Under the pieces are notes generated by a model. It had not been told where the DNA came from. It worked only from the letters and a program-made list of their open reading frames with translations, and searched no databases. A program made the translations under genes and the position numbers. A stretch of DNA of 64,000 nucleotides from Kaistella pullorum. GTDB taxonomy: Bacteria > Bacteroidota > Bacteroidia > Flavobacteriales > Weeksellaceae. The DNA is taken from NCBI RefSeq assembly GCF_014837035.1, contig NZ_JACSPS010000001.1, positions 800,374 to 864,373 on the forward strand, in the 5' to 3' direction. Positions within the stretch are counted from its first letter, which is position 1; every line of letters starts with the position of its first letter. Shown here in pieces: positions 1 to 64,000 of this stretch.

Positions 1-1043
1 TGCTGGATAAGGTTTTGCTTCAGGCTGAAATGCTTGAACTTAAAGCAAATCCAAACAAAAATGCACAGGGTGTAGTAATAGAAGCGTCACTTGATAAAGG
101 ACGTGGATATATTTCTACTATCCTAGTACAAAGTGGAACACTGAAGGTAGGTGATTATGTTCTTGCAGGTAAAAACCACGGTAAGGTAAAAGCAATGCTT
201 GATGAGCGTGGTAAGCCTCTTGAATCTGCCGGTCCATCAATACCTGTTACGATTCTGGGACTCGACGGTGCGCCGACAGCTGGGGATAAATTCCGCGTGT
301 TTGAAGATGAAAGAGAAGCGAAAAGTATCGCCACTAAGCGTGAACAGCTTCAACGCGAACAGTCTATCCGCACCAAGAAGCACCTTACGCTTGATGAACT
401 TGGCCGTAGAATTGCCCTTGGCGACTTCAAGGAACTTAACATTATCCTTAAAGGTGATGTGGACGGTTCTGTGGAAGCACTTTCAGATCAGTTGCAAAGT
501 CTTAGCACAGAAGAGATCAGCGTGAACATCATCCATCAGGGTGTCGGTCAGATAACCGAGTCCGACGTGTTGCTTGCAGCCGCTTCGGATGCTATTATGA
601 TCGGCTTTAATGTACGTGCCGGTGTAAATGCGAAAGACCTTGCTGATAAAGAAGAGATTGAGATCAGAACATATTCTGTAATCTACGCTGCTATAGACGA
701 TGTAAAAGAAGCGATGGAAGGTATGCTTTCGCCGGAGATTAAAGAACAGGTAATCGGTAACGTAGAGATCCGTGAAGTGTTCAGGATTTCGAAAGTTGGC
801 TCTATTGCAGGTTGTATGGTCTTGACCGGAAAAGTGACACGAAACTCCAAAATCCGTTTGCTGCGTGATGGAATCGTGAAATTTGATGGTGAACTGGAAA
901 GCTTGAAGCGTTTCAAAGACGATGTGAAAGAAGTAACGAAAGGCTACGAATGTGGTTTGAACATCAAAGGATACAACGATATCGAAGTTGGTGACATCCT
1001 GGAAGTGTATGAAGAAGTTGCTGTGAAGAAGAAACTCAAATAA
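1..1043 (+). CDS. infB: Translation initiation factor IF-2, C-terminal part (5' end outside window)
   Basis: IF-2 is the GTPase that brings initiator tRNA to the small ribosomal subunit and promotes subunit joining. The reading frame is open from the first bases of the window, so the N-terminal region and G domain lie upstream. What remains is the end of the G-domain linker, the domain II beta barrel (about residues 20-105 of the visible part), domain III (about 140-230, with a [11 protein letters not shown] segment) and the fMet-tRNA-binding C-terminal barrel ending in [10 protein letters not shown] and a lysine-rich tail. The match to the family is clear. A TTG at base 15 is in frame but is internal, not a start. 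A strong terminator follows 21 bases after the stop. Confidence 0.97.
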
Positions 1044-1064
1044 TAAAATTGACATATAAATAGG

Positions 1065-1092
1065 AGACCTGCTGAGAAGCAGGTCTTTTTTT
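1065..1092 (+). terminator. Rho-independent terminator of infB
   Basis: A perfect 9-bp stem (AGACCTGCT with AGCAGGTCT) closes a 4-base loop and is followed directly by a run of T. It sits just after the infB stop. Confidence 0.93.
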
Positions 1093-1506
1093 GTACCTGA
1101 AGCTAATTTGACATTGCGGGAATCCCGGCTAAGGTCGCGAGCGCAAACCCCGGATGGTAACTTACATCGATGACAACTTCATTCAGCTAAATTTTCGGAA
1201 ATCCGACCTTTTTATAAGAAGGACGGATTTTTTTTTTAAAATGCATAATCGTAAGAAAAACGATAAATAACAGGGCGGGATTTTATCTTAAAGACAAGAA
1301 AATAATTAAAACATAATCTAATTCGTAGCTTAGTATTGCGCTTAAATGTTAAATTGTAAAAAAAACAAAATTTTAGTTAACGTAAGTTTATCGGGGTTTT
1401 AACAGTACTTGTACAAAGAACATTGTCAATTATTTAGAATGAGGCATTAATCACGCTTATCCATTGTAAAATTAAAAACGAATAAATATCCTGAGTATTG
1501 GAGCGG
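1093..1506. other. Intergenic region between infB and the first susC, with a second terminator-like hairpin
   Basis: This gene-free stretch holds a second terminator-like hairpin at 1199-1237. It also holds a short segment at about 1117-1140 (core ATCCCGGCTAAGG) that resembles the outer end of the dispersed palindromic repeat found elsewhere in the window. The rest is AT-rich and no convincing open frame was seen. The susC promoter follows. Confidence 0.5.
1199..1237 (+). terminator. Second terminator-like hairpin downstream of infB
   Basis: A 12-bp stem with one mismatch (1199-1210 with 1219-1230) is followed by about ten T. No gene lies between it and the infB terminator, so it is either a backup terminator or the end of an unrecognised short transcript. 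Confidence 0.7.
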
Positions 1507-1538
1507 TTTGTTAATGTTAAATATAATTAACATATTTG
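1507..1538 (+). promoter_or_regulatory. Promoter and palindromic operator-like site of the first susCD pair
   Basis: TTTG at 1507-1510, 20 bases, then CATATTTG at 1531-1538 (7 of 8 to the Bacteroidota -7 consensus TAnnTTTG). Between and over the -7 box lies a 7-bp perfect inverted repeat, ATGTTAA (1514-1520) with TTAACAT (1527-1533). The -7 box ends 27 bases before the ATG, exactly as in the second susC promoter, which shares a 15-base identical block (AATTAACATATTTGC). Confidence 0.8.
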
Positions 1539-1565
1539 CGTTCAATTTAAAAAAAATGTGTTAAG

Positions 1566-4500
1566 ATGAATGTGAAATTAAAAGCACTCGGAGCAGGTGT
1601 TATCTTCTTTTTAGGAGGAGGAATGGCATATGCTCAGACTGACTCAACAAGAACTGTTGAAGTAGATGAGGTGGTGATTGTTGGTTATACCGCAGTGAAA
1701 AAAGAAGATTACACTGGATCGGTTTCCAAAGTTGGCAGTGAGAACATTGCTAAGAAGAATGTATCAAATGTTGCACAGGCGCTGACTGGTGAAGCTGCTG
1801 GTGTACGTGTTATTACTACTTCCGGACAGCCGGGTTCTGAGCCTTCTATCAGAATTAGAGGTTTCGGATCGGTAAGTGGAAACAGAGAGCCGCTTTATGT
1901 TTTAGACGGAATTCCGTTTGCAGGTAACGTATCTGCGATCAACCCAGACGACATCGAAAACATGACTGTTCTTAAAGACGCTACTGCAACCGCAATTTAT
2001 GGTTCCAGAGGTGCGAACGGTGTTGTATTGATTCAGACTAAAAAAGGTAGAGCCGGTAGAGATGTAGTAACCATCGACACTAGAATTGGTTTCAATGCAC
2101 CTTTAATCCCGCGTTACGATGTGATCCGCAGCCCGGAACAATACATCGGACTTTCATGGGAAGCACTTTACAACCAGGGAAGACTAAGCGGAAGTGCAGA
2201 TCCTGTAGCTTATGCTAATGCAAGACTTTTCTCTACGGCGGGTGTAAGAACTCAATATAATATGTGGAATGCTACGGCAGCACAGTTGATTGATCCTGCT
2301 ACACATCAGGTAAGAGAAGGTGTTACAAGAAAATATAACCCGGAAGACTGGAGAGACTATGGTTTCCAGACCTCTATGAGATCTGAGACCAACTTCAGCA
2401 TCAGCGGTGGTGAAGGAAAGACTACTTATTATACCGGTATCGGTTATCTGAAAGATGAAGGTTATACCATCAACTCTAAGTATGAGCGTTACAGCGGACG
2501 TTTGAACATCGCACACCAGGCTAAATCGTGGTTGAAAGGTGAGTTTAACATGGGTTATGCTTTCTCTGATACAGATAGAAACGGCCAGACTGAAGACAGT
2601 GGAAGTATCTTCTGGTTCGTAGATAACATTCCTTCGATCTATCCATTGTTCCTTAGAAATGCTCAGGGTGGCTTCGTAAATGATCCATATTATGGTGGAT
2701 ACCAGTACGATTATGGTAACGGTAGAGGTTTCGGTGCACTTACCAACTCTATTGCGGACGCAACGTACAACCTGGATAACAGAAAGAAGCACGAAATGAA
2801 CGCGAACTTCTTCCTGAAAGCTGACATTACCAAAGACCTGAGCTTCGAAACAAGAATCGGTGGTCAGTATTACAACAACTCCAGAAACGACTACAGCAAC
2901 CCTTACTACGGTAGCTCTGCTTCCCAGTTCGGATCACTTTATAAAGTTCGTACAGAATTATTCTCATACAACTTCCTTCAGTTGCTTCGTTACATGAAGA
3001 AGTTTGGAGATCATAACGTACAGGCTTTTGCTGCACATGAAACAACTGACTGGAAATACAACTACATGTCAGTTTCTAAATATGGTTTGGTAATTCCTGA
3101 TGGTGGCGAATTCAACAACGCAATCAACCAGAACCCGGCATATTCTTACCTTTACAACTATGCGCTTGAAAGTTTCTTTGGTCAGGCAATGTATGATTTC
3201 CAAGGTAAATATTTGCTTTCTGCAAGTGTGAGAAGAGACGGTACTTCACGATTCCTTAATGACAAATGGGATACTTTCTATTCCGTAGGTCTTGGATGGG
3301 TTGTAAACAAAGAAGCTTTCATGCAGGACAGCAACGTTTTCAACAGACTTAAACTTAAGGCCAGCTACGGTACTGTAGGTGATCAGGCAGGTGTAGGTTA
3401 CTACCCTGGGTACAATGTGTACAACCCTGGTAACTTTATGGATCTTCCGGCTGCGGCTTTTGACAGAATCGGATACCCAGAACTTACATGGGAAAAATCT
3501 AAAGTGTTTGATGCGGGTGCAGAATTCACCTTATTCAAAAACAGAATTATTGAAGGTGCTGTAGATTATTTCCACAAAACTACAGACGCGCTTATCTTTG
3601 ATTCAAGACTTGCACCTTCTACAGGTAACGCAATCCTGAAAGTAAACGACGGTCTTTTGGTGAACCAGGGTGTTGAATTTACATTGACAGGTCACGTAAT
3701 TAATAAAGACGATTTCTATTTAGATCTTTCTGTGAACGGTGAATGGCTTGATAACAAGCTTACCAGAATGCCAATTGATCCTTCTACGCAGCAGCCAAAG
3801 ATTATTGATGTAGCTGAAGTTGGCTTCGGTAGATCAGTAGGTCACTCACTTTATGATTTCTATATGAGAGAATGGGCTGGCGTGAACCCTGCAACGGGTG
3901 CAGCCATGTGGAACGTAAGCTATACGGATAACAACGGTAACGGAAAATTCGATTCTGGTGAGCAGATCGCGTCACTTACAGAATTTTTAGCCGCTAATCC
4001 TGGAGCTACAGTGTTGGAAGCAACTACAGAAAACTACACACAAGCAACTCAGAAATATGTGGGTAAATCAGCTATTCCTGACCTTAGAGGTGCATTCTCT
4101 GTAAATGCAGGTTACAAAGCGGTTTCACTATCTGCTCAGTTCCTGTATGGTATCGGTGGATACGCTTATGACGGCGCTTACGCAGCATTGATGCACAACA
4201 GTGTCGTAGGTAACAACAACTGGCACCAGGATATCATGCAAAGATGGCAGAACCCAGGTGACATCACAGATGTACCAAGACTTACCAGCAACCGTACTGG
4301 AGATACTAACTATAACAGTATGTCAACAAGGTTCCTCACAAAGTCTGATTATCTTGTGTTGAATAATGTGAGACTGGCTTACACAATGCCAAACAAATAT
4401 TTTGCAGGTCTTGGACTTAACGGTCTTACTATTTCACTTACGGGAGATAACTTGTGGATCCAAACTAAGAGACAAGGTTTCAACCCTACAACATCTGAAA

Positions 4501-4571
4501 CCGGGAACAGTAACACTTACAGATATTCACCTCTTTCTACCATTACGTTTGGTGTAAAGACAAACTTCTAA
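1566..4571 (+). CDS. SusC/RagA-family TonB-linked outer membrane transporter (first copy)
   Basis: A TonB-dependent outer-membrane channel that, with its SusD partner, imports large nutrients such as glycans or peptides; the substrate cannot be told from the sequence. 1001 residues. Residues 1-23 are a signal peptide ending in AYA. A TonB-box-like segment, EVDEVVIVGY, lies at about 32-41. The plug domain runs to about 165 and contains the SusC/RagA signature at about 110-161 (LYVLDGIPFAG to the [18 protein letters not shown] block). The rest is beta barrel, ending in aromatic TNF. Unlike many SusC proteins, it has no N-terminal carboxypeptidase-regulatory-like domain between the signal peptide and the plug. 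The ATG at 1566 is preferred because it gives the signal peptide and matches the MNVKL start of the second copy. The susD gene follows after 15 bases. Confidence 0.95.
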   Translation: MNVKLKALGAGVIFFLGGGMAYAQTDSTRTVEVDEVVIVGYTAVKKEDYTGSVSKVGSENIAKKNVSNVAQALTGEAAGVRVITTSGQPGSEPSIRIRGFGSVSGNREPLYVLDGIPFAGNVSAINPDDIENMTVLKDATATAIYGSRGANGVVLIQTKKGRAGRDVVTIDTRIGFNAPLIPRYDVIRSPEQYIGLSWEALYNQGRLSGSADPVAYANARLFSTAGVRTQYNMWNATAAQLIDPATHQVREGVTRKYNPEDWRDYGFQTSMRSETNFSISGGEGKTTYYTGIGYLKDEGYTINSKYERYSGRLNIAHQAKSWLKGEFNMGYAFSDTDRNGQTEDSGSIFWFVDNIPSIYPLFLRNAQGGFVNDPYYGGYQYDYGNGRGFGALTNSIADATYNLDNRKKHEMNANFFLKADITKDLSFETRIGGQYYNNSRNDYSNPYYGSSASQFGSLYKVRTELFSYNFLQLLRYMKKFGDHNVQAFAAHETTDWKYNYMSVSKYGLVIPDGGEFNNAINQNPAYSYLYNYALESFFGQAMYDFQGKYLLSASVRRDGTSRFLNDKWDTFYSVGLGWVVNKEAFMQDSNVFNRLKLKASYGTVGDQAGVGYYPGYNVYNPGNFMDLPAAAFDRIGYPELTWEKSKVFDAGAEFTLFKNRIIEGAVDYFHKTTDALIFDSRLAPSTGNAILKVNDGLLVNQGVEFTLTGHVINKDDFYLDLSVNGEWLDNKLTRMPIDPSTQQPKIIDVAEVGFGRSVGHSLYDFYMREWAGVNPATGAAMWNVSYTDNNGNGKFDSGEQIASLTEFLAANPGATVLEATTENYTQATQKYVGKSAIPDLRGAFSVNAGYKAVSLSAQFLYGIGGYAYDGAYAALMHNSVVGNNNWHQDIMQRWQNPGDITDVPRLTSNRTGDTNYNSMSTRFLTKSDYLVLNNVRLAYTMPNKYFAGLGLNGLTISLTGDNLWIQTKRQGFNPTTSETGNSNTYRYSPLSTITFGVKTNF

Positions 4572-4586
4572 ATTTTTAATTAACAA

Positions 4587-6080
4587 ATGAAAAAGCTACT
4601 TATATTAGGTTCCATGATGGGACTACTCTTCACTACTTCTTCTTGTAGAGATGAGTTTTTGGAAAGCGAGCCGACGGAAACGTTGGCAAATCCGCCAGCT
4701 CAGGCGAAACTGAACGGTCTTTACCTGATGATGGTAAATACCGGAACAGGAGGTACTACGGGTCATGATGATTACGGTCAGAAAGGTTACGACCTCACTG
4801 CAGACCTTTTGTCGGGTGATATGGTACTGAGCGGTGTAACTTATGGATGGTACCGAAACATTGCCAACCTTACAGCGACTACTGACTTTACTAATAACTC
4901 CAACTACATGCCGTGGAGATATTACTACAGAATTGCATACGCTGCAAACGATGTAATCGCGGGATTGGGTGGAAACGATTTCGTTCCTGCTACAGCCAGC
5001 GATAAAGCATCAATGGGTCAGGCAAAAGCGATACGGGCCTATGCATACTTCTACCTTACTCAGTATTTCACTACCAAATATGATCCGGCATCACCTGCAA
5101 TTCCACTTTATACGGATACTGGTGTAGCAGCGAAGCCTAAAGCTTTACAGTCTGAGATCTACGCACAGATCGTGAAGGACCTTTCTGAGGCAGTAACTTT
5201 GCTGAACGGTTTCAGCCGTGCAAACAAAGGGATGATCAACCAGGATGTGGCTAAAGGTTTGTTGGCATACACATATGCTGCAATGGGAGATAACGCGAAA
5301 GCAGCTACTCTTTCATTAGAATTAATTGCTAAGTTCCCTAAAACTACTGCAGGTGACCTTGTATTTGACGAAGCTAGTGCTACAGGGGGCGGATTCAATA
5401 GCCTGGCGACTCCAAGTTGGATGTGGGGCTTCGACCTTACACTGGCAAACGATCTTGACTTGATCAGCTGGTGGGGTCAGTTAGATATTACCACGTACTC
5501 TTACTCTTGGGTTGGTGATGCTAAATCTATTGACTTAGATCTTTACAGTGCAATGCGTGCAGATGATATCCGAAGAAACCAGTTCAGATCTGTAAATGAA
5601 ACTGCCAGCGGATTCACTACGGCTCCTGCTGATGCTGCGGGTACATTTGATTATCCTGCTGTTCCTGTGAATAAATTCTTTGATCCTGCGCGTACAATCG
5701 GTGGTCAGCGTATCGTGATCACAGACTACCTTTACATGCGTGTTGATGAGTTCCACCTTCTTGCGGCTGAGACCCTTGCGAAGTCTGGAAACGAAGCTCA
5801 GGCAAGAACAGTACTTAGCTCTTTCTTAGCTAACAGAGTCGCGGATACATCTTACATTTCCGGTCTTTCTGGTACAGCTCTATTGAATGAGATTTATCTG
5901 CAAACCAGAATCGAATTGTGGGGTGAAGGTAAGAGCTACCTGGCTATGAAGAGAAACAAGGCAACGGTGAAGAGAGGTCCGAACCACTTGTTCTTTGCAG
6001 GCCAGAGTTTCAACTCTGATGATGATAGACTGACGTATGATATACCTCAGGCAGAAATCAACAACAATCCGAACTTCTAA
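4587..6080 (+). CDS. SusD/RagB-family nutrient-binding outer membrane lipoprotein (first copy)
   Basis: Surface lipoprotein that forms the lid over the SusC barrel and binds the substrate. 497 residues. It begins with a lipoprotein signal peptide whose lipobox is TTSSC, with the lipidated cysteine at residue 20, followed by acidic residues. The body has the SusD pattern: an N-terminal segment with TETLANP, helical TPR-like stretches (YRIAYAANDVI, AKAIRAYAYFYLTQYF), and a C-terminal block with ELWGEGKSYLAMKR and a final proline/asparagine-rich tail. It is co-transcribed with susC 15 bases upstream and is followed by a terminator. No glycoside hydrolase, sulfatase or peptidase gene is adjacent, so the substrate is open. 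Confidence 0.94.
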   Translation: MKKLLILGSMMGLLFTTSSCRDEFLESEPTETLANPPAQAKLNGLYLMMVNTGTGGTTGHDDYGQKGYDLTADLLSGDMVLSGVTYGWYRNIANLTATTDFTNNSNYMPWRYYYRIAYAANDVIAGLGGNDFVPATASDKASMGQAKAIRAYAYFYLTQYFTTKYDPASPAIPLYTDTGVAAKPKALQSEIYAQIVKDLSEAVTLLNGFSRANKGMINQDVAKGLLAYTYAAMGDNAKAATLSLELIAKFPKTTAGDLVFDEASATGGGFNSLATPSWMWGFDLTLANDLDLISWWGQLDITTYSYSWVGDAKSIDLDLYSAMRADDIRRNQFRSVNETASGFTTAPADAAGTFDYPAVPVNKFFDPARTIGGQRIVITDYLYMRVDEFHLLAAETLAKSGNEAQARTVLSSFLANRVADTSYISGLSGTALLNEIYLQTRIELWGEGKSYLAMKRNKATVKRGPNHLFFAGQSFNSDDDRLTYDIPQAEINNNPNF

Positions 6081-6108
6081 TAGTTTAGACGTTGTAATTT
6101 ATAAAAGT

Positions 6109-6138
6109 GCTTCACCCGTTTGGGTGGAGCATTTTTTA
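6109..6138 (+). terminator. Terminator of the first susCD operon
   Basis: Stem GCTTCACCC with GGGTGGAGC (one G-U pair), 4-base loop, then ATTTTTTATT. It lies 28 bases after the susD stop. Confidence 0.9.
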
Positions 6139-6303
6139 TTTAAAATTTAAGTAATTCGTCGAGATCAAAGCTTCAGTTCCGTTCACGAAAACGTGTAAAA
6201 TCGGGCGCTAACGGGTATCGTTGCCATTTTGGAAAAGAAATGGGTATTACGTCACACATTCCGTACCAGAACAAAAAAAAGATTGCAATTTCCTAAAAAT
6301 TGT

Positions 6304-6335
6304 TTTGGCTATGTTAATATAAATTAACATATTTG
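6304..6335 (+). promoter_or_regulatory. Promoter and palindromic operator-like site of the second susCD pair
   Basis: TTTG at 6304-6307, 20 bases, then CATATTTG at 6328-6335. An 8-bp perfect inverted repeat, ATGTTAAT with ATTAACAT (6311-6330, 4-base centre), fills the spacer and overlaps the -7 box. Box spacing and distance to the ATG (27 bases) equal those of the first susC promoter. Confidence 0.8.
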
Positions 6336-6362
6336 CCTATTAAAATATTAAAATGTGTTAAT

Positions 6363-9308
6363 ATGAATGTAAAATTACGAGTTTTAAGTATCGGCGTGCT
6401 TTTCTTTGCAGGACACGCATTGAATGCGCAGCGGGCAAACAGAGATACTGCAACTAAAACTAAAGAAATTCAGGAGGTAGTACTGATCGGGGGGATCAAG
6501 CTGGATCCGGCTCAGAAAGTGGGCGCATATAATGTAGTTTCCAAGGCTAATTTTGAAAGCACACCATTTTCATCGGTGGATGAAGTATTGAACGGCCGTG
6601 TGGCCGGGCTCAACTTCTCTTCAGCCAGTGGTGATCCGGGATCATCAAATATGGTAACCATCCGTGGGGTAAGTTCTCTTCTTGGTACGCCAAACCCACT
6701 ATACGTAATCGATGGTGTAATTGTAGGGAAGGGATCAGATAACGCTTCCTTGATGGAATCGTGGAACCCGCTTTCCGCGATCGACCCGAATGCTATTGAA
6801 AATGTGTCAGTGCTGAAAGACGCTTCGGCTACTGCACTTTACGGCTCACGCGGTGCGAACGGTGTGATTCTGATTACCACTAAAAAAGGAAAGTATAACC
6901 AAAAGACACGTTTTGAATTCTCTACTGAGACCGGAACACAGGACCGCGCCTTCGACAAGATGGAACTGATGTCTTCTGACGAATACATTAAATATGGTGG
7001 AATCTTGATGTGGAACAGTCAGGACCTTCTGGGCCAAACCTTTTCTACACTGCAGGAGGCTACAGATTTTTTCCTGTCAGAACCTACCTATGAGGGTAAT
7101 TATGACGGGACCACCAATACAGATTGGGTAAAGGCCGTAAACAGAACTTCATCTGTAGTAAACACTTACAACTTTTCTGCATCAGGTGGTGGCGAGAATA
7201 CCTCTTTCCGTATCGGTGGAACGTATTATAACAATAGCCCACTGATCAAAACCTCAAACTTTGACAGAATAAGTGTAAATACGGCTGTAGATCACAAAGC
7301 ATCTGATAAACTGAAATTTGGGGTAAACCTCAATTATTCAAATATCAAAAGACAAACCTATTTCGGTGGACGTGCATCGGCAAACCCGGTTACATCATCG
7401 ATCATGATTTCTCCACTGAGACCTATTTATCTTGAGAACGGTGACTACAATCAGGATCTGGGTGAAGGCTCACCAACACCAGGTTTCAACCCGGTTTCTA
7501 TCCTGGATGAGACCAGCCAGAAATCTACGATCAACACCATCATCGGTTCAGCGAATATGGATTATCAGTTCATCAAGAATTTCTATTTCAATTCCCTGTA
7601 CGGTATGCAGGCACAGTTCATGACGGAAAGACAAAACGTTCTTGCGGGGCATCCTGTGTATACGATCATGACGGATACTCAAGGTTTCCTTGGTGATTTC
7701 CGCACTACAATTTTCGACTGGAACTGGTCGAATACATTAGGTTACCGAAATATCTTCAATGGACGTCACAATGTTCAGGCATTCCTCGGAATGGAGTATC
7801 AGGATCATACCTATAACAACTTCCAGGCGATTACTTTCACGCAGAACGATCCCAGACCTTATTTTGGTTTCTCTGATGAGCAGTTTGCCTCAAACACAGA
7901 CCAGCAGTGGAGACAGATTTCGTATTTCGGAAGACTTAATTATACTTTAGACAGTAAGTATACGATTTCAGGGCAGCTTCGCCGTGACGGTAACTCCACT
8001 TTGGGTGAAAACAAATGGGGTAGTTTCTGGTCTTTAGGTGGCTCCTGGAATGTGATGAATGAATCTTTCATGCCTGATGCTTTCTCGTCACTGACGCTTC
8101 GTGCAAGCTACGGTGTCCTGGGTAATATTCCTTACGCAGACCAGTGGTACAGCCAGTACAACCAGTACGCGACACTTGTTTATGATTCCAACATCGGTTG
8201 GGGACCATACGGTGGTAATGGATTTATCGCTTCGGCGGGTAACCGTAACCTGAGCTGGGAAGAATCTGCGCATCTTGATGTAGGTGCAGATTTCGGAATT
8301 CTGAATGAAAGGCTCAAATTTACCTTAGATTATTACGACAAACTGACGGATAAGGCAATCTTCCGCTCCTATCCGGCGGTGGAAACAGGTGGTCCTACTT
8401 TCTTCTATGACAATGTTGGCGCCATCAGAAACCGCGGTTTTGAAGTGGTAGTGGATGCAGTACCGGTACGGACTGAAAACTTCAGCTGGAACATCAATGC
8501 GAATGGATCTTACGGAAAATCAAGAATCGAAAAACTGAACGTTGATCTGGTAACATTTGAAGGAGAAACATCTGATGGAAGTAATGAACTTGTAGCTTTT
8601 GCTCCCGGCAAACTTTTCGGAGAATATTACACATGGCTTTGGGCAGGTGTAGCGCAAACCGATGATGCAGCCAATGGTATTTCTGCGGGTGACGGTATTT
8701 GGTATACTGATGGTTCACGCACCACTGTAACAAATGACAAGACACAAGCGGAGAAGGTATGGATGGGTAAAAATGCATTCCCAACTTATAACGTTGGTCT
8801 TACAAACTCATTCGACTACAAAAACTTTACTTTGAGTTTTATGCTTTCAGGGCAGTTTGATTTCTACGTGCAGAATGGTGTTCACTCTTACACAATCCAC
8901 GACGGACGTTTTGCGACCAGAAACCAGATTACCGATGCGCTTTATAATAGCTGGACTGATGCGCCGGGAGCTGAAAATTTCAGTGCAGACAACCCGAAAG
9001 CGGTGATCGGTAACCCAAGAAGTTCAAGACTTGAATCTTCGCGATTCCTGAACAAAGGTGATCATATCAGACTTAAAGAAGCCAGAATTGCATATTCTTT
9101 CGGCGATACATTCAAGGATGCTACGGGCATAAACAACCTGACTATCTATGCAAGAGGGACAAACCTGCTTACTTACGTATTTGATAAAGATTTGAACTAT
9201 GACCCGGAATCAACTTCCAACTCATGGTCAGCACTTGGAAAAGGCAGATATTGGTACGCCTCTCCAGTGGTTCGTACCGTTTCATTCGGAATTCAAATCG
9301 GTTTTTAA
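6363..9308 (+). CDS. SusC/RagA-family TonB-linked outer membrane transporter (second copy)
   Basis: Second TonB-dependent channel of the tandem pair; 981 residues from the ATG at 6363. An earlier in-frame start at 6333 would lie inside the promoter, and the chosen start gives MNVKL as in the first copy, followed by a signal peptide ending in NAQ. A TonB-box-like segment ([10 protein letters not shown], about 35-44) leads into the plug domain. The SusC signature lies at about 113-176 with an insertion relative to the first copy ([15 protein letters not shown]), then [18 protein letters not shown]. The barrel ends in the aromatic residue F. There is no N-terminal regulatory-like domain here either. 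The sequence is clearly diverged from the first copy, so substrate specificity may differ. susD starts 20 bases downstream. Confidence 0.95.
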
Positions 9309-9328
9309 TGACTAAATTTAATATAACA

Positions 9329-10795
9329 ATGAAAAAATATTTAATAATATTATCCTCAGCGCTGGTCTTTTTCACGAGCAACTCCTGCAGCAACCGTGAT
9401 CTGGAATTGCTTCCGCCCGACCAGGACAGCTTAAATGAAATCAATACACCCACCAAACTTCAGCAACTTCTGAACGGTGCTTACCTTTCAATTTCCTCAG
9501 CTAATGCCCTTGGTGCCGAAGCTACAATGTTTGCCGATATTTTGGGTGATAAATTCTTCGTTTCGAACTCGAACTCATCTTACACTACAACCTATACTTA
9601 CAACTACAGTGCGACCGTAAATGATTTTAAGTTTTACGGAACTTTGTATGACATGATCACCAAATGTAATTTCGTGATTCAGTCTTCGGTCCCTGAAGAT
9701 GAAGAGGTTATCCGCATGAAAGCAGAAGCTAAGATTTTGCGCGGTATGGCTTACTTCATTTTGGTGAACTATTACTCACCTACACCTTCATCTGGTGTGA
9801 ACCAGGAGTATGGTGTGCCGTTGGTGACGGATGTGTATGATGTTACCATTCAGCCGGCACGTGCAACGGTTGCTGAAGTTTATGACAGAATCATTCAAGA
9901 CCTTACCGAAGGTGCGCAAAACGCTGAAGCTACACCGCAGTCTAAAGTATTACTAGGAAAAGATGCAGCCAAACTGTTACTTTCAAGAGTATACATTACG
10001 CGCCGTGCAGCGGGAGATGCCCAAAAGGCTGTAGATCTTGCAACACAGGTAATTGATTCCGCGCCTGCAGGTTCATTCGGACTTGGAACGAATTCGATCA
10101 GTGCCTACACAAGCTATTTTGCAGGTAATGATGATGGTGCTTCAGAAGAGCAGCCGGAAACTATTTGGGAACTTGATTTCAACCAGGTGACTAACAGAGC
10201 TAATGGTATTGGTTCAAACGTTTCGCTTCCAGTGTTTTATAGCCGTCAGGATTCACGTAGAAGTATGCTGATCAACCAGTCGTTTTACAGCAGTTTCGCA
10301 GCTACAGATATCCGTCGAGGTTCACTTACCACTGGTTTGATTTCAAACACAGGACCTACAACGCCGAATACAGACAGCCCGAAAGGTTACTGGATGAACA
10401 AATATCCAAGACTTACCTCTGAAGGAAATTACGTAAGAGACGTGAAAATTCTGCGTTATTCAGAAGCATACCTGAACAGAATCGAAGGTTTGTACTTAGC
10501 CGGTCAGAATGCGCAGGCGCTTACAGAACTTAACGCATTTGCAGCTTCAAGAAACGGATCGCTTTATACAGGTGCCGACCTTTTGAATGATATCCTGACT
10601 GAAAGAGCTAAGGAGCTCTATGGTGAGGGACATCGCTTCTTCGATCTTAAGAGACACAATCTGCCTGTCGTAAGACCATCGAACTGTACGATTAACTGTA
10701 CGATCCCGGCCGGTGATAAACTGTTTGTCTTCCCTATTCCGCAAGGCGCGCTGAACAGCAACGCTAACCTAAAACAGTATCCTGGTTACAACTAA
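9329..10795 (+). CDS. SusD/RagB-family nutrient-binding outer membrane lipoprotein (second copy)
   Basis: Partner lipoprotein of the second SusC; 488 residues. The ATG at 9329 is chosen because it gives a lipoprotein signal peptide (MKKYLIILSS..., lipobox TSNSC, cysteine at residue 20). In-frame upstream starts at 9224 and 9308 overlap susC and would hide the signal peptide. SusD features are the early LNEINTPTKLQQLLNGAY segment, AEAKILRGMAYFILVNYY in the TPR-like region, and the C-terminal LTERAKELYGEGHRFFDLKR block that is typical of the family. It is followed by a strong terminator, so the operon appears to be susC-susD only. Confidence 0.94.
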   Translation: MKKYLIILSSALVFFTSNSCSNRDLELLPPDQDSLNEINTPTKLQQLLNGAYLSISSANALGAEATMFADILGDKFFVSNSNSSYTTTYTYNYSATVNDFKFYGTLYDMITKCNFVIQSSVPEDEEVIRMKAEAKILRGMAYFILVNYYSPTPSSGVNQEYGVPLVTDVYDVTIQPARATVAEVYDRIIQDLTEGAQNAEATPQSKVLLGKDAAKLLLSRVYITRRAAGDAQKAVDLATQVIDSAPAGSFGLGTNSISAYTSYFAGNDDGASEEQPETIWELDFNQVTNRANGIGSNVSLPVFYSRQDSRRSMLINQSFYSSFAATDIRRGSLTTGLISNTGPTTPNTDSPKGYWMNKYPRLTSEGNYVRDVKILRYSEAYLNRIEGLYLAGQNAQALTELNAFAASRNGSLYTGADLLNDILTERAKELYGEGHRFFDLKRHNLPVVRPSNCTINCTIPAGDKLFVFPIPQGALNSNANLKQYPGYN

Positions 10796-10813
10796 GATTT
10801 TTCTTAAAACTTA

Positions 10814-10836
10814 CCCCGCCACCCGGCGGGGTTTTT
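10814..10836 (+). terminator. Terminator of the second susCD operon
   Basis: Perfect 7-bp GC stem CCCCGCC with GGCGGGG, loop ACCC, followed by TTTTT. Confidence 0.93.
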
Positions 10837-10852
10837 ATTTGCCCATATTTCT

Positions 10853-10860
10853 TACATTTG
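10853..10860 (+). promoter_or_regulatory. -7 box upstream of the porin gene
   Basis: TACATTTG matches TAnnTTTG exactly and lies 17 bases before the ATG. No clear -33 TTTG at the usual distance was seen. Confidence 0.55.
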
Positions 10861-10877
10861 TCTCACAAAAATAAATA

Positions 10878-12806
10878 ATGAGGATTCTCCTTCTCTGTAT
10901 ATTCTTTTTATCACTGTCTCTTAGCGCCCAGGTGCTCAATAAAACCGATTCTAACCGTGTAAGACCTAAAGACACGTTGGTTATCGATTCGGGACGCAAA
11001 GATTCGCTGCAGATTTTTAAACCCACTATTTACGATTATACTTTCCGGACACAGTTCAGCGAAAAGAAGATTTTCGATACCGCATTCACGCCTGAAAAAA
11101 CCTTTGTTTTTACGCAGTACAACAACCGCGATAATTTCGGACGTATTCAGTTTGCAAACATCGGCTCGGGTTTTCAGCCTATAATCTTTGAAGTGAATAC
11201 CGAGCAGAATCTCTCACTTTTACCTACAAATAAGTCGTTTATCATCCAGGGGATAAAAGACATCAGATATTATGATGTGAAAACGCCCACCACTTCGTTT
11301 ATCTATCACAACTCGGTGAGTAGCGGTGCTGCCCTACAAACTACGTACACGCAAAATATTGGTAAAAACTTCAATTTTGCCCTCGAATATATGGGCTTGC
11401 GCTCGCTCGGGCTTTATCAAGAGAATCTTGCGGCGAACAACAACGTGATTTTCTCCGGACATTATGTTTCGAAGAATAACAAATACGAAGCTTTCGCGCA
11501 TTTCGTTCATCAAAATGTCAACAACCAGGAGAATGGCGGTGTAGCAGATATCGGCTTGTTTTTGGGCGATAACTCGAATTTTGACAACCGCATCAATTTA
11601 CCGGTAAACCTTACCGGCGCAGATTCGCGTTTTTCTTACCGCCGCTATTATCTTAGTCATCAGTTCCGGCCGTTTGCATCGGAAAAATTTCCGTTCAAGA
11701 TTCGGCATACGCTATACCATCAGGGCAACAAATATTATTTCATACAGGCTTTGCCGCAGGATTTTTATTTTGATGACATTTCAGAACTCATAGATTATCC
11801 GCTTTCTTCGAAAAAGTATTCGAAAAACCTGAGTAACACCGTGAGTATTATTTTCGATAAGGAAAATATCAAGCTCGACGCGGGAGTCCGTCACCAAAGC
11901 ATTAAACTCGGTATCGGCGAGGCATTACCAGCATCCCTGAACATTCCGAAGGAAGTTTCAGAAAACCGTTTGGGCGCGGTGGGCAATCTCCAGATCAATT
12001 TGTGGAATAAAGTTGCACTTAATTCAAACCTTGAGATTTCTACCGGAACAGAATTTGGCAGTTATCTGCGCTCTCAGAACCTGCTGAAATTCGAGCCTGT
12101 CGCGGGTTATTTTGTAGATGCGAAAGTGAATTTCCAAACTGCCTCCCCAACATTTAATCTGTTGATGAACCCTTCTGTTTACCGCAGGTTTAATTATTTC
12201 CTTGAAAATCCAGTCAATGAAACGATTACCGAAATTGGCGGTTCGGTAAACTTGAAATGGTTTAAAAGTTCGGTATTTGCCAACTATTTCATGATTAACA
12301 ATTACACGTATCTGGATGCTGCAGCACAACCTCAGCAAAGTAATTCAGCTTTGAATATTTCGCAGATCGGCGGTGAAGCGATATTCAGTTACGGGAAATT
12401 TCATTTGAATCCGCGTGTGCATTTCCAGACGGCGCTCAGCAATCAGGATTTGCTTCCGATGCCTAAATTTATTGGTCGCGCAAACCTTTACTGGCAGTCT
12501 AAAGCGTTTAAAGATGCAGCTGAGATTCAAACGGGAATTAAGGCTTATTACTTCAGCAAGTTCGCCTCGCGGGAATATTCGCCGGTGCTGAACGAATTTA
12601 TTCTTCCAAACTCATCATCGTATTCTATAGGCGGCCAACCGATTGTGGATGTGTATTTTAATTTGAAAGTGAAGCGAATGTTTTTCTTCATCGAGGCCCA
12701 GCACCTGAATACGACCATTCAGAAAAACCGGTCATTTGCAGCGCCTTATTATCCGGTCTCAGATTTCAGGCTGAATCTCGGGATCGTCTGGTATTTATTT
12801 AGCTAA
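10878..12806 (+). CDS. Putative outer membrane porin (Porin_10 family)
   Basis: 642 residues with an N-terminal signal peptide ending near LSLSAQ, then a short charged linker and a long run of alternating, aromatic-rich strands that read as an outer-membrane beta barrel. Segments such as FIYHNSVSSGAALQTTYTQN, ALEYMGLRSLGLYQEN and RRYYLSHQFRPF fit the Bacteroidota putative-porin family (Porin_10, recognised from memory). The C-terminus (LNLGIVWYLF) is strand-like. Its role is presumed to be passive transport; no substrate can be inferred. It has its own -7 box, and bshC follows 39 bases later on the same strand without a visible terminator, so co-transcription is possible. Confidence 0.8.
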   Translation: MRILLLCIFFLSLSLSAQVLNKTDSNRVRPKDTLVIDSGRKDSLQIFKPTIYDYTFRTQFSEKKIFDTAFTPEKTFVFTQYNNRDNFGRIQFANIGSGFQPIIFEVNTEQNLSLLPTNKSFIIQGIKDIRYYDVKTPTTSFIYHNSVSSGAALQTTYTQNIGKNFNFALEYMGLRSLGLYQENLAANNNVIFSGHYVSKNNKYEAFAHFVHQNVNNQENGGVADIGLFLGDNSNFDNRINLPVNLTGADSRFSYRRYYLSHQFRPFASEKFPFKIRHTLYHQGNKYYFIQALPQDFYFDDISELIDYPLSSKKYSKNLSNTVSIIFDKENIKLDAGVRHQSIKLGIGEALPASLNIPKEVSENRLGAVGNLQINLWNKVALNSNLEISTGTEFGSYLRSQNLLKFEPVAGYFVDAKVNFQTASPTFNLLMNPSVYRRFNYFLENPVNETITEIGGSVNLKWFKSSVFANYFMINNYTYLDAAAQPQQSNSALNISQIGGEAIFSYGKFHLNPRVHFQTALSNQDLLPMPKFIGRANLYWQSKAFKDAAEIQTGIKAYYFSKFASREYSPVLNEFILPNSSSYSIGGQPIVDVYFNLKVKRMFFFIEAQHLNTTIQKNRSFAAPYYPVSDFRLNLGIVWYLFS

Positions 12807-12845
12807 TTATTAATATTGAGACGCTGCGTATTGATTTAGAAATAA

Positions 12846-14465
12846 ATGGATCCGGGCAAAAAATTTAACCAAACAGTTTTGAAAAGTATCACCTCCATAC
12901 CATTTCAGGATATTGAAAGCATTCCGACTTTGATAAAAGATTATCTGGATCAAAAAATTTCTGGGTTTGAGGATGATCTCTTTAGCGATCAAAACTTCGC
13001 GAAAAAATGTGAGGCTAAAAAGCAAAGATTTACCGACGCTCAAAGAGAAATTTTAGCTAATACTTTAAAATCTCAAACGAAAGGTTTAAATCTAAGTGAT
13101 AATCAGCAGCTAAATCTTAAAAAACTTTCCCTCAACAACACATTTACGGTGACCACCGGGCACCAGTTAAATCTTTTTACCGGGCCGGTTTTTTTTGTTT
13201 ATAAAATTTTGCAGACGATAAAAACGGCAGATTATTTAAACAAAAAATTTCCAGGTCAATATACAGTCCCGATTTTCTGGATGGCCTCCGAAGATCACGA
13301 TTTTGCTGAGATCAACCACTTCCGTACGCCTGAAAACTACTTTGAAGTACGTGCAAACGCCGGCGGACCTGTGGGCGAAATCGAGATTGAAGATGATCAT
13401 TTCATCTCAGAATTCGAAAGTGAATATAAAGATTCAGTCTTCGGTACGGAACTCATTCTGATGATGCAGCGCGCCTACAAAAAGGGACATACCCTCGCTC
13501 AGGCAACACGGATTTTGGTTCACGAGCTGTTTGCAGAGTATGGCCTGTTGATGCTTGACGGAAATGATGCGCGGCTGAAGGAACAGATGAAAGAAATATT
13601 CAAAGGTGAAATATTGACCAGAGCACTTTTTGAGTCGACAAAGCCGGCCGTACAGGAGCTGGAGACGCGTTACGGCAATGTGCAGGTGAATCCGCGGGAG
13701 ATCAATCTGTTCTATTTGAACAACACAAGAAACCGCATTGAAGCTGACGGTGACAATTTCCGTATTGTCGATACTGAAATCACTTTTACAAAAGAGGAAC
13801 TTCTGCAGGAATTAGAGAATCATCCTGAAAAATTCAGTCCGAATGCGCTTTTACGGCCAGTTTACCAGGAAACCGTGTTGCCAAATGTGGCGTACGTCGG
13901 AGGTAATGCCGAAATAATGTACTGGCTTGAACTTAAAGACTATTTCACAGCGCTTGAACTCCCGTTTCCAATCCTCATTCCGCGAAATTCAATCGTACAG
14001 ATTCAGGAAAAAACGCTCGGGAAGATTGACAGGCTTGGGCTCGAAATAGATGATTTTTATAAAAATTTTGCGAATGTTACGCGGGATTTATTACTCTCGG
14101 ATAATGAAATCCTGAAATATTTAGATATTAGCGAAAGCCAGCTCCAAAAGCATTTTAACGAACTTGGTTCCATCTCCGCACTTACAGACAAAAGCTTCCA
14201 AAATCTAGTGGATGCCGAAAAAACCAGGCAACTGAAATCTTTCGTACGGATGCGGAAACGTTTGCTTCGCGCAGAGAAAATAAAGCAAAACGAAAAACTT
14301 CAGCAGCTCAACGATTTGTTTATGGCTGTGCATCCCGGTGGCGTCTGGCAGGAGCGTGTCCTGAATTTTTCGGTGTTTTTTGCAGACCATGGCAAGACGT
14401 GGCTTCAAACTTGTTATGAGGTGATCAACGTAGATAAACCGGAGCTTTCGGTCATCTCCATTTAA
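12846..14465 (+). CDS. bshC: Bacillithiol biosynthesis cysteine-adding enzyme BshC
   Basis: BshC adds cysteine to glucosaminyl-malate in the last step of bacillithiol synthesis, making the low-molecular-weight thiol that replaces glutathione in many Firmicutes and Bacteroidota. 539 residues, the usual length. The family hallmark TVTTGHQLNLFTGP lies near residue 101, followed by PIFWMASEDHDFAEIN in the Rossmann-like core. A C-terminal helical hairpin rich in K, E and R precedes the conserved GGVWQERVLNFSVFFADHG block. The other bacillithiol genes (bshA, bshB) are not in this window. The ATG at 12846 gives a start directly at the expected N-terminus. Confidence 0.95.
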   Translation: MDPGKKFNQTVLKSITSIPFQDIESIPTLIKDYLDQKISGFEDDLFSDQNFAKKCEAKKQRFTDAQREILANTLKSQTKGLNLSDNQQLNLKKLSLNNTFTVTTGHQLNLFTGPVFFVYKILQTIKTADYLNKKFPGQYTVPIFWMASEDHDFAEINHFRTPENYFEVRANAGGPVGEIEIEDDHFISEFESEYKDSVFGTELILMMQRAYKKGHTLAQATRILVHELFAEYGLLMLDGNDARLKEQMKEIFKGEILTRALFESTKPAVQELETRYGNVQVNPREINLFYLNNTRNRIEADGDNFRIVDTEITFTKEELLQELENHPEKFSPNALLRPVYQETVLPNVAYVGGNAEIMYWLELKDYFTALELPFPILIPRNSIVQIQEKTLGKIDRLGLEIDDFYKNFANVTRDLLLSDNEILKYLDISESQLQKHFNELGSISALTDKSFQNLVDAEKTRQLKSFVRMRKRLLRAEKIKQNEKLQQLNDLFMAVHPGGVWQERVLNFSVFFADHGKTWLQTCYEVINVDKPELSVISI

Positions 14466-14476
14466 TTTTAATGCGT

Positions 14477-14484
14477 TATTTTTG
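14477..14484 (+). promoter_or_regulatory. -7 box upstream of the LysM-protein gene
   Basis: TATTTTTG, an exact TAnnTTTG match, ending 18 bases before the ATG. Confidence 0.55.
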
Positions 14485-14502
14485 TACTTATTATCCTAAG
14501 AA

Positions 14503-16395
14503 ATGATCAGAAAAATTATTGCTCTGTCCGCATTTACCGCTGCCCTCGCTTTGGGCGCGCAGAATATACATACCGTTGTGAAGGGTGATAACGCCTACAA
14601 TATTTCCAAAAAATACGGCATCAGCACCGCAGAGCTGTACCGGATGAATCCTAAAGTTCAGGACGGTAAAATAAGCATCGGTGAAGTGTTGGTTGTGGGT
14701 AAATCTACCGGTTCCAAGCCAGCAGCGCAATCTGCACAACTTGGCAAGATCATTATTCAGCCTAAACAGACCATTTACGGTCTTACAAAACAATATAAAA
14801 TTTCAGAAGCAGACCTACGTGCACTGAACCCAAATCTGGATTCAAACATGAAAATAGGGTCTGAAGTGACTTTACCCCTTGCCGCTATCAGCAGTTATGG
14901 TGGAAATCAGGTGATTGCAGCGCAGAATTCATCAGTTGAAACACCTGCTGTGGCTGAAAAGACAGTAAATTCGGACGCAAATGACACCTACATGGTTCAG
15001 CCAAAGGATAATTATTACAAGCTTACGCGTAAATTCAGTCTTACACAAAAAGAACTGTTTGCGATGAATCCGGGTCTTGAAGAAAAAGGTCTCCGTCCGG
15101 GTGAAACGATAATCGTACAGGGAAACACCAGTTCGCCAGCGCCGGCGAAATCGGCAACGGAAAAAATTGAAACCGACACACCTGCACCGAATACTTACAC
15201 TACAACTTCCACAGCTGATGACTATGTGACTTATACCGTGCAAAGCGGTGACACCGTTTTTGGTATTCTAAATAAATTCGGGATCGGTCTTGATGAGTTG
15301 CTGACGCTGAATCCGAACCTTTCGTCAGGTTTGAAGGCGGGAATGGTCTTAAAAATCAAAAAATTAGACGCCGGGTACGTAAAGAAATCGGGAGATGCAC
15401 TGAATGTAGTGATCATGCTGCCATTTGGCTTTGATACCAACGATTCTAAATTCCGCACACTTTCGCTGGATTTTCTTTCCGGTGCCAAACTCGCGATTGA
15501 GCGCAGTGCCGCCAGCGGACAAAAGCTGGATGTGAAAATCATCGATGCCGGCAACGAGGCAAGCTTTAAAAATTCTTTGACGCAGATAAATTCTGATAAT
15601 ACAGACCTGATCATCGGGCCGTTCTTTAAGTCAAATGTTCTGCAGGTACTCGATTATGTGAAAACGCAGAAAATTCCTGTTGTTGCACCATTTGCAAACA
15701 GCGATGATCTGTTGAAATTTGAAAATCTGATTCTTATTGAAACAAACCAATCGGTATTTGCAGACCGCATCGTGAAAGAGGTGAAGGACGTTTACTCAGA
15801 CCAAAAGATCTACATCGTAGCTGATGATGACAAATCGAATGCAAATTACCTTAAGACAAACCTTGAAAAAACGCTGAAGAACGCCAATGTTGTCATTGTG
15901 AACTCTGGCGCAGAGATCGAGCCCGATAAAAACATGATGACAGGTCAGTCTGCACCGGTAATCGCTATTTTGGCAAGTGACCGCGATGCAGATGGGGACG
16001 CGTTTGCAAACAGAATGATGGCTTTGTCTAAAGAAATCAGCGGTATCAAAGCGTTCAGCATGTACTATTCGCCAATCTTTGAGCGCAAAGTAGACGAGTT
16101 GAGCCAGGTGAACCTTGTTTATCTGATGGACCGCAAAGTAGATTCTGAAGGCAGGTTCGAAAAAGAAATTCTGGAAGCTTACAAAAGCAAATACTGCAAG
16201 ACGCCGCCGAAATATTCAATCATCGGGTTTGATATCGTAAATGATATGCTGAGCCGTGAGAATAAAAAGGGAGAGATCTTTAAGCAAATGAACAAGGTTC
16301 AAACGCAGCTTGCGACAAAATTTGAATTTGAAAAAATCCGCAACGGTGCCTATGTGAACAAAGGTTACCGTGTTGTGAGACTGTTGCCCAACTAA
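14503..16395 (+). CDS. LysM-repeat protein with periplasmic-binding-type C-terminal domain
   Basis: 630 residues, exported: signal peptide about 1-20 (ALALGAQ). Four LysM repeats follow at about 22-66, 82-126, 162-206 and 243-287, each with the VxxGDNxYxISKKYGIS / LxxMNP pattern, so the protein is expected to bind peptidoglycan. From about residue 299 there is a Rossmann-like domain resembling type 1 periplasmic binding proteins (VVIMLPFGF, LDFLSGAKLAIE, DLIIGPFFKSNVLQVLDYV, IPVVAPFAN). This combination is known in Bacteroidota, but its function is not established; a cell-wall-linked ligand sensor or scaffold is a guess. It lies between bshC and fabD with short gaps on the same strand. Confidence 0.85.
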   Translation: MIRKIIALSAFTAALALGAQNIHTVVKGDNAYNISKKYGISTAELYRMNPKVQDGKISIGEVLVVGKSTGSKPAAQSAQLGKIIIQPKQTIYGLTKQYKISEADLRALNPNLDSNMKIGSEVTLPLAAISSYGGNQVIAAQNSSVETPAVAEKTVNSDANDTYMVQPKDNYYKLTRKFSLTQKELFAMNPGLEEKGLRPGETIIVQGNTSSPAPAKSATEKIETDTPAPNTYTTTSTADDYVTYTVQSGDTVFGILNKFGIGLDELLTLNPNLSSGLKAGMVLKIKKLDAGYVKKSGDALNVVIMLPFGFDTNDSKFRTLSLDFLSGAKLAIERSAASGQKLDVKIIDAGNEASFKNSLTQINSDNTDLIIGPFFKSNVLQVLDYVKTQKIPVVAPFANSDDLLKFENLILIETNQSVFADRIVKEVKDVYSDQKIYIVADDDKSNANYLKTNLEKTLKNANVVIVNSGAEIEPDKNMMTGQSAPVIAILASDRDADGDAFANRMMALSKEISGIKAFSMYYSPIFERKVDELSQVNLVYLMDRKVDSEGRFEKEILEAYKSKYCKTPPKYSIIGFDIVNDMLSRENKKGEIFKQMNKVQTQLATKFEFEKIRNGAYVNKGYRVVRLLPN

Positions 16396-16446
16396 GCGAA
16401 GGCGATTTAAAATAAAAACAATATAACCGCACTATTCTAATTCTAT

Positions 16447-17322
16447 ATGAAAGCACTTGTATTTCCTGGACAGGGATCACAATTTGTGGGCATGGGTAAG
16501 GAACTGTATGATTCCCGGAAAGACATCAAAGACCTCATGGACTCCGCAAATGATATCCTCGGTTTCGATATCATTTCTACTATGTTTAAAGGATCTGAAG
16601 AGGATCTGAAAAAAACCGAAGTTACACAACCTTCAATTTTCATCCATTCTGTAGCGGCGCTGAAAGCCGTGAATGGACTTGGAGCCGCAATGGTTGCCGG
16701 CCATTCATTAGGCGAATTCTCCGCATTGGTAGCCAACGGTGTTTTATCTTTTGAAGATGGTCTTAAACTCGTTTCTGCGCGCGCAAAGGCTATGCAGTCC
16801 GCTTGTGATGCGAATCCAAGCTCGATGGCTGCTATTTTGGGCTTAGCCGATGAAAAGGTGGAAGAGATCTGTGAAAGCATTGATGGTATCGTAGTTCCCG
16901 CTAACTATAACTGCCCCGGCCAGCTTGTGATTTCCGGTGAAACGTCCGCAGTGGAAGAAGGCTGTGAAAAAATGAAAGAAGCGGGTGCAAAACGTGCACT
17001 CTTGCTGTCTGTCAACGGTGCCTTTCATTCACCGCTGATGCAGCCGGCGCAGGAGCAGCTTGCAGCAGCCATTGAAGCCACACGTTTCCGCAATGCCACG
17101 ATCCCGGTTTACCAGAATATCACGACAACAGCTGTGACCGAGCCTGAGGAAATCAAGCAAAATCTCATCAGCCAGCTTACTGGTCCGGTAAAGTGGACAC
17201 AATCTGTACAAAACATGATCAAAGACGGCGCTACAACTTTTATCGAAGTGGGTCCCGGAAAAACCCTTCAGGGATTAATCAAGAAAATTAACAGCAAGGT
17301 GGAAGTCTCAGCCGCGATCTAG
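16447..17322 (+). CDS. fabD: Malonyl-CoA:ACP transacylase
   Basis: Moves the malonyl group from CoA to acyl carrier protein to feed type II fatty acid synthesis. 291 residues. The N-terminus carries FPGQGSQ, the active-site serine sits in GHSLGE (Ser87), the conserved arginine is near residue 112 and the catalytic histidine is in GAFHSPLM (His194). The C-terminal FIEVGPGKTLQGLIKKI segment is typical. The next gene, a GHMP kinase, starts 4 bases after the stop, so the two are surely co-transcribed. The acceptor acpP and the condensing enzyme fabF are encoded at about 31-32 kb on the other strand. Confidence 0.97.
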   Translation: MKALVFPGQGSQFVGMGKELYDSRKDIKDLMDSANDILGFDIISTMFKGSEEDLKKTEVTQPSIFIHSVAALKAVNGLGAAMVAGHSLGEFSALVANGVLSFEDGLKLVSARAKAMQSACDANPSSMAAILGLADEKVEEICESIDGIVVPANYNCPGQLVISGETSAVEEGCEKMKEAGAKRALLLSVNGAFHSPLMQPAQEQLAAAIEATRFRNATIPVYQNITTTAVTEPEEIKQNLISQLTGPVKWTQSVQNMIKDGATTFIEVGPGKTLQGLIKKINSKVEVSAAI

Positions 17323-17326
17323 CGTA

Positions 17327-18235
17327 ATGAAAGGCCGACTATTTTCGCCCGGAAAACTGCTTTTAACTTCAGAATATACCGTCCTGGACGGCGCTCTGGC
17401 TCTTGCCGTACCTACAAAATGGGGGCAGGAGCTTTTTTTTGAGGAAATAAGTGACGGAAGATCTACGATACATTGGGAAGCCTATCTCCAGGATGAGCTT
17501 TGGCTCAGCACCGAGATTCGCTATTCGGACTGGCAAATCACGTCCGCTAACCTGCTTCCAGCAGCTGAATTTGTCTTAAAGGTTTTAAAGAATACTGCAC
17601 GCTTGTCTTCAATTAAATTTAAAGAGAATACCTCTTACCGCATCCGTACGAACCTACAGTTCCCCGCAAATTTTGGCTTGGGCAGCAGTTCAACGCTGAT
17701 GAATAATATGGCCGAATGGGCTGGCATTAATCCTTATGAACTAAATGAGGCGAGTTTGGGCGGAAGCGGTTACGATATAGCGGTTGCAAAAGAGAAATCA
17801 GCAGTTCTGTATCAGATTTCAGGGCAGGATAGACGGTTACATAAGGTTGATTTTAATCCTGTTTTCAGTGATGATCTTATTTTTATTCATTTGAATCAAA
17901 AACAGGACAGCCGCGAAGGTATTGAACACTACCGTGCACTACCGTATGATCCTGAGTTGATTGAGTGGTTTTCAGACCTGACACATAAAGTTGTGAATAC
18001 GGTTGAAATTGATACGTTTTCAAATTTGATGGAAGCGCATGAGCAAAAATTGTCAAACACGCTTTTAATAAAGACCGTGAAAGAAAGATACTTTTCAGAT
18101 TGCCCGGTTTTCGTGAAAAGCCTTGGTGCGTGGGGCGGAGACTTTGTAATGAGCCGCAAATTTTCGGGTTATGAGCGTTATTTTTCGGAACGCGGATTTA
18201 GCTGTATTTATACCTGGTCTGAATTAATTCTCTGA
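17327..18235 (+). CDS. GYDIA-family GHMP kinase (mevalonate-pathway-like)
   Basis: 302 residues of the GHMP small-molecule kinase superfamily. Visible motifs are SPGKLLLTSEYTVL at the N-terminus, the ATP-binding glycine/serine loop GLGSSST at about 117-123, and the lineage-specific GGSGYDIAVA motif at about 145-154 that names the GYDIA family of Bacteroidota. These proteins are related to mevalonate and phosphomevalonate kinases. A role in the mevalonate route to isoprenoids is likely, because HMG-CoA reductase is also encoded in the window (44.7-46.1 kb), but the substrate is inference. It starts 4 bases after fabD. Confidence 0.88.
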   Translation: MKGRLFSPGKLLLTSEYTVLDGALALAVPTKWGQELFFEEISDGRSTIHWEAYLQDELWLSTEIRYSDWQITSANLLPAAEFVLKVLKNTARLSSIKFKENTSYRIRTNLQFPANFGLGSSSTLMNNMAEWAGINPYELNEASLGGSGYDIAVAKEKSAVLYQISGQDRRLHKVDFNPVFSDDLIFIHLNQKQDSREGIEHYRALPYDPELIEWFSDLTHKVVNTVEIDTFSNLMEAHEQKLSNTLLIKTVKERYFSDCPVFVKSLGAWGGDFVMSRKFSGYERYFSERGFSCIYTWSELIL

Positions 18236-18313
18236 TTATCAGGATGTCTTGCAGACTTGCTGTTTGTGATGAATATCAGTACTTTTAGAACCGACAATAC
18301 CCTTAGATATCAT

Positions 18314-18321
18314 TAATTTTG
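18314..18321 (+). promoter_or_regulatory. -7 box upstream of pckA
   Basis: TAATTTTG, an exact TAnnTTTG match, 38 bases before the pckA ATG. Confidence 0.5.
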
Positions 18322-18359
18322 TCATTCCAAAAAGTAACAAACAGAAATACAAGAGAGTC

Positions 18360-19964
18360 ATGAAGAACATCAAAATCATTCAGCAACTACACGATTTGGG
18401 AATCACAGGTTACCAGGAGGTAATCTACAATCCGAGCTACGAAGAACTTTTCCAGGCAGAAATTTCTCCGGAGAACAAAGGATTTGAGCGCGGAGTTGTA
18501 ACAGAATCCGGTGCAGTGGCAGTAAAAACTGGAATTTTTACAGGACGTTCTCCAAAAGACAGGTTTATAGTAAAAGACGACAGTACGAAAGATACCATTT
18601 TCTGGGACGGAAAAGTAAATCTACCTACAACACCTGAAATCTTCGAAAGCTGCAAGCAACTTGTGCTGAAACAGCTTTCTACCTCAAAAAAACTTTATGT
18701 AGTAGATGCTTTTTGTGGCACAAACCCTGACACGAGACTTAAAGTTCGTTTTATCATGGAAGTAGCATGGCAGGCGCACTTTGTAACCAATATGTTCATC
18801 CGTCCTTCAAACTATGAACTCGAAAACTTCGGGCAACCGGATTTTATCGTGATGAATGGTTCTAAAACTACCAACCCGAACTGGCAGCAACAGGGATTGA
18901 ACTCTGAGAACTTCGTGATGTTCAACCTTACCGAGAAAATCCAGATCATTGGCGGAACCTGGTACGGCGGCGAGATGAAGAAAGGGATGTTCGCCATGAT
19001 GAATTATTTCCTTCCGCTAAAAGGCATGGCATCGATGCACTGTTCCGCAAACGTGGGCGAGGAAGGCGATGTAGCGCTGTTCTTCGGACTTTCGGGAACG
19101 GGTAAAACAACGCTTTCTGCAGATCCTAAAAGATATCTTATTGGCGACGACGAACATGGTTGGGATGATAATGGCGTATTCAACTTCGAAGGTGGCTGCT
19201 ACGCGAAAGTGATTGACCTTTCCGAGGAAAAAGAGCCGGACATTTACAAAGCCATCCGTCGCGATTCACTTCTTGAGAACGTAGTGGTGAACGAAGAAGG
19301 TGAAGCCGACTATTCCGACAATTCAATCACGGAAAACACCCGTGTTTCCTACCCGATTTATCACATCAGCAAAATCGTATTGCCATCAAAAGCAGGTCAC
19401 GCGAAGAAAATCGTTTACCTTTCGGCAGATGCTTTCGGCGTTTTGCCTCCGGTTTCTGTTCTGAATGATGATCAGGCACAGTACCACTTCCTGTGTGGAT
19501 ATACTTCTAAGTTGGCTGGGACGGAGCGTGGAATTACCGCACCGGAACCTTCGTTCTCGCCGGCCTTTGGTGAAGCGTTTTTAACGCTGCATCCTACGAT
19601 GTACTCTAAAACTTTAATCGGTAAAATGAAAGAGCACGGAGCGAAGGCATATCTGGTAAATACCGGCTGGAACGGTACAGGAAAGAGAATTTCACTTAAA
19701 GATACCCGCGCAATCATCGACGCGATCATTGACGGTAGCATTGATACTGCAGAAAAAACGAGAATTCCTGTGATGAATCTTGAGATCCCGACAGCATTAC
19801 CTAATGTTTCTGAAGGCATCCTGGATCCCCGTGACAGCTATTCAGACGCGGCAGAATGGGAAGTAAAAGCGCGCGATCTGGCGGCACGTTATATCAAGAA
19901 CTTCGAGCAGTACTGCGACAATGACGAGGCGAAAAAGCTCGTCGCGGCTGGCCCTCAATTATAA
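18360..19964 (+). CDS. pckA: Phosphoenolpyruvate carboxykinase (ATP)
   Basis: Converts oxaloacetate and ATP to phosphoenolpyruvate, CO2 and ADP, the entry step of gluconeogenesis. 534 residues, the usual length for the ATP-dependent class. It shows [11 protein letters not shown] near 61, the substrate-binding [12 protein letters not shown] block, the P-loop GLSGTGKT at about 243-250 and the following metal-binding [22 protein letters not shown] segment. It has its own -7 box and terminator, so it is probably monocistronic. Pyruvate kinase, which runs the opposite direction of flux, is encoded at 27.9-29.3 kb. Confidence 0.98.
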
Positions 19965-19984
19965 AATCATTCACTTAAAACTTT

Positions 19985-20019
19985 AAAGATCCTTTAGAAC
20001 TTCTAAAGGATCTTTTTTT
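19985..20019 (+). terminator. Terminator of pckA
   Basis: Perfect stem of at least 13 bp (AAGATCCTTTAGA with TCTAAAGGATCTT), 3-base loop and a T run. Confidence 0.95.
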
Positions 20020-20037
20020 GTGATGGCAATTTGAATA

Positions 20038-20301
20038 TTATTTAATTCTGATCTTTCCGCCAAAGGGTGACAGCGCATAATAGACCAGTTCACTGCCGTT
20101 TATGGCTTCAAAACCTTCAGACATGAAAATATAGCGATCGCCCTGTTTTTTATAAAGATAAACAACGGTTTGGGGCGTGATTTTAGTTTTGGGAACGCTC
20201 AGAATAAGGCAGAACATCTGTTTGTCGTCGTCGAAGCGCCAGTCTTCGCTGTCAAAGTTGCAGGCCTTGCTTCTTTTCCGGAATATATTTAGATTCATCA
20301 T
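20038..20301 (-). CDS. Small protein of unknown function
   Basis: 87 residues from the ATG at 20301 (a second ATG follows at once). A longer frame starts with TTG at 20316, but that codon lies inside an exact -7 box (TAATTTTG at 20321-20314), so the ATG is favoured. The protein has no signal peptide or membrane segment. It has a basic start (NIFRKRSK), an acidic middle (SEDWRFDDDKQ) and beta-like stretches ending in FGGKIRIK. I do not recognise the family. It lies between the pckA terminator and tmRNA and is read on the same strand as tmRNA. Confidence 0.6.
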   Translation of the reverse strand: MMNLNIFRKRSKACNFDSEDWRFDDDKQMFCLILSVPKTKITPQTVVYLYKKQGDRYIFMSEGFEAINGSELVYYALSPFGGKIRIK

Positions 20302-20313
20302 TGTGTGTTTCAG

Positions 20314-20321
20314 CAAAATTA
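20314..20321 (-). promoter_or_regulatory. -7 box of the small gene at 20038-20301
   Basis: TAATTTTG on the minus strand, exact match to TAnnTTTG, 12 bases before the proposed ATG. Confidence 0.5.
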
Positions 20322-20485
20322 ATATTAATCCGGCAGATATTCGGTACAGAAACTCCAGCTTTTCTGTGTTTTATATAAATTCACCTGCAAAGTGGTGAGA
20401 TTCAGATAATCAAAGATGAAAATTCAGGCTTGGAACCGCTCCGGGAGACAGAGTACACGAAATTGAATGAAGAAATATAAAATCG

Positions 20486-20524
20486 TTTAAAAATAAAATA
20501 ACCTACTGAAAAACAATAGGTTAT
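20486..20524 (-). terminator. Terminator of tmRNA
   Basis: 8-bp stem ATAACCTA with TAGGTTAT; on the minus strand it is followed by TTTTATTTTT. It starts 11 bases past the end of the tmRNA tRNA-like domain. Confidence 0.85.
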
Positions 20525-20535
20525 ATTTTTAAAAG

Positions 20536-20932
20536 TGGAGTTGGAGGGATTCGAACCCTCGTCCAAACAAGCAATACATAAGTTTTCTACATGCTTATTC
20601 TGTATTTGATTTTCGACTGCAAACAGAGCACAGACACCCAATTTACAGCTTAACTTCTAAAATTTTCGATCCCGGACCGAAGTCTTCCGGGACTTATTTC
20701 CGCATTGCTATGCCTCAGGTTCAAACGCCGCAGAACAGAGCGTTTGTGAGACATCTTGCCTCCTTACTATGCTTCGGGAGAGCGCAGAATCCTACTATGA
20801 TTCGGATTATGCTGCAAGAGCAAACTCTTGGTCGCCAGTTAAAATTGTGTAGCAAGGGATTAAAGAGATCGCGCTACGGTTCTCTGCATGCTTACTTACC
20901 CATTGGTCTTGCTGTCGAAACCAGTCAACCCC
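20536..20932 (-). ncRNA. ssrA: Transfer-messenger RNA (tmRNA)
   Basis: tmRNA rescues stalled ribosomes and tags the broken protein for proteolysis. The 5' end begins GGGGUUGACUGG and the 3' part is the tRNA-like half with the T arm GAGGGUUCGAAUCCCUC. The two ends pair as a 7-bp acceptor stem (GGGGUUG with CAACUCC). The encoded 3' end is the discriminator A; the following bases are CTTTT, so the CCA tail is not encoded. The tag reading frame is at 20807-20836 (minus strand) and reads GDQEFALAA followed by UAA, ending in the usual LAA degron. Length about 397 bases. Confidence 0.95.
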
Positions 20933-20946
20933 ATGTTGTAAGGGTA

Positions 20947-20954
20947 CAAAGATA
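20947..20954 (-). promoter_or_regulatory. -7 box of tmRNA
   Basis: TATCTTTG on the minus strand, exact TAnnTTTG match, 14 bases before the mature tmRNA 5' end. Confidence 0.65.
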
Positions 20955-20974
20955 CGCAATAAATTTTATTTTTT

Positions 20975-21140
20975 TTTGGGCGTGTCCCTCGGTCGGTCTT
21001 TACAGCGCGGCCGCCTGCAGCGGCCGCGCCTCCATTCCCTTCCTCGGGCCGGGCTATCCGCTCTATCTTTTTTGGGAGGCGGCCCGGTGCCGCCTCCCAA
21101 AAAAGGATGCCGCTTCTATCCCTCACGCGGCACCCGATTC
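20975..21140. repeat. GC-rich composite palindromic repeat (copy A), next to tmRNA
   Basis: Two perfect hairpins lie here. One is GCGCGGCCGC with GCGGCCGCGC at 21005-21029. The other has a 16-bp stem at 21067-21103 (TTTTTTGGGAGGCGGC with its complement). The second is flanked by arms, GGGCTATCCGCTCTATC on the left and GGATGCCGCTTCTATCCC on the right. Matching arms with unrelated hairpin cores recur at 47.4, 48.9 and 60.2 kb. No coding potential was accepted here. The remaining 21141-21267 holds only the AT-rich leader of the next gene. Confidence 0.75.
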
Positions 21141-21267
21141 CTCAAAAAATTTGATAAAATAACATCCGAAAAACTTCTAAATTCAGAAAAACTCTTAAAA
21201 CGCGTTAACTTCGGTTAAACTTCCCAAAGCATCTTCAAAATAAATCTACTTTTAGAAAAAATTAGCA

Positions 21268-22065
21268 TTGAAAACAAAACTACTCCTGCTTTCCTTCCTT
21301 CTCATGGCCCTTTCGGCCCACGCTCAGGAATACATCTTCGGAAAGGTGCGCTCGGAGTTTGGCTCTGAACTGCCAAATGCGCTCATTTTAAATACCCGAA
21401 CCGGTGAAAAGGTAAATTCCGATAAAGACGGAAATTACATGATCGGCGCAAAACCTTCAGACGAACTGCGTTTTGTAAAAAGCGGCTACGAGCGTTCGTC
21501 AACAAAGATTTCAACTTACAATTATTCCGGGCCGCTTAATATTTCCCTCACGCACTCAGCTTATCTGATAGAAGAAGTAGAACTCGCCTTTCAGGCATCG
21601 GGTAATTTAAAGAAAGATGTAAAATCTCTGGATCCACCGAGAAGGGTTGTTGCGCTCAATTCTTCAATGGACTCTTATATGCGAACTCCACCAATAGAAT
21701 CTTCGCCTAAACTTATAACTCCGTCTGCATTTGCCCCAAAAGATTATAATGCCGGACAGGTCGATATGGTAAAGGCCGTGTCTGCTCTTATAGGCTTGGT
21801 AAGTAAAACAACCAGTTCGCCAATTTCTACCGCGAATTATGCGGAAACTCAAGCGTTTTACCGACGGATCAAAGCAGAACTGGATCTCAGTTTTTACACT
21901 TCCAGAGGGTGGACCGAAGACGATATTGACAGATTTCTTATTTATGCCGATAACAGTTATTCGCTTGCGAAAAAATACCGGAAAAGCTTCAATGTCGTGG
22001 CGATCCTTTCTGATATGAAAATGGCCTATCAGGAATATATTAAAACCCACAAAGTAGGAACGTGA
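21268..22065 (+). CDS. Secreted protein with carboxypeptidase-regulatory-like domain
   Basis: 265 residues starting at TTG (21268); no in-frame ATG would keep the clear signal peptide that ends in LSAHAQ (about residue 20). Residues 21-95 read as a carboxypeptidase-D regulatory-like beta-sandwich (YIFGKVRSEFGSELPNALI, TDKDGNY-like NSDKDGNYMIGA, LRFVKSGYE). This domain often precedes outer-membrane or surface proteins in Bacteroidota. The C-terminal 150 residues are mixed and unrecognised. It is presumably periplasmic or outer-membrane associated. Its function is unknown. Confidence 0.8.
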   Translation: MKTKLLLLSFLLMALSAHAQEYIFGKVRSEFGSELPNALILNTRTGEKVNSDKDGNYMIGAKPSDELRFVKSGYERSSTKISTYNYSGPLNISLTHSAYLIEEVELAFQASGNLKKDVKSLDPPRRVVALNSSMDSYMRTPPIESSPKLITPSAFAPKDYNAGQVDMVKAVSALIGLVSKTTSSPISTANYAETQAFYRRIKAELDLSFYTSRGWTEDDIDRFLIYADNSYSLAKKYRKSFNVVAILSDMKMAYQEYIKTHKVGT

Positions 22066-22109
22066 TTTTACAGAGGAACCAGAAATAAAAATCTGAGTTA
22101 ATTTTTTCT

Positions 22110-22117
22110 TACCTTTA
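22110..22117 (+). promoter_or_regulatory. -7-like box upstream of the SIMPL gene
   Basis: TACCTTTA, 7 of 8 to TAnnTTTG, 20 bases before the ATG. Confidence 0.4.
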
Positions 22118-22137
22118 ATAATAAATCGTTAGACCAA

Positions 22138-22869
22138 ATGAACCGCAATATCATCGCCATCGCCATCGCTGCCGCAGGTTTCATCATCGGGCTTGCATTT
22201 CTCGCAAGTGCGATCAAGAACCGGAACCAGTCTGATAATACCATTTCTGTCACTGGTTTGGGGACAAAGAAGTTCACTTCAGACCTTATCGCCTGGAGCG
22301 GAAATTTCTCGCGAAATAGTTTTGAACTTAAATCAGCCTACGATGAACTCGCGAATGACAAAAAAGTGATCGAAAACTATTTAATTTCAAAAGGAATCCC
22401 GAAAAATGAGATGGTGTTCTCGGCAGTTGATATCCAAAAGCAGTTCAACTATTCCACAGACAACATGGGCCGGAGTCAGCAGAGTTTTGCCGGTTATCAG
22501 CTTTCGCAGCGCGTGTCCATAGACAGCAAAGACGTGGCAAAAATTGAAAACCTTTCGCGAAACATCACAGAAATCATTAATCTTGGAATTGAATTCACCT
22601 CCTCGCCGCCAAATTATTTCTACACGAAACTGGCAGATGTAAAACAGCAGATGATCGCTGACGCCACCAAAGATGCCAAACAGCGAGCCGAAAGAATTGC
22701 CGAAAATGCCGGTTCCAAACTTGGTAACCTTAAAAAAGCGACAATGGGCGTCACACAGATTACGGAGCCCAATTCAACGGAAGAATTCTCTTACGGTGGC
22801 ACTTTTAATACTTCTTCAAAGGAAAAAGAAGCCAGCATTACGATAAAACTTGAGTATCAGGTCGATTAA
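22138..22869 (+). CDS. SIMPL (DUF541) domain protein, membrane anchored
   Basis: 243 residues. Residues 5-28 form one hydrophobic segment (IIAIAIAAAGFIIGLAFLAS) that is a signal anchor. The rest is a periplasmic SIMPL/DUF541 domain: ISVTGLGTKKFTSDLIAWSG at the start, a helix with a conserved ISKGI-like turn (LISKGIPKNEMVFS), a C-terminal helix of the form ATKDAKQRAERIAENAGSKLGNLKKA, and a final strand ITIKLEYQV. The molecular role of the family is poorly defined, with links to stress and oligomeric ring formation in other bacteria. It stands alone on the plus strand. Confidence 0.9.
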   Translation: MNRNIIAIAIAAAGFIIGLAFLASAIKNRNQSDNTISVTGLGTKKFTSDLIAWSGNFSRNSFELKSAYDELANDKKVIENYLISKGIPKNEMVFSAVDIQKQFNYSTDNMGRSQQSFAGYQLSQRVSIDSKDVAKIENLSRNITEIINLGIEFTSSPPNYFYTKLADVKQQMIADATKDAKQRAERIAENAGSKLGNLKKATMGVTQITEPNSTEEFSYGGTFNTSSKEKEASITIKLEYQVD

Positions 22870-23001
22870 TGTGACCGAAGCTTCCCAGCTGCGACAGGAA
22901 CAATCATTTAATTTCACACTTTGTTTAAAAGAATTTTAAACTGAGGATCTCAATTTTTAGCAGGGATTTTGATTAGGATTTGTAAATCAATTCCATTCCG
23001 C

Positions 23002-23526
23002 ATGAGAACACTTGTTTTTATTCTGGCTTTAATCACCGTTTCGTGTACAAAAGAAGAATCGGTCAAATCCAATAATCAGGTAATTTCGGATTCTACTTCC
23101 ACCATATTACAAAACGATTCAACGCCTGCAACCCATCCTCAAGCCGGTGTTGTTCAAGTTGATTCCACAAAATCTTCTAATTATAAAGGTTTTAGAACGG
23201 TCGAACAAGGTAAAATCATAAAAACCATCAACGGTGACATGATTCCGCTTACACTTACCGATGAATTTACCGAGGACAAGCAACAGTACATCTTAAAAAT
23301 TAAGAATTTCACGAGCAAAAACATCTCCGGAACCATTACAACTGAAAATCCAGACATGAACATCCGTTTCAATCAGGTCCGACTACCGAACGGCGAATAT
23401 GACGGTCCTTTCGGGCGCGAAATGATATATAAAATCCGCGAAAATGGGGAAATTTGGTTGCTCATCGGGAAAAGCAATATGGCATCGGGCGAATGTAAAG
23501 GGCGCTTTTCTGTCTCAATAAAATAG
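23002..23526 (+). CDS. Putative lipoprotein of unknown function
   Basis: 174 residues from the ATG at 23002; the open frame extends 33 bases further upstream but this start gives a lipoprotein signal peptide with lipobox ITVSC. It is followed by a serine/threonine/asparagine-rich linker to about residue 70. A compact C-terminal beta-like domain includes MIPLTLTDEFTEDKQQYILKIKNF and ends in ASGECKGRFSVSIK. I do not recognise the family. It is expected in the outer or inner membrane facing the periplasm. Confidence 0.7.
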   Translation: MRTLVFILALITVSCTKEESVKSNNQVISDSTSTILQNDSTPATHPQAGVVQVDSTKSSNYKGFRTVEQGKIIKTINGDMIPLTLTDEFTEDKQQYILKIKNFTSKNISGTITTENPDMNIRFNQVRLPNGEYDGPFGREMIYKIRENGEIWLLIGKSNMASGECKGRFSVSIK

Positions 23527-23611
23527 TGATTTGCAAGACGTTAAACTTACGTTAAAATTTTCAGTTGGTATAGTTTCTGTCAGACGGTTTTAATATTTAA
23601 ATAATCGTACT

Positions 23612-24121
23612 ATGAAAAATCTACTATTCGCGGCTGCGGCTGCCACTTTTACGCTTACCGCGTGCTCCACGGTTTCTTCAATTCTTCAGAACACTTTTCC
23701 GTATACAGCTACCGTTTTGGTTACGTCCGGCTCCCCGGCGAATGTTCAGCTTTCAGCAGTTTCACCCGCGCAGAGTATCAACCAGCTTACGGGCGCAGGT
23801 GCGAATGTGAAAGACATCCGGGTTTCATCCGCCACAATGTCGGTTGATTCTAATACGAGCATGAGTATGTTCAAATCGGTACGTGTGTATCTTTCAAACA
23901 ATGGCGGGAACGAGGTGATGGTAGCATCGCGGGATGTAGTACCCGAAAATGTAGGCAGTTCGCTTTCACTTGATATCAATACATCCACTACTTTGGATTC
24001 AATGATGAAATCAGGTGCCGTGCAGGCAAGGGTGGTGTATGTTTTAAAACAGTCTCCAACCTCAGATATTTCGCTTAAAACGTCAATCGGATTCAGCAGT
24101 GTTCCTGTTACCAATCCTTAA
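23612..24121 (+). CDS. Putative lipoprotein of unknown function
   Basis: 169 residues; lipoprotein signal peptide with lipobox LTAC and cysteine at residue 18. The mature part is rich in serine, threonine and valine, with alternating beta-like strands and no charged catalytic motif. It probably forms a small beta-sandwich domain exposed in the periplasm or on the surface. The family was not recognised. A 16-bp hairpin after the stop ends transcription from both this gene and the convergent one. Confidence 0.7.
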   Translation: MKNLLFAAAAATFTLTACSTVSSILQNTFPYTATVLVTSGSPANVQLSAVSPAQSINQLTGAGANVKDIRVSSATMSVDSNTSMSMFKSVRVYLSNNGGNEVMVASRDVVPENVGSSLSLDINTSTTLDSMMKSGAVQARVVYVLKQSPTSDISLKTSIGFSSVPVTNP

Positions 24122-24125
24122 AAAT

Positions 24126-24161
24126 AAACGAGCCGGACAGATTATTCTGTCCGGCTCGTTT
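24126..24161. terminator. Bidirectional terminator between convergent genes
   Basis: Perfect 16-bp stem (AAACGAGCCGGACAGA with its complement) and 4-base loop. A T-rich tail is better on the minus strand. It separates the lipoprotein gene and the GNAT gene that face each other. Confidence 0.9.
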
Positions 24162-24187
24162 AAGGTCTTTGAGATAATGCCGTCTGC

Positions 24188-24700
24188 TTAACAATAAACT
24201 ACATCATAGATTTCCTCCTTGATCCAGTCGGTTTTCTCCGGATTCCAGTTCGCTAGCAGCCACAGCTTTAGTGCTTTTTTCTCAGGTTCGTAGCAAGGCT
24301 GCTCATAATTTTCGTCAATGACTTCGAAACCATTTTGTCTGTAAAAGCTAATGCGTCGTCGGGCGTTTTCGTCAAGTGTTTCCGGTTCAGCTTCGAGAAC
24401 GATGTGTGTGTAGTCTTTGCAAAGATCGCTGATCACATCGGAGCCGTATTTTAGGCTGCGGAATTCCGAGAAAATTTCAAAATGTTCGATGAAGACGAAA
24501 CCGGTAAGTTCCCATGAAATGATGTAGCCAATATTTTGGAGATCATGAAGGATCGAAAAAACCTTTACACAGGGATTTGAGAATAATTTTTTAAACTGTT
24601 GCTCGCCCCGTCTCTCATCTGGTGGGAAGGTAGCACAATAAGATGCATAGATTTCTTCAGCGCGGTAATCATCGTGAGTGGGGATGTGCAGATATTCCAT
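24188..24700 (-). CDS. GNAT-like acetyltransferase
   Basis: 170 residues from the ATG at 24700; a longer frame starts at 24766 but would overlap the next gene and adds no conserved sequence. The pattern is that of a compact GNAT fold: an N-terminal FPPDERRGEQQFKKLF helix, the strand FVFIEHFEIFSEFRSLKYGSDVISDL corresponding to the acetyl-CoA-binding core (although the canonical R/QxxGxG/A loop is degenerate as RSLKYGSD), LEAEPE, and RISFYRQNGFEVIDE, which is the typical C-terminal helix and strand. The substrate is unknown. Confidence 0.75.
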   Translation of the reverse strand: MEYLHIPTHDDYRAEEIYASYCATFPPDERRGEQQFKKLFSNPCVKVFSILHDLQNIGYIISWELTGFVFIEHFEIFSEFRSLKYGSDVISDLCKDYTHIVLEAEPETLDENARRRISFYRQNGFEVIDENYEQPCYEPEKKALKLWLLANWNPEKTDWIKEEIYDVVYC

Positions 24701-24755
24701 ATTAGAAAACGAAAATTTTATGTCTTCCCTGCAAGATTTAAGCCTAAAAAGCTTT

Positions 24756-24977
24756 CTAAAGGTCAAACACGCTTGGCCGACGGGTAATGAAGATATCTTT
24801 TACCCAAAGCGTGAAGGCTAACCCTAGATAAATGAGAAAAAAGACACCGGCTGTAGCAAAAGTAGAGTAGATAAAGAACACCCGAAGTTTCGACACCGGA
24901 ATGCCAAGTTTGGCGCCCATACGCGTCAGCACACCGAACCATTCTTTTTCCATTGTATGCCGTAGGTTATTGAACAT
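24756..24977 (-). CDS. Small PspC-like membrane protein
   Basis: 73 residues. The segment MGAKLGIPVSKLRVFFIYSTFATAGVFFLIYLGLAF reads like a PspC domain: a short amphipathic helix, the conserved LGI/LRV turn and one or two membrane helices. Full PspC proteins regulate or sense phage-shock stress at the membrane; this short form has unknown function. It lies just upstream of the GNAT gene on the same strand, with 55 bases between. Confidence 0.75.
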   Translation of the reverse strand: MFNNLRHTMEKEWFGVLTRMGAKLGIPVSKLRVFFIYSTFATAGVFFLIYLGLAFTLWVKDIFITRRPSVFDL

Positions 24978-25077
24978 TTCTTCGTTTTCTTTTGTGTAAA
25001 AATACTAAATTTTAAGAGGAACTGTTTAGAATCTTCTCTTTCCCAAAGTTTTTGTCTACAATGACAGGGACAGAAAT

Positions 25078-26016
25078 CTAGTGCTCATGACGATCATTAT
25101 GTCCTGCCTCCACACTGCAGAGCACCGAAGCATCGTGTGTATGTGCGCCGGTCTCCAGTTGTATCGTAACATGATGGATGTTAAGATGTTGCAGCTCATG
25201 ATCTATTTTACCGAGCAATACCTCGCTTTCGGCAACGGTAAGGCTGTCATCTACCACGGCGTGGCAGGTCAGCGCATTCAGTCCGCTGGTGATTGTCCAG
25301 ATGTGCAGGTCATGGATACTGATAATATCACCGGTTTCTAATATCTTTTGTGTCACTTTTTCAATCTGAACGTTGTCCGGCGTTCCTTCCATCAATACAT
25401 GAACGGAAGATTTTGTGACCAGATAGCCACTTCGTAAGACCAGAAGCGCCACTATTACGCTGGCAAGCGGATCTGCCCACGCCCAACCCAGGAATATAAT
25501 GAGCAACGCCGCGATAATTGCGCCCACCGAACCCAGCATATCACTGATTACATGCAGGTATGCGCCGCGCATATTCAGGTTTTCTTTTACATCGGAGCCG
25601 CGCATCATGATGTACGCTACCACTGCATTCACGAGCAAACCGACTCCGGCGATGATGAGCATTCCGTGCGAGGCGATTTCGGGTGGGTTTCTGAACCGTG
25701 CAACCGCTTCAAACATAATGTACACCGAAATAAGGATAAGCGTGGCACCGTTGAGAACCGCTGCCAAAATCTCAAACCGTTTATAGCCGTATGTTCTCCG
25801 GTAATCCGCTGATTTATTACTGAACGTGAATGCCATCAGCGCTATGAACAATGAAACCGCATCACTCAGCATATGTCCCGCGTCCGCGAGCAGCGATAAG
25901 CTGTTGGTGATGAATCCACCAATGACTTCCACCACCATGTATGCTGAGATAATACTCAAGCAGATGATCAGGGTTTTCCGGTTTGCGTGATGGTTGTGAT
26001 CGTGATGCTGTGACAT
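25078..26016 (-). CDS. Cation diffusion facilitator family transporter
   Basis: Exports divalent metal ions (zinc, cobalt, cadmium or similar) in exchange for protons. 312 residues from the ATG at 26016, which directly precedes the histidine-rich start SQHHDHNHHAN; the longer frame overlaps the upstream gene. Six membrane helices are visible, with metal-site motifs SLLADAGHMLSDA in helix 2 and HVISDMLGSVGA in helix 5, and a C-terminal cytoplasmic domain (HDLHIWTITSG). A second histidine-rich tail (HNDRHEH) closes the protein. It follows the methyltransferase gene after 7 bases, so the two form an operon. Confidence 0.95.
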   Translation of the reverse strand: MSQHHDHNHHANRKTLIICLSIISAYMVVEVIGGFITNSLSLLADAGHMLSDAVSLFIALMAFTFSNKSADYRRTYGYKRFEILAAVLNGATLILISVYIMFEAVARFRNPPEIASHGMLIIAGVGLLVNAVVAYIMMRGSDVKENLNMRGAYLHVISDMLGSVGAIIAALLIIFLGWAWADPLASVIVALLVLRSGYLVTKSSVHVLMEGTPDNVQIEKVTQKILETGDIISIHDLHIWTITSGLNALTCHAVVDDSLTVAESEVLLGKIDHELQHLNIHHVTIQLETGAHTHDASVLCSVEAGHNDRHEH

Positions 26017-26023
26017 TTTTAAA

Positions 26024-27631
26024 TTAATTTTTTGCCTGCAGGAAATTGATTGAAACCGTCGCAAGCTCCGAATCCGGATATTTCTTAAACAGTTCCTGGT
26101 TTACCTGCAAGCCAACTTCATCACAAATTTTATGAAAAACATCTACTTCCAGGATGTACTGGTCAGAAAATCCATGCGTTGCATCATATGCGGTCGCGGC
26201 AGTTTCGCCCAGATGATGGCTTGTAAGTTCCGGGGCTAAAGTATGAAGTTCGATTACCAACAATCCGTTTTTGCGGATATACGGCAACCAAAGACTAAGA
26301 TGTTCTTTCAGGTTTTCTTCCACAAGTCTGTTCGCAATTCGTTTGCCACGAAACGCAAATGCGCCAGTGGAAGTGGAAACACGGTCTGGAACAGGATCTT
26401 TCGGCTCGTTCCAGATTCTGTTGTGATCCAGGAATGTTCGGATATTCAGCAGGTCTCCAAGGTCTATTTCGTAGTTCTCGCGGAGATCTTTTGCGAGCAG
26501 ATCCGGATTTCCGATATCGCCCCAGATTACTTTCGCCCAAATGTCATTATTGATGAGGTTTGCGCGCGTTACATTCAGTGCGGCCTGGTTATAATCTGCG
26601 CCTACAAGGAAAAGAGGATGGTCTTCGAGCATTTTTCCGCGCAGCGTATGCCGCTCGATGGTTTCAAAGATGTGCTGTATGAAAGCTCCATTACCACAGC
26701 CCATATCCAAAATGCCTTTTGGCTGCAGGTGAATTGGTTGGTTGAAAATCGAAATAATGAAGTCTGTCACTACTTTGAAATAGGTGGAGTGCGCGCCACC
26801 ACTTCCCCAAACGTTCATCTTCCGGTTTACGTGGATTTCATCTTCATTTTCAGATTCAGGCCGCAACCCGTCAGCTTTTCCAAAAACCAATTCCTCTACA
26901 CCGCTCAGCATGGGCAGATAGGAGACGGTAACTCCATACGATGCAGCTCTGCGCGCGAAATACAGTCCGGTCTCAGTGAATTTAAAATTTGAATTCGTTT
27001 TCGTAAACCAACCTAAATCTTTGAGAAAATCGAGGATTTTTTCAAAATTCTCTGGTTCTTTGTGGAATTCTGCAGCCTGAAAAGATGTTTCCATGAAATA
27101 TTTGTGGAACATGCCGCTCATACCGAGTTGCACAATGATGGGCCCTGCCAGGCAACCTTCGATATGTTTCAGGATTTGCTCGGCAATCTTTACTTCAGTT
27201 TGATCTGATGATATTTGAAGGTCGAAATTATTTTTAAATTCTTCGAATACAGCCACAAGTTTTGAGAACGCTTCCGGTTTCATATTCTGGAAGTCAAAAT
27301 CTGAAGCCTGTGCTAAAACCGTTAGAACCCTTTGGTACAAATGCCCAAAACTAAGTAAGTGTTGTGTATTTTCGTTGGCTGAAATGTATATTGTATCTGT
27401 TGCATTATCCACGGAATAATTTAAGAAACCTTGTGAAGCCAGAACCCGGATTGCCACATTCAGGTAACCTTCATTTACCGTAAACAGTGCGGAAAGTTCT
27501 GTGAGTGTAGTGTTTCGGCTTTCGGCAATTTTAGCTAAAACGCCCCTTTCTAGAAGTGCCGCAGCAACAGGCGCTGTGACAATACCATCGAGATGCTGAA
27601 AGATTGTGCTTCTGAGTTTCCTTTTATCCAT
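26024..27631 (-). CDS. Class I SAM-dependent methyltransferase with duplicated N-terminal module
   Basis: 535 residues. The SAM-binding motif I is ILDMGCGNGAF at about 307-317, followed by VGADYNQAAL and a segment around GDLLNIRTFLDHNR. The N-terminal half contains two similar helix plus winged-helix-like modules: about 10-85 (LDGIVTAPVAAALLERGVLAKI) and about 152-230 (IEGCLAGPIIVQLGMSGMFHKY), each ending in a GF-LN or GWF-type strand. Such modules serve for dimerisation in small-molecule O-methyltransferases. It resembles the AprA-related methyltransferase group, from memory only. The substrate is unknown. It is the first gene of an operon with a cation efflux transporter. Confidence 0.8.
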   Translation of the reverse strand: MDKRKLRSTIFQHLDGIVTAPVAAALLERGVLAKIAESRNTTLTELSALFTVNEGYLNVAIRVLASQGFLNYSVDNATDTIYISANENTQHLLSFGHLYQRVLTVLAQASDFDFQNMKPEAFSKLVAVFEEFKNNFDLQISSDQTEVKIAEQILKHIEGCLAGPIIVQLGMSGMFHKYFMETSFQAAEFHKEPENFEKILDFLKDLGWFTKTNSNFKFTETGLYFARRAASYGVTVSYLPMLSGVEELVFGKADGLRPESENEDEIHVNRKMNVWGSGGAHSTYFKVVTDFIISIFNQPIHLQPKGILDMGCGNGAFIQHIFETIERHTLRGKMLEDHPLFLVGADYNQAALNVTRANLINNDIWAKVIWGDIGNPDLLAKDLRENYEIDLGDLLNIRTFLDHNRIWNEPKDPVPDRVSTSTGAFAFRGKRIANRLVEENLKEHLSLWLPYIRKNGLLVIELHTLAPELTSHHLGETAATAYDATHGFSDQYILEVDVFHKICDEVGLQVNQELFKKYPDSELATVSINFLQAKN

Positions 27632-27657
27632 AGTGATTTTGGTGATTTAATATCAGA

Positions 27658-27686
27658 TAAATATAGAAAATTTTAAAGGAAAACAA
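27658..27686 (-). promoter_or_regulatory. Promoter of the methyltransferase-cation transporter operon
   Basis: On the minus strand: TTG at 27686-27684, 18 bases, then TATATTTA at 27665-27658 (7 of 8 to TAnnTTTG). It lies 27 bases before the ATG. The rest of the 27632-27891 gap shows only the pyk terminator. Confidence 0.45.
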
Positions 27687-27841
27687 TAGTGAGCGCTTTA
27701 ATGGAGTAGCTTCTTGAAAGCAGTAACTAAATGTCCTTCCTGCGTTTACATTTACTTTAATCACTTAAATATTACTAAACGCACGACCCGCGTTGCGAAA
27801 TAAATTATTAAAAATAGAAGTTCTAATTTTAGTCAAAATAA

Positions 27842-27869
27842 ATCCGCGGCTTCAACTGAAACCGCGGAT
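27842..27869 (-). terminator. Terminator of the acpP-pyk operon
   Basis: 12-bp stem with one mismatch (ATCCGCGGCTTC with GAAACCGCGGAT), 4-base loop; T-rich TTTATTTTG follows on the minus strand. Confidence 0.8.
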
Positions 27870-27891
27870 ATTTATCTTGTTTAAGTACTTC

Positions 27892-29337
27892 TTAAATCGT
27901 TGTAAGCCTTAATGTATTGGTCTTACCGCCATCATAAGCCGGCGTAGCATTCAGGTTGATTACAAAATCACCCTGTTCAACGAAGCCGTGTGTGTGTGCA
28001 AGCATATTAACCTGGATGATGGTTTCATCGGTAGATTTCTGCATGTCATAATAGAATGCGCGAACGCCCCACAACAGATTCAGCATCGTAAGAACGCGTT
28101 TATTGGAGCTGAAAACGATAATATTCGAATTCGGGCGGTGTGCTGAGATCTGGAAAGCTGTGTAACCTGAATTCGTAAGGGTTACGATTGCTTCAACATT
28201 GGCAGATTTCGCAATTCTCACGGCCGCAAGACAAACGCGGTTTGTGATGAAACGTTCGTCAACACAATTAAATTCGCGCTCGATCGGTGAGTTTTTGTTC
28301 TGATAGAAGTGCGTCTGCTCGATGTTTTTCACAATCTTAGCCATATTCCGTACCACATCCACAGGGTAGCGGCCAACGGACGTTTCACCCGAAAGCATCA
28401 CGGCATCAGCACCATCAAGAACCGAGTTGGCTACGTCATTCACCTCCGCGCGTGTCGGCGTAAGGCTGTTGATCATCGTTTCCATCATCTGTGTCGCAAT
28501 GATCACAGGTTTGGAGTGCTTCCTTGCAATTTCTACAAGGTTTTTTTGGATCGCCGGAACTTCTTCCATCGGAACTTCCACGCCAAGGTCTCCACGTGCT
28601 ACCATCAAACCGTCACATTCCATAAGGATCTGCTCGATGTTGCGAACGCCCTCAGGTTTCTCGATTTTTGCGATAATCGGTGTCTTAACTTTATTTGATG
28701 GATGATTTTTAATGAGTTCCTTCAAGTCAATGATGTCCTGTGCATGGCGAACAAATGAAAGTGCGATCCAATCAAGCTCAAGATCAAGCATGAAATTGGC
28801 GTCTTCGATGTCTTTTTCGGTAAGCGCCGGCAGTGAAACATTGGTGTTCGGCAGGTTTACCCCTTTTTTAGAACTTAGTGGTCCACCCTGAATCGTTCGG
28901 GCGCGCACCGTATCGATATTGTTAGTCTCTACAACTTCAAGTACGAGTTTTCCGTCATCGATGAGGATTCTTTCGCCCACTTTCACATCTTGTGGAAATT
29001 GCTGATAGGTCATATAAACCCGCTCAGAATCGCCTTCAATCTTTTCATTAGTAAAGGTGAGAATATCTCCCGGGTTCAGGTAAGAGCCTTCTTTTACGAC
29101 GCCAACGCGCAGTTTAGGACCCTGGAGGTCACCGAGAATCCCTACGGAAAATCCGTACTCCTGGTTTAGTTGACGGATTGTCTCTACATTTTTTCTAACT
29201 AAATCGTAATCAGCGTGCGAAAAATTTATTCTGAAAACATCGGTACCGGCCTGAACAAGCTGCAGCATCGTTTCTTTGTCAGATGATGCTGGACCCAAGG
29301 TCGCGATGATTTTGGTTTTTTTTAGATATTTATTCAT
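27892..29337 (-). CDS. pyk: Pyruvate kinase
   Basis: Final ATP-producing step of glycolysis: phosphoenolpyruvate and ADP to pyruvate and ATP. 481 residues. The N-terminal KIIATLGPASS and INFSHAD motifs, the active-site lysine region PIIAKIEKPEGVRNI, the metal-binding MVARGDLGVEVPMEEVP, and GETSVGRYP are all intact, and the C-terminal allosteric-type domain is present. Its start overlaps the end of the IPExxxVDY gene by 8 bases. It is the last gene of the run acpP-fabF-rnc-IPExxxVDY-pyk. Confidence 0.97.
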   Translation of the reverse strand: MNKYLKKTKIIATLGPASSDKETMLQLVQAGTDVFRINFSHADYDLVRKNVETIRQLNQEYGFSVGILGDLQGPKLRVGVVKEGSYLNPGDILTFTNEKIEGDSERVYMTYQQFPQDVKVGERILIDDGKLVLEVVETNNIDTVRARTIQGGPLSSKKGVNLPNTNVSLPALTEKDIEDANFMLDLELDWIALSFVRHAQDIIDLKELIKNHPSNKVKTPIIAKIEKPEGVRNIEQILMECDGLMVARGDLGVEVPMEEVPAIQKNLVEIARKHSKPVIIATQMMETMINSLTPTRAEVNDVANSVLDGADAVMLSGETSVGRYPVDVVRNMAKIVKNIEQTHFYQNKNSPIEREFNCVDERFITNRVCLAAVRIAKSANVEAIVTLTNSGYTAFQISAHRPNSNIIVFSSNKRVLTMLNLLWGVRAFYYDMQKSTDETIIQVNMLAHTHGFVEQGDFVINLNATPAYDGGKTNTLRLTTI

Positions 29338-29803
29338 AATATTGAAAGCTTAGATAAAGCTCCTCGGAAGGATTTAGCATGAAAGACTGAATTTTAAACA
29401 TCAGATTTTCAGGATGCAAAATTAAGGAAAAATCATCAAACGGCTCGGATGTTTTGATTACATAATCCACCTCCGGTGAATTGGGAAGGAGGAAACGGCA
29501 TTCTTCTTCGCCGGAAAAGAGCTCATTAGCCAGCTTTTTCTGTACACTTCGGATAGATTTGTTCGAAATGAAATGAATACAGATCTTCGAGTCTGTGTGA
29601 TAACCTTCGAAACGTGCGAAGCTGTGGTCAAAGTACGTTCCTCTTAAGACAAAATCTTTTATCCGGGTAAACTGGAATGTATTGAGCGCATTGATTTGGT
29701 AGAAAAGTTCAAAATCCGGAATCTCTTTCGCGAGTCTTACTAGGCCAATCTGTATAGGATCGGGTTCAGAATCGAAATTAAGCCGGATCTTTTGAGTTTT
29801 CAA
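29330..29803 (-). CDS. IPExxxVDY family protein
   Basis: 157 residues. This small soluble family occurs in Bacteroidota between rnc and pyk, and the context here is the same. The naming motif appears in degenerate form as LLPNSPEVDYVIK near residues 105-117. No catalytic motif or membrane segment is visible, and no function is established. The gene overlaps rnc by 26 bases upstream and pyk by 8 bases downstream, which implies tight co-translation. Confidence 0.88.
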   Translation of the reverse strand: MKTQKIRLNFDSEPDPIQIGLVRLAKEIPDFELFYQINALNTFQFTRIKDFVLRGTYFDHSFARFEGYHTDSKICIHFISNKSIRSVQKKLANELFSGEEECRFLLPNSPEVDYVIKTSEPFDDFSLILHPENLMFKIQSFMLNPSEELYLSFQYYE

Positions 29804-30539
29804 GGATACTTTGTTTTTTATTTAAAATGTAGAAGGCACGCTGTGCGGCTTTTTCTTCTGCTTTCTTCTTGGAAGTTTCGGTGGCGTTGGCCACCTTTCG
29901 GTCATTGATCCAGATGATGCTGCGGAAAACAACCTGCCGTCCGGGCTGGGTTTCCTGAAACGTATCGTACCTGATCTGTTCCTTTTTCTTTTGAGACCAC
30001 TCTAGCAGAAGACTTTTATAACTGACGATCTTATTTTCGAGCTTGTTGATCGAGGAAGGGGTCAAAAGCCTTTCGAGTACCACTTTCTTGCATGTCTCGT
30101 AATCTACATCCAGGTAGAGCGCACCGATAAGTGCTTCAAAAAGGTTTCCCGCGATGTTTTCGCTAAGTGTAGACGGAGTTTCGGTTTGCAGGATATCGAT
30201 CAGACCTAATTCTTCACCCAGTTTGTTGAGATTTTTCCTGTTGACAATTTTGGATTTCATTTGAGTAAGATATCCTTCGTTTGCCTGCGGATAAGTAGAA
30301 AAAAGGTGACACGAGATTATCGCACCTAATACGGAATCGCCCAGAAATTCGAGACGTTCGTAATTTTTAAGTTCTTTTGAACTACCGGTTTTTAAAGAAA
30401 ATGCTTCGCGATAGAGATTGATATTGTAAACACTGCAACCGGTTATCTTGCTGATTTCCAGACTTAGCAGGTAATCTTTCTCTGAGAGATTATTTTTTTT
30501 CGCACTAAGGAATTTAGGAAAATATTTCTTTAACTCCAT
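29778..30539 (-). CDS. rnc: Ribonuclease III
   Basis: Double-strand-specific endoribonuclease that matures rRNA and processes structured RNAs. 253 residues from the ATG at 30539; the longer frame from 30596 would overlap fabF by 47 bases. The catalytic signature ERLEFLGDSVL is at about 61-71, a second acidic cluster is in NLFEALIGALYLD at about 130-142, and the C-terminal third is a double-stranded-RNA-binding domain ending in KKKAEEKAAQRAFYIL. It starts 10 bases after the fabF stop and overlaps the next gene. Confidence 0.96.
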   Translation of the reverse strand: MELKKYFPKFLSAKKNNLSEKDYLLSLEISKITGCSVYNINLYREAFSLKTGSSKELKNYERLEFLGDSVLGAIISCHLFSTYPQANEGYLTQMKSKIVNRKNLNKLGEELGLIDILQTETPSTLSENIAGNLFEALIGALYLDVDYETCKKVVLERLLTPSSINKLENKIVSYKSLLLEWSQKKKEQIRYDTFQETQPGRQVVFRSIIWINDRKVANATETSKKKAEEKAAQRAFYILNKKQSILENSKDPA

Positions 30540-30549
30540 CAGGGATTTC

Positions 30550-31794
30550 TTAGATTTTTGCGAAAAGTACGCATGCGTTGTGTCCACCGAATCCAAAAGT
30601 GTTACTCATGGCGACATTTACCTGTTTTTCAACAGCGTTGTGGAATGTAAAATTCAAACGGCTGTCGATATTCTCGTCGTCAGTAAAATGGTTGATGGTA
30701 GGTGGGACCACATTGTGAATGATGGTATGAACCGCTGCAATAGCTTCAATAACCCCTGCTGCACCCAAAAGGTGACCGGTCATTGACTTAGTGGAATTGA
30801 TCTGAATATCAAAAGCATGGTCTCCGAGCAGTCTTGAGATCGCATTTGATTCTGCTATATCACCAAGTGGAGTAGAAGTGCCGTGCATATTGATGTGGTC
30901 TACATCATCTGTGGAGAGACCTGCATCATCCAGACAGTTTTTCATAACCAGATAAGCGCCGAGGCCATCTGGGTGAGGAGCCGTCATGTGGTGTGCGTCT
31001 GCACTCATACCGCCGCCTTTCAGCTCGGCATAGATTGTGGCACCGCGTTGTTTTGCGTGCTCGTATTCTTCAAGGATAATAGTTCCTGCGCCTTCGCCCA
31101 ACACAAAACCGTCACGGTCTTTGTCGAAAGGCCTGGAAGCTGTTGTAGGATCATCGTTGCGCGTTGACAGGGCCATCATCGCATTGAAACCTCCTACACC
31201 GCTCGCAGTAACAGCCGCTTCGGAGCCTCCGCAAACAATGACGTCCGCTTTGCCAAGCTGGATAAGCATCTTAGCGTCTATGAGTGCGTTTGCAGATGAT
31301 GCGCATGCGGAAACTGTTGTGTAGTTTGGGCCATGGAAGCCGTACTCAATGGAAATCTGACCGCCTGTGATGTCGGCAATCATTTTAGGTATAAAAAACG
31401 GGTTGAATCTTGGAATATCAGTGTTGGCCCAGCCTAAAACTTCGTTTTCAAAGGTTTCTAAACCTCCGATACCGGAACCCCAGATTACACCGACACGGTT
31501 TTTGTCGATATCAGAACCCATAATGCCGGAATGTTCAATAGCTTCCCGGGCTGCTACAATGCCAAGCTGCGTGTTTCGGTCCATTTTTTTGGATTCTTTC
31601 TTTTCGAAATGATCCAATGGATTAAAGTCCTTTACCTCGCAGGCAAACTTGGTTTTAAACTGAGTGGCATCAAAAAGAGTAATTGGAGCGGCACCGCTCA
31701 CACCTTTTACAAGGTTTTCCCAGTAATCTTTGGCATTATTTCCAATAGGCGTAATAGCGCCAAAACCGGTAACAACTACTCTTTTTAATTCCAT
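30550..31794 (-). CDS. fabF: 3-oxoacyl-ACP synthase II
   Basis: Condensing enzyme that elongates acyl-ACP with malonyl-ACP in fatty acid synthesis. 414 residues. The catalytic triad is visible: Cys164 in VSACASSANA, the first histidine in NMHGTSTPLGD at about 304, and the second in KSMTGHLLGAAG at about 341. The GFGGHN loop lies near the C-terminus. It follows acpP after 25 bases in the same operon. Confidence 0.97.
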   Translation of the reverse strand: MELKRVVVTGFGAITPIGNNAKDYWENLVKGVSGAAPITLFDATQFKTKFACEVKDFNPLDHFEKKESKKMDRNTQLGIVAAREAIEHSGIMGSDIDKNRVGVIWGSGIGGLETFENEVLGWANTDIPRFNPFFIPKMIADITGGQISIEYGFHGPNYTTVSACASSANALIDAKMLIQLGKADVIVCGGSEAAVTASGVGGFNAMMALSTRNDDPTTASRPFDKDRDGFVLGEGAGTIILEEYEHAKQRGATIYAELKGGGMSADAHHMTAPHPDGLGAYLVMKNCLDDAGLSTDDVDHINMHGTSTPLGDIAESNAISRLLGDHAFDIQINSTKSMTGHLLGAAGVIEAIAAVHTIIHNVVPPTINHFTDDENIDSRLNFTFHNAVEKQVNVAMSNTFGFGGHNACVLFAKI

Positions 31795-31819
31795 AAATTT
31801 TAATTTCTAAAAAATGCTA

Positions 31820-32059
31820 TTATTTGTTTACTACCTCTTCGATATAGGTAATAGCGTGACCAACAGTTGTAATTTTTTCTGCTTGATCATCTGGGATCTG
31901 AATGTTGAATTCTTTTTCAAATTCCATGATAAGTTCTACAGTATCCAGGGAGTCTGCGCCTAGGTCATTGGTAAAGCTAGCCTCTGGTGTTACTTCTGTT
32001 TCCTCAACGTCGAGTTTATCAGCAATAATAGCTTTTACTCTTGATGCAATGTCTGACAT
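31820..32059 (-). CDS. acpP: Acyl carrier protein
   Basis: 79-residue acidic four-helix protein that carries growing fatty acids on phosphopantetheine. The attachment serine is Ser37 in the motif [11 protein letters not shown]. It is the first gene of the minus-strand run that continues with fabF, rnc, the IPExxxVDY gene and pyk. An exact -7 box lies 32 bases upstream of its ATG. Confidence 0.98.
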
Positions 32060-32091
32060 AGTAATTTATTTTTATTAGTTGTTAATAGCTG

Positions 32092-32099
32092 CAAATATA
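32092..32099 (-). promoter_or_regulatory. -7 box of the acpP operon
   Basis: TATATTTG on the minus strand, exact TAnnTTTG match. No clear -33 box at the usual distance. Confidence 0.6.
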
Positions 32100-32187
32100 T
32101 AAAATTCTTTGGCAATCGGAATTATTTTACGAAAATATAGCCGCAATAGCCGGGCCATTTTAGCCTTTAACCGCTTGTTTTTTGACC

Positions 32188-32213
32188 AAAAAAAGCCCGA
32201 TTTTCATCGGGCT
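32188..32213 (-). terminator. Terminator of the T9SS cargo gene
   Basis: Perfect 8-bp stem AGCCCGAT with ATCGGGCT, 4-base loop, followed on the minus strand by seven T. It lies 18 bases past the stop. Confidence 0.93.
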
Positions 32214-32231
32214 CTGAAGGTTTGATATGAG

Positions 32232-34019
32232 TTATTTTTTTACAACCTTGAATGATTCGTTTTTACCGTTCTCTAGAATAGTACTTACGATGTACATGCC
32301 TGGCGCCAGTCTGCTCATGTCAACTCTGCCATTAACAAGTTTAGCGGAAACCGGCATTTTCTGGCCGTTGGCATTATAGATGTGAACAGTCTCCACTTTG
32401 ATCTTAGAATCGATGTTCAGGTAGTCTTTTACCGGGTTTGGATAGAAAGATACGTTTCTTGCCCCAGATTCGCTTACTGCTGCTACGGTACAGTCTGCAT
32501 CAATCATCATATTGCTGTCATAATGCTGACCCGGCGCGGTGTCACTTGTAACCTGTGCCCATGTTGCGCCACCGTCTGTAGAAATGTAGTTAGACTTGGT
32601 ATTCCAGCCTTCAGTATACTGTTGACCGATCCAGTACATGCTAGTATTGCTTGCAGATATTGCCTGAAGTGAGATCCAGTATCTTGTGTCTGCGGCTGCA
32701 TTCACAGGTAGCGTGTAGCCACCAAGGTTCACCTTAACCGCGAATGTTGGATAACCTGCGAATGTATTAGGTAGCGCTGTAACACTTGCCGGAGCCGCAT
32801 TCGTGATGGTATGAATCACTGTTCCAGGTGTGTCAGTCGCGGAGTTGCTCATAATCTGGATGTTGAATCCTGAGATATCTGCTCCACCCGCTGCTGATAA
32901 TGGTACAATATCAGCGGTAACGCTTTCGAGTTTATAGGCAGCGCTTTCCATTGGTACAAAGAAATCGTTAGCAACCGCATAGTTCAGAGTAGTATTTTTA
33001 ATGATGTTGCTGGCAAGGTCTGGTGTGCCGCTATACGTTTGGTCGCAACCGTAATCCGGCTCCACTGGCGGAGTGCCGCACTGTACAGATCTTGTATGCG
33101 CAGTAGCAGATGTACCGCTGCCACATGCCACGCTGGTGTGAGAGTAGAATCTTATAACACCTGTAATATTAGAAGTCCAGGAAATCTGGCCGGTGCCGCC
33201 TGCTAAGATCGTGGGTGTAGCGGCGTTGTCAGTAATGGTGATATAATAAGCAGCATTTGAAACTTTAAATGTATAGTTTACGCCACTTGTAACGTTGAGT
33301 GATGAATATTCTCCTGTCCAGCCCTCTGCAGTTATCGTATACATGCTACCATTACAGTTCGGGGTAACGGTTGTTGTTGGATACTGGCCGTTTGGTGCAG
33401 TTGTACATCCTACAGGAGCAATTTTCAACGTGTAATCCTCGGTTTCACCATATACACCAGGTGCGCACGGGTCAGTTACAGCCGGGTTCGAGGAGCCTGT
33501 TGCAGCTACCATTACTCTCATTCTGTAAGAACCGGGAGCAAGTGTAGATGGAATTGCGATGTTTCCGGTAAGCGTAGATACAGTATTATTAGAACCCGCA
33601 CCTATCTCTCCCAAAAATTCGGAACTCTCAAATGTTTCATTGTTGTTAAAATCAACCCACACAGAAACGCGCTCGAACCAGCCGTCTCCTACGGTAACCG
33701 AGATTGGGTACGACTGTCCCGCAACTATAGTTCCGACCATTGCTGTATAATCACCATAACCGTTAGTACTGCAGGTAGTGGTATTATTAATTCCGGCTAC
33801 AGTAACGTTTGTAATTAAGTCTCCATCGGCGCAGTCTGAAGAAGGGAGACAGTACGCAGACGGCATCTTCGCTGTAGCAGTGCTCAAAGATGCACTGGTA
33901 ATCAGTTGAGGATTTTTTGGGTGTACTGATTCTTTTGCATTTTGGGTATTCCGCGCGTTTTGCGAAAAACACAGAAATGGCAGCATCAGGACTGCCAACA
34001 CAGGTAGTTTTTTTCTCAT
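32232..34019 (-). CDS. Secreted protein with GEVED domain and type IX secretion sorting domain
   Basis: 595 residues. Signal peptide about 1-19 (FLCFSQ). A GEVED-type beta-sandwich at about 85-205 contains VSVWVDFNNNETFESSEF and closes with YGETEDYTLKI. The middle is rich in threonine, asparagine and cysteine and reads as adhesin-like beta domains. The last about 75 residues are a type A T9SS sorting domain: NVSFYPNPVKDYLNI, the central IYNANGQ turn, and the GMYIVSTILENGKNESFKVVKK end. It is thus exported through the type IX system and attached to or released from the cell surface. No catalytic motif was recognised; adhesion is possible. Confidence 0.88.
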   Translation of the reverse strand: MRKKLPVLAVLMLPFLCFSQNARNTQNAKESVHPKNPQLITSASLSTATAKMPSAYCLPSSDCADGDLITNVTVAGINNTTTCSTNGYGDYTAMVGTIVAGQSYPISVTVGDGWFERVSVWVDFNNNETFESSEFLGEIGAGSNNTVSTLTGNIAIPSTLAPGSYRMRVMVAATGSSNPAVTDPCAPGVYGETEDYTLKIAPVGCTTAPNGQYPTTTVTPNCNGSMYTITAEGWTGEYSSLNVTSGVNYTFKVSNAAYYITITDNAATPTILAGGTGQISWTSNITGVIRFYSHTSVACGSGTSATAHTRSVQCGTPPVEPDYGCDQTYSGTPDLASNIIKNTTLNYAVANDFFVPMESAAYKLESVTADIVPLSAAGGADISGFNIQIMSNSATDTPGTVIHTITNAAPASVTALPNTFAGYPTFAVKVNLGGYTLPVNAAADTRYWISLQAISASNTSMYWIGQQYTEGWNTKSNYISTDGGATWAQVTSDTAPGQHYDSNMMIDADCTVAAVSESGARNVSFYPNPVKDYLNIDSKIKVETVHIYNANGQKMPVSAKLVNGRVDMSRLAPGMYIVSTILENGKNESFKVVKK

Positions 34020-34061
34020 TTTTAAAAATTTAAATTAATTAATGAATGATTTTGGACTCCC

Positions 34062-34069
34062 CTAAGTTA
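34062..34069 (-). promoter_or_regulatory. -7-like box of the T9SS cargo gene
   Basis: TAACTTAG on the minus strand, 7 of 8 to TAnnTTTG, about 42 bases before the ATG. Confidence 0.3.
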
Positions 34070-34189
34070 GAAAAAAAATTTAAATAAAAAAGACTTTTGT
34101 TGCAGAATCGGTATTTTAAATGAAAAAATACAAGAATTTAATATGAACTTGCTAATATTAATGCAGTGTTAATAAATGTCTCAAATCGC

Positions 34190-35107
34190 TTATGATACCT
34201 GAAACCATTCGTTGAAGAGACTTGCTGCCAGCCGCGCTGTTCGATTGTCCTGGTCATAACCCGGATTTACTTCCGCTACGTCCAATGCACGGAGTTTGAC
34301 ACTGTCTAGAATTCGTCGATAAAGGTGCATGAAGGCTGCGTCAGCAAAAATACCGTTATAAGATGCTGCTGAAACGCCGGGTGCAATAGCGGCGTTGAAG
34401 GTATCCATACAGACCGTCAGATACAGAATATCAACGGCGGACATGAATGCGTCAAGCTGTTCATAAAGTTTCGGTAAATTTTCAAAATACAGTTCGTCAG
34501 CGAGGATATATTGCATCCCAAACTGGTGTGCGGTATCGAACAGTTTAAGCGTGTTCGAATTTTTTTGAATGCCCATGTGAAGCGAATTAAGTTCACCCTC
34601 CTGCGCGATCTGGCAAAAACCTGTCCCCGAACTAGGCCCAACCGCGGGATCAGGTTCGCGGTTGTCAAAGTGCGCATCAATGTTGATGATGCCTATTCTT
34701 CGATCGGGAAACGCGTTTTTCAGTCCTTGATAATGTGCATACATCACCTCGTGACCGCCTCCCAAAACCACCGATTTTCCTCCTGACATCAATGCTTGGC
34801 CCACTTTCTGCGCGAGTTCTGCTTGCGCTTTCTCAAGGTTTTGGTCTTCACAGTATACATTCCCGAAATCGCGCAATACAAATTCAGGCTGGATAACCGG
34901 GAAGTTGGTCATGTTTTGACGGATGATGTCCGGCGCGTCTTTGGCGCCCACGCGGCCTTTATTCCGGCGAACGCCTTCATCAACCGCGAATCCGTGCAAA
35001 ACGAAATCTTTAGGTTTGATTGAAGCGTAATCCGTGTCCAGCTGTACACGCTGAAAAATCCTGTGATGAAGCGGATCTTCTCCATCAAACCTACCTTGCC
35101 AAATCAT
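34190..35107 (-). CDS. hutG: Formimidoylglutamase-type ureohydrolase
   Basis: 305 residues of the arginase/agmatinase superfamily. Metal-site motifs are GGGHEVMYAH (about 116-125), INIDAHFDNR (about 141-150) and the third block LTVCMDTFNAAIAPGVSA near 230-247. In the third block the usual DxD is CxD, a form I recall from Bacteroidota HutG proteins. HutG splits formimidoylglutamate to glutamate and formamide in histidine breakdown. No other hut gene is in the window, and it sits 30 bases after paaA, so the assignment rests on sequence alone. The other ureohydrolase in the window (61.4 kb) is agmatinase-like and keeps DLD. Confidence 0.8.
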   Translation of the reverse strand: MIWQGRFDGEDPLHHRIFQRVQLDTDYASIKPKDFVLHGFAVDEGVRRNKGRVGAKDAPDIIRQNMTNFPVIQPEFVLRDFGNVYCEDQNLEKAQAELAQKVGQALMSGGKSVVLGGGHEVMYAHYQGLKNAFPDRRIGIINIDAHFDNREPDPAVGPSSGTGFCQIAQEGELNSLHMGIQKNSNTLKLFDTAHQFGMQYILADELYFENLPKLYEQLDAFMSAVDILYLTVCMDTFNAAIAPGVSAASYNGIFADAAFMHLYRRILDSVKLRALDVAEVNPGYDQDNRTARLAASLFNEWFQVS

Positions 35108-35137
35108 CTGGGAATTCTGTTTTGAAGGTTAAGATAT

Positions 35138-36073
35138 CTACACCGCTAAGCGCTGTTTCGCTGCGTAAGCCATCGCAGCTTCCTTCACCCAGGCATGTTC
35201 GCGCTGTGCTTTGCGTTTGGTTTCAAGCCGTTTTTTGTTGCACGGCCCGTTTCCTTGCAGTACTTCCATGAATTCATCCCACGGAAGCTCACCAAATTCA
35301 TAATGTTTGGTTTCCTCGTTCCATCTAAGCTTATCATCCGGAATTTTCAAACCTAAAAATTCTGCCTGCTCCACAGTTACGTCTACAAATCTTTGCCGAA
35401 GGGCATCATTGCTTTCACGTTTCACCCTGTAAGCCATAGATTTTTGGGAATTTGGTGACGCATCGTCGTTCGGGCCAAACATCATTAAAGCTGGCCACCA
35501 GAAGCGGTTCAGCGCATCCTGTGCCATTTCTTTCTGCTCTTTAGTTCCTCTGCAAAGCGTCATCAGGATTTCATAACCCTGACGCTGGTGAAAGGATTCT
35601 TCTTTGCAGATTCTCACCATTGCCCGCGAATAAGGTCCGTAAGAATTACCCATCAGCATCACCTGGTTCATGATTGCTGCGCCGTCTACCAGCCAGCCGA
35701 TTGCACCGATATCTGCCCACGAAAGTGCAGGATAATTAAAAATACTCGAATATTTTGCTTTTCCGGAAAGCATGTCGTGGTAGGTAGTATCCCTGTCGGC
35801 GGGAACTTCTCCGTTGTTAAGCGTCTCTGCAGCTGCGTACAGGTAGAGTCCGTGTCCGGCTTCATCCTGTATTTTTGCCATTAAAGCCATTTTACGGCGT
35901 AATGACGGTGCGCGCGTAATCCAGTTTGCTTCGGGAAGCATGCCTACTACTTCGGAATGTGCGTGCTGTGAGATCTGTCTTACCAATAATTTTCGGTAAT
36001 CATCGGGCATCACATCTTTTGGTTCTACCTTCTGTTCGGCTTGAACATAGGCTAAAAATTTATCCTTATTCAT
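35138..36073 (-). CDS. paaA: 1,2-phenylacetyl-CoA epoxidase, catalytic subunit A
   Basis: Catalytic di-iron subunit that epoxidises the ring of phenylacetyl-CoA. 311 residues, full length for the family. Di-iron ligand motifs are present: Glu41 in [10 protein letters not shown]71-x-x-H74 in QDEAGHGLY, and E159-x-x-H162 in [21 protein letters not shown]-like [17 protein letters not shown] is also conserved. In known operons paaA is followed by paaB, paaC and paaD; here the next gene downstream is the formimidoylglutamase. Upstream lie two small paralogous genes and paaE. Confidence 0.93.
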
Positions 36074-36164
36074 GTTTTTTTGATTTGAAAATTTGAGAAT
36101 GGACTAATTTGAGAATTACACAATATCAGTGGATTTGCCAATTGCCGCATTTTTTCAAACTTGT

Positions 36165-36443
36165 TTAATTATTACTTTCCTTTAAATATATTCCAAAAAT
36201 TGTATTAGAAAATTCACCGGCCACAAAGTTTACTGTTGTATTTCCATCTGTAATCTGGAATTCATTAAAATACAATATTTGTTTATAGTGAGGATCAGTA
36301 ACTTCAATTCGCGGAGTCACCAAATTCCATTCGTAATCCCAAAGATTTAGATCCCTTACAGTAAACGCTTCTCCGTCACATAAAGTTGTAACAAAATGCC
36401 ACTCATCTCTCGGCTTGGTTGTTTCCGAGTGTAAACCGCTCAT
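36165..36443 (-). CDS. Small protein of unknown family, paralog of its neighbour
   Basis: 92 residues, no signal peptide or membrane segment. It aligns over about 77 residues with the upstream neighbour at roughly 40% identity by hand, with the same skeleton: W-x-F, LNxW, W, V-E-V-x-x-P, YFxE-x-QI and a shared TVNFVAGEFS block near the C-terminus, then GxYxK. The alternation suggests an all-beta fold. Its ATG overlaps the stop of the neighbour (ATGA), so the two are translationally coupled. It is not similar to PaaB, PaaC or PaaD. I do not recognise the family. Confidence 0.75.
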   Translation of the reverse strand: MSGLHSETTKPRDEWHFVTTLCDGEAFTVRDLNLWDYEWNLVTPRIEVTDPHYKQILYFNEFQITDGNTTVNFVAGEFSNTIFGIYLKESNN

Positions 36444-36697
36444 AATTTCCCTTCGCGAAGTTCGTCCTTTATATATACGCCAACTTTTGCATCACTGAAT
36501 TCGCCGGCGACGAAATTCACCGTTTTGTCGCTGTTAGCGATTTGATACTCTTTAAAATAATAAATATTGCCACCATCAGGACCTGCGACTTCTACTTTTT
36601 TATCTACACAATGCCAGTAGTGGTTCCAAATGTTGAGTCCTTCGATTCGGAATTCCTCATTTTCACGAATAGCTTTTGCAAATTTCCAGTGGCTCAT
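36440..36697 (-). CDS. Small protein of unknown family, paralog of its neighbour
   Basis: 85 residues, soluble, with three W/Y-rich strands (FRIEGLNIWNHYWHCV, GNIYYFKEYQI, KTVNFVAGEFSDAKVGVYIK). It is a tandem paralog of the 92-residue gene that starts at its stop codon. It lies 19 bases after the paaE stop, on the same strand, so the order paaE, this gene, its paralog, paaA suggests one transcript. A role in the phenylacetyl-CoA epoxidase system is possible only by position. Confidence 0.75.
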   Translation of the reverse strand: MSHWKFAKAIRENEEFRIEGLNIWNHYWHCVDKKVEVAGPDGGNIYYFKEYQIANSDKTVNFVAGEFSDAKVGVYIKDELREGKL

Positions 36698-36716
36698 CTT
36701 ACAGTTATTAGTTTAA

Positions 36717-37805
36717 TTAGACATCATAGTTCAGCATCACCACATTCGTTGTCGGGTGGCATTGGCAGGTAAGCACGAAGCCGCGTTCCACTTCATCCTC
36801 GGTAAGTGCAAAGTTTTTCTCCATAAAAACCTCCCCTTCCATCACCTGTGCTTTGCAGGTACAGCACACGCCGCCTTTGCAGGCAAAAGGTACCGGTAAT
36901 TTTTCGTTAAGTGCCTGATCCAAAATGCTGTTTTTCTTTGAATTGAGATGGAATGAGTATTCATCATCGTCAATGATCAGGGTCACCATACTTTCAAGGT
37001 TTGGAATTGCTTTGAATTCATCGCTCATCTCGGCATTCTCTTCGTCATCCGGTGCCGCATAATATTCGTACAAAATCTGTAAAGACGGGACTTTCTTCTC
37101 ATTTTTAAGATAACCCGACACGCTTTTAATCATTTCAGACGGTCCGCAAATAAAGTAAGTGGCTTCACGCACCGGAATATCTGTAAATCTGTCGAGTAGT
37201 TCATCCAGTTTGGGTGCACAGATTCTTCCTTCAAAAAGTTCATCCTCAAAATGTTTTTCGCGCGAAAGCAAATAAACTACCTTCAGTCTGCCGTCGAATC
37301 TTTCTAGAAGCGCGTCTATTTCGTCCTTAAAAATGATATCGTGCAAGCTTTTGTTACTGTAGAACAAATAAGCCTCACTTTTAGGCTCCTGATATAGGGC
37401 TTCTTTTAAATTGGAAAGCACCGGCGAAATACCGCTTCCGGCCGCCAAACCAACGTATGTTTTCTCGTTGGAAACATGATGGTTCGTATAGAAATGTCCT
37501 GCGGGCGCAGAAACTTCAATCTTTTCACCGGCCGCAAGCTGTTGGTTTAAGATTGTTGAAACCCGCCCGTCTTCCAAGTGTTTTACCAGGATTTCAAGCT
37601 CGCCATTTTCTTCTGAAGGCGCATTGACGATAGAATATGACCTGCGCAAATCTTCGTCGCCTGCCAGGAAACGTACATTGAGATATTGGCCCTGTTTGAA
37701 TGAAAATTCCTGCTTCAGTGCGGGCGGTATCTCAAATGCGATATTTACCGAATCGTTGGTTTCCTTCGCTACTTTCGTTGTTTTTAAAAGATGAAAATGG
37801 TGCAT
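36717..37805 (-). CDS. paaE: Phenylacetyl-CoA epoxidase reductase subunit E
   Basis: NAD(P)H-linked flavin and iron-sulfur reductase that supplies electrons to PaaA. 362 residues. The N-terminal FAD domain has LRRSYSIVNAP (FAD motif RxYS), then GLAAGSGISPVLSNLKEAL of the NAD-binding domain. The C-terminal plant-type 2Fe-2S ferredoxin domain has cysteines at about 309, 314, 317 and 347 (CKGGVCCTC and LTCQCHP). It is the first gene of the paa run, with an exact -7 box 35 bases upstream. Other ferredoxin-fused reductases share this plan, but the neighbouring paaA supports PaaE. Confidence 0.9.
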   Translation of the reverse strand: MHHFHLLKTTKVAKETNDSVNIAFEIPPALKQEFSFKQGQYLNVRFLAGDEDLRRSYSIVNAPSEENGELEILVKHLEDGRVSTILNQQLAAGEKIEVSAPAGHFYTNHHVSNEKTYVGLAAGSGISPVLSNLKEALYQEPKSEAYLFYSNKSLHDIIFKDEIDALLERFDGRLKVVYLLSREKHFEDELFEGRICAPKLDELLDRFTDIPVREATYFICGPSEMIKSVSGYLKNEKKVPSLQILYEYYAAPDDEENAEMSDEFKAIPNLESMVTLIIDDDEYSFHLNSKKNSILDQALNEKLPVPFACKGGVCCTCKAQVMEGEVFMEKNFALTEDEVERGFVLTCQCHPTTNVVMLNYDV

Positions 37806-37840
37806 AAATTGATCTGACTACATTATAGTGTGATGGGAAA

Positions 37841-37848
37841 CAAATATA
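37841..37848 (-). promoter_or_regulatory. -7 box of the paaE-paaA run
   Basis: TATATTTG on the minus strand, an exact TAnnTTTG match. The remainder of the 37806-38067 gap between the divergent paaE and clpB genes shows no clear clpB promoter by eye. Confidence 0.55.
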
Positions 37849-38067
37849 ATGTTTTTTGTAATTCGAGTTTTTAAATGGAATCCATGCTGTTTAATAATTT
37901 GACATTCAATGATAATTTATTCGGAAAAATTGTCTTAAAACATTCGTGCTCAGTTGATTGAAACGGAAATTATGTCTGTAAATCGTTATGTTTTGGGCTC
38001 AAAGTATGGTTTTTGCTGCCACGAATTCAAAATATTCCAATATCAATTCAGATACAAAACTATTAAT

Positions 38068-40659
38068 ATGAACCTAAACCAATATACCGTAAAATCTCAG
38101 GAGGCTATCCAGAAAGCGCAGCAGATCGCGATGGAGTTTGGCCACCAAATCATTGAGCCACAGCACCTGCTCGAAGGAATTCTGCAGGTTGATGAAAATA
38201 TTTCTGAATTTCTGATGAAAAAGTCTGAAGCAGAAGTGGGTCTTGTTCGCGAACGCAACCGTGAAAACCTCGAAAAACTGCCTAAAGTAGAAGGTGGAAA
38301 CATTTATCTTTCCCAAACATCAAACAGAATCCTGCTTGATGCGCCCAATGTAGCGAAGAAAATGGGTGACGAATATGTGACGATAGAGCACCTCTGGCTT
38401 TCGCTGCTCGATGTGAATTCGGAGGTTTCAAAAATGCTCAAAGACATGGGCGTAACCAAAAAAGGGCTCGAAACTGCGATTGGCGAGCTGCGTAAAGGAT
38501 CCAAAGCAACTTCGGCGAGTTCGGAAGAAACTTATCAGAGTTTAAATAAATATGCGAAGAATTTTAATGTTTTAGCCGCAGAAGGTAAACTTGATCCCGT
38601 AATCGGACGTGATGAGGAAATCCGCCGTGTGCTTCAGATCCTTTCCCGCCGAACCAAAAATAACCCGATTCTTATCGGAGAACCGGGTGTAGGAAAGACG
38701 GCGATCGCGGAAGGAATCGCGCACCGCATCATCTCCGGCGATATTCCGGAAAACCTGATGGATAAAACGCTTTATTCTCTCGATATGGGCGCGCTGATCG
38801 CCGGTGCGAAATACAAAGGTGAATTCGAAGAGCGCCTGAAATCAGTAGTGAATGAAGTTATTAAATCTGAAGGCCAAATCATCCTTTTCATTGACGAGAT
38901 CCACACATTGGTGGGAGCTGGCGGTGGCGAAGGTGCGATGGATGCAGCGAATATCCTGAAACCTGCTTTGGCGCGCGGCGAACTTCGTGCAGTGGGCGCC
39001 ACTACATTAAATGAATATCAAAAATATTTCGAGAAAGATAAGGCGCTTGAGAGACGCTTCCAGAAAGTGATGGTGGAAGAGCCGGATACGGAGTCGGCGA
39101 TCTCCATTCTGCGCGGAATCAAAGACAAATATGAGGCGCACCATAAAGTCCGTATTAAAGATGAAGCCATCATCGCGGCGGTGGAACAGTCTCAGCGATA
39201 TATCAGCGACCGTTTTTTGCCGGATAAAGCAATTGACCTGATTGATGAAGCTTCTGCGAAATTGCGGATGGAAATCAATTCCAAACCTGAAGAACTGGAT
39301 GTACTCGATCGCAGACTGATGCAGCTGGAAATAGAACTTGCCGCGATTTCACGTGAAGGCAATGAAATTAAAATCAATCATTTAAAGGAAGATATTGCGA
39401 AGGTTTCTGAGCAACGAAACGAAATAAACGCAAAGTGGCTTAAAGAAAAACAGAAATCTGAGGATCTTACCGCGATCAAAAAAGACATCGAGGCCCTGAA
39501 ACTTGAAGCTGAACGTGCATCACGCGTCGGCGACTATGCGAAAGTTGCCGAAATACAGTACGGAAAGATTAAAGAAAAAGAATCTGAACTCCAGCAACTT
39601 GAACTGGAGATGCAGAACCATCAGAATGAACTGATCAAAGAAGAAGTCACAGCTGAAAACATCTCTGAAGTGATCTCAAAATGGACTGGTATCCCCGTGA
39701 CGAAACTGCTGCAGAGCGAGCGCGAGAAACTTCTGCACCTTGAAGACGAACTGCACAAAAGAGTAGTCGGGCAAAATGAAGCTATTGAATCAATCGCTGA
39801 TGCTATCCGAAGAAACCGCGCGGGTCTGAACGATGAAAGAAAACCAATCGGCTCTTTCCTTTTCCTCGGAACTACCGGTGTTGGTAAGACAGAACTGGCG
39901 AAAGCACTCGCAGAGTATCTTTTCAATGACGAGAATAACATGACGCGGATTGATATGAGTGAGTATCAGGAACGGCATTCGGTGTCGCGTCTGGTAGGTG
40001 CGCCTCCGGGGTACGTAGGCTATGACGAGGGTGGCCAGCTGACTGAGGCTGTGCGCCGCAGACCTTATTCGGTGGTGCTTTTAGACGAAATAGAAAAAGC
40101 GCATCCGGACGTATTCAATACGCTGCTTCAGGTTTTAGACGATGGTAGACTGACGGACAATAAAGGCCGCGTGGTGAATTTTAAAAATTCCATCATTATA
40201 ATGACATCGAATCTCGGTTCGCATTTGATTCAGGAAAATTTTGAGAATATCACCGATGAGAATGTAACCGAAATTGTTTCAAAGACCAAAGATGAAGTTT
40301 TCGCGCTGCTGAGACAGACGCTGAGACCTGAATTTTTGAACAGAATTGATGAAACGGTGCTCTTCCAGCCTTTGAACCGAAAAGAAATCGGCAAGATTGT
40401 GCAGTATCAGCTTCGTGGCTTCAATAAAATGCTGGAGAAAAAAGGTATTTACATGACAGCCACCGAAGACGCCATAAATTATATCATGAATAAAGGTTAC
40501 GATCCGAGTTTTGGTGCGCGCCCGCTGAAGAGAGTTTTGCAGCAGGAAGTGCTGAACAGGCTGTCTAAAGAAATCCTTGCCGGAAACGTGAAAGATGGTG
40601 ATCGGATCACGCTTGATTATTTCGACGAAAGCGGACTGGTTTTCCGGCCAACTGAATAA
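38068..40659 (+). CDS. clpB: ATP-dependent disaggregase ClpB
   Basis: Hexameric AAA+ chaperone that pulls proteins out of aggregates with DnaK. 863 residues from the ATG at 38068; the longer frame from 37954 adds a tail without family similarity. Domains in order: the double Clp-N repeat (1-150, starting [14 protein letters not shown]), NBD1 with Walker [10 protein letters not shown] near 206, the coiled-coil M domain at about 400-525 (long E/K-rich stretch, the mark of ClpB against ClpA or ClpC), and NBD2 with Walker [10 protein letters not shown] near 600. The sensor/arginine block [10 protein letters not shown] follows. Confidence 0.97.
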
Positions 40660-40737
40660 AAATGCTATTGCAGGCATAATATATCGTGCTGATTGTCAAT
40701 CCTATTCCATCAAAGTGAGAAAATAAATAATTTTTTA

Positions 40738-40857
40738 TTTGCAGATGTCAGGATTAATACATTCCTTTGCGCTGTTCTAATGCTTTCATCAGCTGAAGAA
40801 TAAATTTTTTTTCATCATTTGTGTTTATCCACCGGCTTCATCACCGGTGGGTTTTTT
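40738..40857 (+). ncRNA. Candidate small RNA downstream of clpB
   Basis: A promoter-like pair, TTTG at 40738-40741 and TTCCTTTG at 40762-40769 separated by the canonical 20 bases, is followed about 60 bases later by a strong terminator (40829-40857: CCACCGG stem, TTTTTTG tail). The unit would give a transcript of roughly 80-85 bases. It contains only a 7-codon open frame (ATG at 40780). Nothing in it was matched to a known RNA family. Confidence 0.45.
40829..40857 (+). terminator. Rho-independent terminator downstream of clpB
   Basis: Perfect 7-bp stem CCACCGG with CCGGTGG, 8-base loop and six T. It lies 170 bases after the clpB stop and just before the convergent EEP gene. Confidence 0.9.
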
Positions 40858-40861
40858 GTTT

Positions 40862-41692
40862 TTAGCGGAAACTCAGCGTCGCCATCACAGGGAAATGATC
40901 GGAAGGATAAAGAAGGTTTTCGCGACGGTCATTTATCGTTCGGTGATCTATGCAGCGCAATTTTTGCGTGAAAATATAATCTATCCGTTCTGTGGAAACC
41001 TTTCTGATATCGAATGCCGTAAAAGTTCCCCGCGGTCCGTAGGATGGTTTTTCGCAATTTTTATAAGTGTCCTGCAGATTTTTCGCTAATAGTTTAATAG
41101 GTGAGGTGTCATCGGTTAAATTAAAATCACCTGTCAGTACCACTGGTAATTGTTTGGAATTCAATATTTTAATTTTGTCTAAAATAATTTTGGCAGAATT
41201 GGCGCGCGCTGTATTTCCCACATGATCAAAATGAACATTAAACGCCCAAAATTTCTTACCGCCTTTTTTAGTTTTAAATAAAGCATAGGTGCAGACACGG
41301 TTGTAGGCTGCATCCCAACCTTTCGATGGTCTGTCCGGTGTTTCGCTGAGCCAGAAAGTACCGCTCTGAAGCACTTTAAGTTTTTCGTTATTGTAAAATA
41401 TTGCTGAATATTCGCCTTTATTCTTTCCGTCATCGCGCCCTACGCCGACATAATCATAGTTTTCTAAACCAGATTTAATGTCTTTCATCTGCTGCGGTAC
41501 GGCTTCCTGAACGCCCAACACATCTGTTTCGTAATAGTTGAGAAGTTTAAGCACGTCATCTTTGCGGTACTGCCACGCGTTTTCTTTATCCGAATCGAGC
41601 GCCAGGCGGATATTGAAAGTCATCACTTTCAGATCCTGAGCGCTCATATTTAAACAGAAAATAAATACAAATATGCGGGTCAGCTTCTTCAT
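40862..41692 (-). CDS. Secreted endonuclease/exonuclease/phosphatase-family hydrolase
   Basis: 276 residues, signal peptide about 1-18 (FCLNMSAQ). The EEP metallo-phosphoesterase core is complete: MTFNIR near 24-29, the metal-binding glutamate in LGVQEAVP, NVHFDHVG, GDFN, RIDYIF and the terminal SDHFPVMATL. Members hydrolyse DNA, sphingomyelin, inositol phosphates or similar phosphodiesters; substrate cannot be chosen here. As an exported enzyme it may scavenge phosphate or act on lipids. It converges with clpB. Confidence 0.9.
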   Translation of the reverse strand: MKKLTRIFVFIFCLNMSAQDLKVMTFNIRLALDSDKENAWQYRKDDVLKLLNYYETDVLGVQEAVPQQMKDIKSGLENYDYVGVGRDDGKNKGEYSAIFYNNEKLKVLQSGTFWLSETPDRPSKGWDAAYNRVCTYALFKTKKGGKKFWAFNVHFDHVGNTARANSAKIILDKIKILNSKQLPVVLTGDFNLTDDTSPIKLLAKNLQDTYKNCEKPSYGPRGTFTAFDIRKVSTERIDYIFTQKLRCIDHRTINDRRENLLYPSDHFPVMATLSFR

Positions 41693-41787
41693 AAGGTTGA
41701 ATTTTTACTTTTCAAAGTTATGATTTTAAACGTTTTCCCGTTTTTAGCTTGCTAAATTGGTGCTAACAGATTTCCGATTTGTTTCCT

Positions 41788-41795
41788 TACTTTTG
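41788..41795 (+). promoter_or_regulatory. -7 box of the ABC-F gene
   Basis: TACTTTTG, exact TAnnTTTG match, 38 bases before the ATG. The same TACTTTTGCACC string occurs upstream of valS. Confidence 0.55.
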
Positions 41796-41833
41796 CACCT
41801 CGAAATTCACTCGTTCCTAATAGATTATAAAAT

Positions 41834-43759
41834 ATGCTTTCAGTACAGGGTTTAGGCCTTCATCACTCCGGAAATTATCTTTTCCAAAATGTAAATTTTA
41901 CCATCAAGAAAGATGATAAAATAGGCCTCGTCGGTAAAAATGGTGCCGGTAAATCGACCTTGCTCAAAATGCTTACGGGCGAAATCAATTTTTACGAAGG
42001 CAACATCGTTCCCGAAGGAAATATCACTATCGGATTCCTGAAGCAGGACCTTGATTTTGTAAAAGGCCGCACGGTTTGGAACGAAACTTTGCAGGCTTTT
42101 GAACAGATCAATGCGATGAAAAACGAGCTGGATGAGGTGAATCATCAGTTGGCAACACGCACTGATTATGAAAGTGACGCGTATGAGAATCTGATTCACA
42201 AAATGACAGAACTCAACGATCTTTTGATGCATCATGATGCGTATAATCTGGAAGGTGACGTAGAAAAAGTATTGTTGGGTCTGGGTTTTAAAGCGGATGA
42301 TTTCCACAAAATCACCGATGAATTTTCAGGTGGATGGCGAATGCGAATTGAATTGGCAAAGTTGCTTCTTCAAAAGAATGATTTAATGCTACTGGATGAG
42401 CCGACGAACCACCTCGATATGGAGTCGATTATTTGGCTTGAAGAATTTCTGAAAGATTATCCCGGTGCGATCGTACTTGTGAGTCACGATAAACAGTTCA
42501 TGACATCGGTCTGCAACCGAACTTTCGACATCAACAACCGAAAAGTTGACGATTACAAAGCGAATTATACAAAATATCTGGAGCTAAGTAAAGAGCGAAA
42601 AGAAAAACTGACGCAGGCGAAGAAAAACCAGGATGCTGAAATCAAGCAGATGGAAGATAACATCAACCGCTTCCGCGCAAGTGCAACGAAAGCCTCGTTC
42701 GCTCAGTCTTTGATCAAAAAACTGGAGAAAATTGACCGTATTGAAATCGACAATGAAGACGTTTCGAAGTTCAATATCCGATTCGTTCAGTCAGTAATTC
42801 CGGGTAAAGTTATTTTTGAGGCTAAAAATTTAGGTAAAAGCTACGGCAATAAGCAGGTTTTCGATAAAGTGGATTTCTTTGTGGAGCGCGGCGACCGTAT
42901 CGCTTTACTTGGCCAAAATGGTCAGGGGAAGACAACTTTAGCCAAAATCCTTTCCGGTGAAATCAAAGATTATTCAGGTGAATGGAACTTGGGTCATAAT
43001 GTGAACATCGGCTATTTTGCGCAGAATCAGGAAGAAGTGCTTACGCCAAATAAAACCGTTCTGGAAGAAGCTGAAGATGCGGCTACCGAAGAAACTCGCC
43101 CGCGCGTGCGCGACTTGTTGGGAAGCTTCCTTTTCCAGGGTGAAGATGTTCAGAAGAAGACAAAAGTGCTTTCCGGGGGTGAGCGTAACCGCTTGGCTTT
43201 GTGTAAGCTTTTGCTTCGTCCGTTCAACACGCTGATCATGGATGAGCCGACGAACCACCTTGATATCCAGTCGAAAGAAATTATCAAACTGGCGCTTCAG
43301 AAATTTGAAGGAACTTTAATCGTCATTTCCCACGACAGGGAATTCCTGCAAGGTTTGAGCGACAAGATTTTTGAATTCCGCGATGGCAGGATGAAAGAAT
43401 TTCTCGGCAATGTGGATGAATACCTGGAGTTCCGCCAGAAAGAAAGCATCCGGGAGATTTCCGCAGAAAAATCAAAACTTCAGGAAATGCGAAACGAACC
43501 TGTGGTTGAAAAACCGGCGGAAAAAGCGCCGGAGAAAAAAGAGGTTTTCGTAAGCAAAGACCAGAAAAACATTCAGAATAAAATAAAGAAAGTCGAGGAA
43601 AAAATATCGGAACTCGAACTGAAAATCGAAGAGATGGAAGCCGGATTTGCAAAAGAAAATCCAAGCGAAGAATTAATGCAGCAATATACTGCGAAGAAAG
43701 AAGAGCTTGACTTGGCGTTGCAGGAATGGGAATTTCTGGGAACGCAGTTGCAAGGGTAA
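41834..43759 (+). CDS. ABC-F family ATPase
   Basis: 641 residues with two ATP-binding cassettes and no membrane segment, so a ribosome-associated ABC-F protein rather than a transporter. Cassette 1: Walker A GKNGAGKST near 35, signature FSGGWRMRIELAKLLL, Walker B LMLLDEPTNHLD. A charged linker helix pair lies at about 240-300. Cassette 2: GQNGQGKTT, LSGGERNRLALCKLLL, LIMDEPTNHLD. The C-terminal 110 residues are a lysine/glutamate-rich coiled coil of the Uup type. The family regulates translation or relieves ribosome stalling; Uup-like assignment is an inference from the C-terminal coiled coil. Confidence 0.93.
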   Translation: MLSVQGLGLHHSGNYLFQNVNFTIKKDDKIGLVGKNGAGKSTLLKMLTGEINFYEGNIVPEGNITIGFLKQDLDFVKGRTVWNETLQAFEQINAMKNELDEVNHQLATRTDYESDAYENLIHKMTELNDLLMHHDAYNLEGDVEKVLLGLGFKADDFHKITDEFSGGWRMRIELAKLLLQKNDLMLLDEPTNHLDMESIIWLEEFLKDYPGAIVLVSHDKQFMTSVCNRTFDINNRKVDDYKANYTKYLELSKERKEKLTQAKKNQDAEIKQMEDNINRFRASATKASFAQSLIKKLEKIDRIEIDNEDVSKFNIRFVQSVIPGKVIFEAKNLGKSYGNKQVFDKVDFFVERGDRIALLGQNGQGKTTLAKILSGEIKDYSGEWNLGHNVNIGYFAQNQEEVLTPNKTVLEEAEDAATEETRPRVRDLLGSFLFQGEDVQKKTKVLSGGERNRLALCKLLLRPFNTLIMDEPTNHLDIQSKEIIKLALQKFEGTLIVISHDREFLQGLSDKIFEFRDGRMKEFLGNVDEYLEFRQKESIREISAEKSKLQEMRNEPVVEKPAEKAPEKKEVFVSKDQKNIQNKIKKVEEKISELELKIEEMEAGFAKENPSEELMQQYTAKKEELDLALQEWEFLGTQLQG

Positions 43760-43789
43760 AATGGCGTATATTTAATCTTTTAAAGAATA

Positions 43790-44614
43790 ATGAAAATAAG
43801 TCGTTTACTGCTGCTGTTACTTTTTGTGGTACTGTCTTGCGAGCGCGAGCAAGCTGTTCAGACTCCTCCGGAGGATCCATTAGTGGCAAAAATAGCCGTC
43901 CGTGTTTTGTCACCGGGTGCGATGCCTTACAACAATGAAGAACTGACTATAGATTTCTCTTATGACCACCAAAATAAATTAATCAGACGGACTGGCGGAT
44001 TTCTACCGATTTCTGGTTCTACGGGTTACAATTATGGCCCTTTTACAAAGTTGCTTGGCACTTCCCTTGCGTACACCGGAAATAAAGTGGTGGTCGAGAA
44101 TTTTTCAACTTCCACTGAGTTTACAGTACCGAAAAATACCCGCAACCTTACCCTTAACCCTCATCAGCAAATAGAAACCCGCGAAATTTCAAATGTAAAT
44201 GTTTATTTATTCAAACGGGAGACTTACATTTACAAAGGTGGCAAGCTAGACGAGATAAAGACTACATTTCCAAATATGCCCTACGATCCTACAGATCCAA
44301 ATGATTACATATACTCATTCTCGGAAAAATTTTTTTTTAATTCCGCGGGCAACTTAATAAGAACAGAGTATGTGGAATTGCAAGATGGCGTACCTTCACC
44401 GCATTATAAGCGTGTAAGACTGTTTGAAAACTTTGATAATTCTTATAATCCATTTAAGCGTTTTACATTGTTGGATGAGTACTTCTACCGCTCTATTTCT
44501 AAAAATAATTTCAGGACTTACCGTGAAATTCTTACACAAAACGGCACTTCTACAGCGTCTGTGCAAGAGTGGGAATTTAATTACGATTCGGCAGTAAATA
44601 TCATTATAAATTGA
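43790..44614 (+). CDS. Putative lipoprotein of unknown function
   Basis: 274 residues; lipoprotein signal peptide with lipobox VLSC (cysteine at residue 17). The mature part is rich in tyrosine, asparagine and phenylalanine, with repeated motifs of the kind Y-x-x-G-K-x-D/L-x-x-I, for example TYIYKGGKLDEIKTTF and EKFFFNSAGNLIRTEY, that recall loose RHS/YD-like strands common in Bacteroidota lipoproteins. No catalytic residues are evident. It follows the ABC-F gene after 30 bases. Confidence 0.75.
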   Translation: MKISRLLLLLLFVVLSCEREQAVQTPPEDPLVAKIAVRVLSPGAMPYNNEELTIDFSYDHQNKLIRRTGGFLPISGSTGYNYGPFTKLLGTSLAYTGNKVVVENFSTSTEFTVPKNTRNLTLNPHQQIETREISNVNVYLFKRETYIYKGGKLDEIKTTFPNMPYDPTDPNDYIYSFSEKFFFNSAGNLIRTEYVELQDGVPSPHYKRVRLFENFDNSYNPFKRFTLLDEYFYRSISKNNFRTYREILTQNGTSTASVQEWEFNYDSAVNIIIN

Positions 44615-44723
44615 TCGGCAAACTGGCGGCGCTTATATTTTATTAGTCACGATGTTTCATTATTGTGCAGTTTTACAAACTTAAATAATGCCGTACCAAG
44701 CCCTTAGCTTGCGCGATTTTCCC

Positions 44724-44731
44724 TATATTTG
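44724..44731 (+). promoter_or_regulatory. -7 box of the HMG-CoA reductase gene
   Basis: TATATTTG, exact TAnnTTTG match, 17 bases before the ATG. Confidence 0.6.
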
Positions 44732-44748
44732 AAACTTAATCAAACGCT

Positions 44749-46077
44749 ATGAATCATCAGCCGGTAGAAGGTTTCTCCAAACTTTCGAAGCAGGGAAAAA
44801 TTGACTGGATAGTCAACGAATATCTGGAAGGAAACCGCGAATATGAAACCGTCCTGAAGCAATACTGGAACGATAATCCTGATCTTCAGAAGCTTCACGA
44901 AGAATTTTCCGAGAACACCATTTCCAATTTTTATATGCCTTATGGCATTGCTCCTAATTTTCTGATTGACGGAAAACTACTGGCGCTGCCGATGGCCGTG
45001 GAAGAAAGTTCGGTGGTGGCTGCGGCTTCAAAAGCTGCAAAATTCTGGCTTGATAAAGGTGGTTTCAAAACGACCATCATCAATACTAAAAAATTGGGTC
45101 ACACGCATTTTATCCTAAATGTGGAACCACATAAGCTTCAGCATTTCTTTAATTTCAAACTGAAGAAAAAGCTTTTTGAAGCGACTGAGGATATCACCAA
45201 AAACATGCGCAACCGCGGCGGTGGAATCCTTAACATCCGGCTAATCGACAAAACCGCAGACCTTGAAAATTATTTTCAGTTAAAAGCGAGTTTTGAGACG
45301 GTGGATTCAATGGGCGCGAATTTCATCAATTCATGTCTGGAGCAATTCGGAAAAACTTTGAAAGAAGAAGTAGCGAAGGAAGAAAGTTTCACGCAAGAAG
45401 AGAAAGATTCGCTGCAAATTGTGATGAACATCCTGTCCAATTTCACGCCCGACTGCATCGTTCGTGCTGAGGTTTCGTGCAGAATTGAAGACCTGAAAGA
45501 CGACAGCGGAATTTCTAATGAAGAATTTGCCACGAAGTTCAAACGTGCGGTTACAATCGCAGAAATTGAACCTTTCCGCGCGACAACGCATAACAAAGGA
45601 ATCATGAACGGCGTGGATGCGGTGGTGATCGCAACCGGAAACGATTTCCGTGCGACAGAAGCCTGTGCGCATGCCTACGCCGCGAAAGACGGAAAATATT
45701 CGAGTTTGACGCACTGTACAATTGATAACGGGATTTTTAGGTTCTGGATTGACCTGCCGATTTCGGTTGGCGTTGTTGGTGGTCTGACAAATCTTCACCC
45801 GCTTGTGAAATTCTCACTGGCACTTTTAGGAAAACCTTCCGCGCAGGAGCTGATGAGCATTTTGGCTGTTTCCGGTTTGGCGCAAAATTTTGGTGCGCTG
45901 CGTTCGTTGGTGACGACGGGAATCCAGAAAGGACACATGAAAATGCATCTTTTCAATATTTTAAATCAACTCGGCGCGACCGAAGCTGAAAAAGAGCATT
46001 TCGTGAATTACTTCAAAAACAGAACAGTGACGCACCATGAGGTGATTTCGGAGTTTAATAAATTGCGGAACAATTAA
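44749..46077 (+). CDS. mvaA: Hydroxymethylglutaryl-CoA reductase, class II type
   Basis: Reduces HMG-CoA to mevalonate (or the reverse), the committing step of the mevalonate pathway to isoprenoids. 442 residues, no membrane anchor, as expected for class II enzymes. The catalytic glutamate region is ENTISNF at about 55-61, cofactor-contacting SMGANFINSCLEQ follows near 187, the second block is VVIATGNDFRATEACAHAYAAKDG, and the catalytic histidine is in QKGHMKMH near the C-terminus. With the GYDIA kinase at 17.3 kb, it suggests that this organism makes isoprenoids through mevalonate. Confidence 0.92.
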   Translation: MNHQPVEGFSKLSKQGKIDWIVNEYLEGNREYETVLKQYWNDNPDLQKLHEEFSENTISNFYMPYGIAPNFLIDGKLLALPMAVEESSVVAAASKAAKFWLDKGGFKTTIINTKKLGHTHFILNVEPHKLQHFFNFKLKKKLFEATEDITKNMRNRGGGILNIRLIDKTADLENYFQLKASFETVDSMGANFINSCLEQFGKTLKEEVAKEESFTQEEKDSLQIVMNILSNFTPDCIVRAEVSCRIEDLKDDSGISNEEFATKFKRAVTIAEIEPFRATTHNKGIMNGVDAVVIATGNDFRATEACAHAYAAKDGKYSSLTHCTIDNGIFRFWIDLPISVGVVGGLTNLHPLVKFSLALLGKPSAQELMSILAVSGLAQNFGALRSLVTTGIQKGHMKMHLFNILNQLGATEAEKEHFVNYFKNRTVTHHEVISEFNKLRNN

Positions 46078-46106
46078 AGTTCAAGTTTATCAGTAACAAA
46101 AAAAAT

Positions 46107-46277
46107 ATGTTCGGATTAATATTATCAGTAGCGATTTTAGCTTTTGGGATTTTTCTGAGAATGACCCAAAATCCAGGCTTTTCGCGCTCAAAACGGATGG
46201 CGTGGCTGCTGATTGCAACCGGCATCATCACGCTCATCGGCAGAATATTTATAATGTATCAAAAAGGAGAATTTTAA
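46107..46277 (+). CDS. Small membrane protein of unknown function
   Basis: 56 residues, too short for many gene finders. The ATG at 46107 follows an A-rich leader; the stop is at 46275-46277, 3 bases before the DUF423 gene. Two hydrophobic segments are visible, FGLILSVAILAFGIFL near the N-terminus and WLLIATGIITLIGRIFIMY near the C-terminus, joined by a short basic loop (NPGFSRSKRM). The open frame without internal stops, the membrane pattern and the tight spacing to the next gene support a real coding sequence. The family was not recognised. Confidence 0.65.
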   Translation: MFGLILSVAILAFGIFLRMTQNPGFSRSKRMAWLLIATGIITLIGRIFIMYQKGEF

Positions 46278-46280
46278 AAT

Positions 46281-46667
46281 ATGAAAACATTCACATTGGT
46301 TGTAGGTGCCGTTTACGGACTGCTTTCGGTAATATTAGGCGCTTTTGGTGCGCATGCTTTGAAAAAAGTGTTGTCTGTGGAAAAACTCACCAGTTTTGAG
46401 ACCGGCGTGCGCTATCAAATGTATTCAGCGCTGTTTTTATTAATCGTGGGATATATTTTGAAATTCGAGACGCCGGCTGAAAAATGGATTTCGATTTTGA
46501 TGATTGCCGGAACCTTTATCTTTTCATTCAGCATTTATCTCTTGGCGTTCAACGGAGTAAATGGTTTAAACTTCAAGTTTCTTGGACCGATCACACCGCT
46601 GGGTGGCCTGATGATGATTATTTCATGGGCGATGCTGATTTTTTATTTCCTGCGGACAAAGATCTGA
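46281..46667 (+). CDS. DUF423 family membrane protein
   Basis: 128 residues with four membrane helices. The N-terminal LSVILGAFGAHALKK and GVRYQMYSALFLL stretches are the conserved core of DUF423 (YwdK-like). The C-terminal part has NGLNFKFLGPITPLGGLMMIISW, also typical. The biochemical role of this family is unknown. It starts 3 bases after the 56-residue gene, so the two are co-transcribed. Confidence 0.92.
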   Translation: MKTFTLVVGAVYGLLSVILGAFGAHALKKVLSVEKLTSFETGVRYQMYSALFLLIVGYILKFETPAEKWISILMIAGTFIFSFSIYLLAFNGVNGLNFKFLGPITPLGGLMMIISWAMLIFYFLRTKI

Positions 46668-46691
46668 TCTTTTTGAAGACAGGATATCAAA

Positions 46692-47072
46692 ATGGCGGTT
46701 ACTATGCATAAAAAACGCGTTCTGATTCTTGAAACTGAGACAGCAGTATCCAGTGTATTGGCGTCAATTTTAAAGGATGAGGGATATCAGTGTATAGTCC
46801 GGGAGACTTCCCAGGGACTGCCGGAACTATTGTTGCAGTTTCGTCCCGCAGGGATATTGATAGCAAGAAGAATTCCTGAACTTGGCGTGGTTAAAGCAAT
46901 AGAATTAATTCGAAGGAGCCCTTTCGGCAGGCATACCGCAATTATTTATTTAACGGCTTCGGGTTCAAGCATTGGCGAAGCAAGATCAGCTGGTGCTAAT
47001 GTCACAATTTTCAAACCGATAGATATAAATAAGCTGCTTTTTACTTTGGGAAATTTCACAAATTTAAACTAA
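46692..47072 (+). CDS. Stand-alone receiver-like domain lacking the phospho-acceptor aspartate
   Basis: 126 residues (a second ATG at 46704 would remove four). The overall pattern is a response-regulator receiver domain: strand VLILETET at the acidic pocket, a helix to residue 50, strand GILIARRIPEL, strand AIIYLTAS with the conserved threonine (about 88), and FKPI with the conserved lysine (about 108). The position four residues before proline 62, where the acceptor aspartate should be, is alanine, and the usual acidic pair is ETE. It therefore probably cannot be phosphorylated in the normal way and may act as a constitutive binding module. No output domain or kinase gene is adjacent. Confidence 0.75.
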   Translation: MAVTMHKKRVLILETETAVSSVLASILKDEGYQCIVRETSQGLPELLLQFRPAGILIARRIPELGVVKAIELIRRSPFGRHTAIIYLTASGSSIGEARSAGANVTIFKPIDINKLLFTLGNFTNLN

Positions 47073-47077
47073 ACCAC

Positions 47078-47335
47078 ATGTTTTTCATCTTCGGCTACAA
47101 CAAAAAACCGGTGGGCAGGGAGACACGAAGCATCCGCAAGAATGGCTTGAGTGTAAACGCAGTCGTGACTGTTTACAAAACGTACATTGAACTGTTTTTT
47201 ATTCCGCTCATTCCGCTTGGGAAACGCTACAGCATATACATTCCGCATACAGACGAGTATTACGAGCAGGGTTTCCGCTCCACGATTCCGGAAGAATATA
47301 TGGAGGTTTGCAAAGATGTCGGCCGATTGTATTGA
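47078..47335 (+). CDS. Small protein resembling the membrane-proximal part of zinc-ribbon proteins, without the cysteines
   Basis: 85 residues. The pattern FFIFGYNKKPVGRETR, then TYIELFFIPLIPLGKRYSIYI, then HTDEYYEQGF matches small Bacteroidota proteins that usually carry two CxxC pairs (zinc ribbon). Here those cysteine pairs are absent; only one cysteine is present near the end. No function is known. It lies 5 bases after the receiver-like gene and so is likely in the same transcript. Confidence 0.6.
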   Translation: MFFIFGYNKKPVGRETRSIRKNGLSVNAVVTVYKTYIELFFIPLIPLGKRYSIYIPHTDEYYEQGFRSTIPEEYMEVCKDVGRLY

Positions 47336-47372
47336 TAAACTGATTTGCGTTGATAAAAACCATCTTCGCGCC

Positions 47373-47446
47373 CCGGATTGAACGGCCTGTCTGAGCTCTT
47401 TTTCTGCGCCGCGCGCCGCGACGCAGAAAAAAGCGAGTAGTGAAAG
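47373..47446. repeat. Dispersed palindromic repeat (copy C)
   Basis: Hairpin TTTTTCTGCG with CGCAGAAAAA (47399-47431) around a GC-rich loop. Right arm AGCGAGTAGTGAAAGCCGG matches the reverse complement of the left arms of the copies at 21.1 and 60.2 kb; the left side (GCGCCCCGGATTGAACGG) matches the reverse complement of the right end of the 60.2-kb copy. The remaining 47447-47563 between genes shows nothing further apart from the sucC promoter. Confidence 0.6.
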
Positions 47447-47563
47447 CCGGAAATGGCGCCCAAATTTACCGCAAAGTTGCGAAAAACACATACCTGTAGG
47501 CTCCAAAACCAAGTGCAGTGCAAACTTAATTGCTTCATCACTTCCTACTTAGTCCTTTTTTCT

Positions 47564-47571
47564 TAAATTTG
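47564..47571 (+). promoter_or_regulatory. -7 box of sucC
   Basis: TAAATTTG, exact TAnnTTTG match, 38 bases before the ATG. Confidence 0.55.
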
Positions 47572-47609
47572 TAAATCTTTAAAAAAAACAATAAATTTAA
47601 TTCAATAGT

Positions 47610-48806
47610 ATGAATCTTCACGAGTATCAGTCAAAAGAGATTTTAGCAAAATATGGCGTTAATATTCAGCGCGGTTTTGTGGCAAACAATGTGGAAGAAG
47701 CCGCAGAAGCAGCTGAAAAACTCAAGGAATTAACCGGCGGTGCCGAAGGATGGGTGGTAAAAGCTCAGGTACACGCAGGTGGACGCGGAAAAGGCGGTGG
47801 CGTGAAGTTCTCACCGAACTTGGATAAACTGAAAGAAAACGCAAAGAACATCATCGGTATGCAGCTTGTGACTCCACAAACTTCTGCTGAAGGTAAGAAA
47901 GTACACAGCGTACTGGTTGCCGAAGATGTATACTACCCGGGCGAAACTGAAACGAAGGAATTCTACGTTTCTATCCTTTTGGACAGAGCTTTGGGCAAAA
48001 ACACGGTAGTTTACTCTACTGAAGGTGGTATGGATATCGAGCATGTTGCCGAAGTTACTCCGCACCTTATCCACAAAGAAGTGATTGATCCTACGGTAGG
48101 TCTTCAGGGCTTCCAGGCGCGTAAAATCGCTTTCAACTTAGGTTTGGAAGGTAACGCGTTCAAGGATTTCGTGAAATTCATCACGGCACTTTACAATGCT
48201 TACGTAGGTATTGATGCATCACTTTTTGAAATCAACCCGGTACTTAAGACATCTGACAACAAAATCATCGCAGTTGATGCAAAAGTAACTTTGGATGGCA
48301 ACGCATTGTTCCGTCACAAAGATCTTGCGGAACTAAGAGATACACGCGAAGAAGATCCTACAGATGTAGAAGCTGGTGAAGCAGGTCTTAACTTCGTAAA
48401 GCTTGACGGGGACGTAGCTTGTATGGTAAACGGTGCCGGTCTTGCAATGGCGACGATGGACATCATCAAACTTTCAGGCGGTAACCCGGCTAACTTCCTT
48501 GATGTAGGTGGTACGGCAGATGCTGAAAGAGTACAGAAAGCTTTCGGTATCATCCTGAAAGATCCAAACGTAAAAGCGATCCTTATAAACATTTTTGGTG
48601 GTATCGTTCGTTGCGACCGTGTAGCGCAGGGTGTGGTAGATGCTTACAAAGCGATGGGCAGCCTTCCGGTTCCATTGATCGTGAGACTTCAGGGTACCAA
48701 CGCAGTAGAAGCCAAGCAATTGATCGACAACTCAGGACTTCCTGTGCACTCGGCTATCACGCTGGAAGAAGCTGCTAACAAAGTAAAAGAAGTTTTAGGA
48801 CACTAA
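47610..48806 (+). CDS. sucC: Succinate-CoA ligase (ADP-forming), beta subunit
   Basis: Beta subunit of the TCA-cycle enzyme that makes ATP (or GTP) from succinyl-CoA. 398 residues. ATP-grasp domain at the N-terminus (MNLHEYQSKEILAKYGV start, VHAGGRGKGGGVK nucleotide loop) and a ligase domain with GAGLAMATMDIIKLSGGNPANFLDVGG and the IFGGIVRCD motif. The alpha subunit gene sucD is not adjacent, which is common in this group but means the subunits are encoded apart. A terminator follows. Confidence 0.97.
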   Translation: MNLHEYQSKEILAKYGVNIQRGFVANNVEEAAEAAEKLKELTGGAEGWVVKAQVHAGGRGKGGGVKFSPNLDKLKENAKNIIGMQLVTPQTSAEGKKVHSVLVAEDVYYPGETETKEFYVSILLDRALGKNTVVYSTEGGMDIEHVAEVTPHLIHKEVIDPTVGLQGFQARKIAFNLGLEGNAFKDFVKFITALYNAYVGIDASLFEINPVLKTSDNKIIAVDAKVTLDGNALFRHKDLAELRDTREEDPTDVEAGEAGLNFVKLDGDVACMVNGAGLAMATMDIIKLSGGNPANFLDVGGTADAERVQKAFGIILKDPNVKAILINIFGGIVRCDRVAQGVVDAYKAMGSLPVPLIVRLQGTNAVEAKQLIDNSGLPVHSAITLEEAANKVKEVLGH

Positions 48807-48829
48807 GATTTTAGATAAACTTATAATAT

Positions 48830-48862
48830 TCCGTTCAATTCAGTTTGAGCGGATTTTTTTTT
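48830..48862 (+). terminator. Terminator of sucC
   Basis: 9-bp stem TCCGTTCAA with TTGAGCGGA (one G-U pair), 6-base loop, then about nine T. Confidence 0.85.
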
Positions 48863-48873
48863 GGAGCTGTTTC

Positions 48874-48942
48874 CGGCTCTCCACTGTATCCCCGTTCGGC
48901 GCTGGCGCGCCGCCCGGGGGATGCCGCTGCGATCCGGGCTAA
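48874..48942. repeat. Dispersed palindromic repeat (copy D), upstream of rnpB
   Basis: Arms CGGCTCTCCACTGTATCCCC on the left and GGGGGATGCCGCTGCGATCC on the right, around a GC-rich core with CGGCGC/GCGCCG-type pairing. The right arm is almost the same as that of the tmRNA-side copy (GGATGCCGCT, then ATCC) and ends in GGGCTAA as in the 60.2-kb copy. Confidence 0.65.
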
Positions 48943-48982
48943 GAGATCACGAAGCCGCCAGATACTTTTTTTGCAAAAACAC

Positions 48983-48990
48983 TATCTTTG
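48983..48990 (+). promoter_or_regulatory. -7 box of rnpB
   Basis: TATCTTTG, exact TAnnTTTG match and the same octamer as at tmRNA; it ends 4 bases before the P1 stem of RNase P RNA. Confidence 0.65.
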
Positions 48991-48994
48991 CCCT

Positions 48995-49325
48995 CCACAA
49001 GAAGAACGGCCTGTTGATTCCGATTTCGGTCGGGGTAGGAAAGTCCGGACACCACAGGGCAGCAAAGCGGGTAACACCCGTCGGTCGTGAGATCAGGACA
49101 AGTGCAACAGAAAGTATGTATATTAATTTATAGTGAAACCAGGTAAACTCTTTGCGGTGCAATGTTAAGTATATCGGATTTCCCGGTTCGCCGGGATAGG
49201 AGTGGCTCGCTCCAAAAACCGAGGGGTAAACAGCTAAAGTTTTGCAGCAATGTAAAACGCAGATAAATAACAGGCACTTTCGCTTCGGCGAATTTACAGA
49301 ATCCGGCTTACAGTTTTTCTTGTGG
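48995..49325 (+). ncRNA. rnpB: RNase P RNA
   Basis: Catalytic RNA that matures the 5' ends of tRNAs. Conserved core elements of the bacterial type A RNA are present: GGAAAGTCCGGACACCACAG, GGGTAACACCCG, an ACAGAAA segment, GAGGGGTAAAC-like sequence, and AGATAAATAACAGGC near the 3' end followed by AATCCGGCTTACA. The ends pair perfectly as P1, CCACAAGAA (48995-49003) with TTCTTGTGG (49317-49325). Length about 331 bases; exact ends are inferred from this stem. Confidence 0.93.
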
Positions 49326-49341
49326 TTTTTAATAGAAACAA

Positions 49342-49369
49342 AAAAGCAGAAATTTAGGTTTCTGCTTTT
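49342..49369. terminator. Bidirectional terminator between rnpB and ppk2
   Basis: Perfect 11-bp stem AAAAGCAGAAA with TTTCTGCTTTT, 6-base loop; T-rich on both strands. Confidence 0.9.
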
Positions 49370-49374
49370 CTTAT

Positions 49375-50244
49375 TTATTCGTTTTCCAATTGAGATTCTG
49401 CATCATCCAACTTCTGTTGCTCTTCTTTGGCCAATTTCGGGAATTTCAAATTCATGTTTTCCAGCGCATCAATGATGATCTGAATGGCCGCCACGCGCGC
49501 AAACCATTTGTCATCCGCCGGAATCACGAACCATGGCGCGTGGTCTTTTGAGGTTTCGTTGATGGCTCTTTCATAGGCTTCCATATATTCATCCCAAAGT
49601 TTTCGCTCCTCGATATCACCCATCGCAAACTTCCAGTTTTTTTCGGGTTCGTTGATGCGGTCCAGGAAACGTTTTTTCTGTTCTTTCTTTGAAACGTTCA
49701 GGAAGATCTTGATGATTCTGGTTCCGTTCTGCGCCAGATGTCTTTCAAAATTCCGGATGCTTTCATATCGCTCTTCCCAGAACTTTTCATCGAAATCCGA
49801 AACAGTATTCCATACTTTTTCATTGAGGTTATATTCCGGATGAACTTTACAGACCAAAACACTTTCATAATGACTTCGGTTGAAAATCCCGATTTTACCT
49901 TTCTCCGGCAGCGCGATATAATGACGCCACAAAAAGTCATGCGAATATTCTTTCGAACTCGGAGATTTAAAACTGTGCACCTCGCATCCCTGCGGATTCA
50001 CACCTCCGAAAACATGCTCAATCAGTGAATCTTTTCCGGCTGCATCCATTGCCTGCAGCACAACGAGTAAAGATTGGCTTCCATCGGCATACAGTTTTTC
50101 CTGCAGTTCGTACAGTTTGCTTTTTTCATTGGCCAGCAGTTCCTTGCCGTCGCTTTTAGTGAGCTTGCCTTTGTACTCAGTGTCTGCTTTTCCAATTTCA
50201 ATTTTCCCTTTTACGATATAGTCGTGGCTGAAATCAAGATCCAT
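49375..50244 (-). CDS. ppk2: Polyphosphate kinase 2 family protein
   Basis: Uses polyphosphate to phosphorylate nucleotides (typically NDP to NTP or NMP to NDP, depending on class). 289 residues, one PPK2 domain. Walker A VLQAMDAAGKDS at about 62-73, Walker B-like KIGIFNRSHYESVLV at about 117-131, and lid-region NVSKKEQKKRFLDRINEPEKNWKF, all conserved. The class cannot be assigned with certainty by eye. It converges with rnpB and shares a terminator with it. Confidence 0.93.
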   Translation of the reverse strand: MDLDFSHDYIVKGKIEIGKADTEYKGKLTKSDGKELLANEKSKLYELQEKLYADGSQSLLVVLQAMDAAGKDSLIEHVFGGVNPQGCEVHSFKSPSSKEYSHDFLWRHYIALPEKGKIGIFNRSHYESVLVCKVHPEYNLNEKVWNTVSDFDEKFWEERYESIRNFERHLAQNGTRIIKIFLNVSKKEQKKRFLDRINEPEKNWKFAMGDIEERKLWDEYMEAYERAINETSKDHAPWFVIPADDKWFARVAAIQIIIDALENMNLKFPKLAKEEQQKLDDAESQLENE

Positions 50245-50267
50245 AATCCGGTATTTTTATTAAAAAT

Positions 50268-50296
50268 AAAAAAAATCACTTCAGAAGAAGTGATTT
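50268..50296 (-). terminator. Terminator of the DUF1573 gene
   Basis: Perfect 10-bp stem AAATCACTTC with GAAGTGATTT, 4-base loop; on the minus strand it is followed by a run of T. Confidence 0.9.
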
Positions 50297-50322
50297 ATGT
50301 GATTTTTTGTTTTGTGCGTAGC

Positions 50323-50802
50323 CTATTTTGTTCTTTTTCTTTCTGCTTTCGTTGCAGTGGCAGGTGCTGGTTTTGCAGAAAGTTCTGCAGAAGCCGGAGC
50401 TGCTACAGCTACATCAGTCGCTACCGTTGCGGTAACGGCTGGCTCTACGGTTCCTTTAATGTTGATTACTGAACGGCTGCTTGCCGGATCGTTTGAATAT
50501 ACCTCGATGATTTTAGCGAATGGACCTACGATTTTTGTGTCGTAACCTACTTTCAGCTGAGCCGTTTTTCCTGGCATAATCGGTTCCTGGCTCCATTCAG
50601 GAGTTGTGCATCCACAAGATGCCTGAACTTTAGAAATGATTAAAGGTTTATCACCTGTATTTTTTACGGTGAACATTCTGTGACCTTCAGATCCCGCTTT
50701 CACGGTTCCGTAATCAAAAGTGGTTTTATCGAAAGAAATTGTTTGTGCTGTTGCGAATGCGAAAGATGCAGTGAGAAATAAACCTGCGAAAATCTTTTTC
50801 AT
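50323..50802 (-). CDS. DUF1573 domain protein
   Basis: 159 residues from the ATG at 50802 (a longer frame reaches 50904 but covers the promoter region between this gene and valS). Signal peptide ending FATAQ at about residue 20. One DUF1573 immunoglobulin-like domain follows: FDYGTVKAGSEGHRMFTVKNTG, then the conserved SCGCT near 64-68 and GKTAQLKVGYDT. The tail is low-complexity alanine, proline, threonine and valine ending in basic residues. Periplasmic or outer-membrane location; function of the family unknown. Confidence 0.9.
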   Translation of the reverse strand: MKKIFAGLFLTASFAFATAQTISFDKTTFDYGTVKAGSEGHRMFTVKNTGDKPLIISKVQASCGCTTPEWSQEPIMPGKTAQLKVGYDTKIVGPFAKIIEVYSNDPASSRSVINIKGTVEPAVTATVATDVAVAAPASAELSAKPAPATATKAERKRTK

Positions 50803-50893
50803 ATTTTTAATTGTTTTTTGGTTCGGGTTTCTTATATTATGAGAGACAAAGTTAAAAATTATTTCCACATCGGGATAATTTTTTTTATTTGAG

Positions 50894-50901
50894 TACTTTT
50901 G
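50894..50901 (+). promoter_or_regulatory. -7 box of valS
   Basis: TACTTTTG, exact TAnnTTTG match, 30 bases before the proposed valS ATG. Confidence 0.55.
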
Positions 50902-50931
50902 CACCTAATACCGAGTAAACACACAGATTCT

Positions 50932-53550
50932 ATGCAGCTTTCCGAGAAGTACAGCCCGACAGAAACCGAAAATAAATGGTACAGTTACTGGCTGGAAAAT
51001 AACTATTTTCATTCCGAACCAAACGAGAAACCGCCTTATACCATCGTCATTCCGCCACCAAATGTGACCGGAATTCTTCACATGGGCCACATGCTGAACA
51101 ATACGATTCAGGATGTATTGGTGCGGCGCGCCAGGATGCAGGGTTTCAACGCATGTTGGGTTCCCGGGACCGATCACGCATCTATCGCTACGGAAGCGAA
51201 AGTGGTTGCCAAACTCAAGGAAGAGGGCATCAACAAAGCAGATATTTCGCGTGAAGAATTTCTAAAACATGCGTGGGACTGGACAGATAATTATGGCGGA
51301 ACCATTCTAGAGCAGCTTAAAAAACTCGGTTGCTCATGTGACTGGGAGCGTACGCGCTTCACAATGGAGCCCAAGATGTCTCAGCAGGTCATCAAATCTT
51401 TTGTCGATCTGTATAATAAAGGGTTGATCTACCGCGGCTACCGCATGGTAAACTGGGATCCGGAAGCTAAAACGAATATTTCCGATGAAGAGGTGATCTT
51501 TAAAGAGCAAAACGGAAAACTCTATTACTTAAAATATAAAATTGAAGGTACCGAAGAGTTTCTATCGGTAGCAACCACGCGTCCGGAAACCATTTTTGGC
51601 GATACCGCAGTCTGCATCAATCCAAATGATGAAAGATATGCGCATTTAAGAGGTAAAAAGGTCATCGTACCTGTGGTGAACCGTGTAGTTCCTATTATTG
51701 AAGACGAATATGTTGATATCGAATTCGGCACGGGCGCGTTGAAAATTACGCCGGCACACGACCTGAACGATTACGAAATCGGCCAACGACATCAGTTGCA
51801 GCTGATTGATTCCCTGGATGATGACGCCAATCTGAACGCTCACGGTCTTCACTACGAGGGCAAAAACCGTTTTGAAGTGCGCAAGATGATCGCAAAGGAA
51901 CTGGAGGAGAAAGGACTTTTGCTTAAAGCTGAAGATTATGTGAACAAAGTAGGGACTTCCGAAAGGACTGGCGCCGTAATAGAACCGAAAGTTTCGGTGC
52001 AGTGGTTCCTGAAAATGTCGGAAATTGCCAAGCCTGCGCTGGATGTGGTGATGAATGATGAGATCAAATTCCATCCTGAAAAATTTAAGAACACCTATAA
52101 ACATTGGATGGAAAACATCCGTGACTGGAATATCTCACGCCAGCTTTGGTGGGGACAGCAGATTCCGGCTTACTTTTATGGGGAAGGTGAAAACGATTTT
52201 GTGGTCGCGGAAACCATTGAGGAAGCCCTGGAACTTGCTAAACAGCAGTCTCAAAATTCAGATTTGAAGATTTCGGATCTTAAACAGGATGAAGATGCGC
52301 TCGACACGTGGTTTTCTTCGTGGTTGTGGCCAATGTCTGTGTTTGACGGTTTGCTGGAAACGGATAATAAAGAAATTGATTATTATTATCCAACTTCCGA
52401 TCTGGTGACGGGTCCGGATATTATTTTCTTCTGGGTAGCCCGAATGATTATGGCAGGTTTGGAATACCGAAATGAAGTTCCGTTCAAAAATGTGTATTTC
52501 ACGGGAATCGTGCGTGATAAGCAGCGCCGCAAGATGTCTAAATCACTGGGCAATTCGCCAGATCCAATCGAACTTATCGAAAAATATGGCGCTGATGGTG
52601 TGCGTGTAGGAATTTTGTTGAGTTCCGCAGCAGGAAACGACTTGCTTTTCGATGAAGAACTGATGTTGCAGGGCAGAAATTTCGCTACCAAGATCTGGAA
52701 CGCATATCGCCTAATTCAGGGCTGGAATAAAGATGAAAGTATAAAACCGAATAAATCTGACGCACAGGCAATCGAGTGGTTTGGCCAGCAAATGAATAAA
52801 ACTATCGCCGAAATTGCTGACCAGTTCGAGAAATTCCGGATTTCTGATGCGCTGCATCTTGTCTATAAATTGATTTGGGACGATTTCTGCGCGTGGTATC
52901 TTGAAGCGGTGAAGCCAGCTTATGGCCAGCCAATTTCGCAGGAGGTCTACGATCAGACCATCGTCTATTTCGAAGAACTGATGAAACTTCTGCACCCGTT
53001 CATGCCGTTTTTATCGGAGGAACTTTGGCAGAACATTACACCAAGAAATACTGAAAACGCCCTGGTAATCACCCAGCAAAGTAAAGGCGGAGAATTTGGT
53101 AAAGATGTTCTGAATAATTTTGAGTTCGCCAAGGAAATGATTTCGGGTGTCCGGAATTATCGCCAGAGCAAAGGAATTTCGCCACGTGAAACGGCTGAGA
53201 TTTTCACCAATGCTCAATATTTTGAAAATGAAGATTTGGTGAAGAAATTGGCCAATATTTCAGATATTCATTATGCCCAGAAAACGGACAAACCAAGTTT
53301 CACGTTCTTGATTGGTTCCAGTGAAATCTCCATTCCACTCAGCGAAAAGCTTGATCTTTCGGAAGAAAAGACGAAGACCGAAGAAGAAATCAGGTATCTG
53401 AAAGGCTTCCTTATTTCAGTTGACAAAAAATTATCAAATGAGAAATTTGTGGCCAATGCAAAGCCCGAAATCGTAGATGCAGAGCGCAAAAAACAAAGTG
53501 ATGCGCAGGAAAAGATTGCGCTTTTGGAAGCGAAACTGAAGACTTTATAA
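50932..53550 (+). CDS. valS: Valine--tRNA ligase
   Basis: Class I aminoacyl-tRNA synthetase that charges tRNA-Val and edits misactivated threonine. 872 residues from the ATG at 50932; the open frame reaches back to 50899, but those residues come after the -7 box at 50894-50901 and have no family similarity. The HIGH-type motif is PPPNVTGILHMGH at about 41-53, the editing (CP1) domain lies at about 190-350 (TTRPETIFGDTAV), the KMSKS motif is RRKMSKSLGN at about 533, and the C-terminal coiled-coil tRNA-binding arm ends the protein. Confidence 0.97.
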   Translation: MQLSEKYSPTETENKWYSYWLENNYFHSEPNEKPPYTIVIPPPNVTGILHMGHMLNNTIQDVLVRRARMQGFNACWVPGTDHASIATEAKVVAKLKEEGINKADISREEFLKHAWDWTDNYGGTILEQLKKLGCSCDWERTRFTMEPKMSQQVIKSFVDLYNKGLIYRGYRMVNWDPEAKTNISDEEVIFKEQNGKLYYLKYKIEGTEEFLSVATTRPETIFGDTAVCINPNDERYAHLRGKKVIVPVVNRVVPIIEDEYVDIEFGTGALKITPAHDLNDYEIGQRHQLQLIDSLDDDANLNAHGLHYEGKNRFEVRKMIAKELEEKGLLLKAEDYVNKVGTSERTGAVIEPKVSVQWFLKMSEIAKPALDVVMNDEIKFHPEKFKNTYKHWMENIRDWNISRQLWWGQQIPAYFYGEGENDFVVAETIEEALELAKQQSQNSDLKISDLKQDEDALDTWFSSWLWPMSVFDGLLETDNKEIDYYYPTSDLVTGPDIIFFWVARMIMAGLEYRNEVPFKNVYFTGIVRDKQRRKMSKSLGNSPDPIELIEKYGADGVRVGILLSSAAGNDLLFDEELMLQGRNFATKIWNAYRLIQGWNKDESIKPNKSDAQAIEWFGQQMNKTIAEIADQFEKFRISDALHLVYKLIWDDFCAWYLEAVKPAYGQPISQEVYDQTIVYFEELMKLLHPFMPFLSEELWQNITPRNTENALVITQQSKGGEFGKDVLNNFEFAKEMISGVRNYRQSKGISPRETAEIFTNAQYFENEDLVKKLANISDIHYAQKTDKPSFTFLIGSSEISIPLSEKLDLSEEKTKTEEEIRYLKGFLISVDKKLSNEKFVANAKPEIVDAERKKQSDAQEKIALLEAKLKTL

Positions 53551-53566
53551 AAATTATGAACAAAAA

Positions 53567-54211
53567 ATGACGCACCTCGAAAATATTGCTAAGCTTTTCA
53601 GCAAAAATTTTGTGGAAAATCCCGTGCTTGAAACTTTCGAAGCAGGTAAGATACATCTCTCTAGCGGTAAATTGGTTGCTTGCGATCCTGTTTTGACCAA
53701 TGATATGCCGCCATTTACTACGGTTTTTCCCGTGGGCGAATTTCCCGTGTTGGTGCATAAAGAGCGCGAAAGCAACTGCATCGCCTATACCGAGATTGTC
53801 TTTGCAAATTCACCGATCGTTAACTGGGAACTCGCGACAACCGAATCGCAAAAAGTTCAGGATTTGAAAGGAGATGAGATCTTTGGTTATCCGGTAGAAA
53901 GTGGCATGGGATGCTTCATGGACCTGGATACGCAGGCAAGCCTAGAAAAGCTCGAACTCAGGCTTTTTCACCGGAAAGGTGCGGATTTCATGGGTATTTA
54001 CGAAGAGTTTTTCCATGAACACTTCTTTAATGAAGATGGTGCAATCGATCAGTTTGCACTTTTAAAACCCGATGACGAGGCAAAAGGAAATATTTTCGCT
54101 TTTGAAACCGGCTATGGTGAAGGTTTCTACGGAAGTTACATCGGTTTTGGCCCTAAAGGTGAGCCGGTGAAAATTATCACTGAATTTATTGAAGTTCTGG
54201 CTGAAAAGTAA
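53567..54211 (+). CDS. DUF4241 domain protein
   Basis: 214 residues, soluble, no signal peptide. Segments KIHLSSGKLVACDPVL, PPFTTVFPVGEFPVLVHK, ESGMGCFMDL and ETGYGEGFYGSYIGF match the DUF4241 family as I recall it: beta-rich proteins with conserved V-A-C/S-D-P and G-x-G-x-Y-x-S-Y motifs. Function unknown. It starts 16 bases after valS and may be read from the same transcript. Confidence 0.82.
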   Translation: MTHLENIAKLFSKNFVENPVLETFEAGKIHLSSGKLVACDPVLTNDMPPFTTVFPVGEFPVLVHKERESNCIAYTEIVFANSPIVNWELATTESQKVQDLKGDEIFGYPVESGMGCFMDLDTQASLEKLELRLFHRKGADFMGIYEEFFHEHFFNEDGAIDQFALLKPDDEAKGNIFAFETGYGEGFYGSYIGFGPKGEPVKIITEFIEVLAEK

Positions 54212-54270
54212 ATTTTACTTTTGAAAGTGAAACTCTGATAAAATCAATAGATTTGTAATAGCGTCGGAAG

Positions 54271-54278
54271 TACTTTTG
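54271..54278 (+). promoter_or_regulatory. -7 box of the PfkB-kinase gene
   Basis: TACTTTTG, exact TAnnTTTG match, 29 bases before the ATG. A TTTG at 54252 is only 15 bases upstream, shorter than the usual spacing. Confidence 0.45.
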
Positions 54279-54307
54279 AAGTATTGTCGCTTAATATTTT
54301 TTGATCC

Positions 54308-55201
54308 ATGAAAGTATCCACGGAACAACCCAAGATTATTGTAGTAGGAAGCTCGTCTATCGATCTCGTGCTCTCTACCGAACATTTGCCAAAACCGAAC
54401 GAAACTGTGTTGGCTGAAAAATCCGAGAGTTTTTTTGGCGGTAAAGGTGCGAATCAGGCGGTGGGTGCTGCTAGACTTGGCGCGGATGTCTCGTTTGTCG
54501 GGTGTGTGGGGATGGATCCTTTTGGGCAGCAAATAATGCGAAACCTTGTAGACGAGGGTGTTGACGTAAGTTATGTCACGGAAACCGAAGATGCAGCCAC
54601 TGGTTCAGCCTTTGTCACTTCATCTGCAGGTGTAAACTCGATCGTGGTGGTTCCTGCATCCAATTATTGTTTGAAATCATCGCATGTCGCCGAGGCAGAA
54701 CGGCTATTTTCTAGCTCAGACCTGCTGCTCATCCAGCTCGAAATTCCGATGGAAACCGTGGAGTTTTCGGTAGAGTTGGCGCGGAAAAATAACGTTAAAA
54801 TCGGTGTTTACGCCTCGCCGCCAAAGAAACTTTCTGAAAGTGTTATTGAAGCCAGTACATTCATCGTGGCGAAAAGCAGCGAGCTTTCTATCGTATTTGG
54901 CGAAGATCAGCGTGAGGACATTTTAAGAAAATATGCCAATAAACTGTTTGTGCGTGATGACTCCAATTCCACAACCTATTACAACGGCTCTGAAATGAAA
55001 TATTACCGCAACGACCACGATTCTGTACTTCACAAAATGGGAATGGGCGATGCGTTCACCAGCGGTTTTGCAGTCGCATTGTGCCATGGAAACCCCGTGG
55101 ACGATTGTGTGCAGTTCGGCAACGACGTGTCATTGAAAGTTACCAAAAACTGCGGTTCTCAGAGCGGTTTACCTTACCTGAAAGATTTTAGCGGCGAATG
55201 A
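54308..55201 (+). CDS. rbsK: PfkB-family sugar kinase, ribokinase-like
   Basis: 297 residues. Ribokinase-type substrate motif FFGGKGANQAVGAARLGADVSFVG at about 43-66, and an ATP/anion-hole block KMGMGDAFTSGFAVAL near 245-260 that corresponds to the PfkB signature 2. In this block the usual GAGD is GMGD, which keeps the catalytic aspartate. Ribokinase phosphorylates ribose at O5; other members use related sugars or nucleosides, so the substrate is not certain. No ribose transporter gene is adjacent. A terminator follows. Confidence 0.82.
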   Translation: MKVSTEQPKIIVVGSSSIDLVLSTEHLPKPNETVLAEKSESFFGGKGANQAVGAARLGADVSFVGCVGMDPFGQQIMRNLVDEGVDVSYVTETEDAATGSAFVTSSAGVNSIVVVPASNYCLKSSHVAEAERLFSSSDLLLIQLEIPMETVEFSVELARKNNVKIGVYASPPKKLSESVIEASTFIVAKSSELSIVFGEDQREDILRKYANKLFVRDDSNSTTYYNGSEMKYYRNDHDSVLHKMGMGDAFTSGFAVALCHGNPVDDCVQFGNDVSLKVTKNCGSQSGLPYLKDFSGE

Positions 55202-55247
55202 TTTAAGACCGGGAATTACTACGCAAACCTTTGTAATTAAAGACAAC

Positions 55248-55275
55248 AATTCACTTTTAACCGGGTGAATTTTTT
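55248..55275 (+). terminator. Terminator of the PfkB-kinase gene
   Basis: 7-bp stem AATTCAC with GTGAATT, 10-base loop, followed by TTTTT. It ends 12 bases before the next ATG. Confidence 0.75.
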
Positions 55276-55286
55276 ATTTTTCAGCT

Positions 55287-56126
55287 ATGAAAGAATTTTT
55301 CCTGGAGACGGACGGTTACTCGCAAATCGCGGTCACCGTGTTTGAACCTTCAAGTCCTCGTAATAAACTTTTGGTTATCAATTCTGCAACAGGTGTAAAG
55401 CAGCAGGTCTATTATTCTTTTGCTAAATATTTCGCTGAATACGGATTTACAGTGGTCACTTATGATTACAGCGGGATTGGCCAATCTAAGCCGAAAAATT
55501 TGGCATCATCAAAAGCTACGATGCGGACTTGGGGAACTGTAGATTTTAAAACCATCACTGATTATGTTCAGCAACATTACAGTGAACATACCAAATATTG
55601 CCTCGGCCATTCAGTCGGTGCGTTGATTTTAGGCATGAACGAAGGTTCCCAGATTTTTGAAAAGTTTGTTTTTGTAGCCACACAGGATGCATATTACGGA
55701 CATTTGAATCTCAAAATTGCGGCACTGGGATTTTTTGGATTTGGAATTGCCGTACCAATAATCACCAGGTTTTTCGGCTATTTCCCGGCGGATAGGTTTG
55801 GGTTGGGGGAATCTCTGCCATCCGGCGTGGCGCTTGATTGGCGTACACTGATCCTTCACCGCAAATCCACCAGTCGACTTTTAGAAAAGATAAGCAACGA
55901 TTTCTCGAAACATTTAACACAAATAACCTTGATTATTCATGCTGAAGATGATTCCTGGGTGACTTTGAAAGGCATGGAAAGCCTTATGAATACAGTTTAT
56001 CCGCATTTAGAAAAGAAATATTACGAAATAAAAATTTCAGAATCGCCTAAAAAGGAAATTGGACATGTAAACTTTTTCCGAAGTTATAACCGTGTGCTGT
56101 GGCGCATAGTTCTCGATGAACTTTAA
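55287..56126 (+). CDS. Alpha/beta hydrolase
   Basis: 279 residues. The fold is indicated by the strand VVTYDYSGIGQS after KLLVINSATGVKQQVY, the nucleophile elbow GHSVGAL with serine near 113, and an acid in IIHAEDDSWV followed by the histidine in KEIGHVNFFRSY near 260. This serine hydrolase pattern (including the conserved GHVNFF end) recalls predicted alpha/beta hydrolases related to YheT/PHB-type enzymes, but the substrate is unknown. No signal peptide. Confidence 0.88.
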   Translation: MKEFFLETDGYSQIAVTVFEPSSPRNKLLVINSATGVKQQVYYSFAKYFAEYGFTVVTYDYSGIGQSKPKNLASSKATMRTWGTVDFKTITDYVQQHYSEHTKYCLGHSVGALILGMNEGSQIFEKFVFVATQDAYYGHLNLKIAALGFFGFGIAVPIITRFFGYFPADRFGLGESLPSGVALDWRTLILHRKSTSRLLEKISNDFSKHLTQITLIIHAEDDSWVTLKGMESLMNTVYPHLEKKYYEIKISESPKKEIGHVNFFRSYNRVLWRIVLDEL

Positions 56127-56131
56127 AAACA

Positions 56132-56163
56132 AAATCCAGAAGCAAAAGCCTCCGGATTTTTTT
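56132..56163. terminator. Terminator between convergent genes
   Basis: Imperfect stem AAATCCAGAAGC with GCCTCCGGATTT (two mismatches), 4-base loop and T runs on both strands. Confidence 0.65.
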
Positions 56164-56755
56164 ACTGAAACTGGGTTTCAAGTTCTTTTAATTCGGCGAT
56201 TATTCCATCCATTTTTGCATCCTGTTTTTTCAGTTCGCGCTTGCCGAAGTAGAAATAAGCGATCAGCATCCAACTGTAGGTGAGGACAAAAGCCAGCGAC
56301 ATTTTCCAAAATTCTACCGCTTTCAGCAACTCGTAAAGGTACACGGCGAGGGAAACGCTGAGCAGGATATAGTAAACCGGCATATTCCACCGCCTTTGTT
56401 TTTTCTGGAATTCGCGGAAGTCCAGCCACTGCTGAAGATGCACCGCTGGTGTGTTTGAATCATCTATTTGACTGATTTTTCTTGCATTGAAAAACATCAC
56501 CGCTGCCTGAAGAAAGCACGCAAGTGAAATGATGATCATCGCGGACATGATGGGCAAAGTTTGAAGTTTTCCGTCAAAAGACAACATCAAACCGAGGATG
56601 AAGATTCCCGTAAATATGAGGACAGAGGCGTGCTTAATTTCTTTTTGTTTTAGTTTCATCTTATTGGTTTTTATTTGTGAAAGGTTGTTTTTTCTGTTTG
56701 GTGCTGGTGTTTTGGCTTGTTTCCAGACGTCGTGCAGTTCGTTAAAATTGTCCAT
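56162..56755 (-). CDS. Membrane protein encoded with an ECF sigma factor
   Basis: 197 residues. An N-terminal cytoplasmic stretch of about 40 residues (DNFNELHDVWKQAKTP, then a lysine-rich KMKLKQKEIK) precedes two membrane helices at about 44-92; two more lie at about 127-168. A charged C-terminal tail (KKQDAKMDGIIAELKELETQF) follows. Its start overlaps the sigma gene by 14 bases. The position and topology fit a membrane partner or anti-sigma factor, but no anti-sigma (ASD/zinc) motif is visible, so this is inference. Confidence 0.75.
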   Translation of the reverse strand: MDNFNELHDVWKQAKTPAPNRKNNLSQIKTNKMKLKQKEIKHASVLIFTGIFILGLMLSFDGKLQTLPIMSAMIIISLACFLQAAVMFFNARKISQIDDSNTPAVHLQQWLDFREFQKKQRRWNMPVYYILLSVSLAVYLYELLKAVEFWKMSLAFVLTYSWMLIAYFYFGKRELKKQDAKMDGIIAELKELETQFQ

Positions 56756-57227
56756 AGCTGCTGTAAATTTGGTGGAGTTCTTTTTTGATTCGGTGAATTT
56801 TCACACGCAGATTATTTTCGGTAATGCCCGTTATGTCTGCGATTTCTTCGTAAGGTTTCTCTTCTAAAACCAGCGTAATAATGATTCGTTCATTTTCTTT
56901 CAGCTGGCTGATACATTCGTAAAGCCGATTGATTTCTGCAGAATTGTCCCTTGTTTCCTCGTGTATCAATTTTGAAAGAACTGCTTCTGAATTGTCGGCT
57001 TTCTTTTTTTCTTTTTTTAAACCTACCAGACAGGTGTTGATAGCGATGCGGTAAATCCAGGTGCCGATCTGGCTTTCATTCCGGAAGCGTGGCAGACTGT
57101 TCCACACGGCAATCCAGGTTTCCTGATGCAGGTCGTCCGCTGCTAGCCGGTCTCCGGAGTAACTCAGGCAGAGTTTGTAAATGCGGCCGGAAAACTCCTT
57201 ATAAAGTTGGTCGAAATCGTGTGTCAT
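56742..57227 (-). CDS. ECF-type RNA polymerase sigma factor
   Basis: 161 residues. Region 2 (about 8-75) contains YKLCLSYSGDRLAADDLHQETWIAVWNSLPRF and ESQIGTWIYRIAINTCL; region 4 (about 105-158) contains LKENERIIITLVLEEKPYEEIADITGITENNLRVKIHRIKKEL, the helix-turn-helix that reads the -35 element. No region 1.1 or 3, so an extracytoplasmic-function sigma factor. The partner membrane protein overlaps its 3' end. The regulon and signal are unknown. Confidence 0.93.
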   Translation of the reverse strand: MTHDFDQLYKEFSGRIYKLCLSYSGDRLAADDLHQETWIAVWNSLPRFRNESQIGTWIYRIAINTCLVGLKKEKKKADNSEAVLSKLIHEETRDNSAEINRLYECISQLKENERIIITLVLEEKPYEEIADITGITENNLRVKIHRIKKELHQIYSSYGQF

Positions 57228-57418
57228 CAGGTGAATTTAATCTTCTTCAATATTTTCATTTAAAAGAATCTAAAATGTTTCGGCTTTTCAGTTCCGCTCA
57301 TTGGATGAAGATATGCTGAAATTATTACAAAAAAATTAAAAATTGTTTTGAAAGGATCGTGCTGCAGCGGCTTTGGGCCTATTTTAAAATCGTTATTTTT
57401 ACGTCAAAGAAATTAGAA

Positions 57419-57988
57419 ATGAAAATTTACACCAAAACCGGCGATAGGGGAGAAACCGCATTGTATGGCGGAACGCGCGTTTCGAAAGCTTCAGCAAGAG
57501 TTGAATCTTACGGCACAATTGACGAATTAAATTCTTTTATCGGGTTTGCTAAAACTGAAATAAATAATGAAAAAGTACTGGATCAGCTGCGCAAAATTCA
57601 GTTTGATTTGTTCACGCTTGGTTCAGAATCGGCAACGCCAACCGACAAACTCACGCTGGCAAACGGTAAATCACGGCTGACTTTGATGATTTCTGAAACT
57701 GAAATCGAGGAGTTAGAGCAGTGGATGGATGAATTTGAAACTGAACTGGAACCTTTGCAGTATTTTATCTTGCCGGGAGGCGGAAAATCTGCGACATCGT
57801 TACATATTTGCCGTACCGTATGCCGTAGAGCTGAACGCAGCTTGGTTTTTCTTAATGAAACCGAAGAAGTTCGGCCGGAACTGATTAAATATCTGAACCG
57901 ACTTTCCGATTATCTGTTTGTGCTGGCGCGTTACATTTCAAAAATCAACGGCGAGACGGAAGAATACTGGAATCCCAATAACCGATAA
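57419..57988 (+). CDS. ATP:cob(I)alamin adenosyltransferase, PduO type
   Basis: Transfers adenosyl from ATP to cob(I)alamin to make coenzyme B12. 189 residues from the ATG at 57419 (the open frame to 57359 has no family match). The ATP-binding N-terminus is YTKTGDRGETALYGG at about 4-18; the conserved block LPGGGKSATSLHICRTVCRRAERSLV follows near 118-143, with RLSDYLFVLARY near the end. PduO/MMAB type rather than CobA. It suggests use of adenosylcobalamin enzymes even if B12 is imported. Confidence 0.93.
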   Translation: MKIYTKTGDRGETALYGGTRVSKASARVESYGTIDELNSFIGFAKTEINNEKVLDQLRKIQFDLFTLGSESATPTDKLTLANGKSRLTLMISETEIEELEQWMDEFETELEPLQYFILPGGGKSATSLHICRTVCRRAERSLVFLNETEEVRPELIKYLNRLSDYLFVLARYISKINGETEEYWNPNNR

Positions 57989-58000
57989 TTTCAGTTATAA

Positions 58001-58630
58001 ATGCAGAAAGCGCTTTTGTTCATCAACGGAGTTCCGCCGAAAAAACTTCCAGACACGAACGGTTATTCCGTAATCGCGTGCTCGGACGGCGCTTTTCATT
58101 ATTTAACAAGCAAAGGTTTTCCGCTCGATCAACTCGACTTTATTTCTGGTGATTTCGATTCCCATTCTGGCTCAGATGAAATGCTTTATGCGGAAAAATT
58201 CATCTACACGCCGGATCAGGACAAAACAGATTTCTATAAATCATTGGAAATTCTGAATGAAAAAGGCATTAAAGAAGTCGACGTTTATGGTGGCAGCGGT
58301 GGCGAAATGGATCACTTTCTAGGGAATCTGCACACGGCTTTTATGTTTAAAAATGAATTGAAAATTACATTTTTTGATGAGTATTCTAAATATTTCTTTG
58401 CGCCTAAAAAGATAGTTTTATCAGATGTGGAAGGTCTTTTGGTGTCGCTCATTCCATTTCCCATCACGTCAAATGTCATTACTCAAGGTTTGAACTGGGA
58501 ACTCAGTGGTGAGGAACTTTCAATTACATCGCGAATCGGAAGCCGCAATTTTGCACTGCAAGACACTGTAGAAATAACGTATGGCGACGGCGATCTGGTG
58601 GTTTTTGTGGGCAGGGAAAGCTACAGGTGA
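58001..58630 (+). CDS. thiN: Thiamine diphosphokinase
   Basis: Converts thiamine to thiamine diphosphate with ATP. 209 residues. Motifs in order: VIACSDGAFHYL, FISGDFDSHS, the DQDKTDFYKSLEIL block, and GGSGGEMDHFLGNLHTAF of the catalytic domain, then a C-terminal beta-barrel-like thiamine-binding domain with ITSRIGSRNFALQD. It starts 12 bases after the adenosyltransferase, so the two vitamin-cofactor genes are co-transcribed. Confidence 0.92.
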   Translation: MQKALLFINGVPPKKLPDTNGYSVIACSDGAFHYLTSKGFPLDQLDFISGDFDSHSGSDEMLYAEKFIYTPDQDKTDFYKSLEILNEKGIKEVDVYGGSGGEMDHFLGNLHTAFMFKNELKITFFDEYSKYFFAPKKIVLSDVEGLLVSLIPFPITSNVITQGLNWELSGEELSITSRIGSRNFALQDTVEITYGDGDLVVFVGRESYR

Positions 58631-58671
58631 TTTAAATAAAATTTAGATCGCGAAAAACCAACTTTTTTACG

Positions 58672-58679
58672 CAATTTTG
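58672..58679 (+). promoter_or_regulatory. -7-like box of speA
   Basis: CAATTTTG, 7 of 8 to TAnnTTTG, 54 bases before the ATG. Confidence 0.35.
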
Positions 58680-58733
58680 CAGTTTGTTTTCGGCAAAATG
58701 TCACACACTTAAAATTCCAAATATTTCTAAAGA

Positions 58734-60125
58734 ATGAAGATTAAATATTCAGAACTTATCGACCAGACTTTGTATTTCCCGACAGAAGAGTTCAATGTTT
58801 CGGAGAATACGCTTCTGTTTCACGATATTCCTCTGATGGACGTGGTAGAGCAGTTTGGCACGCCCCTGAAGTTTAATTATCTGCCAAAGATCTCGATGAA
58901 TATTCAGCGCGCAAAGGCGTGGTTCAAAGAAGCCATCGAGAAAAACGACTACAAGAAAGGTTACCGTTACTGCTATTGCACGAAGTCGAGCCAATTTGCG
59001 TTTGTACTTGAAGAAGCGCTGAAAAATGATATTTCGATCGAAACATCGTCTGCTTACGACATGGACATCGTAAAGTCGCTTTACGACAAAGGAAAATATG
59101 AGAAGGATGTGGAGGTGATCTGCAACGGTTTCAAAACCGACGATTATCTGGCAAAAATTTCAGACCTCATCAACAGTGGATTTGAAAATATCATTCCGGT
59201 GCTTGATAACTACCGAGAACTCGATAAACTTACCGAAAGCATTGACACTACGTTCAATATTGGGATCAGAATTGCCTCTGAAGAAGAGCCAAAATTCGAA
59301 TTCTATACCTCCAGACTGGGGATTGGATACAAAGACATCATCCCATATTACAGCCAGAAAATTGCGGAACATCCTAATGCCCGCCTCAAGATGCTGCATT
59401 TCTTCATTAACACGGGAATCAAGGACACCGCGTATTACTGGAACGAACTTTACAAATGTCTCCGCGTGTATGCGAGACTTAAAAAAATCGCTCCGGAAGT
59501 GGATTCCCTGAATATTGGTGGCGGTTTTCCGATCAAAACCTCTCTGAATTTCGACTATGATTACCAGTATATGGTGAATGAAATCGTGTCGCAGATCAAG
59601 AAATTCTGTGAAGAAGAAGGCGTGGAAGAACCAAACATCTACACCGAATTCGGTAGTTTCACCGTTGGCGAAAGCGGCGGAAACCTTTACAAGATCATCT
59701 CCCAAAAACGCCAGAACGACCGGGAAAAATGGAACATGATCGACTCGTCTTTCATGACGACGCTGCCAGATACCTGGGCGATTTCGCGACATTTCATCAT
59801 GTTGCCGCTGAACCGTTGGGAAGATACGTATGAACGGGTATTTCTTGGTGGCTTGACGTGTGATTCAGATGATTACTATAATTCAGAACAGCATACCAAC
59901 GCGATTTATCTGCCGGTTTTCAGTGATACAAAACCGCTTTATATCGGCTTTTTCCACACCGGCGCATACCAGGAAACCATCGGTGGCTACGGCGGCGTTC
60001 ACCACTGTCTGATGCCACAGCCAAAACATATTCTGATCAATAAAGACGAAGATGGTAACTTCACATACGAGGTTTTCCGCGAAGAACAGCGGCCGGAAGA
60101 CGTGTTGAAATTATTAGGATATTAA
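58734..60125 (+). CDS. speA: Arginine decarboxylase (PLP, fold III, short Bacteroidota form)
   Basis: Decarboxylates arginine to agmatine in polyamine synthesis. 463 residues, shorter than the about 630-660 of the enterobacterial SpeA. PLP-binding lysine in YCYCTKSSQF near 84-92, then IETSSAYDMDIV, the LNIGGGFPIKTSLNFDY glycine-rich phosphate loop, EFGSFTVGESG, and the active-site cysteine/aspartate block FLGGLTCDSDDYY near 380. The agmatinase gene 1.25 kb downstream completes a route to putrescine; two minus-strand genes lie between. Own terminator. Confidence 0.93.
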   Translation: MKIKYSELIDQTLYFPTEEFNVSENTLLFHDIPLMDVVEQFGTPLKFNYLPKISMNIQRAKAWFKEAIEKNDYKKGYRYCYCTKSSQFAFVLEEALKNDISIETSSAYDMDIVKSLYDKGKYEKDVEVICNGFKTDDYLAKISDLINSGFENIIPVLDNYRELDKLTESIDTTFNIGIRIASEEEPKFEFYTSRLGIGYKDIIPYYSQKIAEHPNARLKMLHFFINTGIKDTAYYWNELYKCLRVYARLKKIAPEVDSLNIGGGFPIKTSLNFDYDYQYMVNEIVSQIKKFCEEEGVEEPNIYTEFGSFTVGESGGNLYKIISQKRQNDREKWNMIDSSFMTTLPDTWAISRHFIMLPLNRWEDTYERVFLGGLTCDSDDYYNSEQHTNAIYLPVFSDTKPLYIGFFHTGAYQETIGGYGGVHHCLMPQPKHILINKDEDGNFTYEVFREEQRPEDVLKLLGY

Positions 60126-60130
60126 AGTTG

Positions 60131-60158
60131 AGGAGCAACAAACTAGTTGCTCCTTTTT
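60131..60158 (+). terminator. Terminator of speA
   Basis: Perfect 9-bp stem AGGAGCAAC with GTTGCTCCT, 6-base loop and TTTTT. Confidence 0.93.
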
Positions 60159-60164
60159 ATTTGC

Positions 60165-60310
60165 GTTCCCGCTTTCCGTTGCAATCTTTTTTGCGGCGGC
60201 TTTGCCGCCGCAAAAAAGGATTTCCACTTCAATCGGGGCTAGGATGTCGGGTATTTGCATTTCCCACCGCTGGGTTGTACAAATAGGCTTTTCGCCGCTC
60301 GCTTCGCTCG
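60165..60310. repeat. Dispersed palindromic repeat (copy B) with extra hairpin segment
   Basis: Core hairpin TTTTTTGCGGCGGC with GCCGCCGCAAAAAA at 60189-60219, flanked by arms CCCGCTTTCCGTTGCAATC (left) and GGATTTCCACTTCAATCGGG (right, ending GGGGCTA). A further stretch to about 60310 contains a second GC-rich palindrome (GCGAGCG-type pairing in CGCTCGCTTCGCTCGCG). The arms match those of the copies at 21.1, 47.4 and 48.9 kb, while hairpin cores differ. Confidence 0.7.
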
Positions 60311-60317
60311 CGCCCCA

Positions 60318-60983
60318 TTATTCCCCAAATAAACTTTTAATCTTCTCCGCCTCAATCTCCGAAAAATCTGAAATTACCAGATTGGCCTTACTGTAATCCT
60401 GATTCACGGAATGCTCACTTTTATAGGCCACACAGAAGATTCCCGCCGCGTGTGCAGCCAAAATCCCGTTCGTTGAATCTTCGATAACAAGGCAGTTTGG
60501 CGTAGGTTCTCCAGCCATTTTCGCGGCTAACTGAAATATCTCGGGATGAGGTTTAGATTCTTTCAAACTTGCGCCACTGATCTTTCCGGAAAAATATTTT
60601 TCAAGTCCGAATTTCTCAAAAACCCAGTTGATCGTGTTCATGTGAGCGGAGGAAGCCAGGATAAGTTTCAGGCCGTTTTGATTATAGTTTTCAATCAGAT
60701 CTTTTACGCCCTGAAGTAAATCGAAATCCGCATCGTTATCAAAATAATGCTTGAAATAGCGGCGCTTAACCGAAGCTAATTCTTCGTGCGGCAACTTTAA
60801 GCCACATTTTTCCACCAAAGTGGTGCAGACTTTCTTTGTAGAGGCACCGGTGAAGCTCGTGTAAAGTTCTTCAGATACCTCGATGTTCAGGTCTGCAAAT
60901 AATTTAAAATAGGCTTTACGGTGCAGTGGTTCGGTATCTACAATCACACCGTCCATATCAAAAAGTACAGCTTTTAATGGCAT
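60318..60983 (-). CDS. HAD-family hydrolase, beta-phosphoglucomutase-like
   Basis: 221 residues. Motif I is LFDMDGVIVDTEP (nucleophile aspartate near residue 9), motif II is LILASSAH, motif III lysine in LKESKPHPEIF, motif IV VIEDSTNGILAA. A helical cap lies between motifs I and II, as in beta-phosphoglucomutase and phosphoglycolate or sugar-phosphate phosphatases. The substrate is unknown. It is read opposite to speA and speB. Confidence 0.9.
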   Translation of the reverse strand: MPLKAVLFDMDGVIVDTEPLHRKAYFKLFADLNIEVSEELYTSFTGASTKKVCTTLVEKCGLKLPHEELASVKRRYFKHYFDNDADFDLLQGVKDLIENYNQNGLKLILASSAHMNTINWVFEKFGLEKYFSGKISGASLKESKPHPEIFQLAAKMAGEPTPNCLVIEDSTNGILAAHAAGIFCVAYKSEHSVNQDYSKANLVISDFSEIEAEKIKSLFGE

Positions 60984-61039
60984 ATCTGGAATTTGCGCAA
61001 AGGTAGAAAAAGCGTACGAAGCTCAGGGAGTGAAAAATT

Positions 61040-61249
61040 TTATACGCTTTCTTCGATGATATAAATTAATAAGAAGAAAGAAGCGATCATTAGTACCAAC
61101 GCAAGTACTGATTTCCAGTTGGCGAAATTCACTGTCCAGCCCATCCACGGATGGCGTTTCGGTGGAAAGATCCGCCGGTCATTTTTGTTATAATAGAAAA
61201 CGCCCCATATCCAGTTGCTGGCGTCGTTTCCATACTTATCGGTTTTCAT
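61040..61249 (-). CDS. DUF5808 family small membrane protein
   Basis: 69 residues. The DUF5808 pattern appears as NWIWGVFYYNKNDRRIFPPKRHPWMGWTVNFANW, followed by one membrane helix (VLALVLMIASFFLLIYII). In larger proteins this module sits at membrane edges; alone, its function is unknown. It lies upstream of the HAD gene on the same strand with a 56-base gap. Confidence 0.82.
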   Translation of the reverse strand: MKTDKYGNDASNWIWGVFYYNKNDRRIFPPKRHPWMGWTVNFANWKSVLALVLMIASFFLLIYIIEESV

Positions 61250-61331
61250 CTTGTAAGGTTTGACTTAAAGTTACGTTTTTTTTGTGATAATCGTTGAACT
61301 GAAGATGGCTTCGGTTTACAATCGGTTTTTT

Positions 61332-61339
61332 TACCTTTG
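61332..61339 (+). promoter_or_regulatory. -7 box of the agmatinase gene
   Basis: TACCTTTG, exact TAnnTTTG match, 38 bases before the ATG. Confidence 0.55.
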
Positions 61340-61377
61340 GCATTCAAAAAAAATTAAATTTTAAACTAACAATTCAA

Positions 61378-62235
61378 ATGAAGACATACGCAGGAATACC
61401 CGAAGAAAACGCCACCCTGGAAAACTCAAAAGTGATGCTCGTGACGGTTCCTTACGACGGAACTTCAACTTGGGGAAAAGGTGCCGATAAAGGCCCGGAA
61501 CTTTTCTTGGACGCTTCTGAAAATATGGAGCTTTTCGATATTGAAACCCGCACCGAACCTTATCTGGAAGGCGTTTATCTGGCTGGGGAAATTTCGGAAG
61601 ATTCTACTCCTGAAGCGATGACCGAGGCGGTTTACCAAAAGACAAAAGAACTGCTGAATCATGATGATAAACTTTTCACGCTGTTCGGCGGTGAACATTC
61701 GGTTTCAATTGGTTCGATCCGCGCGGTGGGTGAAAAGTATGAAAACCTCACGGTACTTCAGCTTGATGCGCATACAGATTTGAGACCTGAGTTCCACGGT
61801 ACCACGTCAAACCACGCGTGTGCGGTGTATGAGGCCAGCAAAAAACACAATCTGGTTCAGGTTGGTATCCGTTCGATGGACGCGGAAGAAATGGAGCACG
61901 TGAATGAAGAGCAGTGCTTCTGGGCTCACGAAATTGCGGTAAACCCGAACTGGATCGACGATGTGCTGGCAAAAGTTTCCGGGAATGTCTATATCACCAT
62001 CGATCTAGATGCGTTCGATCCGTCACTCGCGCCTTCAACCGGAACACCGGAGCCGGGCGGTCTAGAGTGGTACCCAACTTTAGAATTATTGAAAAAAGTA
62101 TTCGAAAAGTGCAATGTTGTTGCTTTTGATATTGTAGAATTAATGGATTCGCCGATGCCGAAACCAAGCGCTTTCCTAGCAGCGAAACTTTATTATAAGA
62201 TGCTGGCGTATTATCATTTGGGAAGAGCAAAGTAA
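61378..62235 (+). CDS. speB: Agmatinase-type ureohydrolase
   Basis: Hydrolyses agmatine to putrescine and urea. 285 residues. Manganese-ligand motifs are complete: FGGEHSVSIGSI near 100-111, LQLDAHTDLRPEF near 125-137, and VYITIDLDAFDPSLAPSTGTPEPGG near 205-230. The match is to the SpeB/agmatinase side of the superfamily; other guanidino substrates cannot be excluded. The arginine decarboxylase gene just upstream makes agmatine the natural substrate. A perfect terminator follows. Confidence 0.92.
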   Translation: MKTYAGIPEENATLENSKVMLVTVPYDGTSTWGKGADKGPELFLDASENMELFDIETRTEPYLEGVYLAGEISEDSTPEAMTEAVYQKTKELLNHDDKLFTLFGGEHSVSIGSIRAVGEKYENLTVLQLDAHTDLRPEFHGTTSNHACAVYEASKKHNLVQVGIRSMDAEEMEHVNEEQCFWAHEIAVNPNWIDDVLAKVSGNVYITIDLDAFDPSLAPSTGTPEPGGLEWYPTLELLKKVFEKCNVVAFDIVELMDSPMPKPSAFLAAKLYYKMLAYYHLGRAK

Positions 62236-62280
62236 AAACAGCCAGGTAAAAAGAGCCAGGAATCTAGAATCAAGAAAAAG

Positions 62281-62312
62281 ATGCTTTCCATAATTTTTGG
62301 AAAGCATTTTTT
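62281..62312 (+). terminator. Terminator of the agmatinase gene
   Basis: Perfect 9-bp stem ATGCTTTCC with GGAAAGCAT, 9-base loop and six T. Confidence 0.93.
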
Positions 62313-62350
62313 GTATTGTATTTAAAAAAGAGACCTTTTTAATGTTTTTT

Positions 62351-62474
62351 CACCGGAAAGTCTCAAACACACGTGCGACAAGCTTTCCGGTGTTCCGGAA
62401 AGTCCCAAACACATGTTCAACAAACTTTCCGGAAGACCCGAAAAGTCCAAACACTCGTGCGACAAACTTTCGGG
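62351..62474. repeat. Three tandem hairpin repeats with covarying stems
   Basis: Units at 62351-62392, 62393-62434 and 62437-62474 repeat with a 42-43 base period. Each is a palindrome with a 20-22 base loop. Stem 1 CACCGGAAAG with CTTTCCGGTG; stem 2 TTCCGGAAAGT with ACTTTCCGGAA; stem 3 CCCGAAAAGT with ACTTTCGGG (one bulged A). Outer stem bases change in step on both sides, while the loops keep CAAACAC, then a GTGCGACAA-like part. They lie between the agmatinase terminator and the convergent hydrolase gene; nothing else is seen in this gap. Confidence 0.85.
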
Positions 62475-62508
62475 AAATTGGGTAATGCAATTCAATGTTG
62501 TGTTGTCT

Positions 62509-64000
62509 TTATTTCAAAACATCAACTTCCAAAGAACTGTCGCCAAAAACGTTTATAAAGGCTTTTGTGTAATCATCTTTAGTAGCGAAGTTCGGATTGT
62601 CCAAAAATTTCTGAGGATTTACAGAAAACAGCGGAAACCACGTGCTTGAAATCTGAACCTGGATTCTGTGACCTTTTTTGAAGGTATGCACCACGTCCTG
62701 CAACCTGAAATTCACGGCCATTTTTTGATTCGGCACCAGGGCTTCCGGCTTTTCGCGTGAGTTCCGGAATCTTGCAGGCATTATTTCGCTGCGAACCATC
62801 TGGTGGTAATTTCCGTAAACCACGCCGTCTTTCTTTTCTGTGGGTTTGAAGTCTCCCGGATAGACATCGATAAGTTTGAGCGCAAAATCTGCATCGGTAG
62901 AAGTAGAGGAAATATTGAGTTTGGCTAAAATTTCGCCTGCAAAAGTGAGGTCTTCCGTGAGTACATCGGTTGTGAATGTGATCACATCCGGCCTTCCCAC
63001 AGCGAAACGCTGGTCTTCGCTCATATAATTTCGCGGTGTGAACCCGTTGAAGTCTTTCAGTTTATCTGAACTTAAAACCGGATTGTTCGGATCGCTGTAA
63101 TACTCCGAGATTGAGTTGGAAGCTGCCGGTTTCAGGGTTCCGTCTGCGAGGAAAAAGTTGACTTTCTGCGCGTTTTTAGGCGGATAAACATCAAATTCTT
63201 TCCATTCTTTCTTTCCGGTATCATACATCATCGCTTCGGGCAAACCGGCCTCAGCTTTGGAATTCCCTTTAAGATAATGACTGAAAAATTTCGTTTCCAG
63301 ATTTTTTTGATAATAGGTCGCAATGCTGTCTCCGAAATAAATTTCATTGTGAAAATGTTTCCCGGTTTCCCGGCTCCACGCGCCGTGCGAGAATGGTCCC
63401 ATCACGATGGTGTTTTTAGCTTTTGGGCTCGTTTTCTCAATGGTTTTATAAATATTTAGAGGTCCGGACAGATCTTCAGCATCAAACCAGCCGCCAACGG
63501 TCATCACCGCGTGCTTCACGTTTTTTAAGTGTGGTAGCAGACTTCTTTTTTGCCAGAATTCATCATAATTCGGATGATTCATAATCTCGGTCATAAAGAA
63601 ATTGTCTTTGTAGTATTTATCATAGCCGTCTTTCAGCGTTCCCATATCACGGTAAAACTTTAAGCCGTCCTCTGAAGTGGATTTAATCATGCTGTCGCTG
63701 TACCACGCCTTATTTTCAGCTTTTGTCTTTTGGACGCCGAAAACCGGAAAGGTCTTGAAGTAACCCAGCATAAACTTGCCATTGTGCAGAAAATCATCAT
63801 TCCAGAAATCTGAAATCGGAGCCTGCGGCGATGAAGCTACAAGCGCCGGATGATCCGCCAATATCCCTGCAGCCGTGTAGAATCCGGGATAAGAAGTGCC
63901 GTATTGGCCCACTTTGCCGTTATTGTTTTTTACATTTTTAAGCAACCATTCAATCGTATCGTAAGTGTCCGTGCTTTCATCAACATCTTTTTTGGTTTTG
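62509..64000 (-). CDS. CocE/NonD family hydrolase (5' part outside window)
   Basis: The frame stays open to the window edge at 64000, so the N-terminus is missing; about 497 residues are visible. The S15/CocE-type alpha/beta hydrolase core includes the upstream STDTYDTIEWLLKNV segment, the nucleophile GTSYPGF, the acidic and histidine parts of the triad (VGGWFDAEDLSGPLN and GPFSHGAW), and a C-terminal jelly-roll domain (FAGEILAKLNISSTSTDADFALKLIDVYPGD, RIQVQISSTWFPLFSVNP). Such enzymes cleave X-Pro dipeptides, acyl esters or glutaryl-antibiotics; Bacteroidota members are usually exported, but the signal peptide is outside the window. Confidence 0.93.
   Translation of the reverse strand, partial: KTKKDVDESTDTYDTIEWLLKNVKNNNGKVGQYGTSYPGFYTAAGILADHPALVASSPQAPISDFWNDDFLHNGKFMLGYFKTFPVFGVQKTKAENKAWYSDSMIKSTSEDGLKFYRDMGTLKDGYDKYYKDNFFMTEIMNHPNYDEFWQKRSLLPHLKNVKHAVMTVGGWFDAEDLSGPLNIYKTIEKTSPKAKNTIVMGPFSHGAWSRETGKHFHNEIYFGDSIATYYQKNLETKFFSHYLKGNSKAEAGLPEAMMYDTGKKEWKEFDVYPPKNAQKVNFFLADGTLKPAASNSISEYYSDPNNPVLSSDKLKDFNGFTPRNYMSEDQRFAVGRPDVITFTTDVLTEDLTFAGEILAKLNISSTSTDADFALKLIDVYPGDFKPTEKKDGVVYGNYHQMVRSEIMPARFRNSREKPEALVPNQKMAVNFRLQDVVHTFKKGHRIQVQISSTWFPLFSVNPQKFLDNPNFATKDDYTKAFINVFGDSSLEVDVLK

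Follow-up and report, generated by a model that had tools for sequence, protein, structure and literature searches.

Phased palindromic arrays in Weeksellaceae and their link to genes of the DUF6261 family

Related repeat systems and the window array

REP/BIME elements are short (20-40 bp) imperfect extragenic palindromes that are tagged with GTAG/CGTC and associated with RAYT (PMC2817692, PMC3733652), and REP are by definition present in more than 100 copies per genome (PMC2817692). The arrays described here, one of which lies in the window (the whole 64-kb stretch of Kaistella pullorum DNA that was analysed), resemble them as clustered short extragenic palindromes of mixed orientation at intercistronic and 3' sites, with 38-nt intergenic units of that size class that hold no consistently open ORF. 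Both are also paired within genomes with a specific gene, DUF6261 for the arrays and the Y1 (HuH) transposase for REP. The differences lie in the strict 42-bp tandem phasing, in the unit ends and outward flanks, whose consensus is (C)SGGAAA without GTAG or CGTC, and in copy number, there being only a few arrays per genome: seven units in two arrays in the window genome, and a maximum of about 20 matches, counted per strand, for any one of 320 genomes. A link to the Y1 transposase was considered and rejected, since its presence does not discriminate array genomes. Y1_Tnp occurs in 245 of the 320 genomes irrespective of arrays, is without a match in G025 and G092, both of them array genomes, and is absent among the 25 families listed as neighbours of orphan arrays, those that lie away from DUF6261. 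The arrays are similar to REP, but their low copy number, the lack of a tag and the lack of a Y1 transposase neighbour set them apart, and no named family fits them.

Multi-operator arrays of palindromic sites serve dimeric DNA-binding regulators. The arrays share with them that palindromes follow one another on the same face of the helix next to a gene, sometimes next to an XRE regulator gene, but each unit is long, at 38 bp, with inner halves that are not symmetric, and many copies are distant from promoters. The features by which operator arrays are recognised, namely palindromes at helical-turn multiples, a conserved core and indel depletion, were all found. As regular tandem palindromic repeats the arrays also recall CRISPR, but they have very few units, lack unique spacers (4 bp separate the units) and have no cas genes among their identified neighbours. 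Flavo-1 RNA (RF01705) is likewise flavobacterial, structured and present in several copies in the window, but unrelated to the array in sequence; its three matches lie at 60161-60244, 21043-21136 and 48866-48944, all on the minus strand, with the tmRNA and RNase P RNA genes close to two of them.

The array itself (62353-62474) is the strongest tandem repeat of the window, with a TRF score of 157 against at most 51 elsewhere. Direct reading of the sequence resolves three 38-nt imperfect palindromes, each unit being a 38-nt hairpin with a 4-nt spacer at a start-to-start step of exactly 42 nt, so that the three tandem palindromic units reported in the initial annotation are real. These unstranded features at 62353..62390, 62395..62432 and 62437..62474 match the covariance model of the family with 54.6 bits (E 1.4e-14), 48.3 bits and 52 bits, respectively. 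The outer stem of unit 1, CACCGGAAAG/CTTTCCGGTG, reaches from 62351 to 62392, that of unit 2, TTCCGGAAAGT/ACTTTCCGGAA, extends about 2 nt into the spacers, and that of unit 3 is CCCGAAA/TTTCGGG. The stems differ from unit to unit and remain paired inside each unit, in agreement with the earlier reading. CAAACAC occurs in the loops of all three units; units 1 and 3 have an exact GTGCGACAA, for which unit 2 has the degenerate GTTCAACAA. Folded as RNA, the plus strand forms three hairpins (z=-3.4, with 1 of 200 shuffles equally good) and the minus strand a nested fold that is better than shuffles (z=-4.6, 0 of 200 equal).

Two convergent genes flank the array: an agmatinase-like gene (speB, 61378..62235, plus strand) and a gene for an S15-type X-Pro dipeptidyl-peptidase-like hydrolase (62509..63999, minus strand), which runs off the window and whose orthologous neighbour at locus L061 matches PF02129 and PF08530. 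A bidirectional intrinsic-terminator-like hairpin, an unstranded inverted repeat at 62276..62312, stands 3' of the agmatinase gene, separate from the array, and is kept in relatives that lack the array. Agmatinase orthologues were found in 35 of the 36 genus genomes. The spacer between the two genes holds the array in the window genome and in Kaistella chaponensis (G004), where the flanks are recognisable; five further genomes (G005, G018, G022, G029 and G031) have the same convergent genes with the terminator only. The window copy is an orphan member of a dispersed array family. At the agmatinase locus of another relative (L102, G028), the spacer apparently carries what is left, in degraded form, of the end of the S15 peptidase gene, a sign of gene decay there.

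Distribution, pairing and constraint

A covariance model was built from 28 units, and arrays were called with it at E<=1e-5 in 320 Weeksellaceae genomes, among them Kaistella, Chryseobacterium and Frigoriflavimonas, with a looser search run within the genus. Besides a second array of four units in the window genome (C11:305892-306055), further arrays were found in genus relatives, and the search of related genomes that the initial annotation had proposed returned arrays in 47 of the 320 genomes, 8 of the 47 in Kaistella. An even sample of 296 genomes across the order gave no array outside Weeksellaceae, every match falling inside the family, and the plasmid and phage collections searched gave no array match. 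An Rfam search of the array yielded nothing at gathering score, and the literature consulted on Chryseobacterium, Kaistella, Bacteroidetes and REP elements contained no description of these repeats, which agrees with the first impression that no named element is involved. The phased palindromic arrays apparently constitute a lineage-restricted, undescribed family.

Three or four units were scored in 57 of the 77 arrays, a count from which lone or weak units are often missing. Of 152 unit pairs that adjoin directly, 143 have a step of exactly 42 and the others one of 41 or 43. The family consensus is symmetric (CCSGAAAG-N7-CAC-NN-GTG-N7-CTTTCSGG, 38 bp), GAAA/TTTC at positions 4-7 and 32-35 and C16/G23 being nearly invariant and the inner positions variable. 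Loops vary far more than the GAAA/TTTC stem core across the family, and the loop conservation initially described therefore holds inside the window array but not beyond it. Both unit orientations occur, within arrays and relative to adjacent genes. A coding reading, in which 42 nt would represent 14 codons, was rejected because no frame of the array is consistently open.

Pairing was assessed by swapping arms between adjacent units that differ on both arms at positions 1-3. Among 82 such cases, Watson-Crick pairing is found in 45 with the unit's own arms and in 12 with the arms exchanged; once orthologues are collapsed, the figures are 37 and 3 of 56, so pairing is a real, family-wide property of each single unit. 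A good part of the raw covariation at position 3 is array-level (own 0.79, adjacent units 0.70, random 0.40). Pairing across unit junctions, with 4-nt loops, was rejected, as junction pairs did not outperform the swapped control in discriminating cases. The stems of 67 orthologous unit pairs showed 2 compensatory changes, 12 that pass through G-U and 59 that create or destroy a pair. The proposal that structure is maintained is consequently supported as regards own-arm pairing but not as regards ongoing compensation, in RNA or as a cruciform. G-U and A-C mismatches are equally frequent: 19 vs 17 in gene sense, counted at arrays next to genes, and 73 vs 74 overall. This gives no sign of RNA-strand selection; of the features of a structured RNA, double compensatory changes were limited to the 2 just mentioned and a G-U excess was not seen. 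Arrays do fold better than shuffles, with a mean z of about -5. Quasi-palindrome template switching could yield matched arms without selection. Given the behaviour of the orthologues, stems that seem to covary within a single array do not necessarily imply that an RNA fold is maintained.

Constraint is visible in the core and in the spacing. Between orthologues, arrays are 82.8% and flanks 83.4% identical, whereas indels are fourfold depleted per substitution in arrays relative to flanks, at indel-to-substitution ratios of 0.039 (21/545) and 0.167 (83/498), respectively (p=2e-10, calculated on pairs that are not independent). GAAA/TTTC has diverged by 3.5%, against 14-22% in the remainder of the unit. 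A step of 42 bp corresponds to four turns of B-DNA. Together, the constrained GAAA/TTTC and the 42-bp spacing point to a DNA-level, spacing-dependent role, although the conserved array length could have other causes, 42 nt also being 14 codons.

The DUF6261 neighbourhood and orphan arrays

DUF6261 (PF19775) is present in 45 of the 47 array genomes, not having been found in G034 and G278, against 75 of the 273 others (p=7e-20), and within the genus in 7 of 8 against 1 of 28 (p=7e-6), both p-values being inflated by phylogenetic non-independence. The adjacency of arrays and DUF6261 genes is independent of these co-occurrence values. At least 21 of the 77 arrays are located 27-139 nt upstream of a DUF6261 start codon, and when 17 further genes of the array-linked subfamily were checked, nine had at least two units upstream and three had none. 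Other subfamilies, scanned for arrays on both sides of the gene, are without them at 25 of the 30 top-scoring loci. Where the setting of the arrays is best defined, they stand immediately upstream of genes of one DUF6261 subfamily.

Two forms of this setting can be distinguished. In 11 cases of the Chryseobacterium type, 36-41 nt separate the end of an XRE regulator gene from the array that follows it, and in eight of them DUF6261 stands on the other side of the array. XRE, array and DUF6261 may represent a small operon-like module; the order recurs in Chryseobacterium-type genomes at L079, L088, L094, L159, L171, L172, L176 and L177, and in G120 the array-DUF6261 part is present more than once. 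A search for XRE homologues in Kaistella found none, an empty result obtained without a positive control, and XRE was rejected as a universal partner for want of a match there. At Kaistella-type loci, a Bacteroidetes-type -7 box, TAATTTTG, precedes the array by 84-85 nt in 9 of 11, which probably places the array in a transcribed leader; such a position would suit an RNA role equally well.

Several DUF6261 loci are damaged. The only DUF6261 gene of the window genome (L059, G000:C11:305171-305645, minus strand) is split by a frameshift, with its pieces in different frames, which could be real decay or an assembly error in that genome. The G023 homologue has an in-frame stop and that of G025 is N-terminally truncated. 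In L070 3353-4651, also of G025, the leader and first array unit exist in two copies about 1.26 kb apart, the second fused straight to mid-DUF6261 sequence, which suggests that duplication and deletion have taken place at array units. The protein itself is predicted to be all-helical, at low confidence (mean pLDDT 63), and no DNA-binding domain is recognisable in it. A fold search gave no match (best PDB match E 0.19), and a fold-based function was rejected on the strength of these two values. DUF6261 is reportedly mentioned in a Streptococcus study.

Arrays away from DUF6261, the window copy included, are found near ordinary genes, and no transposase or integrase family is prominent among their most common neighbour families. 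Genes around 54 orphan arrays are convergent in 25 cases, co-directional in 19 and divergent in 10, and in several instances different species have an orphan at the same orthologous site. L062 and L073 keep the DUF6261 leader with the gene gone, and at L072 the region of the start codon and a C-terminal part of the gene remain; these remnants imply that gene loss leaves arrays behind.

Explanations for the arrays

A DNA-level, helically phased protein-binding array is tentatively favoured over an RNA structure, with the window copy as its orphan. Cooperative protein binding to phased palindromes is the simplest account and fits best; binding, cooperativity and transcriptional effect are all inferred. 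A dimeric DNA-binding protein would recognise the GAAA/TTTC arms, the copies on one face of the helix would be bound cooperatively, and the bound array, standing between a promoter-like box (Kaistella) or an XRE gene (Chryseobacterium) and the DUF6261 start codon, would control the transcription that passes into DUF6261. Orphan arrays would have been left after gene loss or copied to other intergenic sites, and would probably be bound by the same protein yet be dispensable. The DUF6261 product is a candidate for the bound protein from linkage alone, and the XRE product a candidate in Chryseobacterium only, because no Kaistella homologue was found.

Alternatively, the arrays may act at the RNA level, forming stem-loops in tandem within the 5' leader of DUF6261, within the XRE-DUF6261 intercistronic region or, for orphans, within 3' UTRs, and controlling mRNA stability, translation or termination. 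Every unit forms a good hairpin whose own pairing is retained family-wide, the folds beat shuffles, the arrays lie between a promoter-like box and a gene or between two co-directional genes, and nearly half of the orphans have convergent flanking genes. An RNA role is nevertheless rather unlikely, as orthologous stems change mostly by pairs made or broken, loop conservation is lacking across the family and no Rfam family matches at gathering score, and the absence of wobble bias in gene sense, together with the mixed orientation of units relative to the gene, argues for DNA over RNA. Comparably doubtful, and judged slightly less probable, is a selfish or passive REP/BIME-like repeat, whose units would propagate and be retained through replication slippage and quasi-palindrome template switching, the latter restoring pairing without selection, and whose DUF6261 link would reflect origin, not function. 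Such a repeat would agree with the units at many unrelated sites, the agmatinase-hydrolase spacers with and without an array, the gain or loss of whole units between orthologous arrays, a substitution rate equal to that of the flanks, and the persistence of arrays in several Kaistella genomes with a broken or truncated DUF6261, but it accounts poorly for the indel depletion and GAAA/TTTC conservation, for the few arrays per genome, for orthologous array places shared by several species and for the lack of a prominent transposase family among orphan neighbours. An ordinary minisatellite, or chance hairpins without conserved pairing, would explain a tandem repeat within an intergenic spacer, and a minisatellite remnant had been named at the outset as the reading to exclude; it is now largely refuted and very improbable. 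Homologous arrays occur in 47 genomes, with own-arm pairing and a constrained length, and orthologous units remain individually recognisable, keeping unit-by-unit identity rather than undergoing the copy-number turnover with concerted evolution of a minisatellite, despite the gain or loss of single units.

The protein-binding reading also leaves room for a more specific and distinctly speculative proposal, that the array-linked DUF6261 subfamily is the trans-acting partner, which binds the arrays and perhaps copies or moves them. If this were true, DUF6261 and the arrays would be a repeat-protein pair like RAYT-REP, with an unrelated all-helical protein. The analysis ties palindromic arrays that are helically phased and restricted to one lineage to a DUF protein family, and so offers a first concrete genetic lead on DUF6261, namely a cis-element a short way ahead of the start codon, together with a testable partner.
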